NCBI GenBank assembly: GCA_030425385.1 | Contig: JAUIAH010000001.1 | Coordinates: 62,001-126,000, forward strand | Direction: 5' to 3' | Length of the DNA: 64,000 nt | DNA from: Verrucomicrobiia bacterium | GTDB taxonomy: Bacteria > Verrucomicrobiota > Verrucomicrobiia > Verrucomicrobiales > DEV007 | Shown here: positions 1-64,000 of the stretch, one piece after another | Numbering within the stretch: the first letter of the stretch is position 1 | Layout of the letters: the number at the start of each line of letters is the position of its first letter | Made by a program: the position numbers and the translations under genes | The notes under the pieces: model-generated | The model's database searches: none | The model's input: only the letters and a program-made list of their open reading frames with translations | Told to the model about the DNA's origin: nothing

Positions 1-759
1 CTGGAGCTTATCGATGAAACCCTCACCAAACAACGTTTCTAAGTCGGGATGGGCAGTGAAATTGTAATCGTAATAAGTCGGCGTTTTCCAGATGACCCGA
101 CACACATCGGTGTCCGAACCCTCTTTGGCGGCCCATTTATCATAGGTCTTGAAGTTGACCGCCCCCACTTGCACTTGGCCCGAAGCCACGAGTTCGATCG
201 TCGCATCATGTGCTCCAGAGAATCCGGGCTTGGACCCAAAGAAGGCTTCCGGCGACTTGCCTGTGTTCTCACGGATGAAGAACTCTGGCATGAGCCGACC
301 CGATGTGCTTTTGTTAGAGCCAAACGTGAAGCTCTTCCCCGCCATTTCCATGGGAAACGCATCTGAAGCGGTGAGACCGGTGCTCTGATGCGCGATGAAA
401 TAGGACATGAAATAGGGATCCTCTTTCCCCTGCGCGATCGCCCGGGCTCCCTCCACATTGTGCATGGCTTGGACGCCTGTCAGACCACCAAACCAAGCAA
501 TGTGGACATCGCCATTCTCGAACATCCGCACCGAGGCATCATAATCCGTTGACGGGACATACTCGCACGGAACACCCAACGTCTTCGTCAGGTACTCGGC
601 CACGGGATCATACTTCGCTTTCAAAGCCACCGCGTCGTGATCGGGAATCGCCGTGAATTTCAAAACGGCGTCTCCCGAGCTATTGGTGGATTTGCTGCAA
701 CTACTCAGCGTCACGGCGACCGCCGCCACGCCCAACAAGATGGTTCTCCTTGTCGTCAT
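1..759 (-). CDS. PhnD-like ABC transporter substrate-binding lipoprotein (3' end outside window)
   Basis: The reading frame is open from an ATG at 759 to the window edge (253 codons), so the C-terminus is missing. The first 21 residues are a lipoprotein signal: MTTRR, a hydrophobic stretch, and a lipobox LSSC with Cys21. The mature part follows the phosphate/phosphite/phosphonate-binding (PhnD, type 2 periplasmic binding) pattern: FTAIPDHD near the start, then KYDPVAEYLTKTLGV, VHIAWFGGLTGVQA and a later QVGAVNFKTYDKW segment. Such proteins capture an oxyanion in the periplasm and hand it to a PhnC/PhnE-type transporter. Those partners, if present, lie to the left of the window. The ligand cannot be told from sequence. 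The family call is firm; phosphonate versus phosphate or phosphite is open. Confidence 0.85.
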   Translation of the reverse strand, partial: MTTRRTILLGVAAVAVTLSSCSKSTNSSGDAVLKFTAIPDHDAVALKAKYDPVAEYLTKTLGVPCEYVPSTDYDASVRMFENGDVHIAWFGGLTGVQAMHNVEGARAIAQGKEDPYFMSYFIAHQSTGLTASDAFPMEMAGKSFTFGSNKSTSGRLMPEFFIRENTGKSPEAFFGSKPGFSGAHDATIELVASGQVQVGAVNFKTYDKWAAKEGSDTDVCRVIWKTPTYYDYNFTAHPDLETLFGEGFIDKLQ

Positions 760-800
760 AAGGTCCGCCATCCTAGACGGCCCCCACCACCATGCAACCC

Positions 801-1283
801 TTACCGATCTCCATCCATGTAAGCGATGATTCTCGGAATGGCATCATTCAGAATACGAAACGTCTCCTCAAAAGCCTCCGTCTCCCCGCCAATGGGATCA
901 GGCACATCCTTGCCCCGAAACTCCGGTAGCGACGAGAATTCGGTCACCAGGTGGGCCTTTGCCCGCGTCTTGGGGAACTGCTTCCGCAGCGTCGCCAGGT
1001 GCATCTCCGTCATGGCGAAGATATGGGTCGCGGCACGCACCTGACGCCGATCAATGCGTTTGCTAGACAGGCCCTCCGTCTGCAAGCCATGATGAAGAAG
1101 CAAAGCTTCCACCTCTGGAACCGGCGGCACGGGTTGATCCGCAAAGAACCCGGCCGAGGACAAGTGCCAGTCGCGATCCGCGAGAAAGGAACGGGCCAAC
1201 GCCTCAGCCATGGGACTACGACACAAATTGGCCGTACAGACAAAGAGCAGGTGGGGGCGCCTAACAAAGAGTCGTGAAATCAT
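801..1283 (-). CDS. Low-molecular-weight protein tyrosine phosphatase family protein
   Basis: A 160-residue cytosolic protein of normal size for the LMW-PTP/arsenate-reductase-like fold. The phosphate-binding loop C-x5-R appears as CTANLCRS (Cys16 to Arg22) directly after the first beta strand (HLLFV). The general-acid Asp lies in the late VPDPIGG motif. The frame is open another 26 codons upstream, but that extension (MLGWWGGSEC...) does not look like protein, so I start at the ATG at 1283 (MISRLF). Relatives dephosphorylate tyrosine-phosphorylated proteins, often exopolysaccharide kinases. No polysaccharide kinase is visible nearby, so the substrate is unknown. Confidence 0.85.
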   Translation of the reverse strand: MISRLFVRRPHLLFVCTANLCRSPMAEALARSFLADRDWHLSSAGFFADQPVPPVPEVEALLLHHGLQTEGLSSKRIDRRQVRAATHIFAMTEMHLATLRKQFPKTRAKAHLVTEFSSLPEFRGKDVPDPIGGETEAFEETFRILNDAIPRIIAYMDGDR

Positions 1284-1467
1284 ACAGGGGAACTGCTGCG
1301 AACCAACACAAGAATTCCCATCGGTCAACCCACACTCGCTTCCACCCCACCACCCCAGCAAAGAGACGATCGATCGCCACCTTCTGCCATCTCAAGCAAA
1401 CCCTATCACTATCACCTCAAAGAACTCATCCACGCCTGTCTGACGGACACACTATATTTCAAACTCT

Positions 1468-4400
1468 TCACTCACTTTCAGGCAGATCCTTGAGCATCTC
1501 TTCGGCACGCACTGACCATCGGCTTTCCTTCTTTGCAGTCAGACGGATGGATGCCTGGGCCGCGGCGCGGGCGCGGGCCCACTGCCCTTGCGCTTGTTGG
1601 ACGAAGGCGCGCTGACAGAAGGCACTTGGACTTTGAGCCAGTGGACTGGTGCCATCTGGCACTTCAGCGTGGTAGAAATGCCAGTGTTCCGCCCAGGACG
1701 GTAGCACGGCCTCTCCCAAGATCGCGACAAGTGCCTCAATGGTGTCCGGGCTGTGCGTGCGCCAACGACTGGCGACCGTCTCCACCCCGACCATGACGGA
1801 ACAGTCAAAGCTGAGATCGGAGCTCTCCGCATCCACTTGATGGACGCTGACGGCAAACGTGTGAGACCCTGCTTCAAGAGGAGGCAAGTAGAGTTCGAGC
1901 GAATCAAACGTCCCCTCATAGGCAGATGGCAGTGTTTGCAGCACCTTGCCATCGCGCATGTTGGCTTCCCAGAGTCGCTGACCATTCAAGAAGACGGTGG
2001 CACCGTCGTCATAAAGCATCTTGAGAACCGCTGGGGTCTCGGGAAGGGCTTCGGGGAGGATGACGGTCTTGCGGAAATGAACTACTAGCGGTTTCTCATC
2101 CGAGATATCAAGATGGGTGGCGAGGAAGTCATCTCCGTAGCCGATGGGAGCCGTGCCCTCTCTCCAATGACTAGCGTCAACCAGGCTCCTGCTCGAAACG
2201 TCTGCCGCGGGAGCGGTTTGATAGTGCCAACTGGATCCCGGTGCGATCAGCACTTCGCCTCCAGGCCCCTCTGGCCACCGTTCTTCCATCACCGCTTCCA
2301 AGGAAGTCTCTACCTGAACGCCTTCCGATCGCAAGAGCGCTAGGATCATGAAGGCTGCATCTAGGTAGGCCTCGCGCGTCGATGCGTTTCCGAGACTACT
2401 CAGATGGTAATAAGCGAGGGCCATGGCTACGCGGCTATCCGCATGCTCAGGATCCCGCGCATACCCGCGTTGGGCGGAGACGAGGGCACCGTGGAAGTGC
2501 TTTCGAGCGGTTTCGATATCACTTTTCCTGGCAGCCTCGATCCCCAGCTGCAAACAGACCTCGGACGCACTGCAGAAGGCTTCTTCCAATCCTTCCTGAT
2601 CAGCCGGATCCAACTGCTCCACGCTGGCCATGGCGTTCATGACATAGAACTCAGCCAGCGCCAAATGCGGCTTTCCATGGTCGCCTTTGAGGCTTGCGGC
2701 TGCCAACGCGGCGAGAACTCTAGGATTTCCTGGCGACAACCCCAGCGCACGTCGAAGACTAACAGAATCATCGCGATGACGCAGATAGTCGACATAGCGG
2801 CTGAGCGTCCATTCGGATCCGGGCGCAATCGACCGCTCTGACGAGGATGCTGTCAACCAGTTTGCCCAGGCAGCCCATCCACCCTCCATGCCGTCAACCT
2901 CTCGGAGACGCGTCTCCTGTTGCGCAAATGCAAGGGCCTTTGCCTGTCCACTCGTTTCATCCACAGCGAAACCGGCAATACCTTCCGCCAAAGCAGAGAG
3001 AGAAGCGGGAGGCGACCCCTCTTCAGGGTAGAGATCCACTTGCATCGTGTCCTCACCTAGACAGACGAGCACGCGGGTTCGATCTTGAGATAATGACAGG
3101 AAGCCGTTGCCAAACTGTGGGCGACGATTGAAATTCACGTCGTGAGGAACCGGTATCGATATGGGTTTCGTGATCGGTGTCGAGTCTGTGAGATTCCACG
3201 CACGCAGTTGTGCCCGAAACTCGCCCGCCAAGGTGAAGGATAGCGTCACGCCAGTGGTCGCCTCATCGTCCATTGCTAGCAGAAAGACAGGCCCATCGTG
3301 ACGGAGCACATTGCTTCGCGCTTCCTTCTGATCCAGGTCCCACAATTGCACATCACCTGTGATGGATCCGATCAATGTCATGGGCTTTCGGACCGCCATC
3401 GCCGCGCAGGTGGGAATCAAGGACATGCCCAATTTCGCCTTCTGAGGCGTGGGGGCATCGAGGTCCCACACAAAAGCTTCATTCGCGGTCGCTGTGAAGA
3501 CAAAGCGGCCGGAGGGCGCGAAGTAGGCCATGGTCGCGGGCGTCTCGTGAGCCAGTGTCGCGACCACCGTTTCCGGGGCGTGCCAGGAGCGGACTTCCAC
3601 CTCCTTGGCCACCAACTCGCCGCCGACCCTAAAGCTGGATCCTCCAAGAAACCATTCGTTGCCGGAATGATAGTCAAGCACTCGGAACGGCACCTTTCTT
3701 GTGAGCAACGAGACGGAAGGCAAGGACAATGTCTCTTGAGTCCCGTCGGCCCGAAGCCGTTCCAAGAGGCCATGGTTCTCTTGGCGACGCCAGGTGATGA
3801 AATCGCCTCCTCGATAGGCGCAGAACGCTACATCACCTTCACCATTTCCCGGTTGGTGTTGATGTAAGGATCGATCCGCCGTGATCTGTTGGAGACCCGC
3901 CTCGCGATTGGCCGTGACGAAACGTTGATGATCTGGACTCGCGGCCAGAAGGAGATCATCACGAAAGGAAAGAGGCGCGACGTGGATGGGATAGCGCGTG
4001 AGATCCCATACTGAGCACGCTCCGTCCAAGGAAAGCGTGAGCGCACGTTGAGAGGAATCGTCAAATCCTGCGTAAAGGACCTGACTCCCATGCACCATGG
4101 GTTGGCTGATCTCTTGCTCTCTATCAAGATCCCACAGCCGCGCTGTCGCATCCAAAGAACCTGTCAACAGTTGCGAACCGTCACGATTGAAATCGATCGC
4201 AATCACCGATCCATCGTGCTCCAAGACGCCGACGACGCGCTCACCCGTCGCAAGGCTATGCACACTCGCGGATCCACTGAATCGACCCACGCCCAGTCGC
4301 TCACCCTCGGGTGAGAAGGCGATGACCATGACGAAATCATTGGCACTGGTGAACGTGTGCAGGCGATCACCTGTGGCGATGTCTAACACCACCACCTCTC

Positions 4401-6909
4401 CCGTGGCGACCCCAAAGGCAATGCGCTGCCCAGTCGGATCCACATCCGTTGGTGCGCTCGGCGCGTCTCCTGTCCACCGAGGTCCTTGAAAGATCTCCTT
4501 CCAAGCGGGTTCCGGCGCATGCAAATCCACAACTGAAAGAAGTCCCTTCGTATCCGTTTCCCAGAACGCGGCAAGGTAACGCCCATCCGGCGTGGCATGG
4601 TAGCGATAGAGGCTGAATTGCCCCTTGGGATCAGGCAGCACGTATTCTTGATCACCCTCTAGCGCTTGCACGTGTACCTTCGCCTCAATGACATGGTAGC
4701 CAATCCAATAGCGCCGATCCTGTGAGATGACGTGGTTGTGGCCATAGCCATCATCAACCAGATCCCGTTGACCCACCACCACCCCATCGGACACGCGTAC
4801 TCGCTGGTAACTTTTCTCGCGCATCACGAGGAGATGATCTGCGGCCCTATTGAAATAAAGCCCAGTGATCGGTCGTTGGGGATCTTCTAACAGCACGCCA
4901 TGGAGACTCCTCCCGCTAGCCAATTCGAAGATCTCCACTCCACCATTCTTGGTGAACCCGGCCACATAGGCACCATCAGAAGTCATATCGGCAGTCTCAA
5001 TGTCCTCGTGCATCCGAATCTCCAGATCGAGAGGAGGAAAGGCTCGCCTTGGAAAACGATGATAGCCCAGAGTCGCCACCAGACGACGCGCTGCCGACGC
5101 ATTGTCAGGATCACTCCTCAATGCACGCGCAAGATGAGCTACCGCCATATTCGCGTACCCTTGTTTCAAGTGCTCATTGGCCAAGGCGTAGTCCGCCTGG
5201 CTCGCCGTGATCCTGGCGCTTTCCTTCAGCACCCGCTGTTCCTGCAACCCCTTATAGAGAGACGCCACCACGGCTAACAAGCCCACCATCGCCACGGCCC
5301 CCAATGCCAACAGTCGGCGGCGCTTTTCCGTCTGTTGCTGAAGCCGTTGCTGATACGCAGCGGCCTCCTCTTCGCGGCGCAAGGCAGCATGGCGCTCAGC
5401 GAGCGTTTCTAACTGAACGGCCAGGTCCGTCGCATCCGCAAAGCGCCGGTTAGGATCCACATCGATGCATCTGGCAATGTCCTCACGAAGCAGAGGATCC
5501 TCGACGTCCCGGTGCCAACCACTGCCCATCGGTTTCGTCAGGTCACCTGCCACCAGCTGGTAAAGCATCACTCCCAGGGAAAAGACATCCCCTCGAATGC
5601 TCGCTGGCTGTCCGATCAGGTACTCTGGAGCCATGTAGAGCTGCGTGCCACTAGACCCTCCATCACTTTCACCCATCAGCGATTCTGTGAATCCCAATTG
5701 CGTGATGTTCCGTTGATCCAAGGCCGCTGAATCCGCCAAGGTCCCGATGCCAAAGTCCGCGATACGTGGGCGCGGGGCGCCATCCTCTTCATGTATGAGA
5801 ATGTTAGAAGGCTTGATGTCTTTGTGAATGATGCCGACCGAATGAGCCGCCGCCAATGCCCGGGCAGCTCGCGCTAAGAGATCGAGTCGCGTCGTCATCG
5901 GCACGGAATCGATCCCGCCCTGCGCCTCGGCCCAGATCGAAAGATTGCCCAGCGGCACATACTGACTTTCCAAGTAGAAGGGGGGCGCTTCTACCGAGAC
6001 ATCATAGAGCGCGGCGATGTCATCGCGATTCCCTAACGCATCGCGCAAGAGACGGAACAGCGTCAACTCTCGTTTAAAGGATCGTAAGCGTTCCGCATCG
6101 AAGCAGAACTTAAACACGCGCTGATTCTTCGTATCGGCATGAGTAGCCAACCACACTTCGCCAAATCCACCCTGGCCGAGTTTCTCGGTGATCACCCATT
6201 TCTCGTGCCGGGGGATCGGTAGTCCGGCACCTGGTCGCCATCCGAGAGTCGCCTCCTCTTCAGCAGAAACCGCGCGCTTAGCCTTTGCGTTATCATCCGG
6301 CGGCGTCAACGGCGCCCACCCTAACGCTCCCACCTCATAGATATCCATCGGCTCCTCCGTGCCCTTGAAGAGGTAACGCCCATGCGCTGGCCACTGCAGG
6401 GGAGGCAACTCTTCTCTAGCAATGCCCTCAAGCAACGGATGCTCGCGCGTGTATTGGCGCGCCTCGTCAAAGACAGCCCGCGTCAGGAGAATCTGACGAT
6501 CTCGTGCCAGGTCCATGATCCTGGCACACAGGTTGATTGCCATGCCCACCGCACGCTTATCCCCCGTGATCTGTTCCTCCATCTCAGAAACTTCTCCCAT
6601 GTGCAGGCCGATGCGCATTTGCATGGGCTCACCCTCACAGACTTCATTTCGGAGCAGACACTGCAACCGCAACGCCGTCTCCACCGCATCGCTCGCCGAG
6701 CCAAACTTGACCAGAAAGCCGTCACCCGTCTCATTCAGGATGCGCGCGCCAGAGACATGGCTCAGGCACTGTTTGAACAAGGCATCGTGCCGAGAAATGA
6801 AGCGCGTGTAGGCTTCCGTACCCAGCTTGCTCTGAAGAGCCACCGAGCCCACGATATCCGTGAAGAGCAGGACGGCGAGTTCTTTGGAATGGGAATCAGT
6901 GGCAGTCAT
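1468..6909 (-). CDS. Giant signalling protein: class III cyclase homology domain, Ser/Thr kinase, membrane helix, WD40 repeats, TPR and lectin-like region
   Basis: A single 1813-residue frame starting at ATG 6909. Residues 10-190 are a class III nucleotide cyclase domain: metal Asp18 in FTDIVGS, Asp63 in ETGDGF, Asn126/Arg130 in INLCAR. Residues 238-500 are a Hanks-type kinase: LGQGGFGEV (244-252), Lys267, Glu281, HKDIKPSN (362-369), DFG (385-387), APE (427-429). A membrane helix lies at 533-551. The rest is outside or periplasmic: WD40-like repeats (for example DATARLWDLD), then helical TPR-like repeats, then a beta-sandwich with ATVFLNGQRLW that resembles the galactose-binding-like modules of this phylum. 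The purine-specifying Lys of adenylyl cyclases is Asn59 here, so cyclase activity is uncertain. The kinase looks complete. Likely a membrane-spanning sensor kinase. Confidence 0.9.
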   Translation of the reverse strand: MTATDSHSKELAVLLFTDIVGSVALQSKLGTEAYTRFISRHDALFKQCLSHVSGARILNETGDGFLVKFGSASDAVETALRLQCLLRNEVCEGEPMQMRIGLHMGEVSEMEEQITGDKRAVGMAINLCARIMDLARDRQILLTRAVFDEARQYTREHPLLEGIAREELPPLQWPAHGRYLFKGTEEPMDIYEVGALGWAPLTPPDDNAKAKRAVSAEEEATLGWRPGAGLPIPRHEKWVITEKLGQGGFGEVWLATHADTKNQRVFKFCFDAERLRSFKRELTLFRLLRDALGNRDDIAALYDVSVEAPPFYLESQYVPLGNLSIWAEAQGGIDSVPMTTRLDLLARAARALAAAHSVGIIHKDIKPSNILIHEEDGAPRPRIADFGIGTLADSAALDQRNITQLGFTESLMGESDGGSSGTQLYMAPEYLIGQPASIRGDVFSLGVMLYQLVAGDLTKPMGSGWHRDVEDPLLREDIARCIDVDPNRRFADATDLAVQLETLAERHAALRREEEAAAYQQRLQQQTEKRRRLLALGAVAMVGLLAVVASLYKGLQEQRVLKESARITASQADYALANEHLKQGYANMAVAHLARALRSDPDNASAARRLVATLGYHRFPRRAFPPLDLEIRMHEDIETADMTSDGAYVAGFTKNGGVEIFELASGRSLHGVLLEDPQRPITGLYFNRAADHLLVMREKSYQRVRVSDGVVVGQRDLVDDGYGHNHVISQDRRYWIGYHVIEAKVHVQALEGDQEYVLPDPKGQFSLYRYHATPDGRYLAAFWETDTKGLLSVVDLHAPEPAWKEIFQGPRWTGDAPSAPTDVDPTGQRIAFGVATGEVVVLDIATGDRLHTFTSANDFVMVIAFSPEGERLGVGRFSGSASVHSLATGERVVGVLEHDGSVIAIDFNRDGSQLLTGSLDATARLWDLDREQEISQPMVHGSQVLYAGFDDSSQRALTLSLDGACSVWDLTRYPIHVAPLSFRDDLLLAASPDHQRFVTANREAGLQQITADRSLHQHQPGNGEGDVAFCAYRGGDFITWRRQENHGLLERLRADGTQETLSLPSVSLLTRKVPFRVLDYHSGNEWFLGGSSFRVGGELVAKEVEVRSWHAPETVVATLAHETPATMAYFAPSGRFVFTATANEAFVWDLDAPTPQKAKLGMSLIPTCAAMAVRKPMTLIGSITGDVQLWDLDQKEARSNVLRHDGPVFLLAMDDEATTGVTLSFTLAGEFRAQLRAWNLTDSTPITKPISIPVPHDVNFNRRPQFGNGFLSLSQDRTRVLVCLGEDTMQVDLYPEEGSPPASLSALAEGIAGFAVDETSGQAKALAFAQQETRLREVDGMEGGWAAWANWLTASSSERSIAPGSEWTLSRYVDYLRHRDDSVSLRRALGLSPGNPRVLAALAAASLKGDHGKPHLALAEFYVMNAMASVEQLDPADQEGLEEAFCSASEVCLQLGIEAARKSDIETARKHFHGALVSAQRGYARDPEHADSRVAMALAYYHLSSLGNASTREAYLDAAFMILALLRSEGVQVETSLEAVMEERWPEGPGGEVLIAPGSSWHYQTAPAADVSSRSLVDASHWREGTAPIGYGDDFLATHLDISDEKPLVVHFRKTVILPEALPETPAVLKMLYDDGATVFLNGQRLWEANMRDGKVLQTLPSAYEGTFDSLELYLPPLEAGSHTFAVSVHQVDAESSDLSFDCSVMVGVETVASRWRTHSPDTIEALVAILGEAVLPSWAEHWHFYHAEVPDGTSPLAQSPSAFCQRAFVQQAQGQWARARAAAQASIRLTAKKESRWSVRAEEMLKDLPESE

Positions 6910-6978
6910 CGCATCAACTCACCCTAACGAGTCTGGCGAAAGAATGTTCGCCAGGCAATGCCATTCTCCTTAACGAAA

Positions 6979-7010
6979 GAAGCCGAGACTGGCGGTCCAG
7001 TCTCGGCTTC
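6979..7010 (-). terminator. Hairpin terminator behind the pseudopilin gene
   Basis: A perfect 14-bp stem (6979-6992 with 6997-7010) closes a 4-base CGGT loop, 30 bases after the pseudopilin stop. Read on the minus strand it is followed by TTTCGTTA, a weak T tract. The position, between this stop and the start of the kinase gene at 6909, fits a terminator that insulates the two. Confidence 0.75.
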
Positions 7011-7040
7011 GAAATAAGAGCGTGAGCTCTTTGAAATGCC

Positions 7041-7700
7041 TTACTGCCCTGGGCGGAGACGCTTGAGGGGGTTCAGCACTTCGACGAGGTCGTCTTCAAC
7101 AATGTCGGGAATCTCGAAGAGATTGTCACCAGAAGGCGCCTTGGGTGTGCGGTCTTCGCCGAGCTTCATCGCGGTGGCCGAACCATCACGGAAACCGATG
7201 ATCGCCTTATTAGGCTGAGCCCAGACGTGGTTACGCTCATCGTAAGAACCGATGCCGTTGGTGAATCCGTCGGCGAGGATTGGGGTGCTCGTCTTGCTGT
7301 TATCCGTCAAGCCGCTGACGTAGGCCCAGTGGTTCTCACCGGCTTCGAGGGCGCGACCTTCAGTGTAGTCTTCATCTGGTGGGCTCTTGGGATCGCAGAA
7401 GACACGGTCACCTTGGAGATAGAAGATCTTCTCCGTGTCCGAGTAGTCTGGGAAGAGTTGGGACAACGCCATGTTGGAGTCGCCCGTGCCTTCAGGGTAG
7501 AGACCGCCAGAATCACCTGAGTAGAGCGTCATAGACGTCAGGATATTCTGAACGTTCTTGGTAGCAGGAATCATGCGCGCGCTGACCCGTGCTTTACCAA
7601 TCATCGGCGTCGCCACCGTCGCGAGAATCGCGATAATGGTGATCACCACCAGGAGTTCGATCAGGGTGAAACCCTTCTCATTTCGTTGGGATATGTTCAT
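7041..7700 (-). CDS. Type II secretion/type IV pilin-like pseudopilin
   Basis: 219 residues. The N-terminus is a class III prepilin signal: short basic leader MNISQRNEKG, then FTLIELLVVITIIAILATVA, with cleavage expected after Gly10 and the conserved Glu at position 5 of the mature protein. The rest is a soluble globular head with the Asp/Gly-rich pattern common in the many pseudopilins of this phylum. It would be processed by a prepilin peptidase and built into a pseudopilus or displayed at the inner membrane. No other secretion gene is adjacent, so it looks like one of the dispersed orphan pseudopilins. It stands alone, with a terminator behind it and a 277-base divergent upstream region. 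Confidence 0.88.
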   Translation of the reverse strand: MNISQRNEKGFTLIELLVVITIIAILATVATPMIGKARVSARMIPATKNVQNILTSMTLYSGDSGGLYPEGTGDSNMALSQLFPDYSDTEKIFYLQGDRVFCDPKSPPDEDYTEGRALEAGENHWAYVSGLTDNSKTSTPILADGFTNGIGSYDERNHVWAQPNKAIIGFRDGSATAMKLGEDRTPKAPSGDNLFEIPDIVEDDLVEVLNPLKRLRPGQ

Positions 7701-7977
7701 TGGAACGGTTTGTTTATCTAGTATGTATTGCGGTTTGGGTGAGGCCGCGAAGCCTCGGTTACGTAGCCCCAGGCACCGGAAGAGACCGGGGCGGGGAAAT
7801 ATGGCCTGGCGATGAAAGCGAGAGCAAGGACATTTCGGGATCCTTCCTGGGTTTTCTCAAATTTCTCGCACGGCTTTGCAGGAAATTTCTGATCTGTTCG
7901 ATTGATTCATGATAGTTTCCATGGAAATACTGATAAAACTACCGTTCCTGATATTAAGGAGATAGAACGTTTTCCCT
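7701..7977. other. Divergent intergenic region
   Basis: The 277 bases between the divergent pseudopilin and zinc-ribbon genes should hold both promoters. The half nearer 7978 is AT-rich. A short inverted repeat (AAATTTC at 7859-7865, GAAATTT at 7882-7888) could be an operator or a weak hairpin. AAGGAG at about 7956 lies a little far from the ATG at 7978. I could not assign a riboswitch class. Confidence 0.35.
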
Positions 7978-9666
7978 ATGGCTCACGTTGACCAGCCGGG
8001 CGCGCCAGGTTCCCAGAGCCCGGGCGCCTTGCAGTTCCCCTGCCCTGCGTGCCAGCGAGAGCTGAGCATCCCTGCGCACTTGGCGGGCGTGGAAGGTCCT
8101 TGCCCACACTGCCAGACGCCCATCGCGGCTCCCATCCCGGCCCGAGGTCAGGGGGCCCGACGGCTGAGCGATCCCGTTCCTCAAGCACGTCCGGCACCGG
8201 CGCCGCCAACGACACCGACTCCAACAGCCCCGCCACCGACTCCTGATTCGCAGCCAGCACCCGCTCCGCGACAGGTGCAGTGTGCGGCCTGTGGCAGCAG
8301 CCTCGTGATCGAGCCCTCGATGGCCCATTTGCCTGGGGGGCCCTGCCCACGGTGCCAGACGTGGATCGATCTCCAAGGGCACCAGGCTCCAGCTTCCCAG
8401 GCGCAACCGCCCGTCGCCGCCCCCCACCACTCTCCAGAGCCGGCCCCGACGCCGTCGACACCTTCCGAATCGTTCGGCCAACCGGATGGTTCGGGTTCGA
8501 CGGAATTGAACCGGTCGCCATCGCTTCCAGCCGAGGAACCGCCTTCGTTTCCCAAGATTCCCGATGCCCCAGAAGCCACGGAACCTGCTGAAGCCTCGGA
8601 TTCGCCTGCGACAGAAGGTACGGTCCGTCGGCGGGTGAAGCGGCGGAAGAAGAAACGTCAGTTGCCACCGGAATTCTACGTGGGCCATGCCGCGGGCGAA
8701 CTGGATGCGCGCGGTCAGGAATCGGCCGATCGGGCGCGGCGCGATCGTTTTCCCGACAAGGGAGGTCAAGGAAGTCGGAAAGACTCCAAATGGGCCGTGT
8801 GGCTTCCCGTCGCCCTGGGCATCTTGTTACCTCTGTTAGGAGGACTGTACGCCGCGATCCATTTCAAGATCATCGATCCGGCCGATTTGAAGTTCTGGGA
8901 TCGGCCACGGAGTTCCGCAGATCCTGAAGCTCAAGCGGTCTCCAACGGCGTGACTCAAACGGAGGTCCGCCTGAAAGGCAAAGCCAAGCAAGCCTATCAA
9001 ACCATCGAAGCGGTGGTGACGCAGTTTCTGGAGGCGGAGAGCTGGGAGGACGCGGAGCGCCATCTTTACACAGACAATCTGCCAGAGAACAGCGAAGCGC
9101 TCTCGTTTCTCAAGATGTTTCCGAGAGAAGAGTATCACGGCGCCCAGATAAAGGTGGTCGACTTTATACGGATTCCAAAGACGGAACGCTTCACCTTCGC
9201 CTTGCATTTAGACAATGGGATGAGTGATCTCGGCGAGCCTCGCATCGGTTTCATGATTGGCGAGCAAATGGAGACCGGCCTCCCGCAATTGCACGCGTTG
9301 CAACTCTATCAGAGCTGGAAAAGCACCCTCACAGATTTCCTCGAGACGTCAGGCAGCGCGCCGTCGCGCTTCTACGCACGCCTACGCCTCGCGGATTCCT
9401 CGGCGGTTCCCGATGCCCTCACATTTCCTGACGATGGGCCCTACGTGAAACTCATTCTCGAAGATTGGTTAGTCAAACGCCCGTGGATGAAAGAGGTTTA
9501 TGTCAGGAAAGCGTCCTGGGCAGGCACACGATTGCTCAATGGCCTGACAACGACCTGGTCTCGAGCCGTCATCGACCTCGAATGGCTGCAAGGCCCCACC
9601 GGAGATGCCTTCGTCCACGTGGCCGGCGTGTATTCTTCCAACTGGGGAGATTTCCCCAAGCAGTAG
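7978..9666 (+). CDS. Membrane-anchored double zinc-ribbon protein with large exported domain
   Basis: 562 residues. The cytosolic part has two zinc-ribbon units, each CxxC ... CPxC: Cys22/25 with 42/45, and Cys102/105 with 123/126. A long Pro/Ala-rich linker follows, then a basic stretch RRRVKRRKKKRQ (218-229) and one membrane helix (272-293). The C-terminal 260 residues are probably outside the cytoplasm and resemble the exported part of the protein at 23830-25122 (a helical 'VVTQFLEAESWEDAERHL' start, then a beta-rich region). The ribbon-basic-helix layout recurs in the smaller protein at 13135-13674. No enzyme motif is seen. The function is unknown; a structural or regulatory membrane protein is the most I would say. 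Confidence 0.75.
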   Translation: MAHVDQPGAPGSQSPGALQFPCPACQRELSIPAHLAGVEGPCPHCQTPIAAPIPARGQGARRLSDPVPQARPAPAPPTTPTPTAPPPTPDSQPAPAPRQVQCAACGSSLVIEPSMAHLPGGPCPRCQTWIDLQGHQAPASQAQPPVAAPHHSPEPAPTPSTPSESFGQPDGSGSTELNRSPSLPAEEPPSFPKIPDAPEATEPAEASDSPATEGTVRRRVKRRKKKRQLPPEFYVGHAAGELDARGQESADRARRDRFPDKGGQGSRKDSKWAVWLPVALGILLPLLGGLYAAIHFKIIDPADLKFWDRPRSSADPEAQAVSNGVTQTEVRLKGKAKQAYQTIEAVVTQFLEAESWEDAERHLYTDNLPENSEALSFLKMFPREEYHGAQIKVVDFIRIPKTERFTFALHLDNGMSDLGEPRIGFMIGEQMETGLPQLHALQLYQSWKSTLTDFLETSGSAPSRFYARLRLADSSAVPDALTFPDDGPYVKLILEDWLVKRPWMKEVYVRKASWAGTRLLNGLTTTWSRAVIDLEWLQGPTGDAFVHVAGVYSSNWGDFPKQ

Positions 9667-9698
9667 ACGCACCGTAGGATCGCGGCTAGGGAGAGATC

Positions 9699-10940
9699 AT
9701 GCCTCCTCCTCGCCGTCTGGCTTCGCAACTTCTCGAACGCTGGGACCACTCCCAACGCCATGCCCAAGACCTCCTCGCCGATGCGTTTGCCAAACACTCA
9801 CGACTTGCCCCGAAAGATCGTGCCCTCACCCAGAACCTCCTCTTCGGCGTCCTGCGAAATCGGCGCATGCTAGACCATTGGATCAAGCACTTGCGAAGCG
9901 GTCCGCTCGATGATGATGCTCGCCGTCTCCTGCAACTGGGTCTCTATCAACTCTATCACACACGCATTCCCGATCATGCCGCTGTCAGTGAGACGCTCCG
10001 GCTCGCCCCCGCACGATTCAAAGGCTTGGCCAATGCCATCCTTCGTCGTGCCGGACGAGAACGGGAGACTTTGGAAAGACTTGAGAAGGAGGCTCCTCCT
10101 GCCATCCGCCATTCGTTGCCTGACTTCCTTTATGAGAAGTGGTCGGCTCAATTTGGGGCGGACGATGCCGCGGCACTGGCGGCATGGTGTCAGCAACCCT
10201 CCCCCAACTATCTCCGGCGCAATGATCTGCTAGAGTCCTCTGCCACCCTGATCCGTGATCAACAGCTCCCGCCAGCCGCCGTCCCCGATCGTGACGACTT
10301 CTTTCAAGTCGATGACATCCCCCATGCCTTGCTCGAAGTCGGCGCGGGCTATATCCAAGATCCTGCCACTGTTTTAGCGTGTGATCTGTTAGGCGTGAAA
10401 TCGGGGCATCGCGTCCTCGATGCCTGCGCCGCTCCCGGCGGCAAGACAGCATACCTCGTGCAATGCATGGGCAATGAAGGAACGCTCATCGCCACAGATT
10501 CGAGCCGTGGTCGTCGCCGACGGTTGGAGACCAATCTCCAGCGTCTAGGCGTCAAACGCATCGATGTCCGGGAAGCCAACTGGACACAACCTAACAACGA
10601 CCTCGACCTCTTTGACAGGATTCTTCTCGATGTGCCTTGCAGCAACACGGGCGTCCTCCGCCGACGCGTCGATCTCCGATGGCGCCTCCAACCAGAGACC
10701 TTTACCGAGATGGCTACTCTCCAAGAGAAGCTGGCCCAGAACGCACTCAAGCAACTCCGCCCCGGCGGCCGCCTCGTCTACAGCACCTGCAGCATCGAAC
10801 GCGAAGAGAACGAAGCCGTCATTGCCCGTTTGTTAGAATCGGATCCCAAGCTAAGACTCAAAGAGCAGCAGAGTTCCTTGCCCCAGCGAGACGGCTTCGA
10901 CGGTGCCTTCGCCGCCTTACTCGTGAAGAAAGCGTCGTAG
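9699..10940 (+). CDS. rsmB: 16S rRNA m5C967 methyltransferase RsmB
   Basis: 413 residues, close to the usual RsmB length. The N-terminal 130 residues are a NusB-like RNA-binding domain (RALTQNLLFGVLRNRRMLD). The SAM-dependent methyltransferase follows: motif I VLDACAAPGGKTAYL (239-253), motif IV DVPCSNTGVLRRR with release Cys314, and motif VI STCSIEREENE with catalytic Cys364. It would methylate a cytosine in the 30S decoding region using S-adenosylmethionine. AGGGAGA lies just before the ATG at 9699. It starts 32 bases after the zinc-ribbon gene and may be co-transcribed with it. Other RsmB/NOP-family members lack the NusB part, so this call is firm. Confidence 0.93.
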   Translation: MPPPRRLASQLLERWDHSQRHAQDLLADAFAKHSRLAPKDRALTQNLLFGVLRNRRMLDHWIKHLRSGPLDDDARRLLQLGLYQLYHTRIPDHAAVSETLRLAPARFKGLANAILRRAGRERETLERLEKEAPPAIRHSLPDFLYEKWSAQFGADDAAALAAWCQQPSPNYLRRNDLLESSATLIRDQQLPPAAVPDRDDFFQVDDIPHALLEVGAGYIQDPATVLACDLLGVKSGHRVLDACAAPGGKTAYLVQCMGNEGTLIATDSSRGRRRRLETNLQRLGVKRIDVREANWTQPNNDLDLFDRILLDVPCSNTGVLRRRVDLRWRLQPETFTEMATLQEKLAQNALKQLRPGGRLVYSTCSIEREENEAVIARLLESDPKLRLKEQQSSLPQRDGFDGAFAALLVKKAS

Positions 10941-11000
10941 TTATCAACTAGTTAAGACGAGCATATTTGCATTCCATGGCCATAAGAGGGATCGTTGAGA

Positions 11001-11756
11001 ATGAAGCCGCTCGTAATCCTCATCACAGCGTGCGTGGCGCTTGGAATCTCTATCTATGCACTATCCCGCCGCCATTCGTCGGAAAGCTCGACCTTAGCGA
11101 TCACTCCCCTCCAACCAACCGCTCCAAAGACTGGGGCAACTACTCTTGAAGCGAAGCGGAAAGAACGCGCTGAGAAGCGTATCCAAGCGCAACGCCTTTC
11201 TAAGCATAAGCGAGCATTCTACAATGGCACTCTGAACCAACAGACTGCTAGCGAATTGGGAATCAGCGATGTCAAAAGACTAGCAATCAACCGAGAAGTC
11301 ACTGACCTCAGAACGGCCATTGACGACCTTCAAGCCCGCCATCTCACGATCCAACCTACTGAATCGGGAGAAACATTTGATCTCCCGAATCTTGAGAAAC
11401 CAATGGAAACGCTACGGATGGAGTTTGACCGCAAAGTGGCAACCCTTGTTTCAGATGAACTCGCTTCTCTATTAGGCAAGCTCCTGCAACAAACCGACAA
11501 GGTCTTTCCGGATGGGAAACCACGGCACTTTGCGTGGGATCTTGACGACACGCGCCTCTTGCTGACAGAAGCGCCTTCTGCTGCCGCAGAGCCCACCAAG
11601 ATGCTTCAATGCAAGTATTCAGAAATACCCTCAGAGCCGGTGGCCCGTGCCACGGAACTCAATTTACTCAAAGCAAATCTCAGTCGCTGGCCCGCTTTCA
11701 TCGATAAAGTCAAAGTATTTGATGCGGTCGTCCAAAGACTAAATGAGTCGCCTTGA
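11001..11756 (+). CDS. Hypothetical protein with N-terminal membrane anchor
   Basis: 251 residues from the ATG at 11001, which has AGAGGG (10985-10990) at good spacing; an in-frame TTG two codons earlier is less likely. One hydrophobic segment at the very N-terminus (LVILITACVALGISIYAL) is followed by Arg-Arg, so it is either an anchor or an uncleaved signal. The remainder is hydrophilic and helical, rich in Lys/Glu/Arg, with a possible coiled coil around residues 50-140. No known motif is seen. It lies 60 bases behind rsmB and 70 before the next exported protein, and may share their transcript. Confidence 0.65.
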   Translation: MKPLVILITACVALGISIYALSRRHSSESSTLAITPLQPTAPKTGATTLEAKRKERAEKRIQAQRLSKHKRAFYNGTLNQQTASELGISDVKRLAINREVTDLRTAIDDLQARHLTIQPTESGETFDLPNLEKPMETLRMEFDRKVATLVSDELASLLGKLLQQTDKVFPDGKPRHFAWDLDDTRLLLTEAPSAAAEPTKMLQCKYSEIPSEPVARATELNLLKANLSRWPAFIDKVKVFDAVVQRLNESP

Positions 11757-11825
11757 AGCAAGGAAACGCCTTTATCGGCTGCGATAGTTTCCAACCTCTC
11801 GAAAGTCTGATAACGTCCTCTTGTG

Positions 11826-12620
11826 ATGCGCCTATCCATTCTCTTCGCTGCCATGACCATGGGCTACCTTACCCCGTGGCTCAGCCTCACACACGCTCAA
11901 ACCACACCACCGATCGAAGTACAGGAAGCGCGGATGAAGGCGGCCATGGAGAAGGCACGCGCAACGGTGGCTGATTTCTTAGAGGCGATGCGTGACAAGA
12001 AAGGCACCCGTTTCTCTATCAAAGCTGCCATGAAGGATGGGGATCAAGTGGAGCATCTTTGGCTGGCGGTGGTAGGCTATACAGACGGTGTGTTTCTAGG
12101 GAAAGTGATGAACCGCCCTCAAGTGGTGAAGACCGTGCGTTTCGGCGAAGAGGTGAGTGTGCCTCGAGAAGAGATTTCCGATTGGATCTTCTTCAATGAC
12201 GAGGGGATGCAAGGCGGCTTCACGGAGAATCTCCTCCTGGAAGACGATGTGGCTTCCCGTGGGAAGGGTGTGGGCAAGCACGAATTGATCGGCAAGTGGA
12301 AAGTGTTAGCCACCGATTCGGGACAAGGTCCCAAAGCCTTGGGCAAATTCATCATGGAGATTGATGAATCCACCCTCACACTCGTCGCCCCCAATGGCGC
12401 CAAGCAAACCATGGGAGGAATCCGCCGCTTGGCTTCTGATAAGACGCCCAAGGAGATCGATCTCTCACAGAATGGCCAAACGGCGCATGGCCTTTACGAG
12501 TTGGGCAAGGAAGGCACCTTGCTGCTTCTCATGCACAACCCTGGCGAACCTCGGCCACGAGCATTCAAAGCCACGTCCAAAGGCTTGATGTTCATGCTGG
12601 AGAAAGTTGAGGGAGACTAA
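11826..12620 (+). CDS. Exported DUF2314-like protein with TIGR03067-like C-terminal module
   Basis: 264 residues from ATG 11826; a GTG one codon earlier is the alternative. An N-terminal signal peptide ends near THAQ. Residues 40-145 match the DUF2314 pattern seen in YegJ-type proteins: HLWLAVVGYTDGVFLGKV, a middle VNxP-like turn, then a short basic-acidic stretch ending DWIFF and GGFTE. The C-terminal part, starting LIGKWKVLATDSGQGPK, resembles the small beta-barrel-like repeats found in planctomycete and verrucomicrobial exported proteins. No catalytic residues are recognised and the function is not known. The two-module arrangement is by pattern reading only. Confidence 0.6.
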   Translation: MRLSILFAAMTMGYLTPWLSLTHAQTTPPIEVQEARMKAAMEKARATVADFLEAMRDKKGTRFSIKAAMKDGDQVEHLWLAVVGYTDGVFLGKVMNRPQVVKTVRFGEEVSVPREEISDWIFFNDEGMQGGFTENLLLEDDVASRGKGVGKHELIGKWKVLATDSGQGPKALGKFIMEIDESTLTLVAPNGAKQTMGGIRRLASDKTPKEIDLSQNGQTAHGLYELGKEGTLLLLMHNPGEPRPRAFKATSKGLMFMLEKVEGD

Positions 12621-12632
12621 CCAACAGCTCAC

Positions 12633-13040
12633 TTACTTCCGCAGCCGGAATGGCGTCCCACAGTATTTGCAGACGAACCGGCGGAAGATGAACATGTCGA
12701 GGACCTTGGAGGTGGAGTAGGACAACAGCGGATATTTCCGTGCGTTCTGGTTCATCCGGCATCGGGCCATCTGGAGCGTCGCTCCCTGGCAGAGTGGACA
12801 GCGTATCTTGGATGACATCATGTAGATGATTCCCCTCACTAAACCACCAAGCACGAGGCAACCAAGCGCACCTGCACCCCACAAGCGCTGCACGTCCGGA
12901 TCCTTCTCGAAGAACATCTTGAAAAGCAAGACTGGCAACGCCAGTAGGCAGATCCAGAGGATCACACTCATGAACATCACTCGCACGAGACGCCCAGCTC
13001 GCGGAAAGGTCCGCGCGTATTTCACTGACGGCATCTTCAT
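12633..13040 (-). CDS. Two-helix membrane protein with C-terminal zinc ribbon
   Basis: 135 residues. Two hydrophobic segments (MFMSVILWICLLALPVLLF and ALGCLVLGGLVRGIIYMM) come first. A cytosolic or membrane-proximal zinc-binding unit follows: CPLC and, after about 40 residues, CKYC, the four Cys of a ribbon or knuckle. It starts at the ATG at 13040 (MKMPSV). It lies convergent to the DUF2314-like gene and 94 bases downstream of another zinc-ribbon membrane protein transcribed the same way, so the two may be an operon. The function is unknown. Confidence 0.65.
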   Translation of the reverse strand: MKMPSVKYARTFPRAGRLVRVMFMSVILWICLLALPVLLFKMFFEKDPDVQRLWGAGALGCLVLGGLVRGIIYMMSSKIRCPLCQGATLQMARCRMNQNARKYPLLSYSTSKVLDMFIFRRFVCKYCGTPFRLRK

Positions 13041-13134
13041 AGGCTCACTGTCATTGCGTTAAGAAAGTGTCGCATCTCAGCGATCATCAATCGGCCCTCT
13101 TCAAAGTCAACGGTGAATGGGAACGCCTTCTGCC

Positions 13135-13674
13135 TCAGCGCATCGGTGCCACCGGTGCCACGCCGTCGAACATCTGATCGCCATAGAGCAGGATAGCGAT
13201 CAAGACCGCCAAGATGACCAGCAACAAGATGAGCACTCCCATGTCTTTCCAACGAAACCGCGAGCGCTTGGAAGCATGACCGCGGGATCGGCGTTTCCGT
13301 CCACCTTCCCCATTCCCGGTCGCAGCTGGCAATCCCTTGGCAGAGCGCGCCTGGAAGGCAGGACGCGGGGGAAGATCACACAATCGCGTCGTTTGCACAC
13401 TCGGAGGCGCCTTCAGGGGATCCGACTCTACCTTCGTCTCCGGGGTGGGCACCACGGCCGGTGCTGGAGGAGGCGCTGCCTGAGCCGCCGCCTCAGCAGC
13501 GCTCATCACCACTGAAGGCGCAATGATGGTGGCTCCACACACTGGACACGGCCCCTGCTCGCCTGTGCGAGACCGCGGGATCTCCAGCGCTGCCGTGCAC
13601 ATGGGACATGTGAACCGCAGAGACATGCCAAGCGGGCGGGCCGACGCCGGGGCCATTTCAGTCGGTTGATTCAT
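13135..13674 (-). CDS. Small zinc-ribbon protein with C-terminal membrane helix
   Basis: 179 residues. The N-terminal ribbon FTCPMCTAALEIP ... GPCPVCGATI carries Cys23/26 and 43/46. A Pro/Ala-rich linker, a basic stretch (RKRRSRGHASKRSRFR) and one C-terminal membrane helix (LILLLVILAVLIAILLYG) follow. It is a shortened version of the layout of the protein at 7978-9666, which adds a second ribbon and a large exported domain. GAGAGA precedes the ATG at 13674; an internal Met17 (MSLRFTC) is the alternative start. The function is unknown. Confidence 0.7.
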   Translation of the reverse strand: MNQPTEMAPASARPLGMSLRFTCPMCTAALEIPRSRTGEQGPCPVCGATIIAPSVVMSAAEAAAQAAPPPAPAVVPTPETKVESDPLKAPPSVQTTRLCDLPPRPAFQARSAKGLPAATGNGEGGRKRRSRGHASKRSRFRWKDMGVLILLLVILAVLIAILLYGDQMFDGVAPVAPMR

Positions 13675-13745
13675 TGGAATCTCTCTGATGGAAGCAGAGA
13701 AATCGAGAATTGCGACTCAAATCATGGCAACTATGGGAATTCCTC

Positions 13746-14366
13746 TCACATCGATGCATCCAGCCATCGCTTCATCACAAGCCAAAGCACGGGTGGGGCT
13801 CCCACGCTGATCACGAGAGCCAGGAAAGGCTGTTCCCAACCCCACGCTCCCACGGCGGCGTAGACGAATCCCAGCGGCACGCACCCACACGCCGCTGCCC
13901 AGGCAAACCGCGTCCACGGCATGCGCGTCATGCCCGCCAGACAGGCGACCACTTCGGCCAGGATAGGGAGGCAACGCGAGAGCGCCACCACCCAAGGGCC
14001 ACCCTTCTCAAACAGACGCCGCCCTTCCGCCAACCCATCGCTGCCCAGCAGCCGTCGCATGGCCGTCTCTCCGAGAATCCGACACACCCCATAACCCACC
14101 ATCGCACTGCCAAAAGCCCCCATGGCGGCGAGCAGCCCCCCGAGCCAGACCCCGTAGACGTATCCCAAGCCGCTCATCACCACGGTAGACGGCATGGGCA
14201 GAAGCAAATCCCCTACGAGCAGGGCCCACCCTACCAGCCAGGCCCAGTGCCCAAAGCCTTCCAAACGCGTCATCGTCCACGCCCGCTCCATCCCATCCCC
14301 CCAGACGAGGAAAGGGATGAGGACAACCAGCGCCAGAAGGAGAACCAAGAGGACAAAGCGCTTCAT
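13746..14366 (-). CDS. DedA/VTT-family (SNARE-associated) membrane protein
   Basis: 206 residues from ATG 14366; an ATG 21 bases upstream is also in frame, but the later one starts directly before the first membrane helix (MKRFVLLVLLLAL). Five to six hydrophobic segments carry the VTT-domain features: DLLLPMPSTVVMSGLGYVYG with the reentrant-loop Pro, the conserved Gly pattern GVWLGGLLAAMGAFGSAMVGY, and the later ALSRCLPILAEVVACLAG arm, where family members have an R-x-x-P. DedA-like proteins act in the inner membrane, with roles in lipid-carrier recycling and membrane potential. It is divergent from the gene at 14445. Confidence 0.82.
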   Translation of the reverse strand: MKRFVLLVLLLALVVLIPFLVWGDGMERAWTMTRLEGFGHWAWLVGWALLVGDLLLPMPSTVVMSGLGYVYGVWLGGLLAAMGAFGSAMVGYGVCRILGETAMRRLLGSDGLAEGRRLFEKGGPWVVALSRCLPILAEVVACLAGMTRMPWTRFAWAAACGCVPLGFVYAAVGAWGWEQPFLALVISVGAPPVLWLVMKRWLDASM

Positions 14367-14444
14367 GATCATTCTCGCCAACCACATCGTGAAGCATCCG
14401 TCAACGGGTCTTGGCCAAGGAAGCTTGAAGCGCTACCGTCCGGC

Positions 14445-14903
14445 ATGCCCGCGCCACCGGAAGAACACTTCACGCCAGAGGACCTCGTGGCCCTCGCTCA
14501 GGAAACCATGGCCGCCGCCAAATTCCCTCAACTGGCGACCCTCGACGGCGACCAGCCACGTCTCCGCCCAGTCTCCCCCGTAAAGACCGTGGGCTTCGTC
14601 GTCCATGTGGCCAATCTCAAATCCTATCACAAGACCCAAGAAATCGCTGCCAACCCCAAGGTTGAGCTTGGTTACCTGGCACCCAATCACGATCAAGTTC
14701 GCATCACCGCGCGCGCTGAAGTGGAAGCGGATGCTGCCATCATCTCAGCCATTTGGGAAAGCAATCCTCTCCTCCGCAAGTATCTCGGCAGCGCGGACAA
14801 CCCGGAACTCCTCATCTACCGCATGGCACCCCAACGCGTCCGTTTCATGCGTGAATGGGCCTTGCACTATCACGACATTCCTCAAAGCGCTTGGACCTCA
14901 TGA
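14445..14903 (+). CDS. Pyridoxamine 5'-phosphate oxidase-like (split-barrel flavin-binding) protein
   Basis: 152 residues from ATG 14445 (MPAPPEEHF). The frame is open far upstream, but that part lies antisense to the DedA-like gene and reads as non-protein. The body follows the small PPOX/FMN-binding split barrel: FPQLATLDGDQPRLRPV, a central VVHVANLKSYHKTQEIAANP, then VELGYLAP and VRITARAEVE. Such proteins bind FMN, F420 or heme; the cofactor and substrate cannot be chosen here. Its stop overlaps the start of the next gene (ATGA at 14900-14903), so the two are translationally coupled, the first of three overlapping genes. Confidence 0.75.
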   Translation: MPAPPEEHFTPEDLVALAQETMAAAKFPQLATLDGDQPRLRPVSPVKTVGFVVHVANLKSYHKTQEIAANPKVELGYLAPNHDQVRITARAEVEADAAIISAIWESNPLLRKYLGSADNPELLIYRMAPQRVRFMREWALHYHDIPQSAWTS

Positions 14904-15916
14904 CAGTGACTCCCTCTACCTTCGCCACGACCTATCCCGACCACTTCTATGTGGACGAAACCCAACCCGAGGCGTTGCAAGCGCACTTGGAATCCATGGG
15001 ATTTCTCGATCCCAATGAGAGGATCCACCAGTGCGCCAAGGCGGGAGAAGGCAACATGAATTGCACGCTACGCGTGACGACGACACAGCGCTCTTTCATT
15101 GTCAAACAGGCGCGCCCTTGGGTCGAGAAGTACCCGCAATTCGAAGCGCCCTGGGATCGGATCCTGGGTGAGAGCGACTTCTATCAGCGGACGGCTTTCG
15201 ATCCCCGCATCGCCACCCTCATGCCCAAGCTGTTGGCGACCGATGACGCTCATCATTTGATGCTCTTGCAAGACCTCGGCTCAGGCTCGGATTACAGTAG
15301 CGTCTACCAAGGCGCGCCCTGGGACAACGATACGCTTCGGTCACTGGCCTCATTCCTCGCAGCCCTCCACCAGTTACCTGCCCAAGCCCCCTTCCCCAAT
15401 CGAGCCATGCGTGAACTGAATCACGCGCACATCTTCACGCTCCCCTTGCAGAACAACAACGGTCTGGATCTCGACGCGGTGCAGCCAGGACTGGCTGCCA
15501 TCGCGGAACCCCTGATGCAAGATGAGGCCTATCGCCAAGCGGTCGCCTATCTCGGAAACACCGTCTACCTCGCCGATGGCCCAAGCCTTCTCCATGGCGA
15601 CTTCTATCCTGGCAGCATCCTCAAAACACCCTCTGGCCCACGCGTCATCGATCCCGAATTCGCCTTCATGGGCCGTCCCGAGATTGATGTCGCTGTCTTC
15701 GTGGCGCATCTGCATCTCGCCCAACAAGCTGACCGGATCGATACCTTCCTTCAACACTATCAATCACCTCAGGGATACGATTACCAGTTGCAAGCACAGC
15801 TCGCTGGCATCGAAATCATGCGCCGCCTCCTCGGCTACGCGCAACTCCCACTCACGCTCACCCTTACAGAGAAACACGATTTGTTAGAAAGGAGCCGGCA
15901 ATGGGTGCTTTCTTAG
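14900..15916 (+). CDS. APH-type phosphotransferase related to 5-methylthioribose kinase
   Basis: 338 residues from ATG 14900. Protein-kinase-like (aminoglycoside phosphotransferase) fold: N-lobe NCTLRVTTTQRSFIVKQARP with the ATP-binding Lys. The catalytic loop LLHGDFYPGSIL and metal-binding Asp in VIDPEFAFMG closely follow methylthioribose kinase (HGDLHxGSI, DPEFAF). It would phosphorylate a small sugar-like or amino-alcohol substrate in the cytosol. MtnK is the closest family I can name, but no other methionine-salvage gene (mtnA, mtnB, mtnC) is nearby, so the substrate stays open. The ATGA overlap with the upstream gene and a 16-base overlap with the downstream gene indicate one operon. Confidence 0.72.
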   Translation: MTVTPSTFATTYPDHFYVDETQPEALQAHLESMGFLDPNERIHQCAKAGEGNMNCTLRVTTTQRSFIVKQARPWVEKYPQFEAPWDRILGESDFYQRTAFDPRIATLMPKLLATDDAHHLMLLQDLGSGSDYSSVYQGAPWDNDTLRSLASFLAALHQLPAQAPFPNRAMRELNHAHIFTLPLQNNNGLDLDAVQPGLAAIAEPLMQDEAYRQAVAYLGNTVYLADGPSLLHGDFYPGSILKTPSGPRVIDPEFAFMGRPEIDVAVFVAHLHLAQQADRIDTFLQHYQSPQGYDYQLQAQLAGIEIMRRLLGYAQLPLTLTLTEKHDLLERSRQWVLS

Positions 15917-17124
15917 AATACCGACTGCTAGTAGTGGTCTCTCTCTTAGCATCGACGATACAGGCCCAGGAACCCTCTTCACCTTTGGAGGATCGGGTCG
16001 CAGGTCTTCTCTATGGGGCGGCCATTGGAGATGCGCTCGGTGGTCCGGTCGAATTTCAGAGCCGCGAAGACGTAGCGCGCCTTCCACAGCCACCCAAGCT
16101 GTGGCGCCCAGGTGAGAAATGGGACGATGAGGCGAAACGCGCCGCCCAAGAACGCCTGATCTTGAGGCCCTACGCCCCCCTACGCCCACAGTCCGCCTCC
16201 TACGGACAATGGGGCGACCCAGCTCCTGCGGGCACCATCACCGACGACACGCGGCACAAGTTGGTTCTGTTAGAAGCGCTTCATCAAACCAATGGCGGCC
16301 CTCTAAACGCCCAGGGATTGGCCCGCGCCTATCTCCAATGGCCGAGCCATCCCCTTCATCCTGAATGGACCACGCTCCGAGACGATTGGTTAGAAGAATG
16401 GCACTTCGCTAGTCATTGGGTGCTAGGAAATCGAGATCCCTCCGTGGCGAGACCACCTGAGCGGCTGTGGCAGGGATTGCCCACCTGCTGTGGGCAAATG
16501 ACCTCTCTCCCGCTCGCTGCTCTCTTTCCCGGTGAACCAGAAGCCGCCTACCGCGCCTGTTATCAACTCAGCTACTTCGACAACAGTTGGGGAAAAGACC
16601 TTAACGCCGCCCTGGTAGCAGGCTTAGCCATCGCGCTCACGTTGCCGAAGGAGCACCCCGATAAGTGGGGCTTTATCCGCAAGGCCATGCTGGAAACGGA
16701 CCCCTATCTTTATGGCGACATCCGCTTCACCAGGCGTCAGGTGGACCGCTGGCTAGACCTTGCCATGAACCTTGCGGCGAACGCTGACGGCGAACCCGCC
16801 AAACTCTTTGCCGCCTTGGAAGAGACGTTTGCCAAGACGATCAAATGGGAAGCCCAAGTGCCATTTGTAGTTGCATTCAGCTGCCTCGCACTCAGTGAGG
16901 ACGCTCCCCTAGCCGCTCTTCAATTGAGCATTGAGTGGGGACACGATACCGACTCCTACGCAGCACTCGTCGGGAGCTTCATCGGCGCCTTGCACGGCGC
17001 GCAAATCTTTCCACAACGATTACGGCAACCGTTAGACGAACGGCTTCTAGCAGACTTTCAGATCGATCTCCAGAAAGAGGCTGCCTGGCTCATTTCGAGT
17101 CTTTCGAAGGCTCCTGGTCCGTAA
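15901..17124 (+). CDS. Exported ADP-ribosylglycohydrolase-family protein
   Basis: 407 residues. The start at ATG 15901 has AAGGAG at about 15890, within the end of the phosphotransferase gene. Residues 1-22 are a signal peptide (MGAFLEYRLLVVVSLL ... TIQAQE), so the protein is exported, unlike classical DraG. The ARH fold signatures are there: GAAIGDALGGPVEF (39-52), TITDDTRHK with Asp115/116 binding metal, and the C-terminal HDTDSYAALVGSFIGAL. The family removes ADP-ribose from protein side chains or other ADP-ribosyl derivatives with two metal ions. An exported form would act on an extracytoplasmic substrate. The gene's last 35 bases overlap the end of the convergent hydrolase gene. Confidence 0.82.
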   Translation: MGAFLEYRLLVVVSLLASTIQAQEPSSPLEDRVAGLLYGAAIGDALGGPVEFQSREDVARLPQPPKLWRPGEKWDDEAKRAAQERLILRPYAPLRPQSASYGQWGDPAPAGTITDDTRHKLVLLEALHQTNGGPLNAQGLARAYLQWPSHPLHPEWTTLRDDWLEEWHFASHWVLGNRDPSVARPPERLWQGLPTCCGQMTSLPLAALFPGEPEAAYRACYQLSYFDNSWGKDLNAALVAGLAIALTLPKEHPDKWGFIRKAMLETDPYLYGDIRFTRRQVDRWLDLAMNLAANADGEPAKLFAALEETFAKTIKWEAQVPFVVAFSCLALSEDAPLAALQLSIEWGHDTDSYAALVGSFIGALHGAQIFPQRLRQPLDERLLADFQIDLQKEAAWLISSLSKAPGP

Positions 17125-18346
17125 TGGCGTCGTAGATGAGCTTTTTAAGACCAGACTCCAAATTGAAGTTGAACGGCTCCGTCTGTTCCATCGTCACCAC
17201 AATGAGGCCATCTTTGGGTGACACCCAATAGTGCGTGCTCGCAGCCCCACCCCAACCATACTCTCCCAACCGCGCACCTGGATCCCAATCCGTGTCCTTG
17301 ACCCTGACAGAAAAGCCCAATCCGAAGCCCGTTCCTGGACGCTGATCCCCAATCCCGATGTGGGGAATCTTGTCAGGGAGTTGGTTTGTGGTCATCAAGG
17401 AAACCGTCGCCTCCTTGAGATAACGTTTCCCCTCAAAAGTCCCGCCATTGGCAATCATCTGCAGGAACCGGAGATAATCCCGCGTGGTGGATACCAAGCC
17501 ACCGCCTCCTGAGGCCAGCATCGGCGGCTTTAAATAGCGGCTCGTGCTTGGGGAATCCGTCACCTTAAGCCCAGGGCCATGCTTCGCAGCAAACCGAGAA
17601 ACTTTCTCCTCTGGCACATGAAATCCCGTATCATGCATCTGCAAGGGCACAAAGAAACGTTCCTTGAGAAACACCTCGAAGGTTTTACCCGAAACGTTCT
17701 CCACCAACGCGCCGAGAACATCGGTTGAAACGCTATAGACCCAGCGTTCGCCTGGATGATAGAGCAAAGGGATCTCTCCTAACCGACTGACCAAGTCATT
17801 TAAGTTACCACCCATGACCTGCGCCTCACGATAGCGTTGATCAACCTCGGTGTTGCCAAAGAAACCGTAGGTCAGCCCTGAAGTATGTCGCAGCAGATCG
17901 CGCACCGTCATCGGCCGAGATACCGCCACCTCTTTTCCCTCAAGCAAGGCTTTCTGCTCGACCAGTGCGGGGAGATACTTGCCCACAGGATCATCCAACT
18001 GCAGCTTCCCTTCATCCATCAGCATCAACGCGGCCGCACTGGTGATGGCCTTGGTCATGGAATAAATGCGAAAGATGGTGTCCTCTTGCATGGACTCTCC
18101 TGATTCCGCATCCCGCTCCCCAAAAGCTTTCAAGTAGGCGATCTTGCCATGACGCGCCACCGCCACCACGCACCCTGACAATTTCTCATCAACTAGCAGT
18201 TTCTCGACCACACCATCGATCTTCGCCAACCCTTCCGACGAGAGCCCCACGGACGACGGCGGGACGGAAGGGATCGGTTCGCTTCGCATGGGAGTCATCG
18301 CCGTGAACATCGCAAGGAAGGTCAAGAGAAGCAGCGTATTCTTCAT
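17090..18346 (-). CDS. Serine beta-lactamase/penicillin-binding-like hydrolase (class C fold)
   Basis: 418 residues from the ATG at 18346; 47 further codons upstream are open but lie antisense to, or outside, any protein-like sequence. A signal peptide (MKNTLLLLTFLAMFTAM) exports it. The catalytic SxxK is SMTK (Ser96-Lys99). The second motif YxS/N appears as YSV in WVYSVSTDVLGAL. The third motif region is near GWGGAASTHYW, where HxG is replaced by GGA. The overall pattern (GCVVAVARHGKIAYLKAFG, DTIFRIYSMTKAITS, LRHTSGLTYGF) is that of the EstB/beta-lactamase-family esterases. It may cleave esters or D-Ala peptides; antibiotic hydrolysis is not implied. Its end overlaps the upstream operon's last gene by 35 bases. 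Confidence 0.82.
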   Translation of the reverse strand: MKNTLLLLTFLAMFTAMTPMRSEPIPSVPPSSVGLSSEGLAKIDGVVEKLLVDEKLSGCVVAVARHGKIAYLKAFGERDAESGESMQEDTIFRIYSMTKAITSAAALMLMDEGKLQLDDPVGKYLPALVEQKALLEGKEVAVSRPMTVRDLLRHTSGLTYGFFGNTEVDQRYREAQVMGGNLNDLVSRLGEIPLLYHPGERWVYSVSTDVLGALVENVSGKTFEVFLKERFFVPLQMHDTGFHVPEEKVSRFAAKHGPGLKVTDSPSTSRYLKPPMLASGGGGLVSTTRDYLRFLQMIANGGTFEGKRYLKEATVSLMTTNQLPDKIPHIGIGDQRPGTGFGLGFSVRVKDTDWDPGARLGEYGWGGAASTHYWVSPKDGLIVVTMEQTEPFNFNLESGLKKLIYDAITDQEPSKDSK

Positions 18347-18395
18347 GCACCCAGCCTGCGATGAATCCGAGGGCGATGCAAGATCCGAGCCAACC

Positions 18396-20042
18396 TCAAG
18401 GCACTCGGCGAGCTTTCTTCCCGTTGAGAAACGCTCCAATAGCGGTGTAGCGCACGAGATGCTCGTAGGCCAGAAGCAGGATCGCAATGGTTGCCGTGCT
18501 CACGAAGAGAAACTTGAGACCACTGGGGAGCGCAAAGCCAGCGATGCCTTGTTGCAACCAAAGGATCAATGGCAAATGCGCTAGGTAGAGCCAGTAGGCC
18601 GCATCTGACAGGTAGCGAAGCCTGACATTCTCCTTACCAAAGAATTGCCGAAAGAATCCGATGCACCCATACACCATCAGCCAAGCATAGAGGACCGCGG
18701 CAAGGCTCATGAAATAGTGGGCGCTTTCATCGGTATTGGTCCGTTGTTCGAAGTAATGCAGCCCCACGATGAGACTGGGCACTGCCAAAGCAATGCAGAG
18801 GGGCCACCGCTTGCCTGCATGTGACTTGAAGGATTTCTGCGTGAAGGCGATCGCCCCGCACCCGAAGAAGATGGCATAATAGAGGAGCTTCGGTGGCCAG
18901 GGCAAGAGACCCGCAGCGGTGTCGGGACCGAACGTTTGCTTCATGAATACCTGAGCCAGATAAGTGAGGGGTAGCACCCACAACCATCGCCATGGCTCGA
19001 TCAGCACATTGTCAGGGCATCGCAAGATTCCTCTGGAAACCAACCAGACCACTGGCACAAACAACGCCACCAGCAAACACAAATAGTAGAGGAACCAAAG
19101 ATGGTGAAAGATCGGGAGCCATGCGCCTAAGGCGTAGAGTCCGCGAATGGTCTCCCACTGGCGAACGCCTCTCGTCGGTGGCTTACTGCCCTCATTGACC
19201 GCTTCTTGAGCAATGATCGCGTCGCGCAAGATCGGCTCGATCTCGGCACGGCCCCTCTCCAAATCATCACGCTGGACGCGAATATCGATCACCCCAGCAA
19301 TGGTCCTCGCCACTGTCCACGATCCCTTTGAGGTGTCCAATGGCGTCTCGCCCCGCACATTGGTAGGTTGTGGATCCGCGCCCGCTTGGAGCAACTGACG
19401 CACCACCTCATCGCGGCCGAAGAAGACCGCCCCATGCAGCGGGGTGCTACCTTCGAAGTTCGCCTTCTCTGCATCGGCCCCCTGCTCTAACAGCCATGCA
19501 ACCACGTCAGCATGGCCGGACAAAGCTGCCCAGCCAAGGGGAGTCGTCCCACCCGCATCCCGCTCATTGAGATGGAGCGAATCCTTGAACACCCAACCCT
19601 CTAACGCTTTGAGATCACCTTGCTTTGCAGCCATCCAGACACTTCCCGTCCGACCACGTTTCTCCGCCACCCAGGCCTTGGATGGCCCACTGAGCATCCC
19701 AACGACAATCATGCATGGCCAAACGATCACCAAGGCCACCACGAGCGGGATGAGAATGCGCTGGACGCGATGAGCAATCAAAGCCCGCAGGCCTCGGCGT
19801 CTCCATAACATTGCGGTAAAGAAGCCACTGAGCAGAAAGAACAGCGGCATGCGAAACCCATGGATCGCATGTTGAACCAATCCGAATACCCTTGTGTTCT
19901 GACACAAGTCTTGAGCAGGCCAGATGGGTAGGTGCACATAGGCAAGAGCCCCGTGCAAGACAATCCCTAACAGCATCGCAATCGCTCGTAGCGCATCCAG
20001 GTCGTGGAAACGCGTGGAAGGCTGATCGGGACGCACCGCCAA
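18396..20042 (-). CDS. Acyltransferase-3 family membrane protein with inserted ankyrin repeats
   Basis: 548 residues. It starts like an acyltransferase-3/OpgC-type enzyme: DLDALRAIAMLLGIVLHGALAY with Arg19 and His30, helices and FFLLSGFF. After about residue 125 comes a soluble insertion of ankyrin repeats (135-240): TTPLGWAALSGHADVVAWLL, STPLHGAVFFGRDEVVRQLL, then GETPLDTS. The remaining helices (from WLPIFHHLWFLYYLCLL on) finish the transporter-like acyltransferase fold, ending AYEHLVRYT. The enzyme would O-acylate a periplasmic or cell-envelope glycan. The start is a TTG at 20042 (no ATG fits well). It lies 49 bases upstream of the beta-lactamase-like gene and 15 bases behind the next gene, all on the same strand. 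Confidence 0.78.
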   Translation of the reverse strand: MAVRPDQPSTRFHDLDALRAIAMLLGIVLHGALAYVHLPIWPAQDLCQNTRVFGLVQHAIHGFRMPLFFLLSGFFTAMLWRRRGLRALIAHRVQRILIPLVVALVIVWPCMIVVGMLSGPSKAWVAEKRGRTGSVWMAAKQGDLKALEGWVFKDSLHLNERDAGGTTPLGWAALSGHADVVAWLLEQGADAEKANFEGSTPLHGAVFFGRDEVVRQLLQAGADPQPTNVRGETPLDTSKGSWTVARTIAGVIDIRVQRDDLERGRAEIEPILRDAIIAQEAVNEGSKPPTRGVRQWETIRGLYALGAWLPIFHHLWFLYYLCLLVALFVPVVWLVSRGILRCPDNVLIEPWRWLWVLPLTYLAQVFMKQTFGPDTAAGLLPWPPKLLYYAIFFGCGAIAFTQKSFKSHAGKRWPLCIALAVPSLIVGLHYFEQRTNTDESAHYFMSLAAVLYAWLMVYGCIGFFRQFFGKENVRLRYLSDAAYWLYLAHLPLILWLQQGIAGFALPSGLKFLFVSTATIAILLLAYEHLVRYTAIGAFLNGKKARRVP

Positions 20043-20057
20043 TCTGCTAGGCTAAAG

Positions 20058-21332
20058 CTACTTCCCTCTACCCAAGAGGCGCTCTTGCGTCGCCACGGGC
20101 AGGCCACTTGTCGGCAACCACTCGGCGGCTCCCAGAGGATCTTGCTTCACAAAAGCCTCGGCGGCGAGTGTCATCACCTTCTCACGCCCTTCCGCACTCG
20201 AAAGCTGCGTCGCCCATGCAACCGCAGCACTCGGATCCTCCCAGCGGTGCGAATGGACCATGCCGCCAATGGCCCAGTCTCGACTCTCAGATGGCGGCAT
20301 TTCCGCCACGAATTCACTCGCTGCCAGTGGATCCGCTTTCGTCCAGCCACCTAACAGAGGCCCATAGGCTGCTTTGGCCGCATCACGATCGAGAGAGGCC
20401 AGCCATTCAGCCATCTTAGGACCATCCCGCCACCCCATCTCTTCGGCGATGCCATAGGCGAGGCTACCCGCATTGGGATCGTCACGCGCCAGATCGGTCG
20501 CCCAAGCCAAGGTCGCATCCGCATCTTCTCGCACGCCCGCACGTCCCGCCTCCCACAACGCATGGCCACGCAAATCGCCTTCCTTCAAGTTGCTCGCCCA
20601 TAGGGCCGCCTGTTCAGCACCTCCCTCCTGCACCACTTTTCCCATGACAATACCCATCATCTCTTTGGCCCTCCGATCCCCTGATGATCCTAACGTATAC
20701 ACGAAATCCGCCGCTGATTGAGGATCATGAATCGCCAAGCCATGAACCAACGCTGCTTTCATCCCTTGTTGATTCGCGCCACGATTGCCTTTTTCATTTA
20801 ACGATTCATACCAATCTTTGGCCGCCCCTGGATCATGACTCGCCCAACCCGCTACCGTCGGCCCCATGTCTTTGGCGTCGGTCTCCAGGCCATGCATCAC
20901 GGCATCCAATCCAGCCACCTGACCCCACGCATAATGGAATTCGCGAAACTCCGGATCCGAGTCTTTCAAATGAGCAATTTGTTCTCGAATGGTCAGCGCA
21001 TTCTCTGATGTCAACCCAGCTAACAATTCACCGAAAGCGGTTCGCCTAGCGATGGGATCTGTTGATCGACGCAACTGTTTACCCAAAGTCGCAATGCGGT
21101 CGGAAGATAACACCACAGAACTCTTTACGTCCGGAGAATCGCTGCCGGAATGGGAAGCCTCAATCCTACCCGTCATTTCAAATCCAAGCGGCGAAGTCAT
21201 CGCCTCACCCGTCAAGGAAGCGACTGAGTTTGGACGCTCTGGGTGAGGCTTCAAATGCCACCCGAGCCCAAAAGTAGCGGCCGACAACGTGAGCCACCCC
21301 AGTGGCACAAGAAAGGATCTTGAGAGTTTCAT
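20058..21332 (-). CDS. Exported repeat protein with W-A and D-P helical repeats
   Basis: 424 residues. A signal peptide or anchor (FLVPLGWLTLSAATFGLGW) is followed by roughly 35-residue helical repeats with a W...A / DP...A pattern: GWASHDPGAAKDWYESL, GGWTKADPLAASEFVAEMP, WEDPSAAVAWATQL, KQDPLGAAEWLP. These solenoid-like repeats are common in verrucomicrobial exported proteins. They probably form a protein-binding surface; no catalytic motif is seen. It is 15 bases upstream of the ankyrin-acyltransferase gene, in the same direction, so a shared transcript is likely. The function is unknown. Confidence 0.7.
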   Translation of the reverse strand: MKLSRSFLVPLGWLTLSAATFGLGWHLKPHPERPNSVASLTGEAMTSPLGFEMTGRIEASHSGSDSPDVKSSVVLSSDRIATLGKQLRRSTDPIARRTAFGELLAGLTSENALTIREQIAHLKDSDPEFREFHYAWGQVAGLDAVMHGLETDAKDMGPTVAGWASHDPGAAKDWYESLNEKGNRGANQQGMKAALVHGLAIHDPQSAADFVYTLGSSGDRRAKEMMGIVMGKVVQEGGAEQAALWASNLKEGDLRGHALWEAGRAGVREDADATLAWATDLARDDPNAGSLAYGIAEEMGWRDGPKMAEWLASLDRDAAKAAYGPLLGGWTKADPLAASEFVAEMPPSESRDWAIGGMVHSHRWEDPSAAVAWATQLSSAEGREKVMTLAAEAFVKQDPLGAAEWLPTSGLPVATQERLLGRGK

Positions 21333-21432
21333 GAGGACGTCTTTGATTCTAGTAGCATGCCGATTCTTCAGCCCCTTAAGGTGCCAAAGAACGGTACAAG
21401 TTCAAGACAAGCGACCACGCAGTCAGCAAACC

Positions 21433-22467
21433 TCATTCCTGTGGAAGCACTTGCTCCCCTCGCAAATCCACCAGCCCGCGCCATTTCTCCATCCCCGCCG
21501 CCTTCACCGGGCGCGCCCCACGCGCTCGCTTCACCCGCATCCCCTCCCGATGCCGCGCAAACACCTCCTCAATGAAGGCCTCACTCCCCAATGCCAAGCC
21601 TTCACTGAAGTAGCGGACACGCACCCGCACCACCTGCGCCAGGCTCAATTGCCCTCCCTGTCGCGCCACCTTCTCCACTGATTCCTCCCGAATCCCTGCG
21701 CGCCCTTGGCCAGCAGCCTCGCCAGCCTCCGCTTCCCCAAACCCATACAAATAGAGCCGATACTGCGCCTGACACGTTCGCCATTGCTGCGGACTCCCAT
21801 GCGCCACCCCTAACACCCGCATCAACCCTCGCCGCCGCGCCCTATTCCCCGCCACCGCCTCCCCATACCCACTCCACCGATAATCCTTCGGATCCTCCAC
21901 GATCCCCGCCCGCACCGGATTCAGGTCAATGTAAGCCGCCATCGTCAGCAACACCGTCTCGTCATTCTCTAACAACACACTCTTGAACCGATCCTCCCAA
22001 AGCGGCCCCTTGCGCTGAACCTTCTTGTTATACCACTGCGTGAAGCGCTGCTTCAGCTCTTTCATGAACATCGACACATCCGCCATCCGATTCAGAAAGC
22101 GTTGCCGATACTCGGGATACCCCTTCTCAGGACACTGCTCCTTCATCCGCGCCAACATCTGCCGCACCCCAATCAACTGTTCCTCGGAGGTCGTCACCAA
22201 CGCCAACCGCCGCAGCAGTTCCGCATCATCAATCGCCGCACGATGTTCCTCGGCATTCGGCACCTCGATCAGCAAATGGATGTGATTCGCCATCAAGCAG
22301 AACGTGATCAACTCCACTCCAGCAAACCCGCACTGAATCTCCAAGAGTTCCCGAAACTTCTCCTTCACCGGCCCCTCCAGCACAAAGCGCCCCTCAATGA
22401 TCCGAGACATCACGTGGTAACAGTTCGAAGCCGCTCCAGGCTCCCCTTTGATTCGAATCGCTCTCAT
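21433..22467 (-). CDS. REP-associated tyrosine transposase (RAYT, Y1-type)
   Basis: 344 residues. The HUH/Y1 transposase core is present: ITFCLMANHIHLLIEVP with His62/His64 as metal ligands and the candidate catalytic Tyr146 in QRFTQWYNKKV. The later GPLWEDRFKSVLLEN ... YIDLNPVRAGIVEDP block is diagnostic for the RAYT branch. RAYTs are single-copy domesticated relatives of IS200/IS605 transposases that act on short palindromic REP sequences. The region between the His motif and the Tyr is longer than in short RAYTs. Two tandem 32-bp copies with a GGTCGGACCC core lie just upstream (22509-22572) and are the candidate targets. It looks intact. Confidence 0.88.
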   Translation of the reverse strand: MRAIRIKGEPGAASNCYHVMSRIIEGRFVLEGPVKEKFRELLEIQCGFAGVELITFCLMANHIHLLIEVPNAEEHRAAIDDAELLRRLALVTTSEEQLIGVRQMLARMKEQCPEKGYPEYRQRFLNRMADVSMFMKELKQRFTQWYNKKVQRKGPLWEDRFKSVLLENDETVLLTMAAYIDLNPVRAGIVEDPKDYRWSGYGEAVAGNRARRRGLMRVLGVAHGSPQQWRTCQAQYRLYLYGFGEAEAGEAAGQGRAGIREESVEKVARQGGQLSLAQVVRVRVRYFSEGLALGSEAFIEEVFARHREGMRVKRARGARPVKAAGMEKWRGLVDLRGEQVLPQE

Positions 22468-22508
22468 CAGCCATCCCTACCCCAACACCGCCACCCGTCA
22501 ATGTATTT

Positions 22509-22572
22509 GTGGTCGGACCCTTTTAATGTTGGAATTGCGTGTGGTCGGACCCTTTTAATGTTGGAATTGCGT
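22509..22572. repeat. Two perfect tandem 32-bp repeats near the RAYT gene
   Basis: Units 22509-22540 and 22541-22572 are identical. Each contains GGTCGGACCC followed by TTTTAATGTT. The GGTC-G-GACC core is near-palindromic and resembles the REP-like motifs flanking RAYT genes. They lie 42 bases upstream of the transposase start. Confidence 0.85.
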
Positions 22573-22662
22573 CGAAATATCATCCTTTTGGAGGATGGCG
22601 GGGGGATGCGAGATGGGGATAGGTTTGAAGCGGTTTGGCGACTGCCAATCGCCATCTTTGCG

Positions 22663-22773
22663 TAAGACGATCAACTGCCGACTGATGTCCTCGAAGAGGA
22701 GGTGCGAATCCGCAGACTCTCAGGAAGGGATTGGATGTCCACATGGGACTAATGTGGGCGGTTGATCGTCTTG
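22663..22773. ncRNA. Candidate structured RNA or inverted-repeat element upstream of the EamA transporter
   Basis: About 111 bases. The ends pair in a 17-bp stem (22663-22679 with 22757-22773) with two G-U pairs. Inside are three further hairpins: 22688-22700 (5 bp, GAA loop), 22703-22714 (4 bp, AATC loop) and 22739-22757 (6 bp, GGGACTA loop). The whole 373-base gap 22468-22840 otherwise has only the tandem repeats and no gene. It ends 68 bases before the transporter ATG, where a leader regulator would sit. I could not match it to a named riboswitch. A small transposon-like inverted-repeat element is the alternative. Confidence 0.4.
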
Positions 22774-22840
22774 GGGGACGCCTTGTCCGCGGGCGCTGTC
22801 GCTGGACGGGGTCCTCTTTCAGGGCAAGACTCCGGCCTTG

Positions 22841-23722
22841 ATGCTGAGTCCGGGAGATTTCTATGCACTTTTGTCAGGGGTTCTGTGGTCGGTCGCAGTG
22901 ATCTTGATGCGGGTGTCTGGACTACAAGTCCCACCGATTCCGTTGACGTTTTTTAAGAGTTCGGTGGCGATTGTGGGCTTTGTGACGCTTTCCCTCTTCC
23001 TGCAGGAGCCGTTAGCCCCTGAATTGGCATGGGAAGCTTGGGGACGATTGATCGTGAGCGCCGTTCTGGGGATCACGATTGCAGATACGCTGTTTGCGGC
23101 TGCTTTGAATCGGTTGGGAGCGAGTTTACAGGCGTTGGCAGATTGCGTCTACGCCCCGGCGATGGCGTGTGTGGGCTTTTTAATGTTTGGGGAGACACTT
23201 GGGTTTTGGGAGATCCTTGGGGGACTGTTGGTGGTGTCCGGCGTGGCCGTGGGGATGCGGTTGACGGCGGAGGTTGATCGCGTGCGCGATTTGCTGATCG
23301 GTGTTTCCCTGGCTGTGGGTGCGCATGTGATCATGGCGGTGGGGATTCTGATGGTTCGGGATGTGTATCGAGAGATCTCAGTGGTGTGGGTGTCTGGATT
23401 TCGATTTGTAGTGGCGACGGTGGCGCTCGGGGCCTACGGATTCTGCCGCCAAGATCGGTCTCAGCTCTTTCTGGCCTTCCGTCGTCGTGCTTTGTGGAAG
23501 ACGATGATTCCAATGGCGTTGTTTGGGCCCTTTCTGGCCACGTTGTTCTGGGTGGCGGGTTTCAAGTATCTCACCGCAGGTCGCGCAGCGATCTTCAATC
23601 AGATGTCGACGGTGTTCATCATCTTGCTTGCGGTGATCTTTCTGAAGGAGCGGCTAACATGGCGTAAGGCCATTGGCGTGTCCTGTGCGATCACGGGGGC
23701 GCTGTTGATTGCAGCGCACTGA
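22841..23722 (+). CDS. EamA-family (DMT superfamily) transporter
   Basis: 293 residues from ATG 22841 (a TTG just before is in frame). Ten hydrophobic segments form two EamA repeats of five: the first around FYALLSGVLWSVAVILMRV to LGGLLVVSGVAVGM, the second around LIGVSLAVGAHVIMAVG to AIGVSCAITGALLIAAH. The typical ends-of-repeat signatures are seen (GITIADTLFAAALNRLGAS; AIFNQMSTVFIILLAVIFLKE). These are inner-membrane metabolite exporters or uptake systems, often for amino acids or nucleotides. The substrate cannot be told. A folded element at 22663-22773 lies directly upstream and may control it. Confidence 0.87.
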   Translation: MLSPGDFYALLSGVLWSVAVILMRVSGLQVPPIPLTFFKSSVAIVGFVTLSLFLQEPLAPELAWEAWGRLIVSAVLGITIADTLFAAALNRLGASLQALADCVYAPAMACVGFLMFGETLGFWEILGGLLVVSGVAVGMRLTAEVDRVRDLLIGVSLAVGAHVIMAVGILMVRDVYREISVVWVSGFRFVVATVALGAYGFCRQDRSQLFLAFRRRALWKTMIPMALFGPFLATLFWVAGFKYLTAGRAAIFNQMSTVFIILLAVIFLKERLTWRKAIGVSCAITGALLIAAH

Positions 23723-23829
23723 TATCGGTTGGTAAAACAACCCAATATTTCTGGACACGAGACTGAGAAATCGATAGCAAACCTGAAGGAGCCGCCTCCG
23801 ATAACCATTGCCGAAAGACGAGCCCGCCC

Positions 23830-25122
23830 ATGAGCGATTCCAAAGAACGCAAATCATCTACTGTCCAACCACGAGATCTTCCCGAGCGCCACGAGGCGCA
23901 TGGTGATCCATTTGAGCAACTGAATGCCGGGAGTGAGCCCGTGGAGGAGAAGCGCGCGGGGGTGATCCAACCTCGCAGTCTCCCGGAGAAGGATCGCGCG
24001 ACAATTCTGGAAGCCGCGCGGATGCTACAGGAGGGAAGCACTCATGCAGAGGTGGCGCGGCATTTGAGGATTGAGCCCCTGCAACTGCGCAATTGGGAGA
24101 CGGCTTATTCTAGTGAGTTCCAACGCGATCTGAATGATGGTGACTACCACGACACGGACGCGCAACTGCGCGATCTCGAGGCTCATGAGAAAGAACGGTT
24201 CCAAGGAAATTGGGAACAGGTAACGGAGAAATCGACCCAGCGTCGAGTCAAGGTAGGCAGTGTACGAGCGAAACTTTTGGCGAATCCAGCGACACGCTGG
24301 ATGTTCCGCAACGAGCATGGTGACATCGATTACGGAACGATCGTGGGCATCTTCGTGGCGGTGTTAGGCGTTTCTGTCGCATTACTCTATATAAATCGGA
24401 CGCCAAACCAAGCGGAGGACACCGCGGGACTGATCATTGGCCTAGATGAGATCACGGAAATTCCCCACAATCCGGAGGCGGCACGCGATGTAGTGGTCCA
24501 ATTCCATCAAACAGCTACCTGGGAAGAGAAGCTTGCCTATGTTTCGTATCCCGAAAAGGTGCGGCCCTTGATGGCCGAATGGTATGCAAAGAATCCTCAA
24601 GACATCACGTTTGATCGCATCGGATTTGCCATGGATGAATCCGTCACGATCGACGATCGAAATTTCTTTCAGGTCGGTCTGATTGTCTCCAGAGAGGGCG
24701 ATAACCGAGCGGACGCTCGCAATTTCGTGATGATGGTGGAGCGCATGCCAGATGGTGAATACAAGGTGGAATGGGAAACGTCCTCCGGCTATCAGCCTCT
24801 AACACTGGAAGAGTTGAAAGCCCAAAAGCCGACGACTCCAGTGGAGTTTCGGTTGACGTTGGAAGCATCTGACTTCTACAACTTCGATTTCCAGAATGAC
24901 CAATATTTCGCGTTTCGCGGAACCTTCGTGATGCGCGAGGAACCCCTCTTTCTTTATGGCGATAAGGATAATGAAGCCATTCGCGCGATTCATAACACGC
25001 TACAGCTCCTTCCCAAGAAAGGATACATTCTCAAAGTCAGTTATCCTCAGAATCCCCGCACAGACGATCAGCTCTATATCGATGAAGTTGTATCCAATAG
25101 TTGGTTCCGCGACTATCAATAG
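23830..25122 (+). CDS. Single-pass membrane protein with N-terminal helix-turn-helix-like region
   Basis: 430 residues. The N-terminus has two short similar peptides (VQPRDLPER and IQPRSLPEK). A helical segment with a transposase/HTH look follows: ILEAARMLQEGSTHAEVARHLRI (about 59-81). A membrane helix lies at 168-188 (YGTIVGIFVAVLGVSVALLYI). The exported C-terminal 240 residues start with a helical DVVVQFHQTATWEEKLAYVS and end beta-rich, in the same order as the exported part of the protein at 7978-9666. A cytosolic DNA-binding-like part joined through one helix to an exported sensor-like part suggests a one-component membrane regulator, but DNA binding is unproved. Confidence 0.68.
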   Translation: MSDSKERKSSTVQPRDLPERHEAHGDPFEQLNAGSEPVEEKRAGVIQPRSLPEKDRATILEAARMLQEGSTHAEVARHLRIEPLQLRNWETAYSSEFQRDLNDGDYHDTDAQLRDLEAHEKERFQGNWEQVTEKSTQRRVKVGSVRAKLLANPATRWMFRNEHGDIDYGTIVGIFVAVLGVSVALLYINRTPNQAEDTAGLIIGLDEITEIPHNPEAARDVVVQFHQTATWEEKLAYVSYPEKVRPLMAEWYAKNPQDITFDRIGFAMDESVTIDDRNFFQVGLIVSREGDNRADARNFVMMVERMPDGEYKVEWETSSGYQPLTLEELKAQKPTTPVEFRLTLEASDFYNFDFQNDQYFAFRGTFVMREEPLFLYGDKDNEAIRAIHNTLQLLPKKGYILKVSYPQNPRTDDQLYIDEVVSNSWFRDYQ

Positions 25123-25143
25123 ATAGACAGATAAAGCACCCCT

Positions 25144-26328
25144 TTAGAGTTCGACGGTGACGGCACTGGAAGCTGCCACCGCCTTGGAAAGAGCCTCATC
25201 AATGGTGGCTCCGCGTGCCAGCGCCACGCCCATCCGCCGCCGACCGCGCACCTGTGGTTTGCCAAACAAGCGCAATTGAGTATCGGGAGCAGCAAGCGCA
25301 TTCTCCAAATTACCAAAGCGGACATTGTCTGATTCCCCTTCCACCAAGATCACGCTAGAGGCCGATGGGCCATGTTGAATCATATTCGGAATGGGCAAAC
25401 CAAGAATCGCTCGCGCGTGTAGCGCGAACTCGGATAGATCCTGAGAGAGCAACGTGACCAGACCGGTATCGTGCGGGCGCGGTGAGACTTCGCTGAAATA
25501 GACCGTGTCCCCTTTGACGAAAAGCTCGACCCCAAAGAGGCCACGTCCTCCCAGCGCCTCCGTGATGGCACCAGCAATGCGTTCGGATTCCTTCAGCGCC
25601 GCCGTGCTCATGGGTTGCGGTTGCCAGGACTCGCGATAGTCCCCGTCCTCCTGCCGGTGCCCGATAGGCGAACAGAACGTCGTGCCTCCCGCATGGCGAA
25701 CCGTTAGCAGAGTGATCTCGTAGTCGAAATCGACAAAACCTTCGACAATGACCTTCCCCTTGCCTGCGCGTCCCCCTTCCTGAGCATAAGTCCAGGCCTT
25801 GGACACATCCTCGGGACGACGTACTGTGCTTTGCCCTTTTCCGGAGGAACTCATGATCGGTTTCACCAAGCAAGGAAACCCGATGGCCTCGACCGCAGCC
25901 CGGTAAGCATCCTCCGTGTCGGCGAATCGGTAAGGGGAGGTGCGGAGGCCCAAGGTCTCTGCGGCAAGCGACCGGATCCCCTCACGGTTCATCGTCAATT
26001 GAGTGGCACGAGCCGTGGGGATCACTGTGGTCACGCCCTCCGCTTCGAGCGCCGCGAGGACATCGGTCGCGATGGCCTCCACCTCCGGCACGACGAGATG
26101 AGGACGTTCCTCCTCGATCACAGCACGCAGCGCCTCACCATCGAGCATGGAAAGGACGTGAGAACGGTGTGCCACCTGCATGGCCGGCGCATCGGCGTAG
26201 GCATCCACAGCGATCACTTCGGCACCGAGGCGTTGGAGTTCGATCACGACCTCTTTGCCCAACTCACCGGACCCACAGAGCAGGACTCGAGTCGCTGAGG
26301 GAGTGAGAGGAGTGCCGAGAACCGTCAT
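25144..26328 (-). CDS. purT: Formate-dependent phosphoribosylglycinamide formyltransferase PurT
   Basis: 394 residues, normal length. ATP-grasp enzyme of the purine pathway: it uses formate and ATP to formylate GAR, an alternative to folate-dependent PurN. Visible: [13 protein letters not shown] (N-domain), the preATP-grasp [15 protein letters not shown], the nucleotide loop [16 protein letters not shown], the conserved [10 protein letters not shown], and the metal-binding GLFGVELFV and [16 protein letters not shown]. Strong match to PurT over the full length. It ends 21 bases after the convergent end of the previous gene; a tRNA-Leu lies upstream on the same strand. Confidence 0.96.
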
Positions 26329-26392
26329 GGCGGCAGATTAGGCCCAGAGCCTCGGCAAATGCCAGTGGCATTTCTTCCTTCCAAAGAAGAAG

Positions 26393-26474
26393 TGCTCGGA
26401 GGGGGACTCGAACCCCCACGGATTGCTCCATACGCCCCTCAAGCGCACGCGTCTACCAATTCCGCCACCCGAGC
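26393..26474 (-). tRNA. tRNA-Leu (anticodon GAG)
   Basis: Cloverleaf of 82 bases read on the minus strand: acceptor GCTCGGG pairing TCCGAGC (one G-U), D-arm with GGCGGAATTGGTAGACGC, anticodon loop TTGAGGG (GAG at 26438-26440), short variable arm and T-arm GGGGGTTCGAGTCCCCC. GAG reads Leu CUC/CUU. The CCA end is not encoded (the next bases are CTT). Confidence 0.93.
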
Positions 26475-26547
26475 TAGGTTGGGAGCTGGATCCTTCATCA
26501 CTCCCTCTCGCCTCGCAAGTCCGTTTTACGAAATCTTCCCAAACCTC

Positions 26548-27360
26548 TCACGGCTGGTCGGTGGGCCGTTCATAAATGACGTAGTAGACGAGCCCGACCA
26601 TCCCCGCACCGCCAACCAGATTTCCCAGGGTCACGGGGATGAGATTCTGAATCAATCCCATCCAGGACAGACTCTCACTCGGCGGAACGGTCCCGGCCAT
26701 TTCCATGAAGAGTCCTAACGGAATGAAATACATGTTGGCCACGCAGTGTTCGTAGCCTGCCGCCACAAAGGCAGAGATCGGAAAGAGAATCGCGAGAATC
26801 TTTCCGGAAACCGTGCGTGCCGCCATCGCCAACCAGACCGCCAAGCACACGAGGATGTTGCAGAGGACGCCTCGAAAGAAGCCCTCGACGAACGGCAGCG
26901 CCACTTTGGTCTCGGCGATGGCATGGGCTCGCGCCGCGTGCTCACCGACGACTTGTCCTGACAATAACACTATAAATGCCAGGCCCGCGGCTCCGACGAA
27001 GTTTGCGCTAAAGACGACTCCGAGGTTTCTCAGCATCTGTCCGAGCGTGATCTTGCGAGACACCCATGCCATGACCAGAAGATTGTTACCTGTGAACAAT
27101 TCGGCTCCAGCGATGACTACCAAGATCAAGCCGAGTGAGAATACCAGCCCCCCTAACACACGCGCCACGGCGACACTCAATGCGGGATCACTCGTGACGA
27201 TGCTGAAGTAATTGGCCCCCAACCCAATGAAACCGCCCGCCAGGATCCCCAAGGCGACCATCGAGAGGATGGGGAGTCGGGCTTTCGCGACACCCACCGC
27301 TTGCACGCGGTCCGCAATTTCTTTGGGAGAATAAGCGTCCGTTCCGAAGATCTCACTCAT
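26548..27360 (-). CDS. Formate/nitrite transporter family (FNT) channel
   Basis: 270 residues from ATG 27360; longer upstream frames run antisense to or over the next gene. Six hydrophobic helices with FNT signatures: KARLPILSMVALGILAGGFIGLGANYF, then SLGLILVVIAGAELFTGNNLL, and the late HCVANMYFIPLGLF with the conserved pore His. FNT channels move formate, nitrite or hydrosulfide across the inner membrane as pentamers. The start overlaps the stop of the DksA-like gene at 27353-27360 by 8 bases, so the two are probably coupled. Formate fits the formate-dependent PurT one tRNA away, but that link is only proximity. Confidence 0.88.
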   Translation of the reverse strand: MSEIFGTDAYSPKEIADRVQAVGVAKARLPILSMVALGILAGGFIGLGANYFSIVTSDPALSVAVARVLGGLVFSLGLILVVIAGAELFTGNNLLVMAWVSRKITLGQMLRNLGVVFSANFVGAAGLAFIVLLSGQVVGEHAARAHAIAETKVALPFVEGFFRGVLCNILVCLAVWLAMAARTVSGKILAILFPISAFVAAGYEHCVANMYFIPLGLFMEMAGTVPPSESLSWMGLIQNLIPVTLGNLVGGAGMVGLVYYVIYERPTDQP

Positions 27361-27778
27361 ACACCACTCGCATACCAAAGACGCGGTCAGACGCCAAGGA
27401 CTCGACGCGATTCTGGCATTCATCGCAAAGCGTCGCTTCCGGCTGGCTCGCCAGGTATCCATCGGAAATGCGGTCACCGCAAGCGTCGCATCGACCGTAA
27501 GTGCCTCCCAAGAGACGTTCCAAGGCGTCATCAATGGCCTGCAAACGCCCATCATCGAGAGTCACCTGAGCACCTCCCACACGGTCATCGTTCGCGCCAT
27601 CGTCCTCCCATATCTCGTAAGCAGCCCCTTGATGCATGAAGCTTTGAAGGCAGGCCAATCGATTGGATTCGTCCGCTTTCTCCGCGAGAAGGCGTTGCCT
27701 GAAGATTTCAAAGTCAATCGTATTCATCTCCTGCCACCGTGCGATCAAACGAGGGAAGACCTCCGCATCCCTTGCCAT
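27353..27778 (-). CDS. DksA/TraR-type zinc-finger protein
   Basis: 141 residues. The C-terminus holds a four-Cys zinc finger: CDACG ... 18 residues ... LCDECQ. The N-terminal half is helical (FEIFRQRLLAEKADESNRL), as in DksA, which reaches into the RNA polymerase secondary channel with ppGpp. The start is unsure: ATG 27778 (MARDAEVF) or ATG 27727 (MNTIDFEIF), which has AGGAG too close to use. It overlaps the FNT channel gene by 8 bases, so it sits upstream in one transcript. DksA-type regulation is inferred from the family, not shown here. Confidence 0.8.
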   Translation of the reverse strand: MARDAEVFPRLIARWQEMNTIDFEIFRQRLLAEKADESNRLACLQSFMHQGAAYEIWEDDGANDDRVGGAQVTLDDGRLQAIDDALERLLGGTYGRCDACGDRISDGYLASQPEATLCDECQNRVESLASDRVFGMRVVYE

Positions 27779-27867
27779 CGGCAGCGCTCGCTTTGCCGTT
27801 TCTGGGCAAGCGTACCAAAGAATGCGGAGTCGATCACACCGTATGTGGTTACCCTGATGGGATCATC

Positions 27868-28632
27868 ATGTCCGCTGACCCACTGTCCCCTTCTGAGCTC
27901 CAAACGAGCCACACCCCGGCGAGGATTCGCGAAAGACTCGCCGGGAAATCGATGGCCGATCACCACGTGCGAGACTTTGTCTATGGTGCCATCGACGGTG
28001 CCGTGACGACCTTCGCGGTCGTGGCCGGAGTGGCAGGGGCGGGTTTGAACGAAGGCATCATCATCTTGTTAGGAATTGCCAATCTCGCCGCCGATGGATT
28101 CAGCATGGCGGCGAGCAATTTCCTTGGCACGCGAGCGGATGACCAAGCCCGCGAGAAAGTGCGACGGGAGGAGCACCAGCATATCGCGCTCTATCCCAAA
28201 GGCGAACGCGAGGAGATTCGTCAGATCTTTGCCGGCAAGGGATTCAAGGGCGCTGACCTCGAACGCATCGTCGAGGTCATCACCGAAGATGAGCAGCGAT
28301 GGGTGGACACGATGCTCCAAGAAGAGCACGGCTTCAGCACGCACCGACCCTCTGCCTGGCGTGCAGCCTTGGTCACATTCAGTTCCTTCATCATCATTGG
28401 GGCCATCCCCTTGCTTAGCTACGTGACGAACTGGATCCTTCCTGGAACGTTCGCCAACCCGTTTCTCTGGAGCTGCCTCCTCACCGGCATTGCGTTCAGC
28501 GTGGTGGGAGCCATGAAGAGCCTCTTCGCGATCCAACACTGGAGCGTATCGGCCATGGAGACGCTGGCGGTGGGCAGTCTTGCTGCTTCCATCGCCTACC
28601 TGTTAGGGGAAGCCTTGCAGGGACTAGCCTAG
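27868..28632 (+). CDS. VIT1/CCC1-family iron/manganese transporter
   Basis: 254 residues from ATG 27868 (MSADPLSPSE). Helical membrane protein with the VIT1 pattern: DFVYGAIDGAVTTFAVVAGVAGAG as helix 1, ANLAADGFSMAASNFLGTR as helix 2, a cytosolic metal-binding helical section rich in Glu (EHQHIALYPKGEREEIRQIF ... EDEQRWVDTMLQEEHGF), and C-terminal helices. It exports Fe2+ or Mn2+ from the cytosol in exchange for protons. It is divergent from the DksA-like gene (their 5' ends face each other, 89 bases apart) and 21 bases before the Na/Pi transporter, so it likely starts that operon. Confidence 0.85.
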   Translation: MSADPLSPSELQTSHTPARIRERLAGKSMADHHVRDFVYGAIDGAVTTFAVVAGVAGAGLNEGIIILLGIANLAADGFSMAASNFLGTRADDQAREKVRREEHQHIALYPKGEREEIRQIFAGKGFKGADLERIVEVITEDEQRWVDTMLQEEHGFSTHRPSAWRAALVTFSSFIIIGAIPLLSYVTNWILPGTFANPFLWSCLLTGIAFSVVGAMKSLFAIQHWSVSAMETLAVGSLAASIAYLLGEALQGLA

Positions 28633-28653
28633 CCTAACCATTCCTCCTAAGCC

Positions 28654-30246
28654 ATGCATCCCATTCTGGAAACACTAGGCGGCATTGGTCTCTTCCTCTA
28701 CGGAATGGCGGCCATGACTTCAGGGCTGCAGAAGCTTGCTGGCGAGCGCTTGCGTCTCTATCTGGCCCGTTCCACCCGCACGCCATTGACGGGCGTGGTC
28801 ACCGGAGCAGCCGCCACCGCCGTGGTGCAGAGTTCCAGCGCCACCACCGTGGCCGCCGTAGGCTTTGCTGGGGCTGGGCTCCTGCCATTTGAACAGGCGC
28901 TCGGCATCATCTTCGGAGCCAATATCGGCACCACCATCACCGGATGGATGGTGGCTCTGATAGGATTCAAACTCCAACTCTCCGCCATCGCCTTACCTCT
29001 CCTCTTCGTCGCAGCCCTCCTCTACCTGTTCAAACGCTATCGAGCCATTCGAGGCAGCGGCAAAGCGCTGGCGGGCTTCTGTCTGATCTTCATCGGCATC
29101 GGCTATCTGCAGCAAGGCCTCGCAGACTACCAAGACGCCATCGATCTCAGTCGCTGGGGCACGGAATCCTTCGGGGGGCGTCTCTTGCTCGTCTTGGCAG
29201 GGGTGATCCTAACACTCATCACGCAATCCTCCAGCGCCACTGTGGCGACAGCGTTGACAGCGCTCAATGCTTCCGTTCTCACACTGCCACAGGCGGCGGC
29301 CGTCATCATCGGTGCCGACATTGGCACCACGGTCACGGCAGGCCTTGCGACCATCGGAGGCAGCACTGCATCACGTCGAACAGGCTTTGCCCACGTCATC
29401 TACAACGTGATCACGGGCGTGGCGGCCTTCCTCGCGCTTCCATTCTACCTCTGGGCGGTGGAGAAATGGCATCCCACCAGCATCACCGATTCCCAAGAGG
29501 TGGTTGCCGTGACCTTTCACACCGTCTTCAATGGCCTAGGTGTCTTGTTAGTCCTCCCCTTCACCAAGCAGTTTGCCCACCTCATCACACGCCTCATTCC
29601 AGATCGCACCCCAGCAATGGTTGCCGCGTTTGATCGACGGCTGCTCGTAGAACCTGGCAATGCGATCGAAGCCCTTTCGCAAGGGACCGCTCGTCTTGCC
29701 AACACCGCCTACGAAGAGGCCCGAAATATCCTCGCCGCATCCAACGAAAACTCGAAACGGCTCGATGCGCTCCTTGCCGCCATCGCAGAAGCCCGGGCCT
29801 TCGCCCTTGCGGCCGGGACCGGTCCTGGCGCGGTGGGTGATCCCACCAACGCCAGACTCTTCAATGCCCTCCACGCCATCGATCACCTCGAGCGCCTCTG
29901 CGAACGCCTGCTCGATGAGCGCCGCGCTCAGGCTGTGAGGACTCGCCCAGACCTCACCCCTCTGCGTGAAAAGGCCCAGACGTGTCTCGCCCAGATGACC
30001 GATCCTCTTGAGCCCGACGCGATCGATGCGATCGGAAACTTGGCCCAGGCCCTGGAAGAGGATCGCCCACACTACCGCGTGGAGGTCATGAAACGAGCGG
30101 CCGCACGCCAAGTCGATGCCTCCGATCTCGACGCCGCGCTCGATGGCCATCGATGGCTCCGACGCATCGTGTATCATGCCTGGCGCATCGCCCACTATCA
30201 ACGCGACCTGAACCTACCGCCGCTGCCTGCGCCGGAAACCCCATGA
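28654..30246 (+). CDS. Na/Pi cotransporter family protein with PhoU-like C-terminus
   Basis: 530 residues. Two inverted-topology repeats each carry QSSSAT (in AVVQSSSATTVAAVGFAGAG and LITQSSSATVATALTA), the signature of NptA/YjbB-type Na/Pi transporters. Each repeat is also followed by G-A-[ND]-I-G-T-T (GANIGTTITGWM, GADIGTTVTAG). The last 200 residues are soluble helices resembling PhoU (LANTAYEEARNIL, HAIDHLERLCERLL). It would move phosphate across the inner membrane with sodium. It follows the VIT-like gene by 21 bases. Substrate direction (uptake or export) is not clear from sequence. Confidence 0.88.
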   Translation: MHPILETLGGIGLFLYGMAAMTSGLQKLAGERLRLYLARSTRTPLTGVVTGAAATAVVQSSSATTVAAVGFAGAGLLPFEQALGIIFGANIGTTITGWMVALIGFKLQLSAIALPLLFVAALLYLFKRYRAIRGSGKALAGFCLIFIGIGYLQQGLADYQDAIDLSRWGTESFGGRLLLVLAGVILTLITQSSSATVATALTALNASVLTLPQAAAVIIGADIGTTVTAGLATIGGSTASRRTGFAHVIYNVITGVAAFLALPFYLWAVEKWHPTSITDSQEVVAVTFHTVFNGLGVLLVLPFTKQFAHLITRLIPDRTPAMVAAFDRRLLVEPGNAIEALSQGTARLANTAYEEARNILAASNENSKRLDALLAAIAEARAFALAAGTGPGAVGDPTNARLFNALHAIDHLERLCERLLDERRAQAVRTRPDLTPLREKAQTCLAQMTDPLEPDAIDAIGNLAQALEEDRPHYRVEVMKRAAARQVDASDLDAALDGHRWLRRIVYHAWRIAHYQRDLNLPPLPAPETP

Positions 30247-30336
30247 GCGTCGCAGGGTCGCTGTTCTGAGCAACGCACGCGAAACTCACCACAAGAAACG
30301 AGGAGCGGGACCATCCGTGGGCCCTAGCCTCCACTC

Positions 30337-30651
30337 ATGAGCTACTTTCCAATCGAAATCACGGCCCGACACATGGATCTCACTGGTCCCATGCGCGATT
30401 ATGCAGAGAAGAAGATCCTGGGACTACCCATGTCTCAACCGCGCATCACCGACGCCAAGGTGGTCTTTGACGCGCAGACCCATGGCAAGATCGCTGAGGT
30501 CATTCTCTACTGTGCCAACCACGTGACGTTGGAAGCCAAGACGGAGACGCAGAATCTTTACGAAGCGTTCGACCTGACCATGAGTAAGATTGAGCGGCAA
30601 ATGCGCAAAGAGAAGACGCGACTGGAGCGGCTGAATCACGGCGTGGCCTAA
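30337..30651 (+). CDS. hpf: Short ribosome hibernation-promoting factor (HPF/RaiA type)
   Basis: 104 residues, the short form. The beta-alpha-beta fold pattern is clear: IEITARHMDLTGPMRDYAEKK, then DAKVVFDAQTHGKIAEVILYC, then VTLEAKTETQNLYEAFDLTMSKIERQMRK. It binds the 30S decoding centre and mRNA channel in slow growth. Gene order NptA-HPF-aldo/keto reductase does not hint at more; 90 bases separate it from the transporter gene. Confidence 0.9.
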   Translation: MSYFPIEITARHMDLTGPMRDYAEKKILGLPMSQPRITDAKVVFDAQTHGKIAEVILYCANHVTLEAKTETQNLYEAFDLTMSKIERQMRKEKTRLERLNHGVA

Positions 30652-30674
30652 CAACGCCCGCAATCTTCACGATC

Positions 30675-31832
30675 ATGAAGACGGCAACTCAATCCCACAT
30701 CGCTCAACCTACCCAGACGCAGATTGGCCCCATTGCCTACGGCACATGGAGCGGCGGCCGTTTCATGCATTTCGGTGAGACCCTATCTGAAGCACACTAC
30801 ACCGATTGCATTCGTCTCGCCTACGAGAACGGCATTCGCAGCTTCATCACGGCGGACGTCTACGGGAAGGGCCAAGCAGATGCGTTGTTAGGCAAAGCGT
30901 TGGAGATCTTTCCCCGAGAAAGCTATCAATTGGTCGGTGCCATTGGCCACGATTTCTACACCGGTGTGCGCAAGGGAAACACGGGTTATCCGCGATTCAC
31001 CGATCCCGAATTGCGCGAACCCTCACAATACGGCACCTTCATCGACATGGCCTGCGAGCGTTCTCTGCAACGCTGCCAGACGGACTATTTCGACCTTCTC
31101 CTGCTCCACAATCCCGATGAACAGGGCTATACGAAGAACGAGGTTTGGGAAGGACTGGCGCATCTCAAAGAACGCGGTCTCACGCGTCAGTTAGGCCTCG
31201 CTCCTGGACCGGCCAATGGATTCGTGCTCGATGCTATTCATTGTTATGAAACCTTTGGTGATCTGATTGACTGGGCCATGCTCATTCTCAATCCGTTAGA
31301 GCCTTGGCCGGTCGGGCTAGGCTTGTCCGCGGCAGCGCAACACGATGTCAGGGTGATCACGCGCGTGCTCGACTACGGTGGCATCTTCACGGACGACTTA
31401 CGCCCGGGCCACGAGTTTCGCCCTGGCGATCATCGCTGCTATCGCCCCGAAGGATGGGTGGAACGCGGCTGCGACTTCCTCGACAAGATCCGCCCCCTGG
31501 CAGAACGCCAAGGACTGACACTCTTGCAATACGCCGCGGCTTGGAATCTCTCGCATCCAGCGGTGGAATGCGTCGTCCCCACGCAGATTCAGGAAACGGG
31601 AAATGGCGCACGGCCCATCGAGGACAAGATTCGCGAGATGGCGCGCATGCCAGATGTCCGCCTCACACCGGAAGAAGTGGAGCAGGTGCGCCAGCTCGGT
31701 GACAACACCGGCTGCATGGCCTTGAAAGGCGCCAGCCAACGCCACACCGTCTCTACACGTTGTGACGAATGGCCCATGCGCCCAGAGCTCATGGCGATCG
31801 CTGAACGCTACGAGCTCGGAACAGACTGGTAG
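30675..31832 (+). CDS. Aldo/keto reductase
   Basis: 385 residues, TIM-barrel oxidoreductase of the AKR superfamily. Typical elements in order: FMHFGETLSEAHYTDCIRLA, ADVYGKGQADALLGKAL (catalytic Asp44/Tyr49-like DVYG), DYFDLLLLHNPDE, LGLAPGPANGFVLDA, and the NADPH-binding tail VECVVPTQI. It probably reduces an aldehyde or ketone with NADPH. The exact subfamily and substrate are not recognisable. It follows hpf by 23 bases and converges with the M4 protease gene, 13 bases away. Confidence 0.86.
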   Translation: MKTATQSHIAQPTQTQIGPIAYGTWSGGRFMHFGETLSEAHYTDCIRLAYENGIRSFITADVYGKGQADALLGKALEIFPRESYQLVGAIGHDFYTGVRKGNTGYPRFTDPELREPSQYGTFIDMACERSLQRCQTDYFDLLLLHNPDEQGYTKNEVWEGLAHLKERGLTRQLGLAPGPANGFVLDAIHCYETFGDLIDWAMLILNPLEPWPVGLGLSAAAQHDVRVITRVLDYGGIFTDDLRPGHEFRPGDHRCYRPEGWVERGCDFLDKIRPLAERQGLTLLQYAAAWNLSHPAVECVVPTQIQETGNGARPIEDKIREMARMPDVRLTPEEVEQVRQLGDNTGCMALKGASQRHTVSTRCDEWPMRPELMAIAERYELGTDW

Positions 31833-31845
31833 CGCTCCTACCTGG

Positions 31846-34800
31846 CTACGGTTCTCGCGTGATCCGATAGTAGCGGGTGCGTGCCCCCAGGCTGTCCGGG
31901 TCAACGAATCGCAAGGTCCCATCGCCCTTCACCTGGGTTGCGAGTGGCTGCCAATTCTGCAAATCCACCGATCCCTCGAATCGTAAACGGTCACTAGCGC
32001 CACCGCCACTGACCTCCAACTGCATGAGGCCACCCACGCGACGCGTTTGCACCGCATAGGGAGGACGTTCCTGAATCGGCGGATCGCCACCGCCACCGGG
32101 ATCGCCACCACCACCGGGATTGCCTACCGCCCGCACGGTCACCGAGACAGCGGGAGAATCCGCAGCTCCACCAATTTCATCATGTGCCCTCACAATGAGG
32201 CGATGTTGTCCGACTGGCAGATGATCCAGCCGCAGCCCAAATGGCGCTTGCGTGTCCTCAATAAGGAAATCTGAGCCGAGGTAGAACTCCACTTTCGCCA
32301 CACTGCCATCGGGGTCACTCGCACTCACGTCGACATCGAGACTCATGCCTTCCTCAATCACCGTACCTTCTCTCGGACTTGTGATCGTCACTTGCGGCAC
32401 TTGATTGACCGCCGTGTAGGTGCCTCGTCGATAAACGGCCCCAAAGACCGCATCCACCAGCCACCCCGTGCGGGCGCCCATAGGCGTCACGCCATCAGAA
32501 AGCAAGGCTTGAACCACGAGCGTGCCGCGCGTCGGATTGCTATTGTCCCTCGCCGAATAGACAATGCCGGTATCATCACCTGTGAATGAGGGCACCGCAA
32601 TCAGGTCACGCTCGCCCGTGGACGCAATGCGTTGATTCAGGCCATTGCTCAAATTAGCGACATACACTTCGGAAATCTGGGTATCGCGAGGAATCACTTC
32701 ATAGGTGATTCGATCACTCCTCGTGTGAGAAAGGGTTGGATTGCCAAAGTCGAGCCCTTCATTCAAATCAATGATGGTTCCAATAGAACGTTCTGCAATG
32801 TCGTAACGATAAAGCGTCCATCCGGTGAAACTCAGCCCCTGCTGCACCGGAAGTGATACAAACGCATCGTAGATGACCGTCTGGCCATCTGGTGTGAAAT
32901 CGATGGCATCCCCGAATTGCACAATATCGAGAGGCGCGCCATCAGCCGTGGGAGCCACGAGGTGAACGGTTTCTTCCGTTTCATCCGCCAAATTGACAAA
33001 GGTCATTTGATTCGTGGGTTGGAAAGTGAAGGGATCCGCCAAGATGAAGGCGTAGCGGGTGCCATCGGGAGACATCGCCGCGGAATGCACCTGGCCAGGG
33101 ACGCCAGCAAGTTGCATCCAGCTTCCATCAGTCAATACGAAGCCCAAATCGAGAGAGGCCGTGACGAAGATGGCAAAGGTCCCATCGCCGGAAACGGAGA
33201 TACGCTTAAAGCTAGGAAAGTCTGGCGTGTTCATGAAGACGCCATTGTTACCATCATTGAAGGCCGCTTCCCGACGTCCCATGAGAAAGCTCTGCGTGAA
33301 GGATTCCCACCGAAAGTATAATGTCGAATCCGGCGCATCCACTGTCGGCACAGGGGCGGGCGGAGGCGTGGTCGGGGCCGCCGCGATTTCCACGAAGTCA
33401 AAGGCTTCTCTCGTCTTCTGCGTTTGCACCGCATCAGCTCCATACAGATCCGTCGCCGCTTGAATGGCCCCGACGCGCAGGTCGACAAATTGTGACTGCT
33501 TCTGCAAATAGCGCGTGAGCGCGCGATACCAGATCTGCTCGGCATCTCGCATGCCAATGGCTCCATTCATGCCTACGGCCAAATGATAGAAACAATGATT
33601 GGTGATGTTGCTATTAATATGCACCCCCCCTTGATCGATATCGATGGGCAGCTGATAGAATTGGCTCATCTTGGCAGGATTGACCAGGCCACCTTGTGAA
33701 ACCGAGTTCGGATCTTTGTAATTCTGATTGTACTTGGAGGGATTCGTAGGATCAGTCGGATCCACTTTCAACCAATCGGGATCACTCTTCTTCCACCACG
33801 ATTCGACCATTTCTCCAAAGATATCCGACATGGATTCGTTCAACGCTCCCTGCTGAAATTCGTAATCCAAGATGCCGCCATTCCCAATGGAATTGGTCAC
33901 GCCATGCGTCAACTCGTGCCCGGAAATATCAATCTCATCCGTAAACGCCTTGCCAAAGACCATCGTCTTGGTCGTGCCATGCCAGAAGGCATTGAATACA
34001 TCGAGGTTCACAATCGCACGAATGGTACCGCCACGATCATCGAGGCTATTGCGTTGGAAGCGTTCCAAGAAATACTCATAAGTGGCCCCCAAGCCCGCGA
34101 GCGCTCCAACCCCCTGCGGATCCCATCCACTTGTAGCACTGTTGGAGCGGATCAAACCCGATGATTGACTCACATCATTGATCTGTTGGCGCCCAGCGGC
34201 GTCATAGATCATGATCGCTCCCTGCCCTTGATGCGGCGGTTGGGACGCGCCTGCATTGTACATCGGTTTTGTCGTATCCACGAGGTAATACTGCCCATCC
34301 GTGTGATGCCATACATTCAATTCATGCGTGCGTCCGCGGCCGTCGACTCCTTGGCCTTTCGCATTCATGTCTTGCTGCAAGGGCACTTTTGATAGGACGC
34401 CCGGACGTTGCGCATCAATGTGATAACGCCAGTGTTTCCCCAATGCCGGGGTGACCTGAATGCGCCAGGCGAGACGGGATTGCCCTGTCACCCGCCCAAG
34501 GATCACCAATTCACTCTCGATCTCCCGGGGCTTGATCAGCACGCCGTCCAAATCATCGAACACCACTTGAAGGGCGGCTTCTTCATCGACTCCTGGCTCG
34601 ATGGGAACATTCGGCGAGGCCACGTGCGTGCTATTCACGCACGTCAATTGGCCCTTGGGATCGACATGCACGATAAGTTCGCAAGTTGAGACTTCCAACC
34701 CACGGAAGTATTGTTGAAAGCGCACGTGCCGATGCCCCAAAGCGTCCTTCTCATAGGCGACCGGGCGCATTTCCAAATGAGCGTCACGCAGACGAAACAG

Positions 34801-35253
34801 GGCCTCATAACGTTTGAGAAAAGCACGGGCAGTGCGCTCGTCTTGCGCGCGCTCCGTGCCATCACCTGGTCGGATCGGATCGTATAAGGTCCCCGTGATC
34901 ATCAGGGGCTCCGAACGCTCTGGCCGATACCGCACTTCCGCGGTACCTCCGCTCGCTTTCCTCAACTCCGCGAGGGCGACCGAGGCCGGATCAACCACCG
35001 CAGGGGGGCGCAACTGCCCATCACGCGCGGTCAGCACTTGTTGACGAAGCCAATCCGCAAGTTGACGTGCCTGAGGCGCGACTTTCTGGCTCTGTGGTGC
35101 TTTGGGATTCGGTGCCAACTGAATGGTGGGCATCGTTTCTGCCGTATGGACCTGATGAGCGGTCTGCTGGGCAACAAGCGAATGGGGAAATTGGAGGGCG
35201 GCCCACAGGAATAGCATCCAGGAAGCCCCGACGCGACAACGGGAACCAGACAT
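31846..35253 (-). CDS. Secreted M4 (thermolysin-like) metalloprotease with propeller and Ig-like domains
   Basis: 1135 residues. Signal peptide (WMLFLWAALQFPHSLVAQQ), FTP-type propeptide (RFQQYFRGLEVSTCELIVHV), then the M4 catalytic domain: HELTH (446-450), third zinc ligand Glu473 in GALNESMSDIFG, and the catalytic His545 in DQGGVHINSNITNH. C-terminal to it are a propeller-like region (DFTPDGQTVIYDAF, AMSPDGTRYAFIL), an Ig-like domain (VTITSPREGTVIEEG ... GSVAKVEFYL) and a final beta module (QNWQPLATQ ... ARTRYYRITREP) of the kind that ends many exported proteins in this phylum. All catalytic residues are present. Likely a digestive or cell-surface protease. The 440-base region upstream holds no gene. 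Confidence 0.93.
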   Translation of the reverse strand: MSGSRCRVGASWMLFLWAALQFPHSLVAQQTAHQVHTAETMPTIQLAPNPKAPQSQKVAPQARQLADWLRQQVLTARDGQLRPPAVVDPASVALAELRKASGGTAEVRYRPERSEPLMITGTLYDPIRPGDGTERAQDERTARAFLKRYEALFRLRDAHLEMRPVAYEKDALGHRHVRFQQYFRGLEVSTCELIVHVDPKGQLTCVNSTHVASPNVPIEPGVDEEAALQVVFDDLDGVLIKPREIESELVILGRVTGQSRLAWRIQVTPALGKHWRYHIDAQRPGVLSKVPLQQDMNAKGQGVDGRGRTHELNVWHHTDGQYYLVDTTKPMYNAGASQPPHQGQGAIMIYDAAGRQQINDVSQSSGLIRSNSATSGWDPQGVGALAGLGATYEYFLERFQRNSLDDRGGTIRAIVNLDVFNAFWHGTTKTMVFGKAFTDEIDISGHELTHGVTNSIGNGGILDYEFQQGALNESMSDIFGEMVESWWKKSDPDWLKVDPTDPTNPSKYNQNYKDPNSVSQGGLVNPAKMSQFYQLPIDIDQGGVHINSNITNHCFYHLAVGMNGAIGMRDAEQIWYRALTRYLQKQSQFVDLRVGAIQAATDLYGADAVQTQKTREAFDFVEIAAAPTTPPPAPVPTVDAPDSTLYFRWESFTQSFLMGRREAAFNDGNNGVFMNTPDFPSFKRISVSGDGTFAIFVTASLDLGFVLTDGSWMQLAGVPGQVHSAAMSPDGTRYAFILADPFTFQPTNQMTFVNLADETEETVHLVAPTADGAPLDIVQFGDAIDFTPDGQTVIYDAFVSLPVQQGLSFTGWTLYRYDIAERSIGTIIDLNEGLDFGNPTLSHTRSDRITYEVIPRDTQISEVYVANLSNGLNQRIASTGERDLIAVPSFTGDDTGIVYSARDNSNPTRGTLVVQALLSDGVTPMGARTGWLVDAVFGAVYRRGTYTAVNQVPQVTITSPREGTVIEEGMSLDVDVSASDPDGSVAKVEFYLGSDFLIEDTQAPFGLRLDHLPVGQHRLIVRAHDEIGGAADSPAVSVTVRAVGNPGGGGDPGGGGDPPIQERPPYAVQTRRVGGLMQLEVSGGGASDRLRFEGSVDLQNWQPLATQVKGDGTLRFVDPDSLGARTRYYRITREP

Positions 35254-35693
35254 GCTGGCAATCTTCGTTGGTCCTCAGGCGGTCGACAAGATCATTTCGT
35301 GGTCGATCCCAAACTACGGATCCATGCTTCCCGGGCTTCTGGAGGATTCTTTGCGAATTTTGACACGGGGGGCTCTAGATCCTTAGCAACACCAAGTCGC
35401 CACAATCCGAAAGAGGGAGCCAAGCGTGGGGCGACGGGGACGTCGGTCGTCCCGGAAGGGGCTTCGGTGTCTGTTTCGGTCGTGGCGTTCCCAGAGCGAC
35501 GGGCGGCGTTGGCGGTAGAGCGGGCGGTGGTTTGGCCGTGGTGCAAGGTCTCCTGGCCGGGCGGTGTTGCAGAGGGATCGGCCTCGATCGGCCTCCGCGT
35601 CCGTTGGAAATTACTTGAGACTGGACCACGATTGGGGTAAGGCCGCTCTGCGGTTCATCGCAACGGTGGCCCGCGATTGATGCGCAAGCATCC
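35254..35693. other. Gene-free region before tRNA-Ser
   Basis: 440 bases between the protease start and tRNA-Ser. Very GC-rich, with open frames on both strands that do not look like protein. No RNA gene, terminator or repeat unit was recognised. It may be degraded sequence or a long upstream region of the protease. Confidence 0.4.
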
Positions 35694-35781
35694 GGAGGGG
35701 TGGCAGAGCGGTTGAATGCACCGGTCTTGAAAACCGGCATACCGAAAGGTATCGTGGGTTCGAATCCCACCCCCTCTACCA
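35694..35781 (+). tRNA. tRNA-Ser (anticodon TGA), CCA encoded
   Basis: Long-variable-arm tRNA: acceptor GGAGGGG pairing CCCCTCT (with a G-U first pair), anticodon loop CTTGAAA with TGA at 35728-35730, variable arm ATACCGAAAGGTAT, T-arm GTGGGTTCGAATCCCAC. CCA is present at 35779-35781. The discriminator base 35778 is A; Ser tRNAs usually have G here. Confidence 0.93.
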
Positions 35782-35910
35782 CCTCAGGTTGCCACGATTT
35801 CGAATGGAGTGGGTTGGTCTCCTCATTCCATGGCGAATGGAGTTTCGAGCGCCATCGAGATTCTGAAGACTTGGGAGGATAGGCCATTGGTGGGTCGGAA
35901 GGTCTGTGGT

Positions 35911-36482
35911 TCCCTGGGCTAAGCTTGGGGACTTTCAGCCCCCCATTATACTTGGGTGTGGCCTCGCACACCTCATGAGCCATTGAGAGTCTCTCCTGCC
36001 CTTTCAGGGCACCTTTTGTTGCCTTATCTGTCCCAGGGCTGAAGCCCTGGGCTAACTTCTTGAGCCCCTTCAGGGCCACCCTTTATTGCGCGTTGGTTCC
36101 AGGGCTAGGGCTAGGGCTCTTGTGCCTCTTCAGGGCCCTTCTTATTGTACGTTTATTCTAGGGTTGAGTTCATTGTTCTTTGAGACTTTCAACCCCATTT
36201 GCACTTACGCACCTATTGAAGCTCAAGCCGGAGTTGAGGCTCTCGTGCCCTTTCAGGGCACCCTTTTCCGTCGTGCGTCGGTCCCAGGGCTGAAGCCCAG
36301 GGCTAGGGCTCTTGTGCCCCTTCAGGGCACACCTTTTTCGTTGTTTGTGCCCCTTCAGGGCAGCTTTTATTGCGCGTTGGTTCCAGGGCTACGATTCTTG
36401 GGGCCCTTCAGGGAACTTTGTTTTTTGCGCGTCGGATCGAGGGCTGAGGCTCAGGGTTGGGTTTCGGACTTTTAGCCCCCGT
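35911..36482. repeat. Cluster of short palindromic intergenic repeats
   Basis: About 570 bases without a gene, built from repeated, imperfect copies of two motifs. One is [CT]TTCAGGGC[AC] (near 36002, 36066, 36130, 36251, 36323, 36353, 36407). The other is the palindrome CCCAGGGCTGAAGCCCTGGG (36032-36051, a degenerate copy near 36283, others partial). TTGCGCGTYGG and GGCTAGGGCTCTTGTGCC also recur between them. An apparent 129-codon frame (36086-36475) is only the repeats read as ALVPLQG units. The first 100 bases (35782-35910) hold nothing recognised. Confidence 0.75.
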
Positions 36483-36529
36483 TTACGTTTCCTGAACGGT
36501 AGCTCTTAAGTCTTTTGATGAGGATTTGG

Positions 36530-37189
36530 CTAGTCTTTGACTTGATAGCCAGCGGTGTCGGGGGTGAAGGTGCCGCTGGGTACTTCTTTGTTAGGGTAGA
36601 TCTTTTGGAATTCGTTTCGGATGGTGGATTTGTCGCGGAAGAACATTTGGAAGGCGGTGAGTTGGTCGTTCTTGGCGTAGATGTAGAAGACGAGCTTGGT
36701 GAGGGCGAGGGAGGCTTTGCCGTCGCGGATCTTGGTTTCGACGATATGGAAGTCGCCTTCTTGGGTGATCTTGGTTATTTGAAAGCCTTTTTGAAAGTCA
36801 GCGAGGGTGCGGGGGAAGCCGGCTTCGATGAAGGCGACGCCGCGGAAGCGGTCGTCTTGCTGGAGGTCGGCGAGGGTGTGGCGCTTCATGGTGCGTTTCT
36901 TGGGCTCCATGATGAGGACTTCTTCGGCGTTTTTGACGGCGAGATAATCCTGACCGATTTCCCAACGGATGAAGTCTGGAGCTTGATACCAGAAGGTTCC
37001 CTGCTTTTTGAAGGTTCGCCGGACGGAACTCATCTTGCGTTCTTGCACGAAGGTGCCGTGGAGGCTTTGTAATTTGGATTGGGCATCGATCCAGCGTTTG
37101 ACCGGTGTGAGATCGAGGTCCCTGGCAAAGAGAGAGGGTGGGTACGAGACGGTAGCGACGATGAGAAGCGAGAGGCAGAGGGAACGCAT
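36530..37189 (-). CDS. lolA: Outer-membrane lipoprotein carrier protein LolA-like
   Basis: 219 residues from ATG 37189, the first Met before a signal peptide (MRSLCLSLLIVATVSYPPSLFA); the 44-codon upstream extension is not protein-like. The mature part follows LolA: an SKLQSLHGTFVQERKMSS start, strand-forming GTFWYQAPDFIRWEI, then VAFIEAGFPRTL and the C-terminal strand LTAFQMFFRDKSTI. LolA shuttles lipoproteins from the inner-membrane LolCDE exporter to the outer membrane. It may instead belong to the wider LolA/RseB-like family, but the length and order favour LolA. It is divergent from mfd. Confidence 0.8.
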   Translation of the reverse strand: MRSLCLSLLIVATVSYPPSLFARDLDLTPVKRWIDAQSKLQSLHGTFVQERKMSSVRRTFKKQGTFWYQAPDFIRWEIGQDYLAVKNAEEVLIMEPKKRTMKRHTLADLQQDDRFRGVAFIEAGFPRTLADFQKGFQITKITQEGDFHIVETKIRDGKASLALTKLVFYIYAKNDQLTAFQMFFRDKSTIRNEFQKIYPNKEVPSGTFTPDTAGYQVKD

Positions 37190-37268
37190 GGCGGAAAGGT
37201 AAGGGTGAGGGGGAGGCGGGGCAAGGCATCCGTTGCACGCGGCGGACCGTTGCCATAGGGTCCCGGCC

Positions 37269-40200
37269 ATGTCAACGAACGGTGCCCAGCCCAAACGCAC
37301 GGCGCCTTTGTGTACCGACATGATGTCAATGTCAGGATTGACAGTTGCTTCACGGTCTGTGGGGAAGTGGCCTCTGAAGAAGGCGGTGATCTTGGATCAG
37401 ATTGCGGAACCGGCACAGCCCTTCTGGGTGACTTGGGTTTTGGAGCAATTGGTGGTGGCACAACCGGAGGGAGGCACTTTGTGGGTTTTGTGTCGGGATA
37501 CGACGCAGCAGGATCGCTTGGCCAATGAGTTGCCTGTGTGGACTCGCCAATCCATCTTGTACTTTCCCCAACACGATGCGGTGCATTTCGAGGGTGCCTT
37601 GCCAGATCCGGAGACGGCTTCCGAGCGTTTGCAAACGTTGCATGCGCTGGGCTCACCGCCGACGGCGTGGCGGATGGTGTTGGTGCATCATGAGAGTTTG
37701 GAGGAGAACGTGCCTGCGCCGGGATCGTTGCAGCGGGAGGAACGCCAGATTGAGGTAGGGAGCGCGTGGGACATGCAGCAATTGGCGGAGGATTTGCAGG
37801 AGGCGGGATTCGAACGGGTGCCGCAGGTGTTCGAACGTGGGCAGTATGCGCAGCGAGGGGGTATCCTGGATATCTTTGCCTGGCAGGCGACGGATCCGGT
37901 ACGGTTGGAGTTCTTTGACAGGGAGGTGGAGTCGATTCGTGTGTTTGATATCGATGCGCAGACGTCCGTGCGCAGCTTGGAGCGGACGGCGTTGTTATTG
38001 AAAGACGCGGCGGAGGCGTTCAGTCGCTTGGCCGACTATGTGGGTGAAGGGGATCGGACATTGACAGTGGAGTGTGACACGGATGAGGTGCCGCGGGCGG
38101 ATGTGCGGGTGACCGAGTTTTCCGAGGGGTCCGCTGGATCCCCGGCATGGGCGAGTACGGATGGGCCTTTGGGGGAGTTTCACGCCGGGGACTTCGTCTT
38201 GCAGGAGGCGCGACGGCAACAAGTGGTGGATCAGTTAGACGAATGGGCGGCCAAGAAATGGACGATTCGCATGTATTTCAACAATAAGGGAGAGGTGGAT
38301 CGCTTTCGTGAACTGGTGCCGGGGGAGGCTTTAGAGCGCGCGGGGGTGGCTTTCTGTGAGGGCCGTTTGGCAAAGGGCTTCACGGTGCCGAAGGCGAGGC
38401 TGGCCATTCTCACTGATGCCGAGATCTTTGGGCGTTATCAGCATGGACGGACGCAGCGCTTGTTCAAGCGCGTGAGCCGCCAGCGGAAGTTTGCTGGGTC
38501 CTCTGACTTCACTCAGTTCCAGCCGGATGACTTCGTGGTCCATGCAGAGTATGGGATTGGGCGCTACCTGGATATTGAGAAACGGGAACGAGACGGCGTG
38601 ACGGAGGAAGTGCTCGTGATCGAGTATGCGGAGGATGCGAAACTGTATGTTTCCTTGGAGAATGCGCATCTGGTCTCCCGCTATGTGGGCGTAGGGAAGA
38701 GCACGCCGAAGCTTAGCAAATTGGGCAGTGGGCGATGGATGAAGATGAAGAAAGCGACGGAGCGTGCGATCCGCGATTATGCGGGGGAATTGCTCAAGTT
38801 GCAGGCGTCTCGTCAGACCTATGATGGGATGGCGCATGGGGAAGATACCAAGTGGCAATGGGAGTTTGAGAACGCATTCCTCTATAAAGAGACGCGTGAC
38901 CAGTTGAAGGCGATCCATGAAACGAAGGAGGACATGGAGAGTGCCAATCCCATGGATCGCCTGATCTGCGGTGATGTGGGTTTTGGCAAGACGGAGGTGG
39001 CTATCCGCGCAGCCTTTAAGGCGGTGATGAGCGGCTATCAGGTGGCAATGCTAGCGCCGACTACGGTGTTGGCTCAACAACACTATCACAATTTCTGCGA
39101 GCGGATGTCCGACTATCCCATTCGTTTGGCGTGTCTGAGTCGCTTCCTCAAGCCCGGGGCGCAGAAGAAGGTGGTGAAGGATCTGGCCGCTGGGGAAGTG
39201 GACATTGTCATTGGGACGCATCGCCTTACGTCAAAGGACATTGCTTTCAAGAAGCTGGGCTTGGTCATCATCGATGAAGAGCAGCGATTTGGGGTGCGTC
39301 ACAAGGAGAAGTTCAAAGAACGCTTTCATCTCGTGGACGTGCTCACGTTGTCGGCCACGCCGATTCCACGAACTCTCTACATGTCCCTGATGGGCGTGCG
39401 GGACATGTCGACGATCGAGACGGCGCCTCCCAATCGTCTCCCGGTGCAGACGAATATTTGCGCCTATGACGAGCGGCTCGTGCGCGATGCGATCCAGCGA
39501 GAATTGAAGCGCGATGGGCAAGTCTATTATTTGCACAATCGAGTAGGCAATATCGAGGATGTGGCTTCCAAGATCAAGCAATTGTGCCCCGGCGCGAAGG
39601 TGGGCTTTGGGCATGGGCAGATGGACAAAGAGGTGCTGGAGGATGTGATGCAGCGTTTTGTGGATGCGGAGATCGATGTGCTCGTCTGCACGACGATCAT
39701 TGAGAGTGGGATCGATATCCCCAATGCCAACACGATCATCATCGATCGCGCCGATCGCTTTGGACTGGCCGACCTCTATCAATTGCGCGGACGGGTGGGG
39801 AGAGCACAACGCAAAGCCTATGCCATTCTCATGCTGCCTCGCCATCTTTTGAGCACGGGGGATGCGCGCAAGCGCATGAAAGCCATACGTGACTACTCCG
39901 ACCTTGGCGCAGGATTCAAGATTGCCATGCGCGACCTGGAGATTCGCGGTGCCGGAAATTTGTTAGGCACGCAACAGAGCGGTCATATCATGGCCGTCGG
40001 GTTCGATCTCTACTGTCAGTTGCTCAAGCAATCGATCGCTGCCCTGCAAGGACGACACACGGTGACGCGCATTGACGTTCCTGTGAGGATTGATTTCCTC
40101 ATCACCCACGAGAAGAAGCGAGGCACGGGTGGTGAAGATTTGGTGGCGGCCTTTCTTCCCGCCTCGTACATCGAGGAGGCACCGATGCGGATCCTTGCAT

Positions 40201-40511
40201 ATCGCCAGCTCGCGGAGCTCACGACAAAGAAGGAATTGAAGGCGCTGGAGAAAGAATGGCGGGATCGCTTCGGTGCGCCGCATCGCCCTGTGGAGAATCT
40301 GTTAGCGGTGACTGACCTCAAGATCGCTGCGGCGCATGCGGGTGTGACGGCGGTGGAGATCAAAGATGGCCGACTCATGCTCACACGGGGAGGCGAGTAT
40401 CTCATGATCGATGGGAAGTTTCCCAGACTCAAGGGGAGGAAGAATCGGCAACGCCTCTTGAGTGCGGTAGACCTGATGCAACAACTGCTAGAGTCTCTGA
40501 ATAAACGGTGA
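37269..40511 (+). CDS. mfd: Transcription-repair coupling factor Mfd
   Basis: 1080 residues from ATG 37269 (AGGG upstream). Domain order of Mfd: N-terminal UvrB-like part (WVLCRDTTQQDRLANELPV ... YFPQHDAVHFE), RNA polymerase interaction domain (PDDFVVHAEYGIGRYLDI), then the superfamily 2 translocase: Walker A GDVGFGKTEVA (about residue 568), DEEQ box IIDEEQRFGVRH, motif VI-like QLRGRVGRAQRKAYA, and the TRCF tail. Mfd pushes stalled RNA polymerase off damaged DNA and recruits UvrA. The downstream gene converges 12 bases away. Confidence 0.95.
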   Translation: MSTNGAQPKRTAPLCTDMMSMSGLTVASRSVGKWPLKKAVILDQIAEPAQPFWVTWVLEQLVVAQPEGGTLWVLCRDTTQQDRLANELPVWTRQSILYFPQHDAVHFEGALPDPETASERLQTLHALGSPPTAWRMVLVHHESLEENVPAPGSLQREERQIEVGSAWDMQQLAEDLQEAGFERVPQVFERGQYAQRGGILDIFAWQATDPVRLEFFDREVESIRVFDIDAQTSVRSLERTALLLKDAAEAFSRLADYVGEGDRTLTVECDTDEVPRADVRVTEFSEGSAGSPAWASTDGPLGEFHAGDFVLQEARRQQVVDQLDEWAAKKWTIRMYFNNKGEVDRFRELVPGEALERAGVAFCEGRLAKGFTVPKARLAILTDAEIFGRYQHGRTQRLFKRVSRQRKFAGSSDFTQFQPDDFVVHAEYGIGRYLDIEKRERDGVTEEVLVIEYAEDAKLYVSLENAHLVSRYVGVGKSTPKLSKLGSGRWMKMKKATERAIRDYAGELLKLQASRQTYDGMAHGEDTKWQWEFENAFLYKETRDQLKAIHETKEDMESANPMDRLICGDVGFGKTEVAIRAAFKAVMSGYQVAMLAPTTVLAQQHYHNFCERMSDYPIRLACLSRFLKPGAQKKVVKDLAAGEVDIVIGTHRLTSKDIAFKKLGLVIIDEEQRFGVRHKEKFKERFHLVDVLTLSATPIPRTLYMSLMGVRDMSTIETAPPNRLPVQTNICAYDERLVRDAIQRELKRDGQVYYLHNRVGNIEDVASKIKQLCPGAKVGFGHGQMDKEVLEDVMQRFVDAEIDVLVCTTIIESGIDIPNANTIIIDRADRFGLADLYQLRGRVGRAQRKAYAILMLPRHLLSTGDARKRMKAIRDYSDLGAGFKIAMRDLEIRGAGNLLGTQQSGHIMAVGFDLYCQLLKQSIAALQGRHTVTRIDVPVRIDFLITHEKKRGTGGEDLVAAFLPASYIEEAPMRILAYRQLAELTTKKELKALEKEWRDRFGAPHRPVENLLAVTDLKIAAAHAGVTAVEIKDGRLMLTRGGEYLMIDGKFPRLKGRKNRQRLLSAVDLMQQLLESLNKR

Positions 40512-40523
40512 TGATATCATTCG

Positions 40524-42665
40524 TCAGCGATCCACCCGAATACGGAAACAACAACGCCCGGTTGGGACTTCTGTCAGATCGAGCGTGACGAGCCGCACTT
40601 CCATGCCATCAGCACCGGTGAAGAGAGTGCTCTCGCGGCGAGCCGTGTAGGCCACGGGCACCCAGTTGGTGAGGTCATCGCTCATTTCGCAAATGATGGT
40701 GGCATCGTGAGCATCCGCATGCTCTTGAAAGCTGAGAGTGCTATCGATCAAAGAGAAGCTGAGGGGAAGATCTCCTGGCGCCGTGGGATTGGTGCCCACG
40801 GCATACTCAACGAGATCCGCGATCCCATCGGCGTCCGCATCGGCAATGCTTGAGTCTCCATCGCTCGGGGCATGGCCAAAGAAGCGGTGCACCCAATCCT
40901 CGTAGGTTGAGGAGGCGGACACGTTATGGCCTTCTGTCAGGGTGGCAAGCGTTCCTGGACTGGCATGCCAGTAACTACCGCTGGCTGTTTCTAACAAACC
41001 CACCGCTCTGACCATGTAGGTCGCCGAGACCCCAGCGGGAGCATCGTGAAGGAACGTCGTCGCCTCTACGAGGCTGTCAGTGATTCTGACAAACGGCCCA
41101 TTGGCATCCACCGCGCGATAGACGTGGTAACCGCGCACGTCTCCGCGTGGCGAGGCCGTCCATGCCAGTTCGACCTGGTTCCCGCTAGCCGTGGCCACCA
41201 GATTCGCAGGGGGAGCGATGGGATGAAGGCTCAGCGTGGGATCGCCTAACAAAGCGGCGTGGACGCCTCCCTGGAGCAGCCCCGCATCGTAGGTGGCGGA
41301 GCGGCGTTGGTTGAAGACTGCGCGCATCATGTCTCCAGTGGAATCTCCCAGAGCCATGCGGTAGTTAGGCCAATGCGGGCGGGCGCTCCAGCAAGCGATG
41401 AGGCCGCCATCCTCCGTGGCGAGAAACGACCTCAGGAAATTGTTAGACGAATCGAAGTCTCCGAGGTAGCTGCCGAAGAAGAATCCAAACGCCACGCGGT
41501 GTGATTCCTGAGCAAGGCTCGTGGCGCTTCCAATGCCGCTGATGGAATGAAAGCTGCCTGCCCCAGCGCCGTAGCCAAGCAAGTAGCCCTCGTTCGCAAC
41601 TGCGTGAGGCCAGGCGAGATCATGGACGGCACCTCGACCCACGATGGTGGGAAATCCTCGGCGGGCGCCTGCCGCCACGCCTTCTTTCAAGCTTGCAAAG
41701 TGATCATCAAAAAGCGCTTGGTTAGGGTAAACCAAGATACCACGCCGGAACGCGTGATTCTTGTCGAGATAGCGTCGCAAGAGATCGGTCTCAGTGAGGG
41801 GCGCAAAGGCTGGAAGATCGGCGAGATCGACCCGTCCCACGGCCAATGACACTTCCGTCCGCACCGTGCTCTGATCAAACTTCCCATCTCCAGGTACGTT
41901 GTCGTTGCGCGTGCCAGACGGCGCGGTGGTATTGACAGCAACATCGGTCCAGCTCCCTTCCAGATCTCCGTAATAGACGTCGGCGGGCCATGCCCCGTAA
42001 TGGTCGACATGCCCATCGGGAGCGGTCAACCCAGCATACGGCACGGCCAGATCGCCAAACAGAAAGACCGTATTCAAATGGGGATCACCCGCATGCATCG
42101 CTCGGATCGCGTCCTTGATCGCCGCCGGTGAGGCGTCCAGGGCAAAGTCCTGCCGATGCACCGTCCATCCTTCCCGATGCAGATCCCCCACGAGACGCGT
42201 CAGTTCTGTCTCCAAGGGCGCCGCCTGATTGGCCGCCACCGCCAGGAAGAGGCTTCCTCGCGCATCGTGCAACGGCAACTCGATCCCACCCAACGCGTGC
42301 CCAAAGGCCGATTTGCCGCCAGTTTCGGAGTAGGCCATGACCCGATACTCCTTGCCCTCACCCAGCGCTACGGCCGGGTCCCGGTAGTGAAAGACGGTAT
42401 TCCCCTCCCCATCCGGGACACCAGAATCCTTGGAGATGACCACCTGCGTCGCTTTCCCGGCAGCATCAAGGATCTCCAGGCGGAAATCGCCCAATCCCGC
42501 GATTCCCAGCCACTCCACTCGCAGCGCCAAAGGCTCGACCTCAGGACGCACCTCCAAGGCAAGGGATCGGAGCTTTCCATAATCAGCCCCCTCAGCGATC
42601 CCTGCCAACCCGCCAAGAAGGAGGATCAAGAGCCAGAGGGACGGCCTGGAGTGCATAGAAATCAT
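40524..42665 (-). CDS. Exported gingipain-like (C25-type fold) protein with FnIII domain
   Basis: 713 residues, signal peptide (WLLILLLGGLAGIAEG). The middle part resembles the C25 caspase-like peptidase fold: TVFLFGDLAVPYAGL, PADVYYGDLEGSWT and AVGRVDLADLPAF match the core order. However, the usual GHG (catalytic His) is GAG in GYGAGAGSFHS (364-374) and the usual AC of the catalytic Cys is GS in FGSYLGDFD (397-405). An FnIII-like module (LVATASGNQVELAWTASP) and the phylum-typical tail (LTNWVPVAYTAR ... CCFRIRVDR) follow. I read it as a probably inactive or altered C25-fold surface protein. The start may be ATG 42665 or 42656. Confidence 0.65.
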   Translation of the reverse strand: MISMHSRPSLWLLILLLGGLAGIAEGADYGKLRSLALEVRPEVEPLALRVEWLGIAGLGDFRLEILDAAGKATQVVISKDSGVPDGEGNTVFHYRDPAVALGEGKEYRVMAYSETGGKSAFGHALGGIELPLHDARGSLFLAVAANQAAPLETELTRLVGDLHREGWTVHRQDFALDASPAAIKDAIRAMHAGDPHLNTVFLFGDLAVPYAGLTAPDGHVDHYGAWPADVYYGDLEGSWTDVAVNTTAPSGTRNDNVPGDGKFDQSTVRTEVSLAVGRVDLADLPAFAPLTETDLLRRYLDKNHAFRRGILVYPNQALFDDHFASLKEGVAAGARRGFPTIVGRGAVHDLAWPHAVANEGYLLGYGAGAGSFHSISGIGSATSLAQESHRVAFGFFFGSYLGDFDSSNNFLRSFLATEDGGLIACWSARPHWPNYRMALGDSTGDMMRAVFNQRRSATYDAGLLQGGVHAALLGDPTLSLHPIAPPANLVATASGNQVELAWTASPRGDVRGYHVYRAVDANGPFVRITDSLVEATTFLHDAPAGVSATYMVRAVGLLETASGSYWHASPGTLATLTEGHNVSASSTYEDWVHRFFGHAPSDGDSSIADADADGIADLVEYAVGTNPTAPGDLPLSFSLIDSTLSFQEHADAHDATIICEMSDDLTNWVPVAYTARRESTLFTGADGMEVRLVTLDLTEVPTGRCCFRIRVDR

Positions 42666-42673
42666 GAAATATA

Positions 42674-42701
42674 ATAATATTCATAATTATCGTAATGACA
42701 A
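42674..42701 (-). promoter_or_regulatory. Sigma-70-like promoter of the gingipain-like gene
   Basis: On the minus strand, TTGTCA (42701-42696) and TATTAT (42679-42674) lie 16 bases apart, each one base from consensus. The predicted start of transcription is near 42667, only about two bases before the first ATG (42665). This is an AT-rich patch in a GC-rich genome. Confidence 0.5.
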
Positions 42702-42749
42702 ATGCTTGTGATTCCCCGAGAAAGCCATTCACAAATTTGCAATTGGCTG

Positions 42750-42796
42750 GGTAGCGCCTCGTTTCCAAGGCGTTCCAAGGCGTTCCGAGCGCTACC
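42750..42796. repeat. Inverted repeat before the chorismatase-like gene
   Basis: GGTAGCGC (42750-42757) and GCGCTACC (42789-42796) form perfect 8-bp arms. Between them AAGGCGTTCC occurs twice in tandem. A leader hairpin or a repeat-family copy; the downstream start codon is about 30-40 bases away. Confidence 0.4.
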
Positions 42797-42828
42797 GGTC
42801 GTTGACAGCGTGGAAGGGCCCGTGGTTA

Positions 42829-43767
42829 ATGCAGCGAATGACCGATCTGCAATGCGCCCGACCCGTATCCGTTGGATTTGGGGAGACCCAGGCGACGGTC
42901 GATCTCGGCGCGGGCGGTTTGCACGCAACCATCCCGGCGCCGCATCTGGCGGGCCCCCCCGTCGAGATTCTCGGCAAGCTGCATCCTGGGGCCACGCGGT
43001 GTGAGAGTGATCGCTTCCAGGCCCTCGCAGACGACGCCCGCTTGATGGGCATTGCCGTCTGCCACGTGGGGCCCGAAGATCTCGAGACAGTCAGCCGGGC
43101 TTGTTACACCGAACTCTTCAGGCTTCTTGGGGACCGTCATGCCGCGCGGGTATGGCATTATGTGCCTGCCATCAATGCCTCGCCGGATGGGCTGGAGAAT
43201 TATCGGGTCTTCAATGTGGGACGCCGTCAGGCATTCGATGCGCACTTCGGCGTGGATGCGGAGCGTCAGATGCCTGCGGCTTCGGCGGTCGGCATTCCCG
43301 GCCAGCACTTCGTCATGGCGTTTGACGCCTGGGTTGTGCCTCCCACCTTTCTAGAGAATCCCCAGCAAACCCCGGCGTATCATTACCCCACCACTTACGG
43401 GCCCAAATCGCCGAGCTTTGCCCGCGCAGCGAGTGCTGGTGCGCACATCTACCTTTCGGGCACGGCCAGCATTCGCGGATCTGAGACCGTTCACGTGGGC
43501 GACAGCCAAGGGCAATTCGATGTCACGGCCACGAATTTGGAGACCTTGGCCACGGCACTCGACTACCCTAGTTGGTCTGCGGTGGCAGCTGAACCCGATT
43601 TCTCCATGAAGGTCTATCTCCGCCACGCGGAAAGCCTGGCCACGTTGCAACCGCTCCTTGCCAAGCGCTTGGGCGCCTCTGCAGCGAACACGATCATTCT
43701 TCAGGCCGATATTTGCCGAGCCGATCTCGATTTGGAGATCGAGGCGTCCTTTCGCCGTCGGTCGTGA
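42829..43767 (+). CDS. Chorismatase-family protein (FkbO/Hyg5/XanB2-like)
   Basis: 312 residues from ATG 42829; ATG 42838 or a TTG at 42802 are alternatives. Family pattern over the whole length: RVWHYVPAINASPDGLENYR, then FNVGRRQAF, ASAVGIPGQ, the PTTYGPKSPSFARAAS segment, HIYLSGTASIRGSETVHVGD, and the end DICRADLDLEIEAS, where chorismatases carry the catalytic Glu. These enzymes turn chorismate into pyruvate plus a hydroxylated or dihydroxylated ring acid. It stands alone with no obvious aromatic-pathway neighbours, so the product and use are unclear. Confidence 0.72.
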   Translation: MQRMTDLQCARPVSVGFGETQATVDLGAGGLHATIPAPHLAGPPVEILGKLHPGATRCESDRFQALADDARLMGIAVCHVGPEDLETVSRACYTELFRLLGDRHAARVWHYVPAINASPDGLENYRVFNVGRRQAFDAHFGVDAERQMPAASAVGIPGQHFVMAFDAWVVPPTFLENPQQTPAYHYPTTYGPKSPSFARAASAGAHIYLSGTASIRGSETVHVGDSQGQFDVTATNLETLATALDYPSWSAVAAEPDFSMKVYLRHAESLATLQPLLAKRLGASAANTIILQADICRADLDLEIEASFRRRS

Positions 43768-43828
43768 GGAAAGCGCCCTTCATAAAACATTCCTGGCCTT
43801 CCCCGCGGCGCTCGTTACCATTCCCGTC

Positions 43829-43912
43829 ATGAAGAAAGACACCCTCTTCTTTCTAGCACTCATCCTTGGCATGGCCTTCGTCCACAGCTGCGCCAGTTCG
43901 CAACCGGGTTGA
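43829..43912 (+). CDS. Possible very short lipoprotein-like peptide
   Basis: 27 residues: a basic start MKKD, a hydrophobic core FFLALILGMAF and a Cys in HSCASSQPG, resembling entericidin-type small lipoproteins. The lipobox (VHSC) is imperfect and no good ribosome site was seen. It lies between the chorismatase-like gene and the Cys-rich exported gene. Confidence 0.3.
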   Translation: MKKDTLFFLALILGMAFVHSCASSQPG

Positions 43913-44074
43913 GGCACGTGACCAGACGCGGGTGATCCGTTGGGTTACCAATCAGAAATTCTCCCGGAAGCTCCCCACGTTGTGCTCGTGCCCGCGCCTC
44001 TTTGATTTCCAACCTTTGAAGCCTTTCGAAGGTCAACCGAACCAACCAAACAACCTACCTACGAAATAGCCCAA

Positions 44075-44746
44075 ATGAAATCCTTCACGCTAACAATCAT
44101 CCAAGCCGTTGCCCTGATCGGAATGCCTGTCGCTTTCGCCGAAGCGACTGAGAAATGTGAAAAGACCTGCGACCTTGCTCAGAAGGCCGACTGCGCAGCG
44201 TGTCCCGTGACCGCCGCCATGGATGCCCTTCCCAAGATCAGCTATGTCATCGCGGGTGAAGCTTCGGCCTGCGCCAAGAGCGCGGAGACGGCCAAAGCTG
44301 CTGGAAAGGAAGTCAAATACGTCGTCGCTGGCAAAGAGCTCTGTTGCGAGACGATGGCCAATGAAGCTCACGTTGAGGCGGTGGAGACCTTTGTCGCGAG
44401 CTTTGCCTCTACGAAAAGCTGTGAGGCGAGCGGCAAGACTTACGTGGGCACCAAAGGGTATGATTGCGGCACGCACGCAAGCACGGTCGCTGCCCTCGCC
44501 AAGAAGGCCATGGACGGCGTGAAGGTGACCCATATCGTGGCCGGCAAGGAGTATTGCTGCCCAGAGGAAGCCGGAAAGGCAGCGAAGGAAGCTGGCGCCA
44601 AGGTCACCTATGCCGTGGCCGAAGAGAAGACCCAGTGCGCCGCGACGAACCGCATGAGCGTTGCCGTCGCCAAATACAAGGCCGCGATTCAGGCCATTGC
44701 GAAAGCAGAAGCGGAGACGGCAGCGAATGCCGCAGCCAATTCCTAA
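44075..44746 (+). CDS. Exported Cys-rich protein with internal repeat
   Basis: 223 residues with a signal peptide (cleavage near AFA-EA). Mature part: a CxxC (Cys40/43), then two similar units of about 70 residues, each with a VAGKE[LY]CC motif (CC at 90-91 and 161-162) flanked by Ala/Lys-rich helices (ETAKAAGKEVKYVVAGKELCC; EEAGKAAKEAGAKVTYAVA). The paired Cys-Cys and regular layout suggest metal binding, perhaps copper or iron, but that is inference. A hairpin terminator follows at 44772. No known domain recognised. Confidence 0.7.
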   Translation: MKSFTLTIIQAVALIGMPVAFAEATEKCEKTCDLAQKADCAACPVTAAMDALPKISYVIAGEASACAKSAETAKAAGKEVKYVVAGKELCCETMANEAHVEAVETFVASFASTKSCEASGKTYVGTKGYDCGTHASTVAALAKKAMDGVKVTHIVAGKEYCCPEEAGKAAKEAGAKVTYAVAEEKTQCAATNRMSVAVAKYKAAIQAIAKAEAETAANAAANS

Positions 44747-44771
44747 CGATCCCTTACTTTAGTCAAGAATC

Positions 44772-44810
44772 GAAGCCCTCACGGTACGCCGTTGAGGGCT
44801 TCTTTCGTTT
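44772..44810 (+). terminator. Rho-independent terminator after the Cys-rich gene
   Basis: Stem GAAGCCCTCA (44772-44781) with TGAGGGCTTC (44793-44802), extended inside by a second short stem, followed by TTTCGTTT. It lies 26 bases after the stop at 44746. Confidence 0.88.
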
Positions 44811-44993
44811 CGAGGGCTCAGAGTTCTCAGAGCACCTTTCTTGTTAGGCTATCAGCCGAGATCGCTGCCCCATACCTTACTAGCAGAAGAATACCGATAC
44901 CTTTCCTCACAGTCGCCCAAACGAGCGTTTCCCCTGGCACTCGCAAGCCCGTCATCGTCCTTGATCCCTTCGCTCGCGGGCCTAGGCTTTCTC

Positions 44994-47900
44994 ATGCGCT
45001 TTCTTGTCGGCTTCCTCTTTCTCTGCAGCGCTCCCGCGCTCGTGGCTCAGTTGGTCATCAGTGAGTTTCTCGCGCGCAATGAGACGGGACTGCGCGATGC
45101 CGATGGCCACTTGGCGGACTGGATCGAAATTTGGAATCGGAGCGACGAGGAAATCACTCTGGATGGATGGACTCTAACAGACAATCCAGAGCGCTTGCAG
45201 AAATGGGCATTTCCCGCGGCGCCCTTGGCGGCGGGCGAACGCCGTGTGGTCTTTGCCACGCGGAAGGATCGCCGCGATCCAGACGGCGAATGGCACACCA
45301 ACTTCCGCTTGTCCGCTCCAGGCGAGACGCTTGTTCTCGTCATGCCCGATGGCGAAACGATTGCCCATCAGTTAGACGCCGCACCGCAGTTTGATGATGT
45401 CAGTTATGGTCTCGGAACAGTCACGGACGACCCTGGCTATCTGAATGCCGTCACCCCGGGAGAGGCCAATGGCGCTCTCGTTTATGCCGGTCCGATAATC
45501 ACCGATGTGCAGCATGCGCCCGAGATTCTGATGCCAGGCGACGATGTTGTGGTTTCTGCCAGGGTCGTGGCGCGCGAGGCAGCAGTTGCCGAAGTGACCT
45601 TGTTATCGACCGTGGATCACGGTGCGCAAGGAATGGCGACGATGCGGGATGATGGAGAAGGCGTGGATGCGCAAGCAGGCGATGGCATCTTCACGGCGGC
45701 AATCGCAGGCAGCACTCTCTTTGGGCCTCGGATCAAAGCCGGTCACCTGGTGCGATGGGCCATCCACGCGACGGACACAGCGAGTGCGGAATCGCGCCTG
45801 CCAACCTATCTGGATCGCGATGGGGTGGAACAATCGCCGGAGTACTTCGGCACCATGGCCCAGGTGACGCTCGATACGGCGCTCCCGGTGTTCTCTTGGT
45901 TCACCGACGAGGAAGCGGCTTCACGAACGCGTGGTGGGGCACGTGCCTCGGTGTTCTATGAGGGCCGTTTCTATGATAACATCTTTGTAAGGCAACGCGG
46001 CGGCGCTACGAATGGACAATCGCAGAAATTCAATTTCAGCAATGCCTTCCCTTGCTACGTGAATGACGCCCTCCCAGCGGTGGGAGAATTGAATCTCAAC
46101 GCGCAAGGATCGGATAACACTTTCCTAAGACAACCACTCGCTTTTGAGACGTTTCAATGGGTCGGCGGGGCTTCATGCGATGCCTTTCTCACCGTCATGC
46201 GCTTGAATGGTGAGGAAGATCGGACCGGTGTGTTGATTGAGCAGGTGGATGAAGACTTCCTGGAACGCTACGGGTTCGATCCCCTGGGCGATCTCTATAA
46301 ACTCGTGCAACGCGCGAACTTGCAGCCGGTCTTTGCTGATACGATCACGGGTATAGAGAAGAAGACCGGTGATGAAACGGAGCTGAGTTCCATGGCCACC
46401 TTAGTGGAAGGGTTAGACCTAGAAGGGGATGCCTTGACGGCGTATCTCTTTGATTCCATCAATCTCCCCCAGGTCGTCAACTACCTGGCGGTGCGTTCCA
46501 TCATTCAAGATGCCGATGACGTCCGGAAGAATTTCTACGTATACTACGACACCTTCGGCACGCAGGAATGGGCCATCTTTCCCTGGGATAAGGATTGGAC
46601 CTTCGGGGTGACGGGCGATGGCGGACAGCATTTGAAACATCCTTTCTTTGGTGACGAAGCCCATCGCAAGGACAACGCCAACCAATGGAACAAGCTCTAT
46701 GATGCCATGTTCAATCAAGCGGCGACGAAGCAGATGATCCTCCGGCGCTTGCGCACGGTGATGGATACCATCTTGCAACCCGAAGACACGCCCGAGGCGG
46801 ATCGGCGATTTGAGACCCGTGTGGACGAGTTATTCGCCCAAGCGGAAGGGGATGTCCCCGTTTCGGCGGCTAGCACGGTGAAACGTTTCTTTCCCGAGCG
46901 TCGCCGCGACCTCTATCAAACGTACGCCTCGCTGATCCCCAACGCTCAAGACGCTGCGCCGCCAATGTCCTTTGGCACGATCCGCTTCCAACCGGAATCG
47001 GGCGACCAAGACGACGAATTCATCGAGCTGCTCAATCCTAACCGAGTGGCGATCGACCTCTCGGGCTGGACGCTTGAAGGAGCGGTCACGTTCACCTTTG
47101 CGGAGGGCACCGTGGTCCCCAGCAGTAGTCTCTTCAATCCCGGACTGAACCGCCTTTACGTTTCGCCCAATGTCAGGAACTTTCGAACCCGAGCCATCAG
47201 CCCCACGGGAGGCGAGGGCCTCTTTGTCCAGGGCCCCTACGACGGACACCTCTCGAATCGCGGGGAGACCCTTATTCTCAAGAATCGTGAAGGCGTCGTC
47301 ATTGCCGAACAGGCATTCGAAGGGGATCCCACACCCTTGGAGCAATGGCTACGCCTGACCGAAATCCACTATCGCCCCACCCCGCGTGAGGCGGAGTTTC
47401 TCGAATTGCACAATGCCAGTCCTAGCGAGACCCTCGACCTCTCCGGAGCGCGTTTCACGGATGGGATTGACTTTGACTTCGCCGACGGGACCACTCTGGC
47501 ACCCGGCGAGACGCTCCTACTGGTCCGTGACCCGGCAGTCTTTGCTGAGGTCTTTGGAGATGCGGTCGTCGTGTTCGGCACCTTTGCCAACGACACGCGC
47601 CTCAATGATGGCGGCGAGCGCCTCAAGCTTGAGGACGCCGCCAACCGAACCATCTTCGAAGTCCGTTATGACAATGAAGCCCCGTGGCCAACAGATCTAG
47701 CAGACACCCAGGGACTCACCCTTATCGAGCCAGCCTTCGAAGAAGCGGCCTCGTGGCAAGCCGCGACACCGAGTCCTGGCGTGGTGGGTGGCGAAGCGCC
47801 TCACCATGACTTCACCGATGCAGACGGCGACGGATGGGTGCGCCTGCTAGAAGACGCTTTTGCCACAAGCGATGCGGATCCAACGGCTGGGCCGGATGCG

Positions 47901-48134
47901 TGGAGGATCACCCGTGAGGGCACCACTGTCGTGGTTACGGCACCCGCGGTGTCGGGGTTTCAGAAGACCTTGCAAAGCACGCGTGATCTCAATGCCTGGG
48001 AGGACACAACGGCCAGCAGTTTCACCCTCAGCGACGTCGTGATCGACGGCATTCCCCACTTCCGCTGGGAGAGCGTAGGCGATCTGTCAGAAGTCTCCCT
48101 GCGCGCCCTCCGCATCCGCGTCCAGAGGGAATGA
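44994..48134 (+). CDS. Secreted lamin-tail/CotH-kinase-like protein
   Basis: 1046 residues from ATG 44994 (MRFLVGFLFL), a signal peptide; the 51-codon upstream extension is non-protein. The first domain is a lamin-tail-like fold (ISEFLARNETGLRDADGHLADWIEIWN). A CotH-like domain follows: IFVRQRGGATNGQSQKFNFS, GVLIEQVDEDFLERYGFD and the conserved Asp-rich AIFPWDKDWTFG, as in CotH protein kinases. More lamin-tail modules (FIELLNPNRVAIDLSGWTL; FLELHNASPSETLDLSGARF) and the phylum-typical end (LNAWEDTT ... LRALRIRVQRE) complete it. It may phosphorylate secreted proteins or simply be a surface protein. All CotH key residues seem present. Confidence 0.85.
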   Translation: MRFLVGFLFLCSAPALVAQLVISEFLARNETGLRDADGHLADWIEIWNRSDEEITLDGWTLTDNPERLQKWAFPAAPLAAGERRVVFATRKDRRDPDGEWHTNFRLSAPGETLVLVMPDGETIAHQLDAAPQFDDVSYGLGTVTDDPGYLNAVTPGEANGALVYAGPIITDVQHAPEILMPGDDVVVSARVVAREAAVAEVTLLSTVDHGAQGMATMRDDGEGVDAQAGDGIFTAAIAGSTLFGPRIKAGHLVRWAIHATDTASAESRLPTYLDRDGVEQSPEYFGTMAQVTLDTALPVFSWFTDEEAASRTRGGARASVFYEGRFYDNIFVRQRGGATNGQSQKFNFSNAFPCYVNDALPAVGELNLNAQGSDNTFLRQPLAFETFQWVGGASCDAFLTVMRLNGEEDRTGVLIEQVDEDFLERYGFDPLGDLYKLVQRANLQPVFADTITGIEKKTGDETELSSMATLVEGLDLEGDALTAYLFDSINLPQVVNYLAVRSIIQDADDVRKNFYVYYDTFGTQEWAIFPWDKDWTFGVTGDGGQHLKHPFFGDEAHRKDNANQWNKLYDAMFNQAATKQMILRRLRTVMDTILQPEDTPEADRRFETRVDELFAQAEGDVPVSAASTVKRFFPERRRDLYQTYASLIPNAQDAAPPMSFGTIRFQPESGDQDDEFIELLNPNRVAIDLSGWTLEGAVTFTFAEGTVVPSSSLFNPGLNRLYVSPNVRNFRTRAISPTGGEGLFVQGPYDGHLSNRGETLILKNREGVVIAEQAFEGDPTPLEQWLRLTEIHYRPTPREAEFLELHNASPSETLDLSGARFTDGIDFDFADGTTLAPGETLLLVRDPAVFAEVFGDAVVVFGTFANDTRLNDGGERLKLEDAANRTIFEVRYDNEAPWPTDLADTQGLTLIEPAFEEAASWQAATPSPGVVGGEAPHHDFTDADGDGWVRLLEDAFATSDADPTAGPDAWRITREGTTVVVTAPAVSGFQKTLQSTRDLNAWEDTTASSFTLSDVVIDGIPHFRWESVGDLSEVSLRALRIRVQRE

Positions 48135-48175
48135 AAGGGATTTAGAGTGTTTATTCGTTTTGCCAAATCACCGGT

Positions 48176-48655
48176 TCAAATGGACGCCTGATCACTGAGC
48201 ACACGGGTAGCGGTCTCGACCGCTTCTCGCTCCAGCACTGCGGCGGCGTAGCCGTCGTGCAGGCATTGGGAAAGGTAGTGGCGAAGGAACCGCCCGGCGC
48301 CGAGGCGCTCGTATTGCGCCGTGTGGACGCATTCATGCACGAGGATGTCGAGCCGTGGGCGCTGGAGATAGATGCCGTGACCGAGGCAGAGTCCGGACGC
48401 TCGGAGGGCCGGGAAACCGAGGCGCTGCGCGGTGCGATGGGCCCAGGCCGGCCCAGGCATGGGAATGGGATCGATGAGGCAGACACGGATCCGACGCACA
48501 TCGGCAACGCCGACAGCCGAGGCGAGCTGCGCTTCCGTTTCGGAAAGCTCGCGCCCCGTTCGGAGGATCTGGCGCTCGTGTCCCCGGATCCACCAGACGA
48601 CTGGCAAGGCGACCAGGGCCACGAAAGGGAAACTCAAGAGGCGCGGAAGAGACAC
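48176..48655 (-). CDS. Small membrane-anchored HExxH protein
   Basis: 159 residues from a GTG at 48655. An N-terminal hydrophobic helix (LLSFPFVALVALPVVWWI), then a soluble part with an HExxH zinc motif (LVHECVHTAQYERLG) followed by a conserved HDGYAAAVLEREA, where a third ligand could be. This looks like the DUF4157/Wss1-type small metallopeptidase-like fold. It lies 34 bases behind lptD on the same strand. Real peptidase activity is unproved. Confidence 0.65.
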   Translation of the reverse strand: MSLPRLLSFPFVALVALPVVWWIRGHERQILRTGRELSETEAQLASAVGVADVRRIRVCLIDPIPMPGPAWAHRTAQRLGFPALRASGLCLGHGIYLQRPRLDILVHECVHTAQYERLGAGRFLRHYLSQCLHDGYAAAVLEREAVETATRVLSDQASI

Positions 48656-48689
48656 GACAATCTAACGGAAAGCTACGGAGGCGACGCGA

Positions 48690-51053
48690 TCAGCGCCCAG
48701 CAGGATCGGGATCGATGCTAAGGGGAAGGCGAATACGCGGAAGGTCCTTGAGCGAAAGCGCAAAGACGATGCCGTATTCGCGTTCACCACGGTTGTCGCG
48801 GGCGAGGGCGCCGAGGGCAGCGGTCCAACTTCCGAGGTCACGGTGGATGCTGTATTGTTGCACCTCCAGCGTGTTATCATCGAGCTCGTAGCGATGATAG
48901 AGTCCAAGCCCCCAGTTCTCATTGAGACGCGTGTAGAATCGAAAGTTGAGCAAATTACTATCGCCGAAGAATGGATGATCATTGAGGAAACGATGACTGA
49001 CAATGAACTCCGTGTTATCGGTCGGCATGTAGCGGACCCGTGAATTCACCTCGATGAAGTCTTCATCATCCGCAAAGATGGGGAATTGCGAATCCATTTC
49101 GAGTTTGAGCCAGGGCAAGGGGTGCCAGAAGAGTTCATTAAAGAGATTGGAGTGCGTGCGGCTGGCCTCGGGGTCTTCCAGGAAGGTATCCACATACGTA
49201 TTCAATTGAAGCCAATTGTGGGTGCGTCCATCACGCTTCGTTTGGAGGACGTTACGCACCCCCAGCCGGACAATATTCCAAGGATTCATATCATCCACGG
49301 CAGTGAATTTCGACAGATCAATAGGGCGCAAGCGCGTGCTAGGCGTGAGCCGATCAATGCGGGGCACGTCTCCGCTCAGGTCATTCCCGGCAAGAAAGGA
49401 GTAATTGAAATACGGTTGGATGATGTGGCGCAGCTCATTCAGTCCCCAACGCTGTGATCGCACGTCTGGATAGACGCGGGACAGTTTGAGTGAGCCTTCA
49501 ATTCCCGCGTGCAGCAAGGTGCGGCTCTCAGAGGAATCGATGTTAGGATTACCGGAATCGATGTCGAAATAACTGGTGTGCCTGAAACCGACCCGTGGGA
49601 TGAGACTCAGCCCCCGACCAGTGTTGAGCGGGTAGGACAGCTGATGAAAGGTATCGAACCGCTTGAAACTGTAGCCGTCCACCTGGGCCTGAAGATCGTC
49701 CAATAAGGTATTCAGTTCTGCTGGATCCACCGTGGACTGGGAGACGCCAAAGAATTCCTCAAAACTCCCGCGACCACCTTCGAGGAATTTCCGCTCCAAG
49801 GTAGACAGCGGCTCACGATAAGCGCCAATAGTCGTGCTGCCCTCATAGAAGAGCGGGGTATCAAAGAACGGTTGGCGGGTGATATCGAGCGCGATCTCTG
49901 GCAGGCGTTCGTCCGAGCGGAAGAAGGGATTGGCATTGAAGCGTCCGCTCACACTGAGAGTGCCTCGCGGATCCGTCTTGACGATATTGATCAGGTTCTC
50001 GGGATTGGGATCGATCTTGAATTCATCTGGGAAGAAATCTTCATAAACGAATTCATCTGAAAGGTGATTGATATCGATATCCAAATACCACGATTGATCC
50101 TCCGCATAGGGGGCGTAGATGCGGTGCTGCAGGCTGAAACGGAAGCGGTCCTCATTCACATCACGACGCTTGCGTGCGCTGCGCGAGATGCTGGGATCGA
50201 GGTCATTGGCATAATATACCTTCATCCTGCCAAAGTTCTCATTCTCTTTGAACCGCTGGGAATGCAGTTCCACGCCGCCGGCTAAGCCCCGCCGAGAGCG
50301 CACGTCCATCTGGTATTTCACCAGGGTATGATCTTCCCACTTGATGCCGTATTCGCTCAGCAGATACGCGCCCCAGCTGCTATTAAATCCTGGGCGAAAG
50401 TACCAGCCGAGTTCCTCGTCCAACGATTTGGCAAGGTAAGGAAACCAGAATACCTGGCGATTGCCAATAAACACTTTCACATCGTGCATTTCGACGCGGT
50501 TCTCCGGTGGCGGAAAGATCTTGATCCGACTCGCCTGAAGCCGGTAGTTGGGCACCTCGTAATCATGCGTGGTCACGAAGGCCTCATCCGACTCCAAGAA
50601 CTCCGCGGTGCGGCCTTCGATATCTAATTGAGTCCGGAATTCGCGCGTGCTGAAGAGGATCGGATCGATGCCACTGCGAAGCGTATTCGCGGTGAGCTTG
50701 CCGTCATTGTAATTGTAGATGGCAGAGTCTCCCTTGAAGACGAGTTCATTCCGATAGATCCTCACATTACCATCGAGGAACACGTCCCCGGTGCTGAGGG
50801 TGGCGCGCATGTTGTCGAAATAGAGATCCACGCCCTGATGGGTCACGTGCCCTCCGCCGGTGTAGGTGATGACCGTGTCCGTGAGTCCGGGCTCGATGGA
50901 AAGCTGAGCATCTGGGTTGAAACCCGTGTCAAACTCCAGCCCCGATTCCTCGATCTTTGTCAGGAAATCCATCCCGCTATCAAACGTCTGGGCCGACATC
51001 CTCGGAAGGAGGAGGGCACAGGCGAGAGTGAGGGCGAGACAACGCAACAGCAT
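48690..51053 (-). CDS. lptD: LPS-assembly protein LptD
   Basis: 787 residues from ATG 51053; a GTG three codons upstream is in frame. Signal peptide (CLALTLACALLLPRMSA), the OstA-like N-terminal beta-jellyroll (VTHQGVDLYFDNMRATLSTGDVFLDGNV ... TAEFLESDEAFVTTHDYEVPNYRL) and a C-terminal 26-strand outer-membrane barrel with amphipathic strands ending GIVFALSLKDLPRIRLPLS. LptD with LptE inserts lipopolysaccharide into the outer leaflet. Few Cys are present, so the disulfide pattern of E. coli LptD is not kept. It heads a minus-strand pair with the HExxH gene. Confidence 0.92.
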   Translation of the reverse strand: MLLRCLALTLACALLLPRMSAQTFDSGMDFLTKIEESGLEFDTGFNPDAQLSIEPGLTDTVITYTGGGHVTHQGVDLYFDNMRATLSTGDVFLDGNVRIYRNELVFKGDSAIYNYNDGKLTANTLRSGIDPILFSTREFRTQLDIEGRTAEFLESDEAFVTTHDYEVPNYRLQASRIKIFPPPENRVEMHDVKVFIGNRQVFWFPYLAKSLDEELGWYFRPGFNSSWGAYLLSEYGIKWEDHTLVKYQMDVRSRRGLAGGVELHSQRFKENENFGRMKVYYANDLDPSISRSARKRRDVNEDRFRFSLQHRIYAPYAEDQSWYLDIDINHLSDEFVYEDFFPDEFKIDPNPENLINIVKTDPRGTLSVSGRFNANPFFRSDERLPEIALDITRQPFFDTPLFYEGSTTIGAYREPLSTLERKFLEGGRGSFEEFFGVSQSTVDPAELNTLLDDLQAQVDGYSFKRFDTFHQLSYPLNTGRGLSLIPRVGFRHTSYFDIDSGNPNIDSSESRTLLHAGIEGSLKLSRVYPDVRSQRWGLNELRHIIQPYFNYSFLAGNDLSGDVPRIDRLTPSTRLRPIDLSKFTAVDDMNPWNIVRLGVRNVLQTKRDGRTHNWLQLNTYVDTFLEDPEASRTHSNLFNELFWHPLPWLKLEMDSQFPIFADDEDFIEVNSRVRYMPTDNTEFIVSHRFLNDHPFFGDSNLLNFRFYTRLNENWGLGLYHRYELDDNTLEVQQYSIHRDLGSWTAALGALARDNRGEREYGIVFALSLKDLPRIRLPLSIDPDPAGR

Positions 51054-51135
51054 GACAGACACGTGTGCGCCAACCTATCAGTTGAATTTCTCAGGGAGCA
51101 AGGGAAACACCCGGCAATGCACCGCTTGCGCAGCC

Positions 51136-51987
51136 TCAAGAAGTGGGTTCGTGCGCGGGAGGCTCATCCTCTTCCGTCAGTTCCTCGATCTCCTTGCGCC
51201 ATCGTTTGCTGATCCACGGGCGCACGAGCCCATACACCAAGTAGAGGGTGAAGATCACCGCTGGCATCCATTCGAAATAATGCACCGTGAAGACCACTCC
51301 CAGGATCGCGACGAGCACGGCGGGGACCGATCGTTTCGTCATCCACTTGAGATTCTTCAAACTCGGGTACTTCACATTGCTAAACATCAGCACACTGACC
51401 AGCAGCATGAGCACGGGGAGGAGGTACTTGATCTTGCTCAGGATGTCCGGGTGTTCACTGCCGAGGTAGAGCATGGCCAGCGTGACGGAGGAAATGAAGC
51501 CCGCTGCGGCCGGGATGGGGACGCCATTGAAGTCATAGGACGTGGGCTTTCCCAAGGCAGCCACGCAGTTGAAGCGCGCCAAGCGCATGGCGCCACAGAG
51601 GAGATAGACAAATGCGAGGATCTTGCCCAAGGTGGCGCTGCCCAAGGAGGTGCCCAGTTCGAAGAGCACGATATCCATGAGGAGAAGCGCGGGCGCGAGG
51701 CCAAAGCTGACCACATCCGCGACGGAATCGAATTCCCGGCCAAAGGCGGATTCCTGCCCGCTGATACGTGCGACGAAACCATCCAGCAGATCGAAGATGC
51801 AGGCTCCAAAGATGAAGAGGATGGCGTTGATGTAGACTTTCGATGTCTCATCGAGCGCATTCATCCCGCCCATCTTGTGGCCCTTCATGATGAGGACGAC
51901 TGCCATGAAGCCACAGAACAAGTTCCCTGCCGTCATCAGATTCGGCAGGAAATGGATCTTCACGTCATTCTCCTCAGGGGCGGCCAT
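51136..51987 (-). CDS. pssA: CDP-diacylglycerol-serine O-phosphatidyltransferase
   Basis: 283 residues. Polytopic membrane enzyme with the CDP-alcohol phosphatidyltransferase signature DG-x2-AR-x8-G-x3-D-x3-D, seen as DGFVARISGQES ... GREFDSVADVV. About eight helices. It makes phosphatidylserine, the precursor of phosphatidylethanolamine. The long, acidic C-terminus (KRWRKEIEELTEEDEPP) is a little unusual. It starts 91 bases from the divergent VOC gene and ends 82 bases from lptD's start. Confidence 0.88.
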   Translation of the reverse strand: MAAPEENDVKIHFLPNLMTAGNLFCGFMAVVLIMKGHKMGGMNALDETSKVYINAILFIFGACIFDLLDGFVARISGQESAFGREFDSVADVVSFGLAPALLLMDIVLFELGTSLGSATLGKILAFVYLLCGAMRLARFNCVAALGKPTSYDFNGVPIPAAAGFISSVTLAMLYLGSEHPDILSKIKYLLPVLMLLVSVLMFSNVKYPSLKNLKWMTKRSVPAVLVAILGVVFTVHYFEWMPAVIFTLYLVYGLVRPWISKRWRKEIEELTEEDEPPAHEPTS

Positions 51988-52078
51988 GATGAGAGAAATC
52001 TAGTGGCACGCGGGATCAGACGCAAATGGCAGTAGAAAGGGATTGCCAATCTCCACCGGACACACGAAGGCTGTTCTC

Positions 52079-52537
52079 ATGAACACTTCTTTCGATCACA
52101 TCCCGGAAGGCTATCACAGTGCGACGCCCTCTCTCACCCTCGTCGATGCCCCTGCCGCCATGGCCTTTTATCAACAGGCCCTTGGGGCAGTGGAGCGTTT
52201 CCGAATCCCGGACGAAGGCAACGGCAAGATCAAGCACGGCGAGTTTCAGATTGGCAATTCCGCCTTCCTTTACTCAAGCGAATACGACGGGTGGGGCAAA
52301 GCACCCAAGATAGGTGAAGGGCAACTCTTCATGCTCTATGTGCCGGACTGCGACGCAGCTTTCGAACAGGCCGTCGCGGCAGGAGCCACAGCCACAGAAG
52401 ACCCGGGTGACCGATTCTGGGGCGACCGCACTGCGGGCGTCAACGACCCGTTTGGCTACCGCTGGGCCTTTGCTCAGAAGGTCCAGGATGTGCCCATGGA
52501 GGACATTGCCGCTGCCGCCGCGGCGTGGCAGCCGTGA
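52079..52537 (+). CDS. VOC-family (PhnB/glyoxalase-like) protein
   Basis: 152 residues from ATG 52079 (MNTSFDHIPEGYHSATP), twelve codons after the first frame opening. The babab fold of the vicinal-oxygen-chelate family is clear: TPSLTLVDAPAAMAFYQQALGAVE, then GEFQIGNSAFLYSS, LYVPDCDAAFEQAVAAGATATEDP, ending GVNDPFGYRWAFAQ. Relatives bind a divalent metal; several PhnB-like members have lost activity. The substrate is unknown. It is convergent with the response regulator gene (20-base gap). Confidence 0.82.
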   Translation: MNTSFDHIPEGYHSATPSLTLVDAPAAMAFYQQALGAVERFRIPDEGNGKIKHGEFQIGNSAFLYSSEYDGWGKAPKIGEGQLFMLYVPDCDAAFEQAVAAGATATEDPGDRFWGDRTAGVNDPFGYRWAFAQKVQDVPMEDIAAAAAAWQP

Positions 52538-52556
52538 TCTGAAGGGCGCCTGCCCT

Positions 52557-53213
52557 TCAATCCCACTGCTTCGTCTCCACCCATCGCACCGCTTGGCGGA
52601 CCAGCGCATTGCTATCCTTCAAGCCGAGCTTCTCTTTGATGTGGGCGCGGTGCGCATCGATCGTCCGCACACTGATGCTTAGTTGGGTGGCGATCTCCCG
52701 CGATCCCTTCCCTTCTCCGATCAGATGAAACACCTCAAATTCGCGGTCGGTCAGTTGATCGATCGGTGAGCTCGTGTGCCCCTTTCGTTTCTGACCAGTG
52801 AACATCTCCACGATCAGTTGCGACATCTGTTTGCTCACATAGATCTGTCCGTCTAACACCGTCCGAATCGCGCTCACGAGATGCGTCGCCGCCGCCTCTT
52901 TCATGATGTAGCCGCGCGCACCCGCTTTCAGCGCCCGTTCCGCATAGACGGACTCATCGTGGGACGATAGGATCAGGACGTTGAGATCCTGATAGAGTGC
53001 TCTCAAATCTTTCAACACTTCCAGGCCATGGCCATCTGGCAGCGCGATGTCTAGCAGGATCAAATCTGGATGCACCTCTGGGATCAGCTGCATCATCGCC
53101 TCCACACTCCCGGCTTCCCCACACACGTCCAGGCCAGGCTTCGAATTGATCAGCTGGATCAACCCCATCCGCATCACGGGATGGTCATCGACGACGAAGA
53201 TGCGGTGATTCAT
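52557..53213 (-). CDS. NarL/FixJ-type response regulator with LuxR HTH
   Basis: 218 residues from ATG 53213; a 35-codon upstream frame is rejected. Receiver domain: Asp9/Asp10, phosphoacceptor Asp55 in LILLDIALPDG, the switch Ser/Thr in LILSSHDES and the Lys in YIMKEAA. The C-terminal LuxR helix-turn-helix: LTDREFEVFHLIGEGKGSREIA followed by VRTIDAHRAHIKEKLGLKD. No histidine kinase is adjacent. Its first ATG overlaps the stop of the cytochrome gene by 4 bases (ATGA), so the two are translated together. Confidence 0.92.
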   Translation of the reverse strand: MNHRIFVVDDHPVMRMGLIQLINSKPGLDVCGEAGSVEAMMQLIPEVHPDLILLDIALPDGHGLEVLKDLRALYQDLNVLILSSHDESVYAERALKAGARGYIMKEAAATHLVSAIRTVLDGQIYVSKQMSQLIVEMFTGQKRKGHTSSPIDQLTDREFEVFHLIGEGKGSREIATQLSISVRTIDAHRAHIKEKLGLKDSNALVRQAVRWVETKQWD

Positions 53214-53665
53214 GGTTCGGGCCAATCTTGCGGGCGCACTAACAGACCAGCCTTCCCACTCGGCCAATCGGCGCCATCCGTGATCCATTGCTTGATCATC
53301 GCCTGCTCTTGTTGCCAAAGCCGATCCGGCGTCGGCGGCATGAAGACGGGATGCAAATCATCCACCTCCAAGACGCGGAACAACAGGCTCCGTTCCGGGC
53401 TCCCAGGCACGATCACGGGAGCGTGCTGCCCGGTGGAAAACGCCGTTTCCCGCGTCTCCAGGTTCAGCCCGCCGGAATCCTTTGCGCTCTTGGAATTGTG
53501 GCACTCCAAACAGCGCGACTCCAAGATGGTCCCAATCCCTTCTTCGAAGCGAATCGGAGCTTGGCGTCCGTTCCCCAAACCATCACCGGGCGTCCGACAA
53601 CTGCCCAGCCATCCCAAACTCACCACCGCCAACCCGGCCCAGAAATAGTGCATGCGCGTCTTCAT
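53210..53665 (-). CDS. Lipoprotein c-type cytochrome (PSCyt1-like)
   Basis: 151 residues. Signal peptide with a lipobox (LGSC, Cys23), so it would be a membrane lipoprotein. One heme site CLECH (Cys52/55, His56), with the motif ILESRCLECHNSKSAKDSGG and the later MPPTP loop typical of the PSCyt1-type cytochromes in planctomycetes and verrucomicrobia, where Met may be the sixth ligand. Such modules usually lead large dehydrogenase-like proteins; here it stands alone and is coupled (ATGA) to a response regulator. Heme attachment needs a cytochrome c maturation system, not seen in this window. Confidence 0.82.
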   Translation of the reverse strand: MKTRMHYFWAGLAVVSLGWLGSCRTPGDGLGNGRQAPIRFEEGIGTILESRCLECHNSKSAKDSGGLNLETRETAFSTGQHAPVIVPGSPERSLLFRVLEVDDLHPVFMPPTPDRLWQQEQAMIKQWITDGADWPSGKAGLLVRPQDWPEP

Positions 53666-53778
53666 GGAGAAATCCTCGCCCGAAGCAGCTCGAAGCGCGA
53701 CACAAATCCGCCGCTCTTTCCTTGAAGCAGCATGCTTGATGATGCTGTTGTTGAGAGATATTCAGAAAGACTGCAGCG

Positions 53779-54669
53779 ATGCCTTCTGTCACGTGTCATT
53801 TCCCTATCATACACTCCCCTACGGAAGGCTTTGGCGCCCGCGTAGAAGGCATTGGTGCGGCCAGCGCCGACGATGTGCACGCGTTCGCCCAAGTCGCTGG
53901 GCTCCCGGTTCAGTCGGACGAAAGAATCGCCCGCCTTGACGTGGCGCTTGATGAAGAGTCTCCAGAATTCGCTTCCTTGATTGCCCTCATCGCCGAACGC
54001 TATGGTCTCCGACCACGTGCGCATCGCGTCATCCGGGCAGACGAATCGTCGCGCGTCTTCGGTGTCATGAAGCTTCGATCGTACACCGACGCGGAATTAG
54101 ACGAATGTGAGTATCTCTACATCAGTTTCGTAGACAACGTCATCGCGGCATTCACCGAAGGGACTCCAGAGCAAATCGCCTCCGAAATATTCGTAGCCAA
54201 GAACCGCAGAAAGAAGAAGAGCGTCCACTTTGGCACGCTGATGCCGTTTCACGCCACGGCCGTTTCGGGGCAATTGAAATCTCAACTAGAGAAGGCGCAT
54301 TTGAAAGGCTTGGATTTCACTCCAGTCGCAGGTGTAGACGATCTATGGAAGATCAGCGGCAAATTGATCTTGCCTCGTAGCGAGATCGCCCTTCAAGACG
54401 GCACCGGTGCTGTCGTTGACGCAGACAGTTGGCCCACTCAGTGGAGTGACAAATACTTCGACGATGGCGGTTACATTCCTGCCGAACTCACCTATCGCGA
54501 GCGGCTCGATTCCCTGATGCAGGGGCAGGATGTGGCGGCGACATACGAGAAAGTGGGTGTCAACGAGGCTCGCGCCTTCCGCTACAACGTGGTCAGCCAA
54601 CGATTCCGGAGAACGATGACGGCGTTGGGAGTTGAGAAGATTCGCTACACTCCCGTTAGGAGTTTATAG
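53779..54669 (+). CDS. Hypothetical protein, not recognised
   Basis: 296 residues, no signal peptide or membrane segment. The sequence is mixed alpha/beta with no motif I can name; segments such as ERIARLDVALDEESPEFASLIALIAERYG and LDECEYLYISFVDNVIAAF suggest a compact soluble protein. It is bounded by the cytochrome gene (divergent, 113 bases) and the large transglutaminase gene (79 bases, same strand), which it might precede in one transcript. A 6-bp hairpin without a T tract lies in the gap. Confidence 0.6.
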   Translation: MPSVTCHFPIIHSPTEGFGARVEGIGAASADDVHAFAQVAGLPVQSDERIARLDVALDEESPEFASLIALIAERYGLRPRAHRVIRADESSRVFGVMKLRSYTDAELDECEYLYISFVDNVIAAFTEGTPEQIASEIFVAKNRRKKKSVHFGTLMPFHATAVSGQLKSQLEKAHLKGLDFTPVAGVDDLWKISGKLILPRSEIALQDGTGAVVDADSWPTQWSDKYFDDGGYIPAELTYRERLDSLMQGQDVAATYEKVGVNEARAFRYNVVSQRFRRTMTALGVEKIRYTPVRSL

Positions 54670-54748
54670 GGCTCGACTTGAAGATTCTCTCACTTGGGAT
54701 GAGAGGTTGGCATCTCCCTAGCTACTCATAGGGGCCGCAAGGAAACCC

Positions 54749-57700
54749 ATGTCCATTCATTGCTCTCTTCATCACCGCACGTCTTACCATTACAGCCAGC
54801 CGGTTCAGTTAGGTCCGCAGGTAATCCGACTGCGACCAGCCCCGCACTCGCGGACGGAGGTCCCGTCCTACTCCATCAAGGTGACGCCGGAGAAGCATTT
54901 CTTGAACTGGCAGCAAGATCCCCAGGGCAATTTCCTCGCGCGCGTGGTCTTTCCCGAGTTGGTGCGGGAGTTTGCCATCGAGGTCGATCTCATCGCGGAT
55001 CTCACGACCATCAACCCCTTCGATTTCTTCCTCGAAGACAGCGCCGAGACGTTTCCTTTCGTCTACGACCCAGCGCTGGAGAATGACCTGAAACCTTACC
55101 TGGAGACGGATGTGCAAACGCCGCGTTTTGAGGCGTTGTTCGATTCCTTGCCCATCACCTATGGGATGCAAGTGAATGACTTCATGGTGGCGGTAAACAA
55201 TGCCGTCCATCAGGCGGTGAGTTATACCATCCGCATGGAGCCCGGTGTGCAGACGCCTGAGGAGACCTTGGTGAAAGGGTCAGGATCATGTCGCGACTCC
55301 GCCTGGGTGTTGGTCCATCTCATGCGGCATCTCGGCATCGCGGCGCGCTTCTGTTCGGGCTACATCATTCAGCTCAAGGCAGATCAGAAACCGGTCGATG
55401 GCGGACCGGAAGGGCCTTCCGAGGATTTCACGGACTTACACGCTTGGGCGGAGATCTATCTCCCTGGGGCGGGCTGGGTTGGCCTGGATCCCACATCGGG
55501 ATTGCTGGCGGGCGAAGGGCACATTCCCCTGTGTGCCTCAGCGCACTATCGCAATGCAGCCCCGATTACAGGTGGGCTCTATGCGGCAGACGATGTGGAG
55601 ACGACCTTCGAGTTCGACATGAAGGTGCAGCGGATCCGGGAAACGCCCCGGGTGACCTTGCCCTACACACCCGAGCAGGTCTCATCTATTGAAGCGCTAG
55701 GGCACGTCATCGACAAGCGCCTGCAGGGCCAGGATGTGCGCATGACCATGGGCGGTGAACCGACCTTTGTTTCCGCCACGGATATGGAAGGCGAGGAATG
55801 GAACACGGCGGCATTGGGCCCCACGAAGGAGCTGTATGCCGATCAGCTCTTGCATCGCCTGTATGAACGCTTCGCCAAGGGCGGCTTTCTCCACCATGGC
55901 CAAGGGAAATGGTACCCCGGGGAACCGCTCCCTCGCTGGGCCTTCTCCGCCTACTGGCGAACTGATGGCGGCACTATCTGGAAGGATGCTAGTCTCTTCG
56001 CTGATCAGAAGACCACTTACGGACATGGTGCCACGGAATCGGAAGCCTTCATTCGTCGGCTTGCCAGTCACCTGGGCGTGAAAGGAGATTTCATTCGTCC
56101 TGCTTTCGAAGACCTCTTCTACTACTTGTGGAAAGAGAGGCGGCTCCCCATGAATGTCACGGTGGAGGATTCTCGCTTAGAAGATCCGTTAGCTCGAGAG
56201 ACCATTGCACGAGTCTTTGATCAAGGTTTAGGCAGTGCCGTGGGCCATCTCTTGCCGCTCTCCATCAGCGGCGAATGGGCGAGCGGTCCCTGGTTTCTAC
56301 GCGGCGAAGAGCTATTCCTCCATCCTGGCAATCATCCTATGGGCTATCGCTTGCCGCTCGATGGCCTTCCCTGGGCGCGCAAGACGGACATGCCCTATGC
56401 TCACCCGCACGACCCCACGTTGCCGCGTGAACCCTTCCCCCACGAACGCCTGCTGCCACTCAAGGGGAGTGCGGAAACGCAAACGACCATTCGCGAACAA
56501 ACGCGGAGCGGCGAGCGGTCCGTATGGACGCCTCACCAGGAATCGATTCCCAACCATCTTGCCGAAGCCTTCCATCGCGCGGCCCAGGTGGCGAGCGAAA
56601 GAGCGCCGGGGCCTCACGAGTCTGCCGCCTATCAAGTGCGCACAGGACTCTGTGTCGAGCCGCGCAACGGACGTTTACACGTCTTCATCCCGCCTGTCAC
56701 CCAGGCGGAGAAATATCTGGAACTGGTCGGCGCCATTGAGGACACTGCTAAAGAATTGGGCATGCCCGTTCGCTTGGAAGGCTACACGCCCCCCTCCGAT
56801 AGCCGTCTGGCCTCCTTCTCCATCACGCCTGATCCTGGGGTGATCGAGTTGAACATGCACCCTTCCAGTGACTGGGGAAGCGTGGTGGATAAAACGCGCG
56901 TCATTTATGAAGAGGCGCGCAGTATTGGTCTGGGCACGGAGAAATTCATGCAGGATGGGCGCCACTCTGGCACCGGTGGCGGCAATCACATCGTCGTGGG
57001 CGGCGATACCCCACTGGACTCACCCTTTCTTCGACGGCCGCATTTGCTGCCTTCGTTAGTGAGCTACTTCAATAACCATCCATCCCTTTCGTATCTCTTC
57101 TCTGGATTGTTCATTGGCCCCACCTCCCAGGCACCACGGCTGGATGAGGCGCGTCACGAGACACTCTACGAGTTGGAGACCGCCTTGCGTGCGCTGCCCC
57201 AGGATGACCCCACGCTCAGTGGCATGCCCTGGCTCATGGATCGGATCTTGCGCAATCACATGGTGGACATGACCGGTAACACGCACCGCGTGGAGTTCTC
57301 CATCGACAAGCTCTACTCGCCAGAAGGGCCGAGTGGCCGCCGAGGATTGGTGGAAATGCGCGGTTTCGAAATGCCGCCACACCCAGACATGTCGCTGGCG
57401 CAGCAGTTGCTCGTGCGAGCACTGATTGCCCACTTCTGGGAGCATCCCTATCAAGCACACCTCGTTCGCTGGGGCACCTCGATCCACGATCGCTGGATGC
57501 TTCCGCACTTTGTGCGCGAAGATCTTCAGGAAGTGTTAGAAGATTTGCAGCATGATGGGATGGCTATCGATCCAGCCTGGTTTGAACCTCACTATGAGTT
57601 CCGTTTCCCGCGGATCGGTGAGTATGATCAGCGCAGCATTCACTTCGAGCTCCGACAGGCCATCGAGCCGTGGCATGTGTTAGGCGAAGAGCAAGGCAGT

Positions 57701-58144
57701 GGCGGCACCTCTCGCTATGTGGACTCGTCCGTAGAGCGCATTCAGGTGAAAGTGTCAGGCCTGACGGAAGGCCGTTACGTGGTGACTTGTAACGGTGCCC
57801 CCGTGCCCCTGCACCCGACCGGACGCCAAGGCGAGTATGTGGCTGGCGTGCGCTACCGCGCTTGGTCTCCGTATTCCGCCCTCCACCCGACAGTGCCGAT
57901 CAACTCCCCGCTTACCTTCGATATTGTCGATACCTGGAATCGGCGTTCGCTTGGAGGGTGCCAACATCACGTGGCCCATCCTGGCGGGCGTTCCTATGAC
58001 GACTTTCCTCTCAATGCCTATGTGGCGCAATCCCGTCGGCGATCGCGTTTCTACGCGCTCAACCGCACTCCAGGCGTGTTGGATCCCCCACAGCCTGTCG
58101 TGGACAAGGATTATCCCCTCACCTTGGATCTCCAGCGGTTCTAA
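54749..58144 (+). CDS. Transglutaminase-fold protein with DUF2126-type C-terminal region
   Basis: 1131 residues; AAGGA lies just before ATG 54749. Bacterial transglutaminase N-terminal beta domain (1-90), then the transglutaminase-like core with Cys181 (GSGSCRDSAWVL), His231 (DLHAWAEIYL) and Asp247 (VGLDPTSG), a complete triad. The last 800 residues are the DUF2126-type region found fused to these cores in ATP-grasp/alpha-E gene clusters (MTMGGEPTFVS, DGRHSGTGGGNHI). It probably cleaves or transfers amide bonds in a peptide-like substrate. It converges with the operon 58158-64000 (13-base gap), whose members are its usual partners. Confidence 0.88.
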   Translation: MSIHCSLHHRTSYHYSQPVQLGPQVIRLRPAPHSRTEVPSYSIKVTPEKHFLNWQQDPQGNFLARVVFPELVREFAIEVDLIADLTTINPFDFFLEDSAETFPFVYDPALENDLKPYLETDVQTPRFEALFDSLPITYGMQVNDFMVAVNNAVHQAVSYTIRMEPGVQTPEETLVKGSGSCRDSAWVLVHLMRHLGIAARFCSGYIIQLKADQKPVDGGPEGPSEDFTDLHAWAEIYLPGAGWVGLDPTSGLLAGEGHIPLCASAHYRNAAPITGGLYAADDVETTFEFDMKVQRIRETPRVTLPYTPEQVSSIEALGHVIDKRLQGQDVRMTMGGEPTFVSATDMEGEEWNTAALGPTKELYADQLLHRLYERFAKGGFLHHGQGKWYPGEPLPRWAFSAYWRTDGGTIWKDASLFADQKTTYGHGATESEAFIRRLASHLGVKGDFIRPAFEDLFYYLWKERRLPMNVTVEDSRLEDPLARETIARVFDQGLGSAVGHLLPLSISGEWASGPWFLRGEELFLHPGNHPMGYRLPLDGLPWARKTDMPYAHPHDPTLPREPFPHERLLPLKGSAETQTTIREQTRSGERSVWTPHQESIPNHLAEAFHRAAQVASERAPGPHESAAYQVRTGLCVEPRNGRLHVFIPPVTQAEKYLELVGAIEDTAKELGMPVRLEGYTPPSDSRLASFSITPDPGVIELNMHPSSDWGSVVDKTRVIYEEARSIGLGTEKFMQDGRHSGTGGGNHIVVGGDTPLDSPFLRRPHLLPSLVSYFNNHPSLSYLFSGLFIGPTSQAPRLDEARHETLYELETALRALPQDDPTLSGMPWLMDRILRNHMVDMTGNTHRVEFSIDKLYSPEGPSGRRGLVEMRGFEMPPHPDMSLAQQLLVRALIAHFWEHPYQAHLVRWGTSIHDRWMLPHFVREDLQEVLEDLQHDGMAIDPAWFEPHYEFRFPRIGEYDQRSIHFELRQAIEPWHVLGEEQGSGGTSRYVDSSVERIQVKVSGLTEGRYVVTCNGAPVPLHPTGRQGEYVAGVRYRAWSPYSALHPTVPINSPLTFDIVDTWNRRSLGGCQHHVAHPGGRSYDDFPLNAYVAQSRRRSRFYALNRTPGVLDPPQPVVDKDYPLTLDLQRF

Positions 58145-58157
58145 CGTAAAGGCTACC

Positions 58158-59045
58158 CTAAGAGCCCTCTTCAAGGGGGGTCATGGTAACACCGATCTCA
58201 ACCTGTTGGCTCCCGCCACCGGTGACAGCCCCGCGCAGGGGATTCACATCGGCATAATCGCGACCGCAAGCTACGGTGATGTGTTCTTCGCCACAGAGCA
58301 TGTTGTTCGTAGGATCCAGGTCCACCCAGCCGAGGTCGGGCACCCACACACTAACCCACGCGTGTGAGGCATCGGCCCCTTCCAATCGGCGTTCACCCTC
58401 GGGCGGATGGGTGAGAATGTATCCACTGACATAGCGCGCTGGCAGGCGCTGCGAACGGAAGCACGCCAGCATGAGATGCGCAAAGTCCTGACACACTCCC
58501 CGTTGATGTTGGAAGACTTCATCAGCGCGCGTCCCCACATCAGTCACCGTGGGATCAAATTCGAACCGCTCATGGATCGCCTCGTTGAGGGCAACCGCCG
58601 CTTGAAGGAATCCCGTTCCCGGTCGCAGATAGTCACTGGCAAAGGCCTCAACCTCTTTGCCAGGATGGGTGTAATTGGAGGGACTCGCCATGAGGCAGGC
58701 AGAGAGGACTGGCTTGCTCGTATCCGCCCCCAAGATCTGGCGCACATCCTGGCAGGTGCGTCGACTTTGCAAAGGACCACGCGGACGCGGCGCCACCCGC
58801 ACCTTGCTCTTAGCCGTGACGGTGAGCACCTCATGGCTTTCTTCGATCTGAAACTGCACCTGGGTGTTGCCGAAGTAATCCGTCCGCTCAATCCGCTCCG
58901 TCGGGGCCGGCACGATGACAAGTTCATACTCGTCCACCCCTTGAGTCTGATTCGCCGCCGGTTTCAAGTAGCCCATGTGCCGGGACACCGCCACCGGGAT
59001 GCTATAATGATAGGTGGTGCGATGCTTCAGTTGATACGTGGGCAT
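58158..59045 (-). CDS. Transglutaminase-family protein (standalone)
   Basis: 295 residues from ATG 59045 (MPTYQLKHRTTYHY); 87 codons upstream are open but read antisense to, and through, the low-complexity tail of the fused ATP-grasp gene. N-terminal beta domain, then the core with Cys185 (RGVCQDFAHL), His228 (ASHAWVSVWV) and Asp244 (WVDLDPTNN). This is the short partner usually found beside circularly permuted ATP-grasp and alpha-E genes. It starts 10 bases after the fused gene's end and is last in the operon. Likely cytosolic: no signal peptide seen. Confidence 0.88.
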   Translation of the reverse strand: MPTYQLKHRTTYHYSIPVAVSRHMGYLKPAANQTQGVDEYELVIVPAPTERIERTDYFGNTQVQFQIEESHEVLTVTAKSKVRVAPRPRGPLQSRRTCQDVRQILGADTSKPVLSACLMASPSNYTHPGKEVEAFASDYLRPGTGFLQAAVALNEAIHERFEFDPTVTDVGTRADEVFQHQRGVCQDFAHLMLACFRSQRLPARYVSGYILTHPPEGERRLEGADASHAWVSVWVPDLGWVDLDPTNNMLCGEEHITVACGRDYADVNPLRGAVTGGGSQQVEIGVTMTPLEEGS

Positions 59046-59055
59046 GGCAATGAGA

Positions 59056-61800
59056 TCAAGACTGGGACTGCGACTGCGAGCCTTGAGACTGTGATTGAGA
59101 CGAAGGCGCGGCAGCGGGAGCAGGCGGCGGTGGAGTTCCGACTGCGGTCGGAGTGGTTGTCTGAATGGGGATCTGCACAGCGCTACTGGTAACCATCTCC
59201 TGCCGTTGCGTGATTGCAAAGTAGCGCGCACTGAGTTGTTCTGACAATTTCTCCAACTCGCGCGCGAAATCGTCGAGGAAACTTGCCAACTGCCGTCGAT
59301 GCCCATCCTCCGCGAGACGGTTCAATTCCTCGATCTCACAAAGCCCCAAGAGGCTCGAAAGGCGCAGAGCTGTCTTGTCGATCGGGTGGAGCACGTTGCT
59401 ATCAGAGTGATGGGGAAGCCGACCGATGAGGAAGCGCATCCGCTCCACCTGGAATGCCATGGATCGCGGATTCATCGGATCACTCATCATGAGGTCGAGC
59501 ACAGGCGTCGCATGGGTAGAGGTGAAATAGCGTCTCCGATAGGTGATCAAACTATCCGCCACATCTAACAATGCCCACAAGATAGGCTCTGGATCTCGAC
59601 TCGGCGGAGTCAAGGTCGAGTAGACGAGATTGCTCAAATGCAGGGCGCGCTCGACCCGTCTCCCCAAATCCTGGAAATGCCAGCCACTACCGCGCGTCAT
59701 GTTCTCCATGAAGAGGCCACTGATACCCGAGAGCAATCCTAACATCGAGTCCATCACTTGGAGCGCACGATCGCTCAACGGCGATCGTCCGACAAAGGGC
59801 AAGGTTGCCGCCAAGTCTTCTAACTGACTCATGGTGTGCCAGGCATCCGTCGACAGCCGCTCGCGCACGCCTTGCGCCGTCCTTAACACATTCCCTACGT
59901 GGCCACGCAACCCTCCCGACTCCGTTTCGCCCTGAAACCATTCCGTGAGAAAGGACTCAGCCTTGGCGAGATCAATGAACTGTTCCTGCCCTTGACCAAT
60001 GGTGGTCAACCGCGCCATCTGGGCATCGGGCGTGAAGACGGAGAAGAGCCGGATGCAGGCTTCTCCTCGGTAGGCAGAACCTTCGTCCATGAGCGCCATG
60101 ATCAACGCTCGCACCAGCCGTGCATGGCACTCGCTGCGCTCAAAGTAACGGCCTAACCAGAAGAGATTATCGGCCGTGCGACTGGGAAGGCTATGCGCCG
60201 AACGCCGGATAATGATCGTGGGACCCACTGCCCCAGCTTCCTGCCCTGGCATCTCTGTCAGGGGAGCCTCGCTGTCATGCGTGACCCAGACATCTTTACT
60301 GACAGCACCCACTTGCATGGAGAGAGAACTTCCGTCCGCCTGCGAGGCGCGGAGCAAGCCGCCAGGCATGAGTTGGTAGCCTCCTCGATAGCGGATCATG
60401 TAGACCCGCATGAGGAAATGACTCGGGACAAGCTGTTCGCCATCAAACGAAGGCGTCGTTGCCTTGGCTACCTGTTCTTGGCCACACCAATCGTGGGGAC
60501 GCGTCTTGAGCCGCTGCCGCCACGTCGCCAACTGGGATTCTGTGAGGGTCTCGCCAAATACGGCCGAACTCAGCCGGGTGTCTTTGGCCGGTTTGATGAC
60601 CAGGCTAGGCAAGTGCTCAAGGACGTAGTCGAGTTCATCCTTCTCCCCACACCACCACGTGGCCACGGAGGGAATCTTCAGTTCTTCGCCTAACAAGAGC
60701 TTACAAAGTCCCGGCAAGTAAGCGCTGAACGCTGGTGCCTGCACCAGGCTGGACCCGATCCCATTCGCCACGGCCACATTGCCACTCCGCACTGCCTGCA
60801 TCAATCCAGGCACCCCCAAGAGGGAGTCCGCACGCAACTCCAAGGGATCACTCCAGTCGGAATCGACCCGCCGAATGATCACGTCTACTTGCTGTAGACC
60901 CGTGATGGTCTTGAGATAGACATGGCTATCGCGCACAGTGAGATCTGCCCCTTCCACAAGCGGATAGCCTAACGTTCTAGCTAAGAATGAATGCTCGTAA
61001 TAGGTCTCATTGAGCGGACCAGGGGTGAGGAGCACCACGTGAGGATTCTCCCGTCGATGCGGTGCCAGCGCTTCAATAGTCTCACAATAATGCGAGACAA
61101 AGGGTTGGAGCGAATGGATGGGCGATACCCGCATGCCCTCCGGCATCACCCGGTGCGAGAGCATCCGATTCTCAATCGCGTAGGCCAACCCAGAGGCAGC
61201 ATCCAGACGATCAGAAAGCACCCACCAATGGCCATCCGGAGATCGTGCCAGATCCGCGCAGTAGAGCTGGGTGTGGTGAAACCTTCTCGGCAAGAGTCCA
61301 TGACACGCCGGCAGGAAGCCTGGATTGCCCATGACGAGATCGGGCGGCAAGTGCCCACCTTCGAGCAGGCGCTGCTCACCATAACAATCTTCTAGAACCA
61401 GGTCGAGAAGATGAAAGCGTTGGCTCAGCGCGTCCTCCACCACGGCCAATTCTTTGCCATCCAGGAGGAAGGGCACCACATCCATGGCCCAGTCTGACGA
61501 CTTTCGGGCGTCATCATCCGAGTAGACATTGTAGGTCACCCCATACTCTCGGATGAGGCGCTTGAGCGTTTCTACCCGGCGCGAAAGCCCCGTGCGGCCC
61601 ATGGATTCCAGGAGGGAAGCGAGACGCTGCCACACCGGACGGATCGCCTCCGGCGTCTCCAGGAATTCATCATAGAATCCAGGAGGCGGCGCGTAGCGAT
61701 TGACCAAAGGGACGCGGGTCTGGCTAGGGACTTCCATGGGCTCGGGAACTCTCCGGATCCCTTGGCTTTTGGCAAGGGCAGACCAGAAAGGAAGCCCCAT
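59056..61800 (-). CDS. Fused circularly permuted ATP-grasp and alpha-E protein
   Basis: 914 residues. Residues 40-530 are a circularly permuted type 2 ATP-grasp: LGVPGLMQAVRSGNVAVANG, then YLPGLCKLLL. Residues 540-865 are an alpha-E domain (TADNLFWLGRYFERSECHARL, GRRVERALHLSNLVYSTL). The C-terminus ends in a Ser/Gln repeat tail (SQSQSQGSQSQSQS). Compared with the split copy at 62883-64000, the metal/nucleotide motif [19 protein letters not shown] is VLSDRLDAASGLAYAIENR (194-212), and the nucleotide loop [10 protein letters not shown] is PAKDTRLSSA (404-413). I recall fused relatives carrying a DR-type motif here, so this may be a subfamily trait. The start may be ATG 61800 or 61737. Confidence 0.85.
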   Translation of the reverse strand: MGLPFWSALAKSQGIRRVPEPMEVPSQTRVPLVNRYAPPPGFYDEFLETPEAIRPVWQRLASLLESMGRTGLSRRVETLKRLIREYGVTYNVYSDDDARKSSDWAMDVVPFLLDGKELAVVEDALSQRFHLLDLVLEDCYGEQRLLEGGHLPPDLVMGNPGFLPACHGLLPRRFHHTQLYCADLARSPDGHWWVLSDRLDAASGLAYAIENRMLSHRVMPEGMRVSPIHSLQPFVSHYCETIEALAPHRRENPHVVLLTPGPLNETYYEHSFLARTLGYPLVEGADLTVRDSHVYLKTITGLQQVDVIIRRVDSDWSDPLELRADSLLGVPGLMQAVRSGNVAVANGIGSSLVQAPAFSAYLPGLCKLLLGEELKIPSVATWWCGEKDELDYVLEHLPSLVIKPAKDTRLSSAVFGETLTESQLATWRQRLKTRPHDWCGQEQVAKATTPSFDGEQLVPSHFLMRVYMIRYRGGYQLMPGGLLRASQADGSSLSMQVGAVSKDVWVTHDSEAPLTEMPGQEAGAVGPTIIIRRSAHSLPSRTADNLFWLGRYFERSECHARLVRALIMALMDEGSAYRGEACIRLFSVFTPDAQMARLTTIGQGQEQFIDLAKAESFLTEWFQGETESGGLRGHVGNVLRTAQGVRERLSTDAWHTMSQLEDLAATLPFVGRSPLSDRALQVMDSMLGLLSGISGLFMENMTRGSGWHFQDLGRRVERALHLSNLVYSTLTPPSRDPEPILWALLDVADSLITYRRRYFTSTHATPVLDLMMSDPMNPRSMAFQVERMRFLIGRLPHHSDSNVLHPIDKTALRLSSLLGLCEIEELNRLAEDGHRRQLASFLDDFARELEKLSEQLSARYFAITQRQEMVTSSAVQIPIQTTTPTAVGTPPPPAPAAAPSSQSQSQGSQSQSQS

Positions 61801-61809
61801 CTACCGTCG

Positions 61810-62838
61810 TCAGGAGAGGGACTGGACTTGTTTCTGAGAATTCTCCTCCCCGGGAGGCTCATCCTCGGAGTCGATGATGGGCGAGAACATGTAGTGTGCC
61901 GCGATTTCCAGGGCAATCGCATTGGCCGTGTCCTCAATCTCGCTGAGGAATGCGTGCAGACCGTCCGCCAGGATCTCATCGACGGAAGTGTAGACCAAGC
62001 GCGAAATGATCCGCCCACAGAGACGCTCCGCCTCATTGGAGTAGTGCGTGAGCGCACAGCCAGAGATGGCATGCAAGGCCAGCTGCAATTGGTTGAGGGC
62101 AAAGAGAATCGACCGGGGAAACTCGCGTGAGAGCAAGAGGAACGACACGACCTCCCGGGCGCGGACATCGCCCACGTAGACGCGGTGATACGCCTCCAAT
62201 GCCGCGCCGGCTCGCAACACGGAAACCCATTGCACCGCCTCGTCTGCACTGGATTCCGTCACGGTCTTCCCCGCAGGTAACAGCCGGTGATTGGTATCGA
62301 GAATGCGCCCGGTCTTATCGACTCGCTCCAGGTAACAGCCCGCTTTGATAAATTCATAACCCACCTGACGCGGGAAGGTGGCATCGGTGACTCCCCGGAA
62401 GAGGTGAGACATTTGACTGATTTGCTCAAAGAAAGCAGAGCTCCGCGTGTTCAATACCCGCGCCGGATCCTGCTGCCTGAGAAAGAGATAGAGACGGTTG
62501 ATAATTTCCCACATCTCCGAACTGATCTGGTCACGGATCATTCGCGCATTCTCTCTCGCCGCGAGGACACAGCTCAGCACCGAACTCGGATTCTCTCGGC
62601 TAAACGTGAGAAATTCCGCCACGCTATAGGTATCCATCCGCTCGTAATGTTTCTCAAAGAGAGGCGTGTCGCCAAGACTTTCCAAGTAATCGCGCCAATG
62701 AGCCTCTTCCACTGCCTCATCGTCATGACCCACCTCCAGAAGAAGCTGGATATTCACATCGGTAAGCCGAGCAGTATTCTCTGCCCGTTCGATGTAGCGG
62801 CTCAACCAGAAGAGAGAATCAGCGACGCGGCACAGCAT
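61810..62838 (-). CDS. Alpha-E domain protein (standalone)
   Basis: 342 residues. All-helical alpha-E domain, starting MLCRVADSLFWLSRYIERAENTARL and carrying the conserved RVDKTGRILD and ISRLVYTSVDEIL segments. These domains accompany circularly permuted ATP-grasp enzymes, here the split copy directly upstream (44-base gap) and the fused copy 9 bases downstream. The exact role is unknown; in cluster analyses it is treated as a partner of the ATP-grasp peptide ligase. Confidence 0.9.
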   Translation of the reverse strand: MLCRVADSLFWLSRYIERAENTARLTDVNIQLLLEVGHDDEAVEEAHWRDYLESLGDTPLFEKHYERMDTYSVAEFLTFSRENPSSVLSCVLAARENARMIRDQISSEMWEIINRLYLFLRQQDPARVLNTRSSAFFEQISQMSHLFRGVTDATFPRQVGYEFIKAGCYLERVDKTGRILDTNHRLLPAGKTVTESSADEAVQWVSVLRAGAALEAYHRVYVGDVRAREVVSFLLLSREFPRSILFALNQLQLALHAISGCALTHYSNEAERLCGRIISRLVYTSVDEILADGLHAFLSEIEDTANAIALEIAAHYMFSPIIDSEDEPPGEENSQKQVQSLS

Positions 62839-62882
62839 GATGGCAAGTATGAATGAAGGTAGGGTCTGTCGTCGAAGGGCGT

Positions 62883-64000
62883 CTATTCATCTCCATAAAG
62901 CACCCATGTGTCCTTACTTCCGCCTCCTTGAGACGAATTGACCACGAGGGATCCCTTGCGGAGGGCCACGCGGGTCAACCCTCCTGGGGTGACATAAGTT
63001 TCCTTTCCCGAAAGGATGTAGGGACGGAGATCGATATGACGCCCCTCCAAACTGCCATCACACCATGTGGGCGATCGCGACAGCGAAATGGGCGTTTGCG
63101 CAATGAAATTCCGAGGATCTTCCTTCACCTTGGCTCGGAAATCCTCCACCTCCCGCTTACTAGCCGCCGGACCAATGAGCATACCATAGCCGCCAGACTC
63201 ATTGGCTGATTTGACCACCAAATTCTCCATATTCTCAAGGATATATGGCAAGTCTTTCGATTCATTTGCCAACCATGTTTCGACATTGGGAAGGATCGGT
63301 TCTTCCGAAAGGTAGAACTTGATCATTTGGGGCACGAAATAGTAGATCACTTTATCGTCTGCCACCCCCGTTCCAAGCGCATTTGCTAGCGTCACATTCC
63401 CTGCTTTGTAGGCATCCACAATCCCAGGCACTCCCAAGAGGGAATCCTTGCGGAACACTTTCGGATCGAGGAAATCATCATCGATGCGTCGATAAATCAC
63501 ATCTACTTGCTGTAGCCCAGTGATGGAACGCAAATAGACACGATTGTCCTGCACGACGAGGTCTCTTCCCTCGACGATCTCCACTCCCATCTGGCGAGCT
63601 AAGAAACAATGCTCGAAATAAGCGGAATTAAACACCCCAGGCGTCAAGACGACGATGGTGGGATTCTCAATATGGTCCGGAGCGACGCCCTTGAGCAAAT
63701 TGAGGAGAATACTCGCATAATCGTCGACTGGTCGCACGCCCACTTTCGGAAAGAAGCGTGGAAACGCCTTCTTCATGACCTGGCGGTTCTCCAACACATA
63801 AGAAACCCCCGAAGGCGTTCTCGCATTATCCTCAAGGACACAGTAACGTCCTTCGTGGTCGCGGATGAGATCGCTTCCGCAAATGTGCACGTAAGTATCC
63901 AACGGAACGTCCACGTCCGCCATCTCAGGGCGGTAATGGGCCGCGGATTCGACATAATGCCGCGGGATGACGTTCTCTTTCAGAATCCGCCGCTCATGAT
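62883..64000 (-). CDS. Circularly permuted type 2 ATP-grasp protein (5' end outside window)
   Basis: The frame is open from the window edge to a stop at 62883 (at least 372 residues visible). The visible part begins with [21 protein letters not shown], a conserved stretch, then [22 protein letters not shown], the intact nucleotide/metal motif [53 protein letters not shown], the glycine-rich [17 protein letters not shown] and RPYILSG. All key ATP-grasp motifs are kept, so this copy looks catalytically competent, unlike the fused paralogue. It would form an amide bond with ATP. It heads the visible operon (start lies to the right). Confidence 0.92.

Follow-up and report, generated by a model that had tools for sequence, protein, structure and literature searches.

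The window, the whole 64,000-nucleotide stretch of Verrucomicrobiia DNA that was analyzed, codes for a membrane acyltransferase of the acyltransferase-3 (AT3) family with an ankyrin module built into the loop between predicted transmembrane helices 3 and 4 (TMH3 and TMH4). There are strong grounds to place this module outside the cytoplasm, and we regard as probable the overall explanation that it would serve there as a docking site, the bound partner directing either the acceptor or the transfer of the acyl group. The gene, the parts of its product and the flanking genes are as follows:

18396..20042, minus strand: AT3-ankyrin gene (AT3-Ank), 548 amino acids, TTG start, a single uninterrupted frame, aligned with 80 relatives
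19686..20042, minus strand: N-terminal part of AT3, residues 1-119, with D16xxR19x10H30 in TMH1, F68x4G73 in TMH2, R92xxR95 and TMH3 (Pfam match at 13-119)
19290..19643, minus strand: ankyrin block, residues 134-251, predicted to be extracytoplasmic (Pfam, structure model and 4ANK match)
19194..19289, minus strand: C-cap closing the ankyrin module (residues 252-283), R265 conserved
18399..19109, minus strand: C-terminal part of AT3, residues 312-548, with the HLWFL motif, TMH4-10 and S479xxxY483 (second Acyl_transf_3 stretch and conservation)
20058..21332, minus strand: repeat protein (rep), 424 amino acids, N-terminus with a hydrophobic segment judged by eye; candidate partner, encoded 15 bp before AT3-Ank
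17090..18346, minus strand: serine hydrolase of the Pfam Beta-lactamase family whose N-terminus resembles a signal peptide; possible operon member, 49 bp after AT3-Ank

A Pfam scan of the AT3-Ank open reading frame retrieved Acyl_transf_3 (PF01757; 104.9 bits against a cut-off of 31, in two stretches, the best at residues 13-119) and Ank_2 (54.2 bits against a cut-off of 27.3, residues 137-227), and four more ankyrin models matched at E 0.001. The scores of both domains are far beyond chance. The ankyrin block lies between TMH3 and TMH4. Measured in the alignment against ankyrin-free paralogues, the whole insert occupies approximately residues 120-311 and contains about four ankyrin repeats followed by a C-cap that extends to about residue 283. 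An earlier note, made from the sequence alone, had proposed an ankyrin block at residues 135-240 of an AT3 loop; the block is present, while the extent given for it was too short. The AlphaFold2 model, built from the alignment with 80 relatives, has a mean pLDDT of 91.8 and a pTM of 0.88, with pLDDT falling to 72-81 at both hinges of the block (residues 121-140 and 281-310). Residues 133-278 of the model superimpose on 4ANK (1n0r) with a Z score of 20.5 and an rmsd of 1.4 over 123 residues, and the best 50 Foldseek matches of the model are all ankyrin or designed-ankyrin entries, judged by their titles. The Pfam matches, the model and the 4ANK comparison thus uphold the claim that a module of the protein-binding type resides within a membrane acyltransferase loop. 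Divided into four parts, the gene has a uniform GC3 of 0.64-0.68 and hence shows no sign of a recently acquired foreign segment.

Relatives were collected by a profile search of genome contigs with the alignment as query, and the best 80 of at least 537 stretches encoding a relative were chosen by score; a contig search with the window protein alone confirmed no relative. All 81 aligned members, the window protein included, give matches to Acyl_transf_3 as well as to Ank_2 at E 0.001, and a single reading frame spans the AT3 and ankyrin parts at each of the 80 best loci, with that of L118 breaking off near the C-terminus. The architecture therefore recurs elsewhere, and the separate gene or frame artefact that had been named as grounds for refutation was looked for in these members and not found. 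Since the relatives were chosen by score against an ankyrin-bearing query, the frequency of ankyrin-free cores is not measurable from this count. The AT3-Ank copy of genome G011 (loci L009 and L118) is broken near the C-terminus in the assembly, which reflects either a true lesion or an assembly error.

Seven copies from genomes of the window's family, including one from its genus, are 37-47% identical to the window protein. By record title, the 80 relatives divide into 55 from Verrucomicrobiota, 14 from Planctomycetota, 10 from other groups (Latescibacterota and Gemmatimonadota among them) and 1 with no group; since most are metagenome bins, single odd taxon labels may be wrong. A profile match was obtained in 50 of 288 genomes of the order sample (E 1e-30; fragments and ankyrin-only matches included) and in 2 of 387 genomes of the phylum sample (E 1e-60). 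The distribution may be called patchy, the two samples differing in models and thresholds and few candidates having been scored per genome.

The motifs of the AT3/TmAT superfamily are DxxRx10H in TMH1, FxxxxG in TMH2, RxxR at TMH3 and SxxxY in TMH9 (PMC12423673). In the alignment, D16, R19, H30, G73, R92, S479 and Y483 are present in 81/81 members, and F68 and R95 in 80/81; Arg19 and His30 had been correctly singled out in the earlier note. With motifs this close to invariant, the enzyme core is intact at the sequence level. The window protein shares these motifs and ten predicted helices with the stand-alone AT3 proteins (PF01757; Oac, WecH, OpgC/MdoC) and differs from them in a TMH3-TMH4 loop of about 190 residues that holds ankyrin repeats and a cap. 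In the ankyrin-free AT3 copies L070, L110 and L116 this loop is short.

Since the structural match list of the window model is occupied by ankyrins, the TmAT fold was assessed on an ankyrin-free paralogue, L110:1939-3159, whose model has a pLDDT of 89.8 and a pTM of 0.90. This model aligns with HGSNAT (8vlv) over 292 residues with a Z score of 14.0 and an rmsd of 4.8 and with GWT1 (8xij) with a Z score of 10.6, the next unrelated chain scoring 5.2. HGSNAT came clearly first for the L110 model in the VIA second look only: Foldseek returned no match for it at E 0.001, the best being HGSNAT 8jkv at E 0.13. For the ankyrin-free L070 protein, no PDB sequence matched at E 1. On the model of its paralogue, the window enzyme is a predicted ten-helix AT3 of the TmAT fold. 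HGSNAT and GWT1 share this fold with L110 and differ in their substrates, and the part of the TmAT paper available to us describes no ankyrin insert (PMC12423673).

The best NCBIfam match of the window protein is MdoC, which raises the reading that the insert is mere ornament on an enzyme of the OpgC/MdoC type, one that succinylates osmoregulated periplasmic glucans. The score of 147.2 bits is far under the curated cut-off of 338 (NF003014), and the ankyrin-free paralogue L110 scores 155.6 bits against the same cut-off. Of 12 enzyme-carrying genomes searched for MdoG, 3 gave a match, whereas the window's own genome (G000, 95.5% complete) had none to PF04349 (mdoG/opgG); in the control search only E. 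coli matched among 14 controls. This identity is largely refuted for the window genome and was rejected there, and we hold the reading as a whole to be extremely unlikely.

The position of the loop relative to the membrane was judged from several observations. Lysines and arginines are more numerous in predicted inside than in predicted outside loops in 81/81 members (means 21.4 versus 6.0; residues 134-311 excluded from the count). According to the parts of a study of AT3 enzymes at our disposal, RxxR lies on the cytosolic face of TMH3, the protein has ten helices with both termini inside and the TMH3-TMH4 loop outside, and Oac has a longer outer TMH3-TMH4 loop (PMC9833829). Since R92xxR95 precedes TMH3, the chain leaves this helix on the outer side, and the TMH3-TMH4 loop is thereby placed outside; the HLWFL motif opens TMH4. 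The exported-looking contexts of the same module in other proteins, described below, are an independent line that agrees with this placement. We therefore strongly infer that the ankyrin block is extracytoplasmic, that is, periplasmic, which of the two orientations weighed in the earlier note favors the periplasmic one. Cytosolic ankyrins are generally abundant, and nothing else was found to speak for a loop on the cytosolic side from which the enzyme would be gated. That orientation is at odds with the charge distribution, the placement of the motifs, the published topology and the exported-looking proteins that share the module; it was rejected, and we leave it the smallest chance of all the alternatives weighed here.

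Relatives of the ankyrin module occur in proteins of other types, whose haem motifs, lipoboxes, hydrophobic segments and signal peptides were identified by visual inspection:

L088-L091, L094-L097, L099 (cut by the contig end) and L247: proteins with CxxCH motifs and a propeller, module at or near the C-terminus (propeller tested by Pfam in L090 and L096)
L107, L109, L122, L133, L139 and L159: CotH-type proteins with two module copies, within about 1 kb of AT3-Ank (Pfam CotH in both proteins scanned, L109 and L159)

The former are proteins of about 1100-1370 amino acids that combine two CxxCH haem c motifs with a beta-propeller. A lipobox is seen in three of the six CotH-type proteins and a signal-peptide-like start in the other three; a lipobox protein, L098, carries two modules, and further module-bearing proteins include a propeller protein and proteins with a lipobox or a signal-peptide-like or signal-anchor-like start. 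A different AT3, L093:96-1850 (minus strand; G001:C183), has a short TMH3-TMH4 loop and the same module at its C-terminus after an extra hydrophobic segment, which places the module outside in this protein too. Taken together, these contexts suggest that the cell envelope in Verrucomicrobiota and Planctomycetota reuses the module as a docking part in different proteins. By eye, a module is also seen on the propeller-like product of a gene that immediately follows AT3-Ank (L155:6616-8544) and part of one on a sulfatase-like protein (L229:1-1938).

The AT3-SGNH enzymes (OafA, OafB, OatA) likewise combine an AT3 core with an added extracytoplasmic domain, and L093:96-1850 resembles the OafB/SGNH layout in having its module after an additional segment. 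In the window protein, by contrast, the added domain is ankyrin rather than a catalytic SGNH domain and is inserted in the TMH3-TMH4 loop; the Pfam scan gave no match to the SGNH domain that such enzymes have at the C-terminus behind an eleventh helix, and about 19 residues follow TMH10. This comparison bears on the possibility that the module itself binds the acyl acceptor (a glycan, a lipoprotein or an envelope polymer) and presents it to the pore. The module is on the acceptor side, in the other AT3 it sits where AT3-SGNH enzymes carry their acceptor-side domain, and the CotH and propeller proteins that also bear it may share an acceptor. However, ankyrin folds as a rule bind proteins, and in several lineages the module gene is linked to a rep gene, which favors a protein as the partner, so we consider direct acceptor binding unlikely.

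The canonical fold of the module is that of 4ANK and the DARPins, from which it differs in belonging to an exported-looking bacterial subfamily with a conserved Arg in the C-cap. Conservation within it falls largely on scaffold positions. R265 of the C-cap is found in 76/81 AT3-Ank rows, F207 in 72/81 and W242 in 40/81, and each of the three is found in 11/11 module rows taken from different proteins, the window included. The position of F207 is, we assume, one used for binding in designed ankyrins. The self-protection ankyrin protein of Bdellovibrio is said to act on enzymes outside the cytosol as a separate soluble protein, whereas the window ankyrin is built into a membrane enzyme.

A module conserved largely as a scaffold may also be a passive assembly tether that leaves catalysis unaffected and serves, for example, to bring several ankyrin-module proteins together in an envelope complex. 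In accordance with this, a further full-module gene, mostly for a lipobox, CotH or propeller protein, is present in the fetched flanks at 13/80 loci, and ankyrin-free paralogues exist. At the other 67 loci no such gene is present in the fetched flanks, whose lengths vary, and the pore-plugging loop of the OafB models would be an odd site for a passive tether. We judge this alternative to be quite unlikely.

Two ankyrin-free AT3 genes, L110:1939-3159 and L116:4054-5274, lie in tandem with AT3-Ank, 63 bp past its stop codon; their products have 407 amino acids and are 47% identical to the window protein. In a tree of the core rooted on two unrelated AT3 proteins, both copies branch within the AT3-Ank clade, an indication that they have lost the module; support is 0.986 for the clade of 46 that holds them, with only 0.33 at the nearest node. 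L070, L182 and the L093-type AT3 fall outside the AT3-Ank clade. The existence of ankyrin-free tandem paralogues makes the module an optional plug-in. It is also a point against a need for docking, since enzyme cores that lack the module do occur.

The mechanism that we favor can be outlined as follows. By analogy with the family, the enzyme would draw on acyl-CoA in the cytosol and transfer the acyl group, by way of its pore, to an acceptor outside the membrane. The TMH3-TMH4 loop, enlarged by an extracytoplasmic module of about four repeats and a C-cap helix, would dock an extracytoplasmic protein. Docking could either bring the acceptor to the mouth of the pore or, with the module built into the pore-plug loop, make acyl transfer dependent on the partner. 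In the window lineage, the likeliest partner would be the repeat protein encoded 15 bp upstream. In the OafB models, as given in the portion of that work available to us, the TMH3-4 loop plugs the cavity or pore, and acyl-CoA can extend across the membrane only once this loop has shifted (PMC9833829). Since the ankyrin domain lies in a loop of this kind, recruitment and gating, which had been put forward as alternatives for the two orientations, are not mutually exclusive, and growth of an ankyrin module in the pore-plug loop could couple docking to gating. Of the separate parts, a docking function of the module is probable, while a gating effect on the enzyme is a possibility that we entertain with some doubt.

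The product of the upstream gene, rep, matches nothing in Pfam or NCBIfam at E 0.001. The rep family was searched in 28 genomes, at a threshold of E 1e-5 or E 1e-20. Six non-self copies are at least 52% identical to it over more than 400 residues, and four of the six adjoin an ankyrin-module gene (G000:C40, G001:C485, G002:C452 and G009:C635). The module neighbors of these four are one stand-alone exported-looking ankyrin protein and three propeller proteins, the corresponding neighbor in the window being the AT3. For the remaining two close copies, no module neighbor was found within the 11 kb fetched (G011:C209) and no module match on the contig at E 1e-20 (G033:C14). Viewed from the modules, a rep gene stands directly beside 5/6 full-length modules of G000 and G001 on the same strand (5/7 when the partial match G001:C571 is counted) and beside 2/5 in six further genomes (full-length matches only; G003:C630 by coordinates only). 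A rep-like gene is the neighbor of AT3-Ank in G011, G056, G170 and G275; it is upstream on the same strand and carries a sigma domain in the first two and is divergent in the last two.

The rep family is large, with 28 matches in G000, and we estimate a chance adjacency of about 1% per gene, taking at most 28 rep matches, a genome of 8 Mb and an assumed gene length; the rep-module pairs may share ancestry, and the cases are not independent. Among 16 genomes with AT3-Ank, eight have no rep match at E 1e-5, and a match at this threshold lies within 10 kb of a full-length module in G141 only, by coordinates; weaker matches (E above 1e-4) are found near modules of G017, G024 and G188. Because half of these genomes lack a rep match, rep cannot be a universal partner, an idea that was rejected, and something else must serve there. 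The link between rep and module genes is thus genuine in one part of the order and missing from the rest. The suggestion that the upstream repeat protein be examined as an interactor was a reasonable one for that part of the order, and we tentatively propose rep as the partner of the module in the window lineage, with somewhat less than even expectation.

Directly upstream of rep, the window contains an IS200-like (Y1) transposase gene (21433-22467, minus strand). At the rep copies of L248 and L093 this position is occupied by sigma and anti-sigma-like genes; rep, anti-sigma-like and ECF sigma genes lie upstream of L093:96-1850. In L071:790-2853 and L083:2702-4777, both upstream of AT3-Ank, Sigma-70 domains are fused via a hydrophobic segment to rep-like repeats.

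Such arrangements allow for a reading in which AT3-Ank belongs to a transmembrane signalling unit, with a membrane-anchored rep or sigma-rep fusion reporting the state of the loop to an ECF sigma factor. It draws on the Sigma-70-rep-like fusions located 36 bp (L071) and 382 bp (L083) upstream of AT3-Ank and on the sigma and FecR or anti-sigma-like genes that precede rep and the module gene at L248 and L093. The window, however, has the transposase gene and no sigma gene directly upstream of rep, and rep-like genes are common in these genomes, so that the linkage may be incidental. This reading is very improbable in our view. The rival explanations considered here are not all mutually exclusive.

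On the downstream side, the Beta-lactamase family model scores 241.6 bits for the reading frame 17090-18487. Matches to this serine hydrolase were found in 3/95 loci, two of which (L087 and L100) are the same region, and it was set aside as too weak a candidate for a conserved partner. A membrane methyltransferase-like gene directly follows AT3-Ank in nine loci (L107, L109, L112, L122, L124, L133, L139, L146 and L171), with a PEMT Pfam match in the one scanned, that of L109. Sulfatase, cytochrome-type and other gene clusters are also seen near AT3-Ank, and no linkage is claimed for them.

Judged by title and opening of the abstract, no paper about an AT3-ankyrin protein is present among the best-ranked literature matches. 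The mentions of "acyltransferase 3" and "ankyrin" in the accessible part of PMC2635572 are unconnected, and "ankyrin" has no occurrences in the main texts of PMC9833829, PMC9558356 and PMC12423673. Among these best-ranked matches, an AT3 with an ankyrin module in the TMH3-TMH4 loop is a variant not previously described.

Whether stand-alone AT3 proteins need partner proteins, and how they differ in this from AT3 with fused domains, is posed as an open question in a review, in the part of it available to us (PMC9558356). An AT3 with a built-in domain of the docking type, together with natural ankyrin-free tandem controls, makes this partner question directly testable. A broader possibility, which we consider rather unlikely, is that a shared extracytoplasmic ankyrin plug-in, paired with rep in some lineages, has been grafted on unrelated envelope proteins, namely the loop of one AT3, the C-terminus of another, haem-motif propellers and CotH proteins, and that in the AT3 with the pore-plug insertion the binding of a partner licenses acyl transfer across the membrane. 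If true, this would amount to a transmembrane acyltransferase gated by a partner, together with a docking code of the periplasm.
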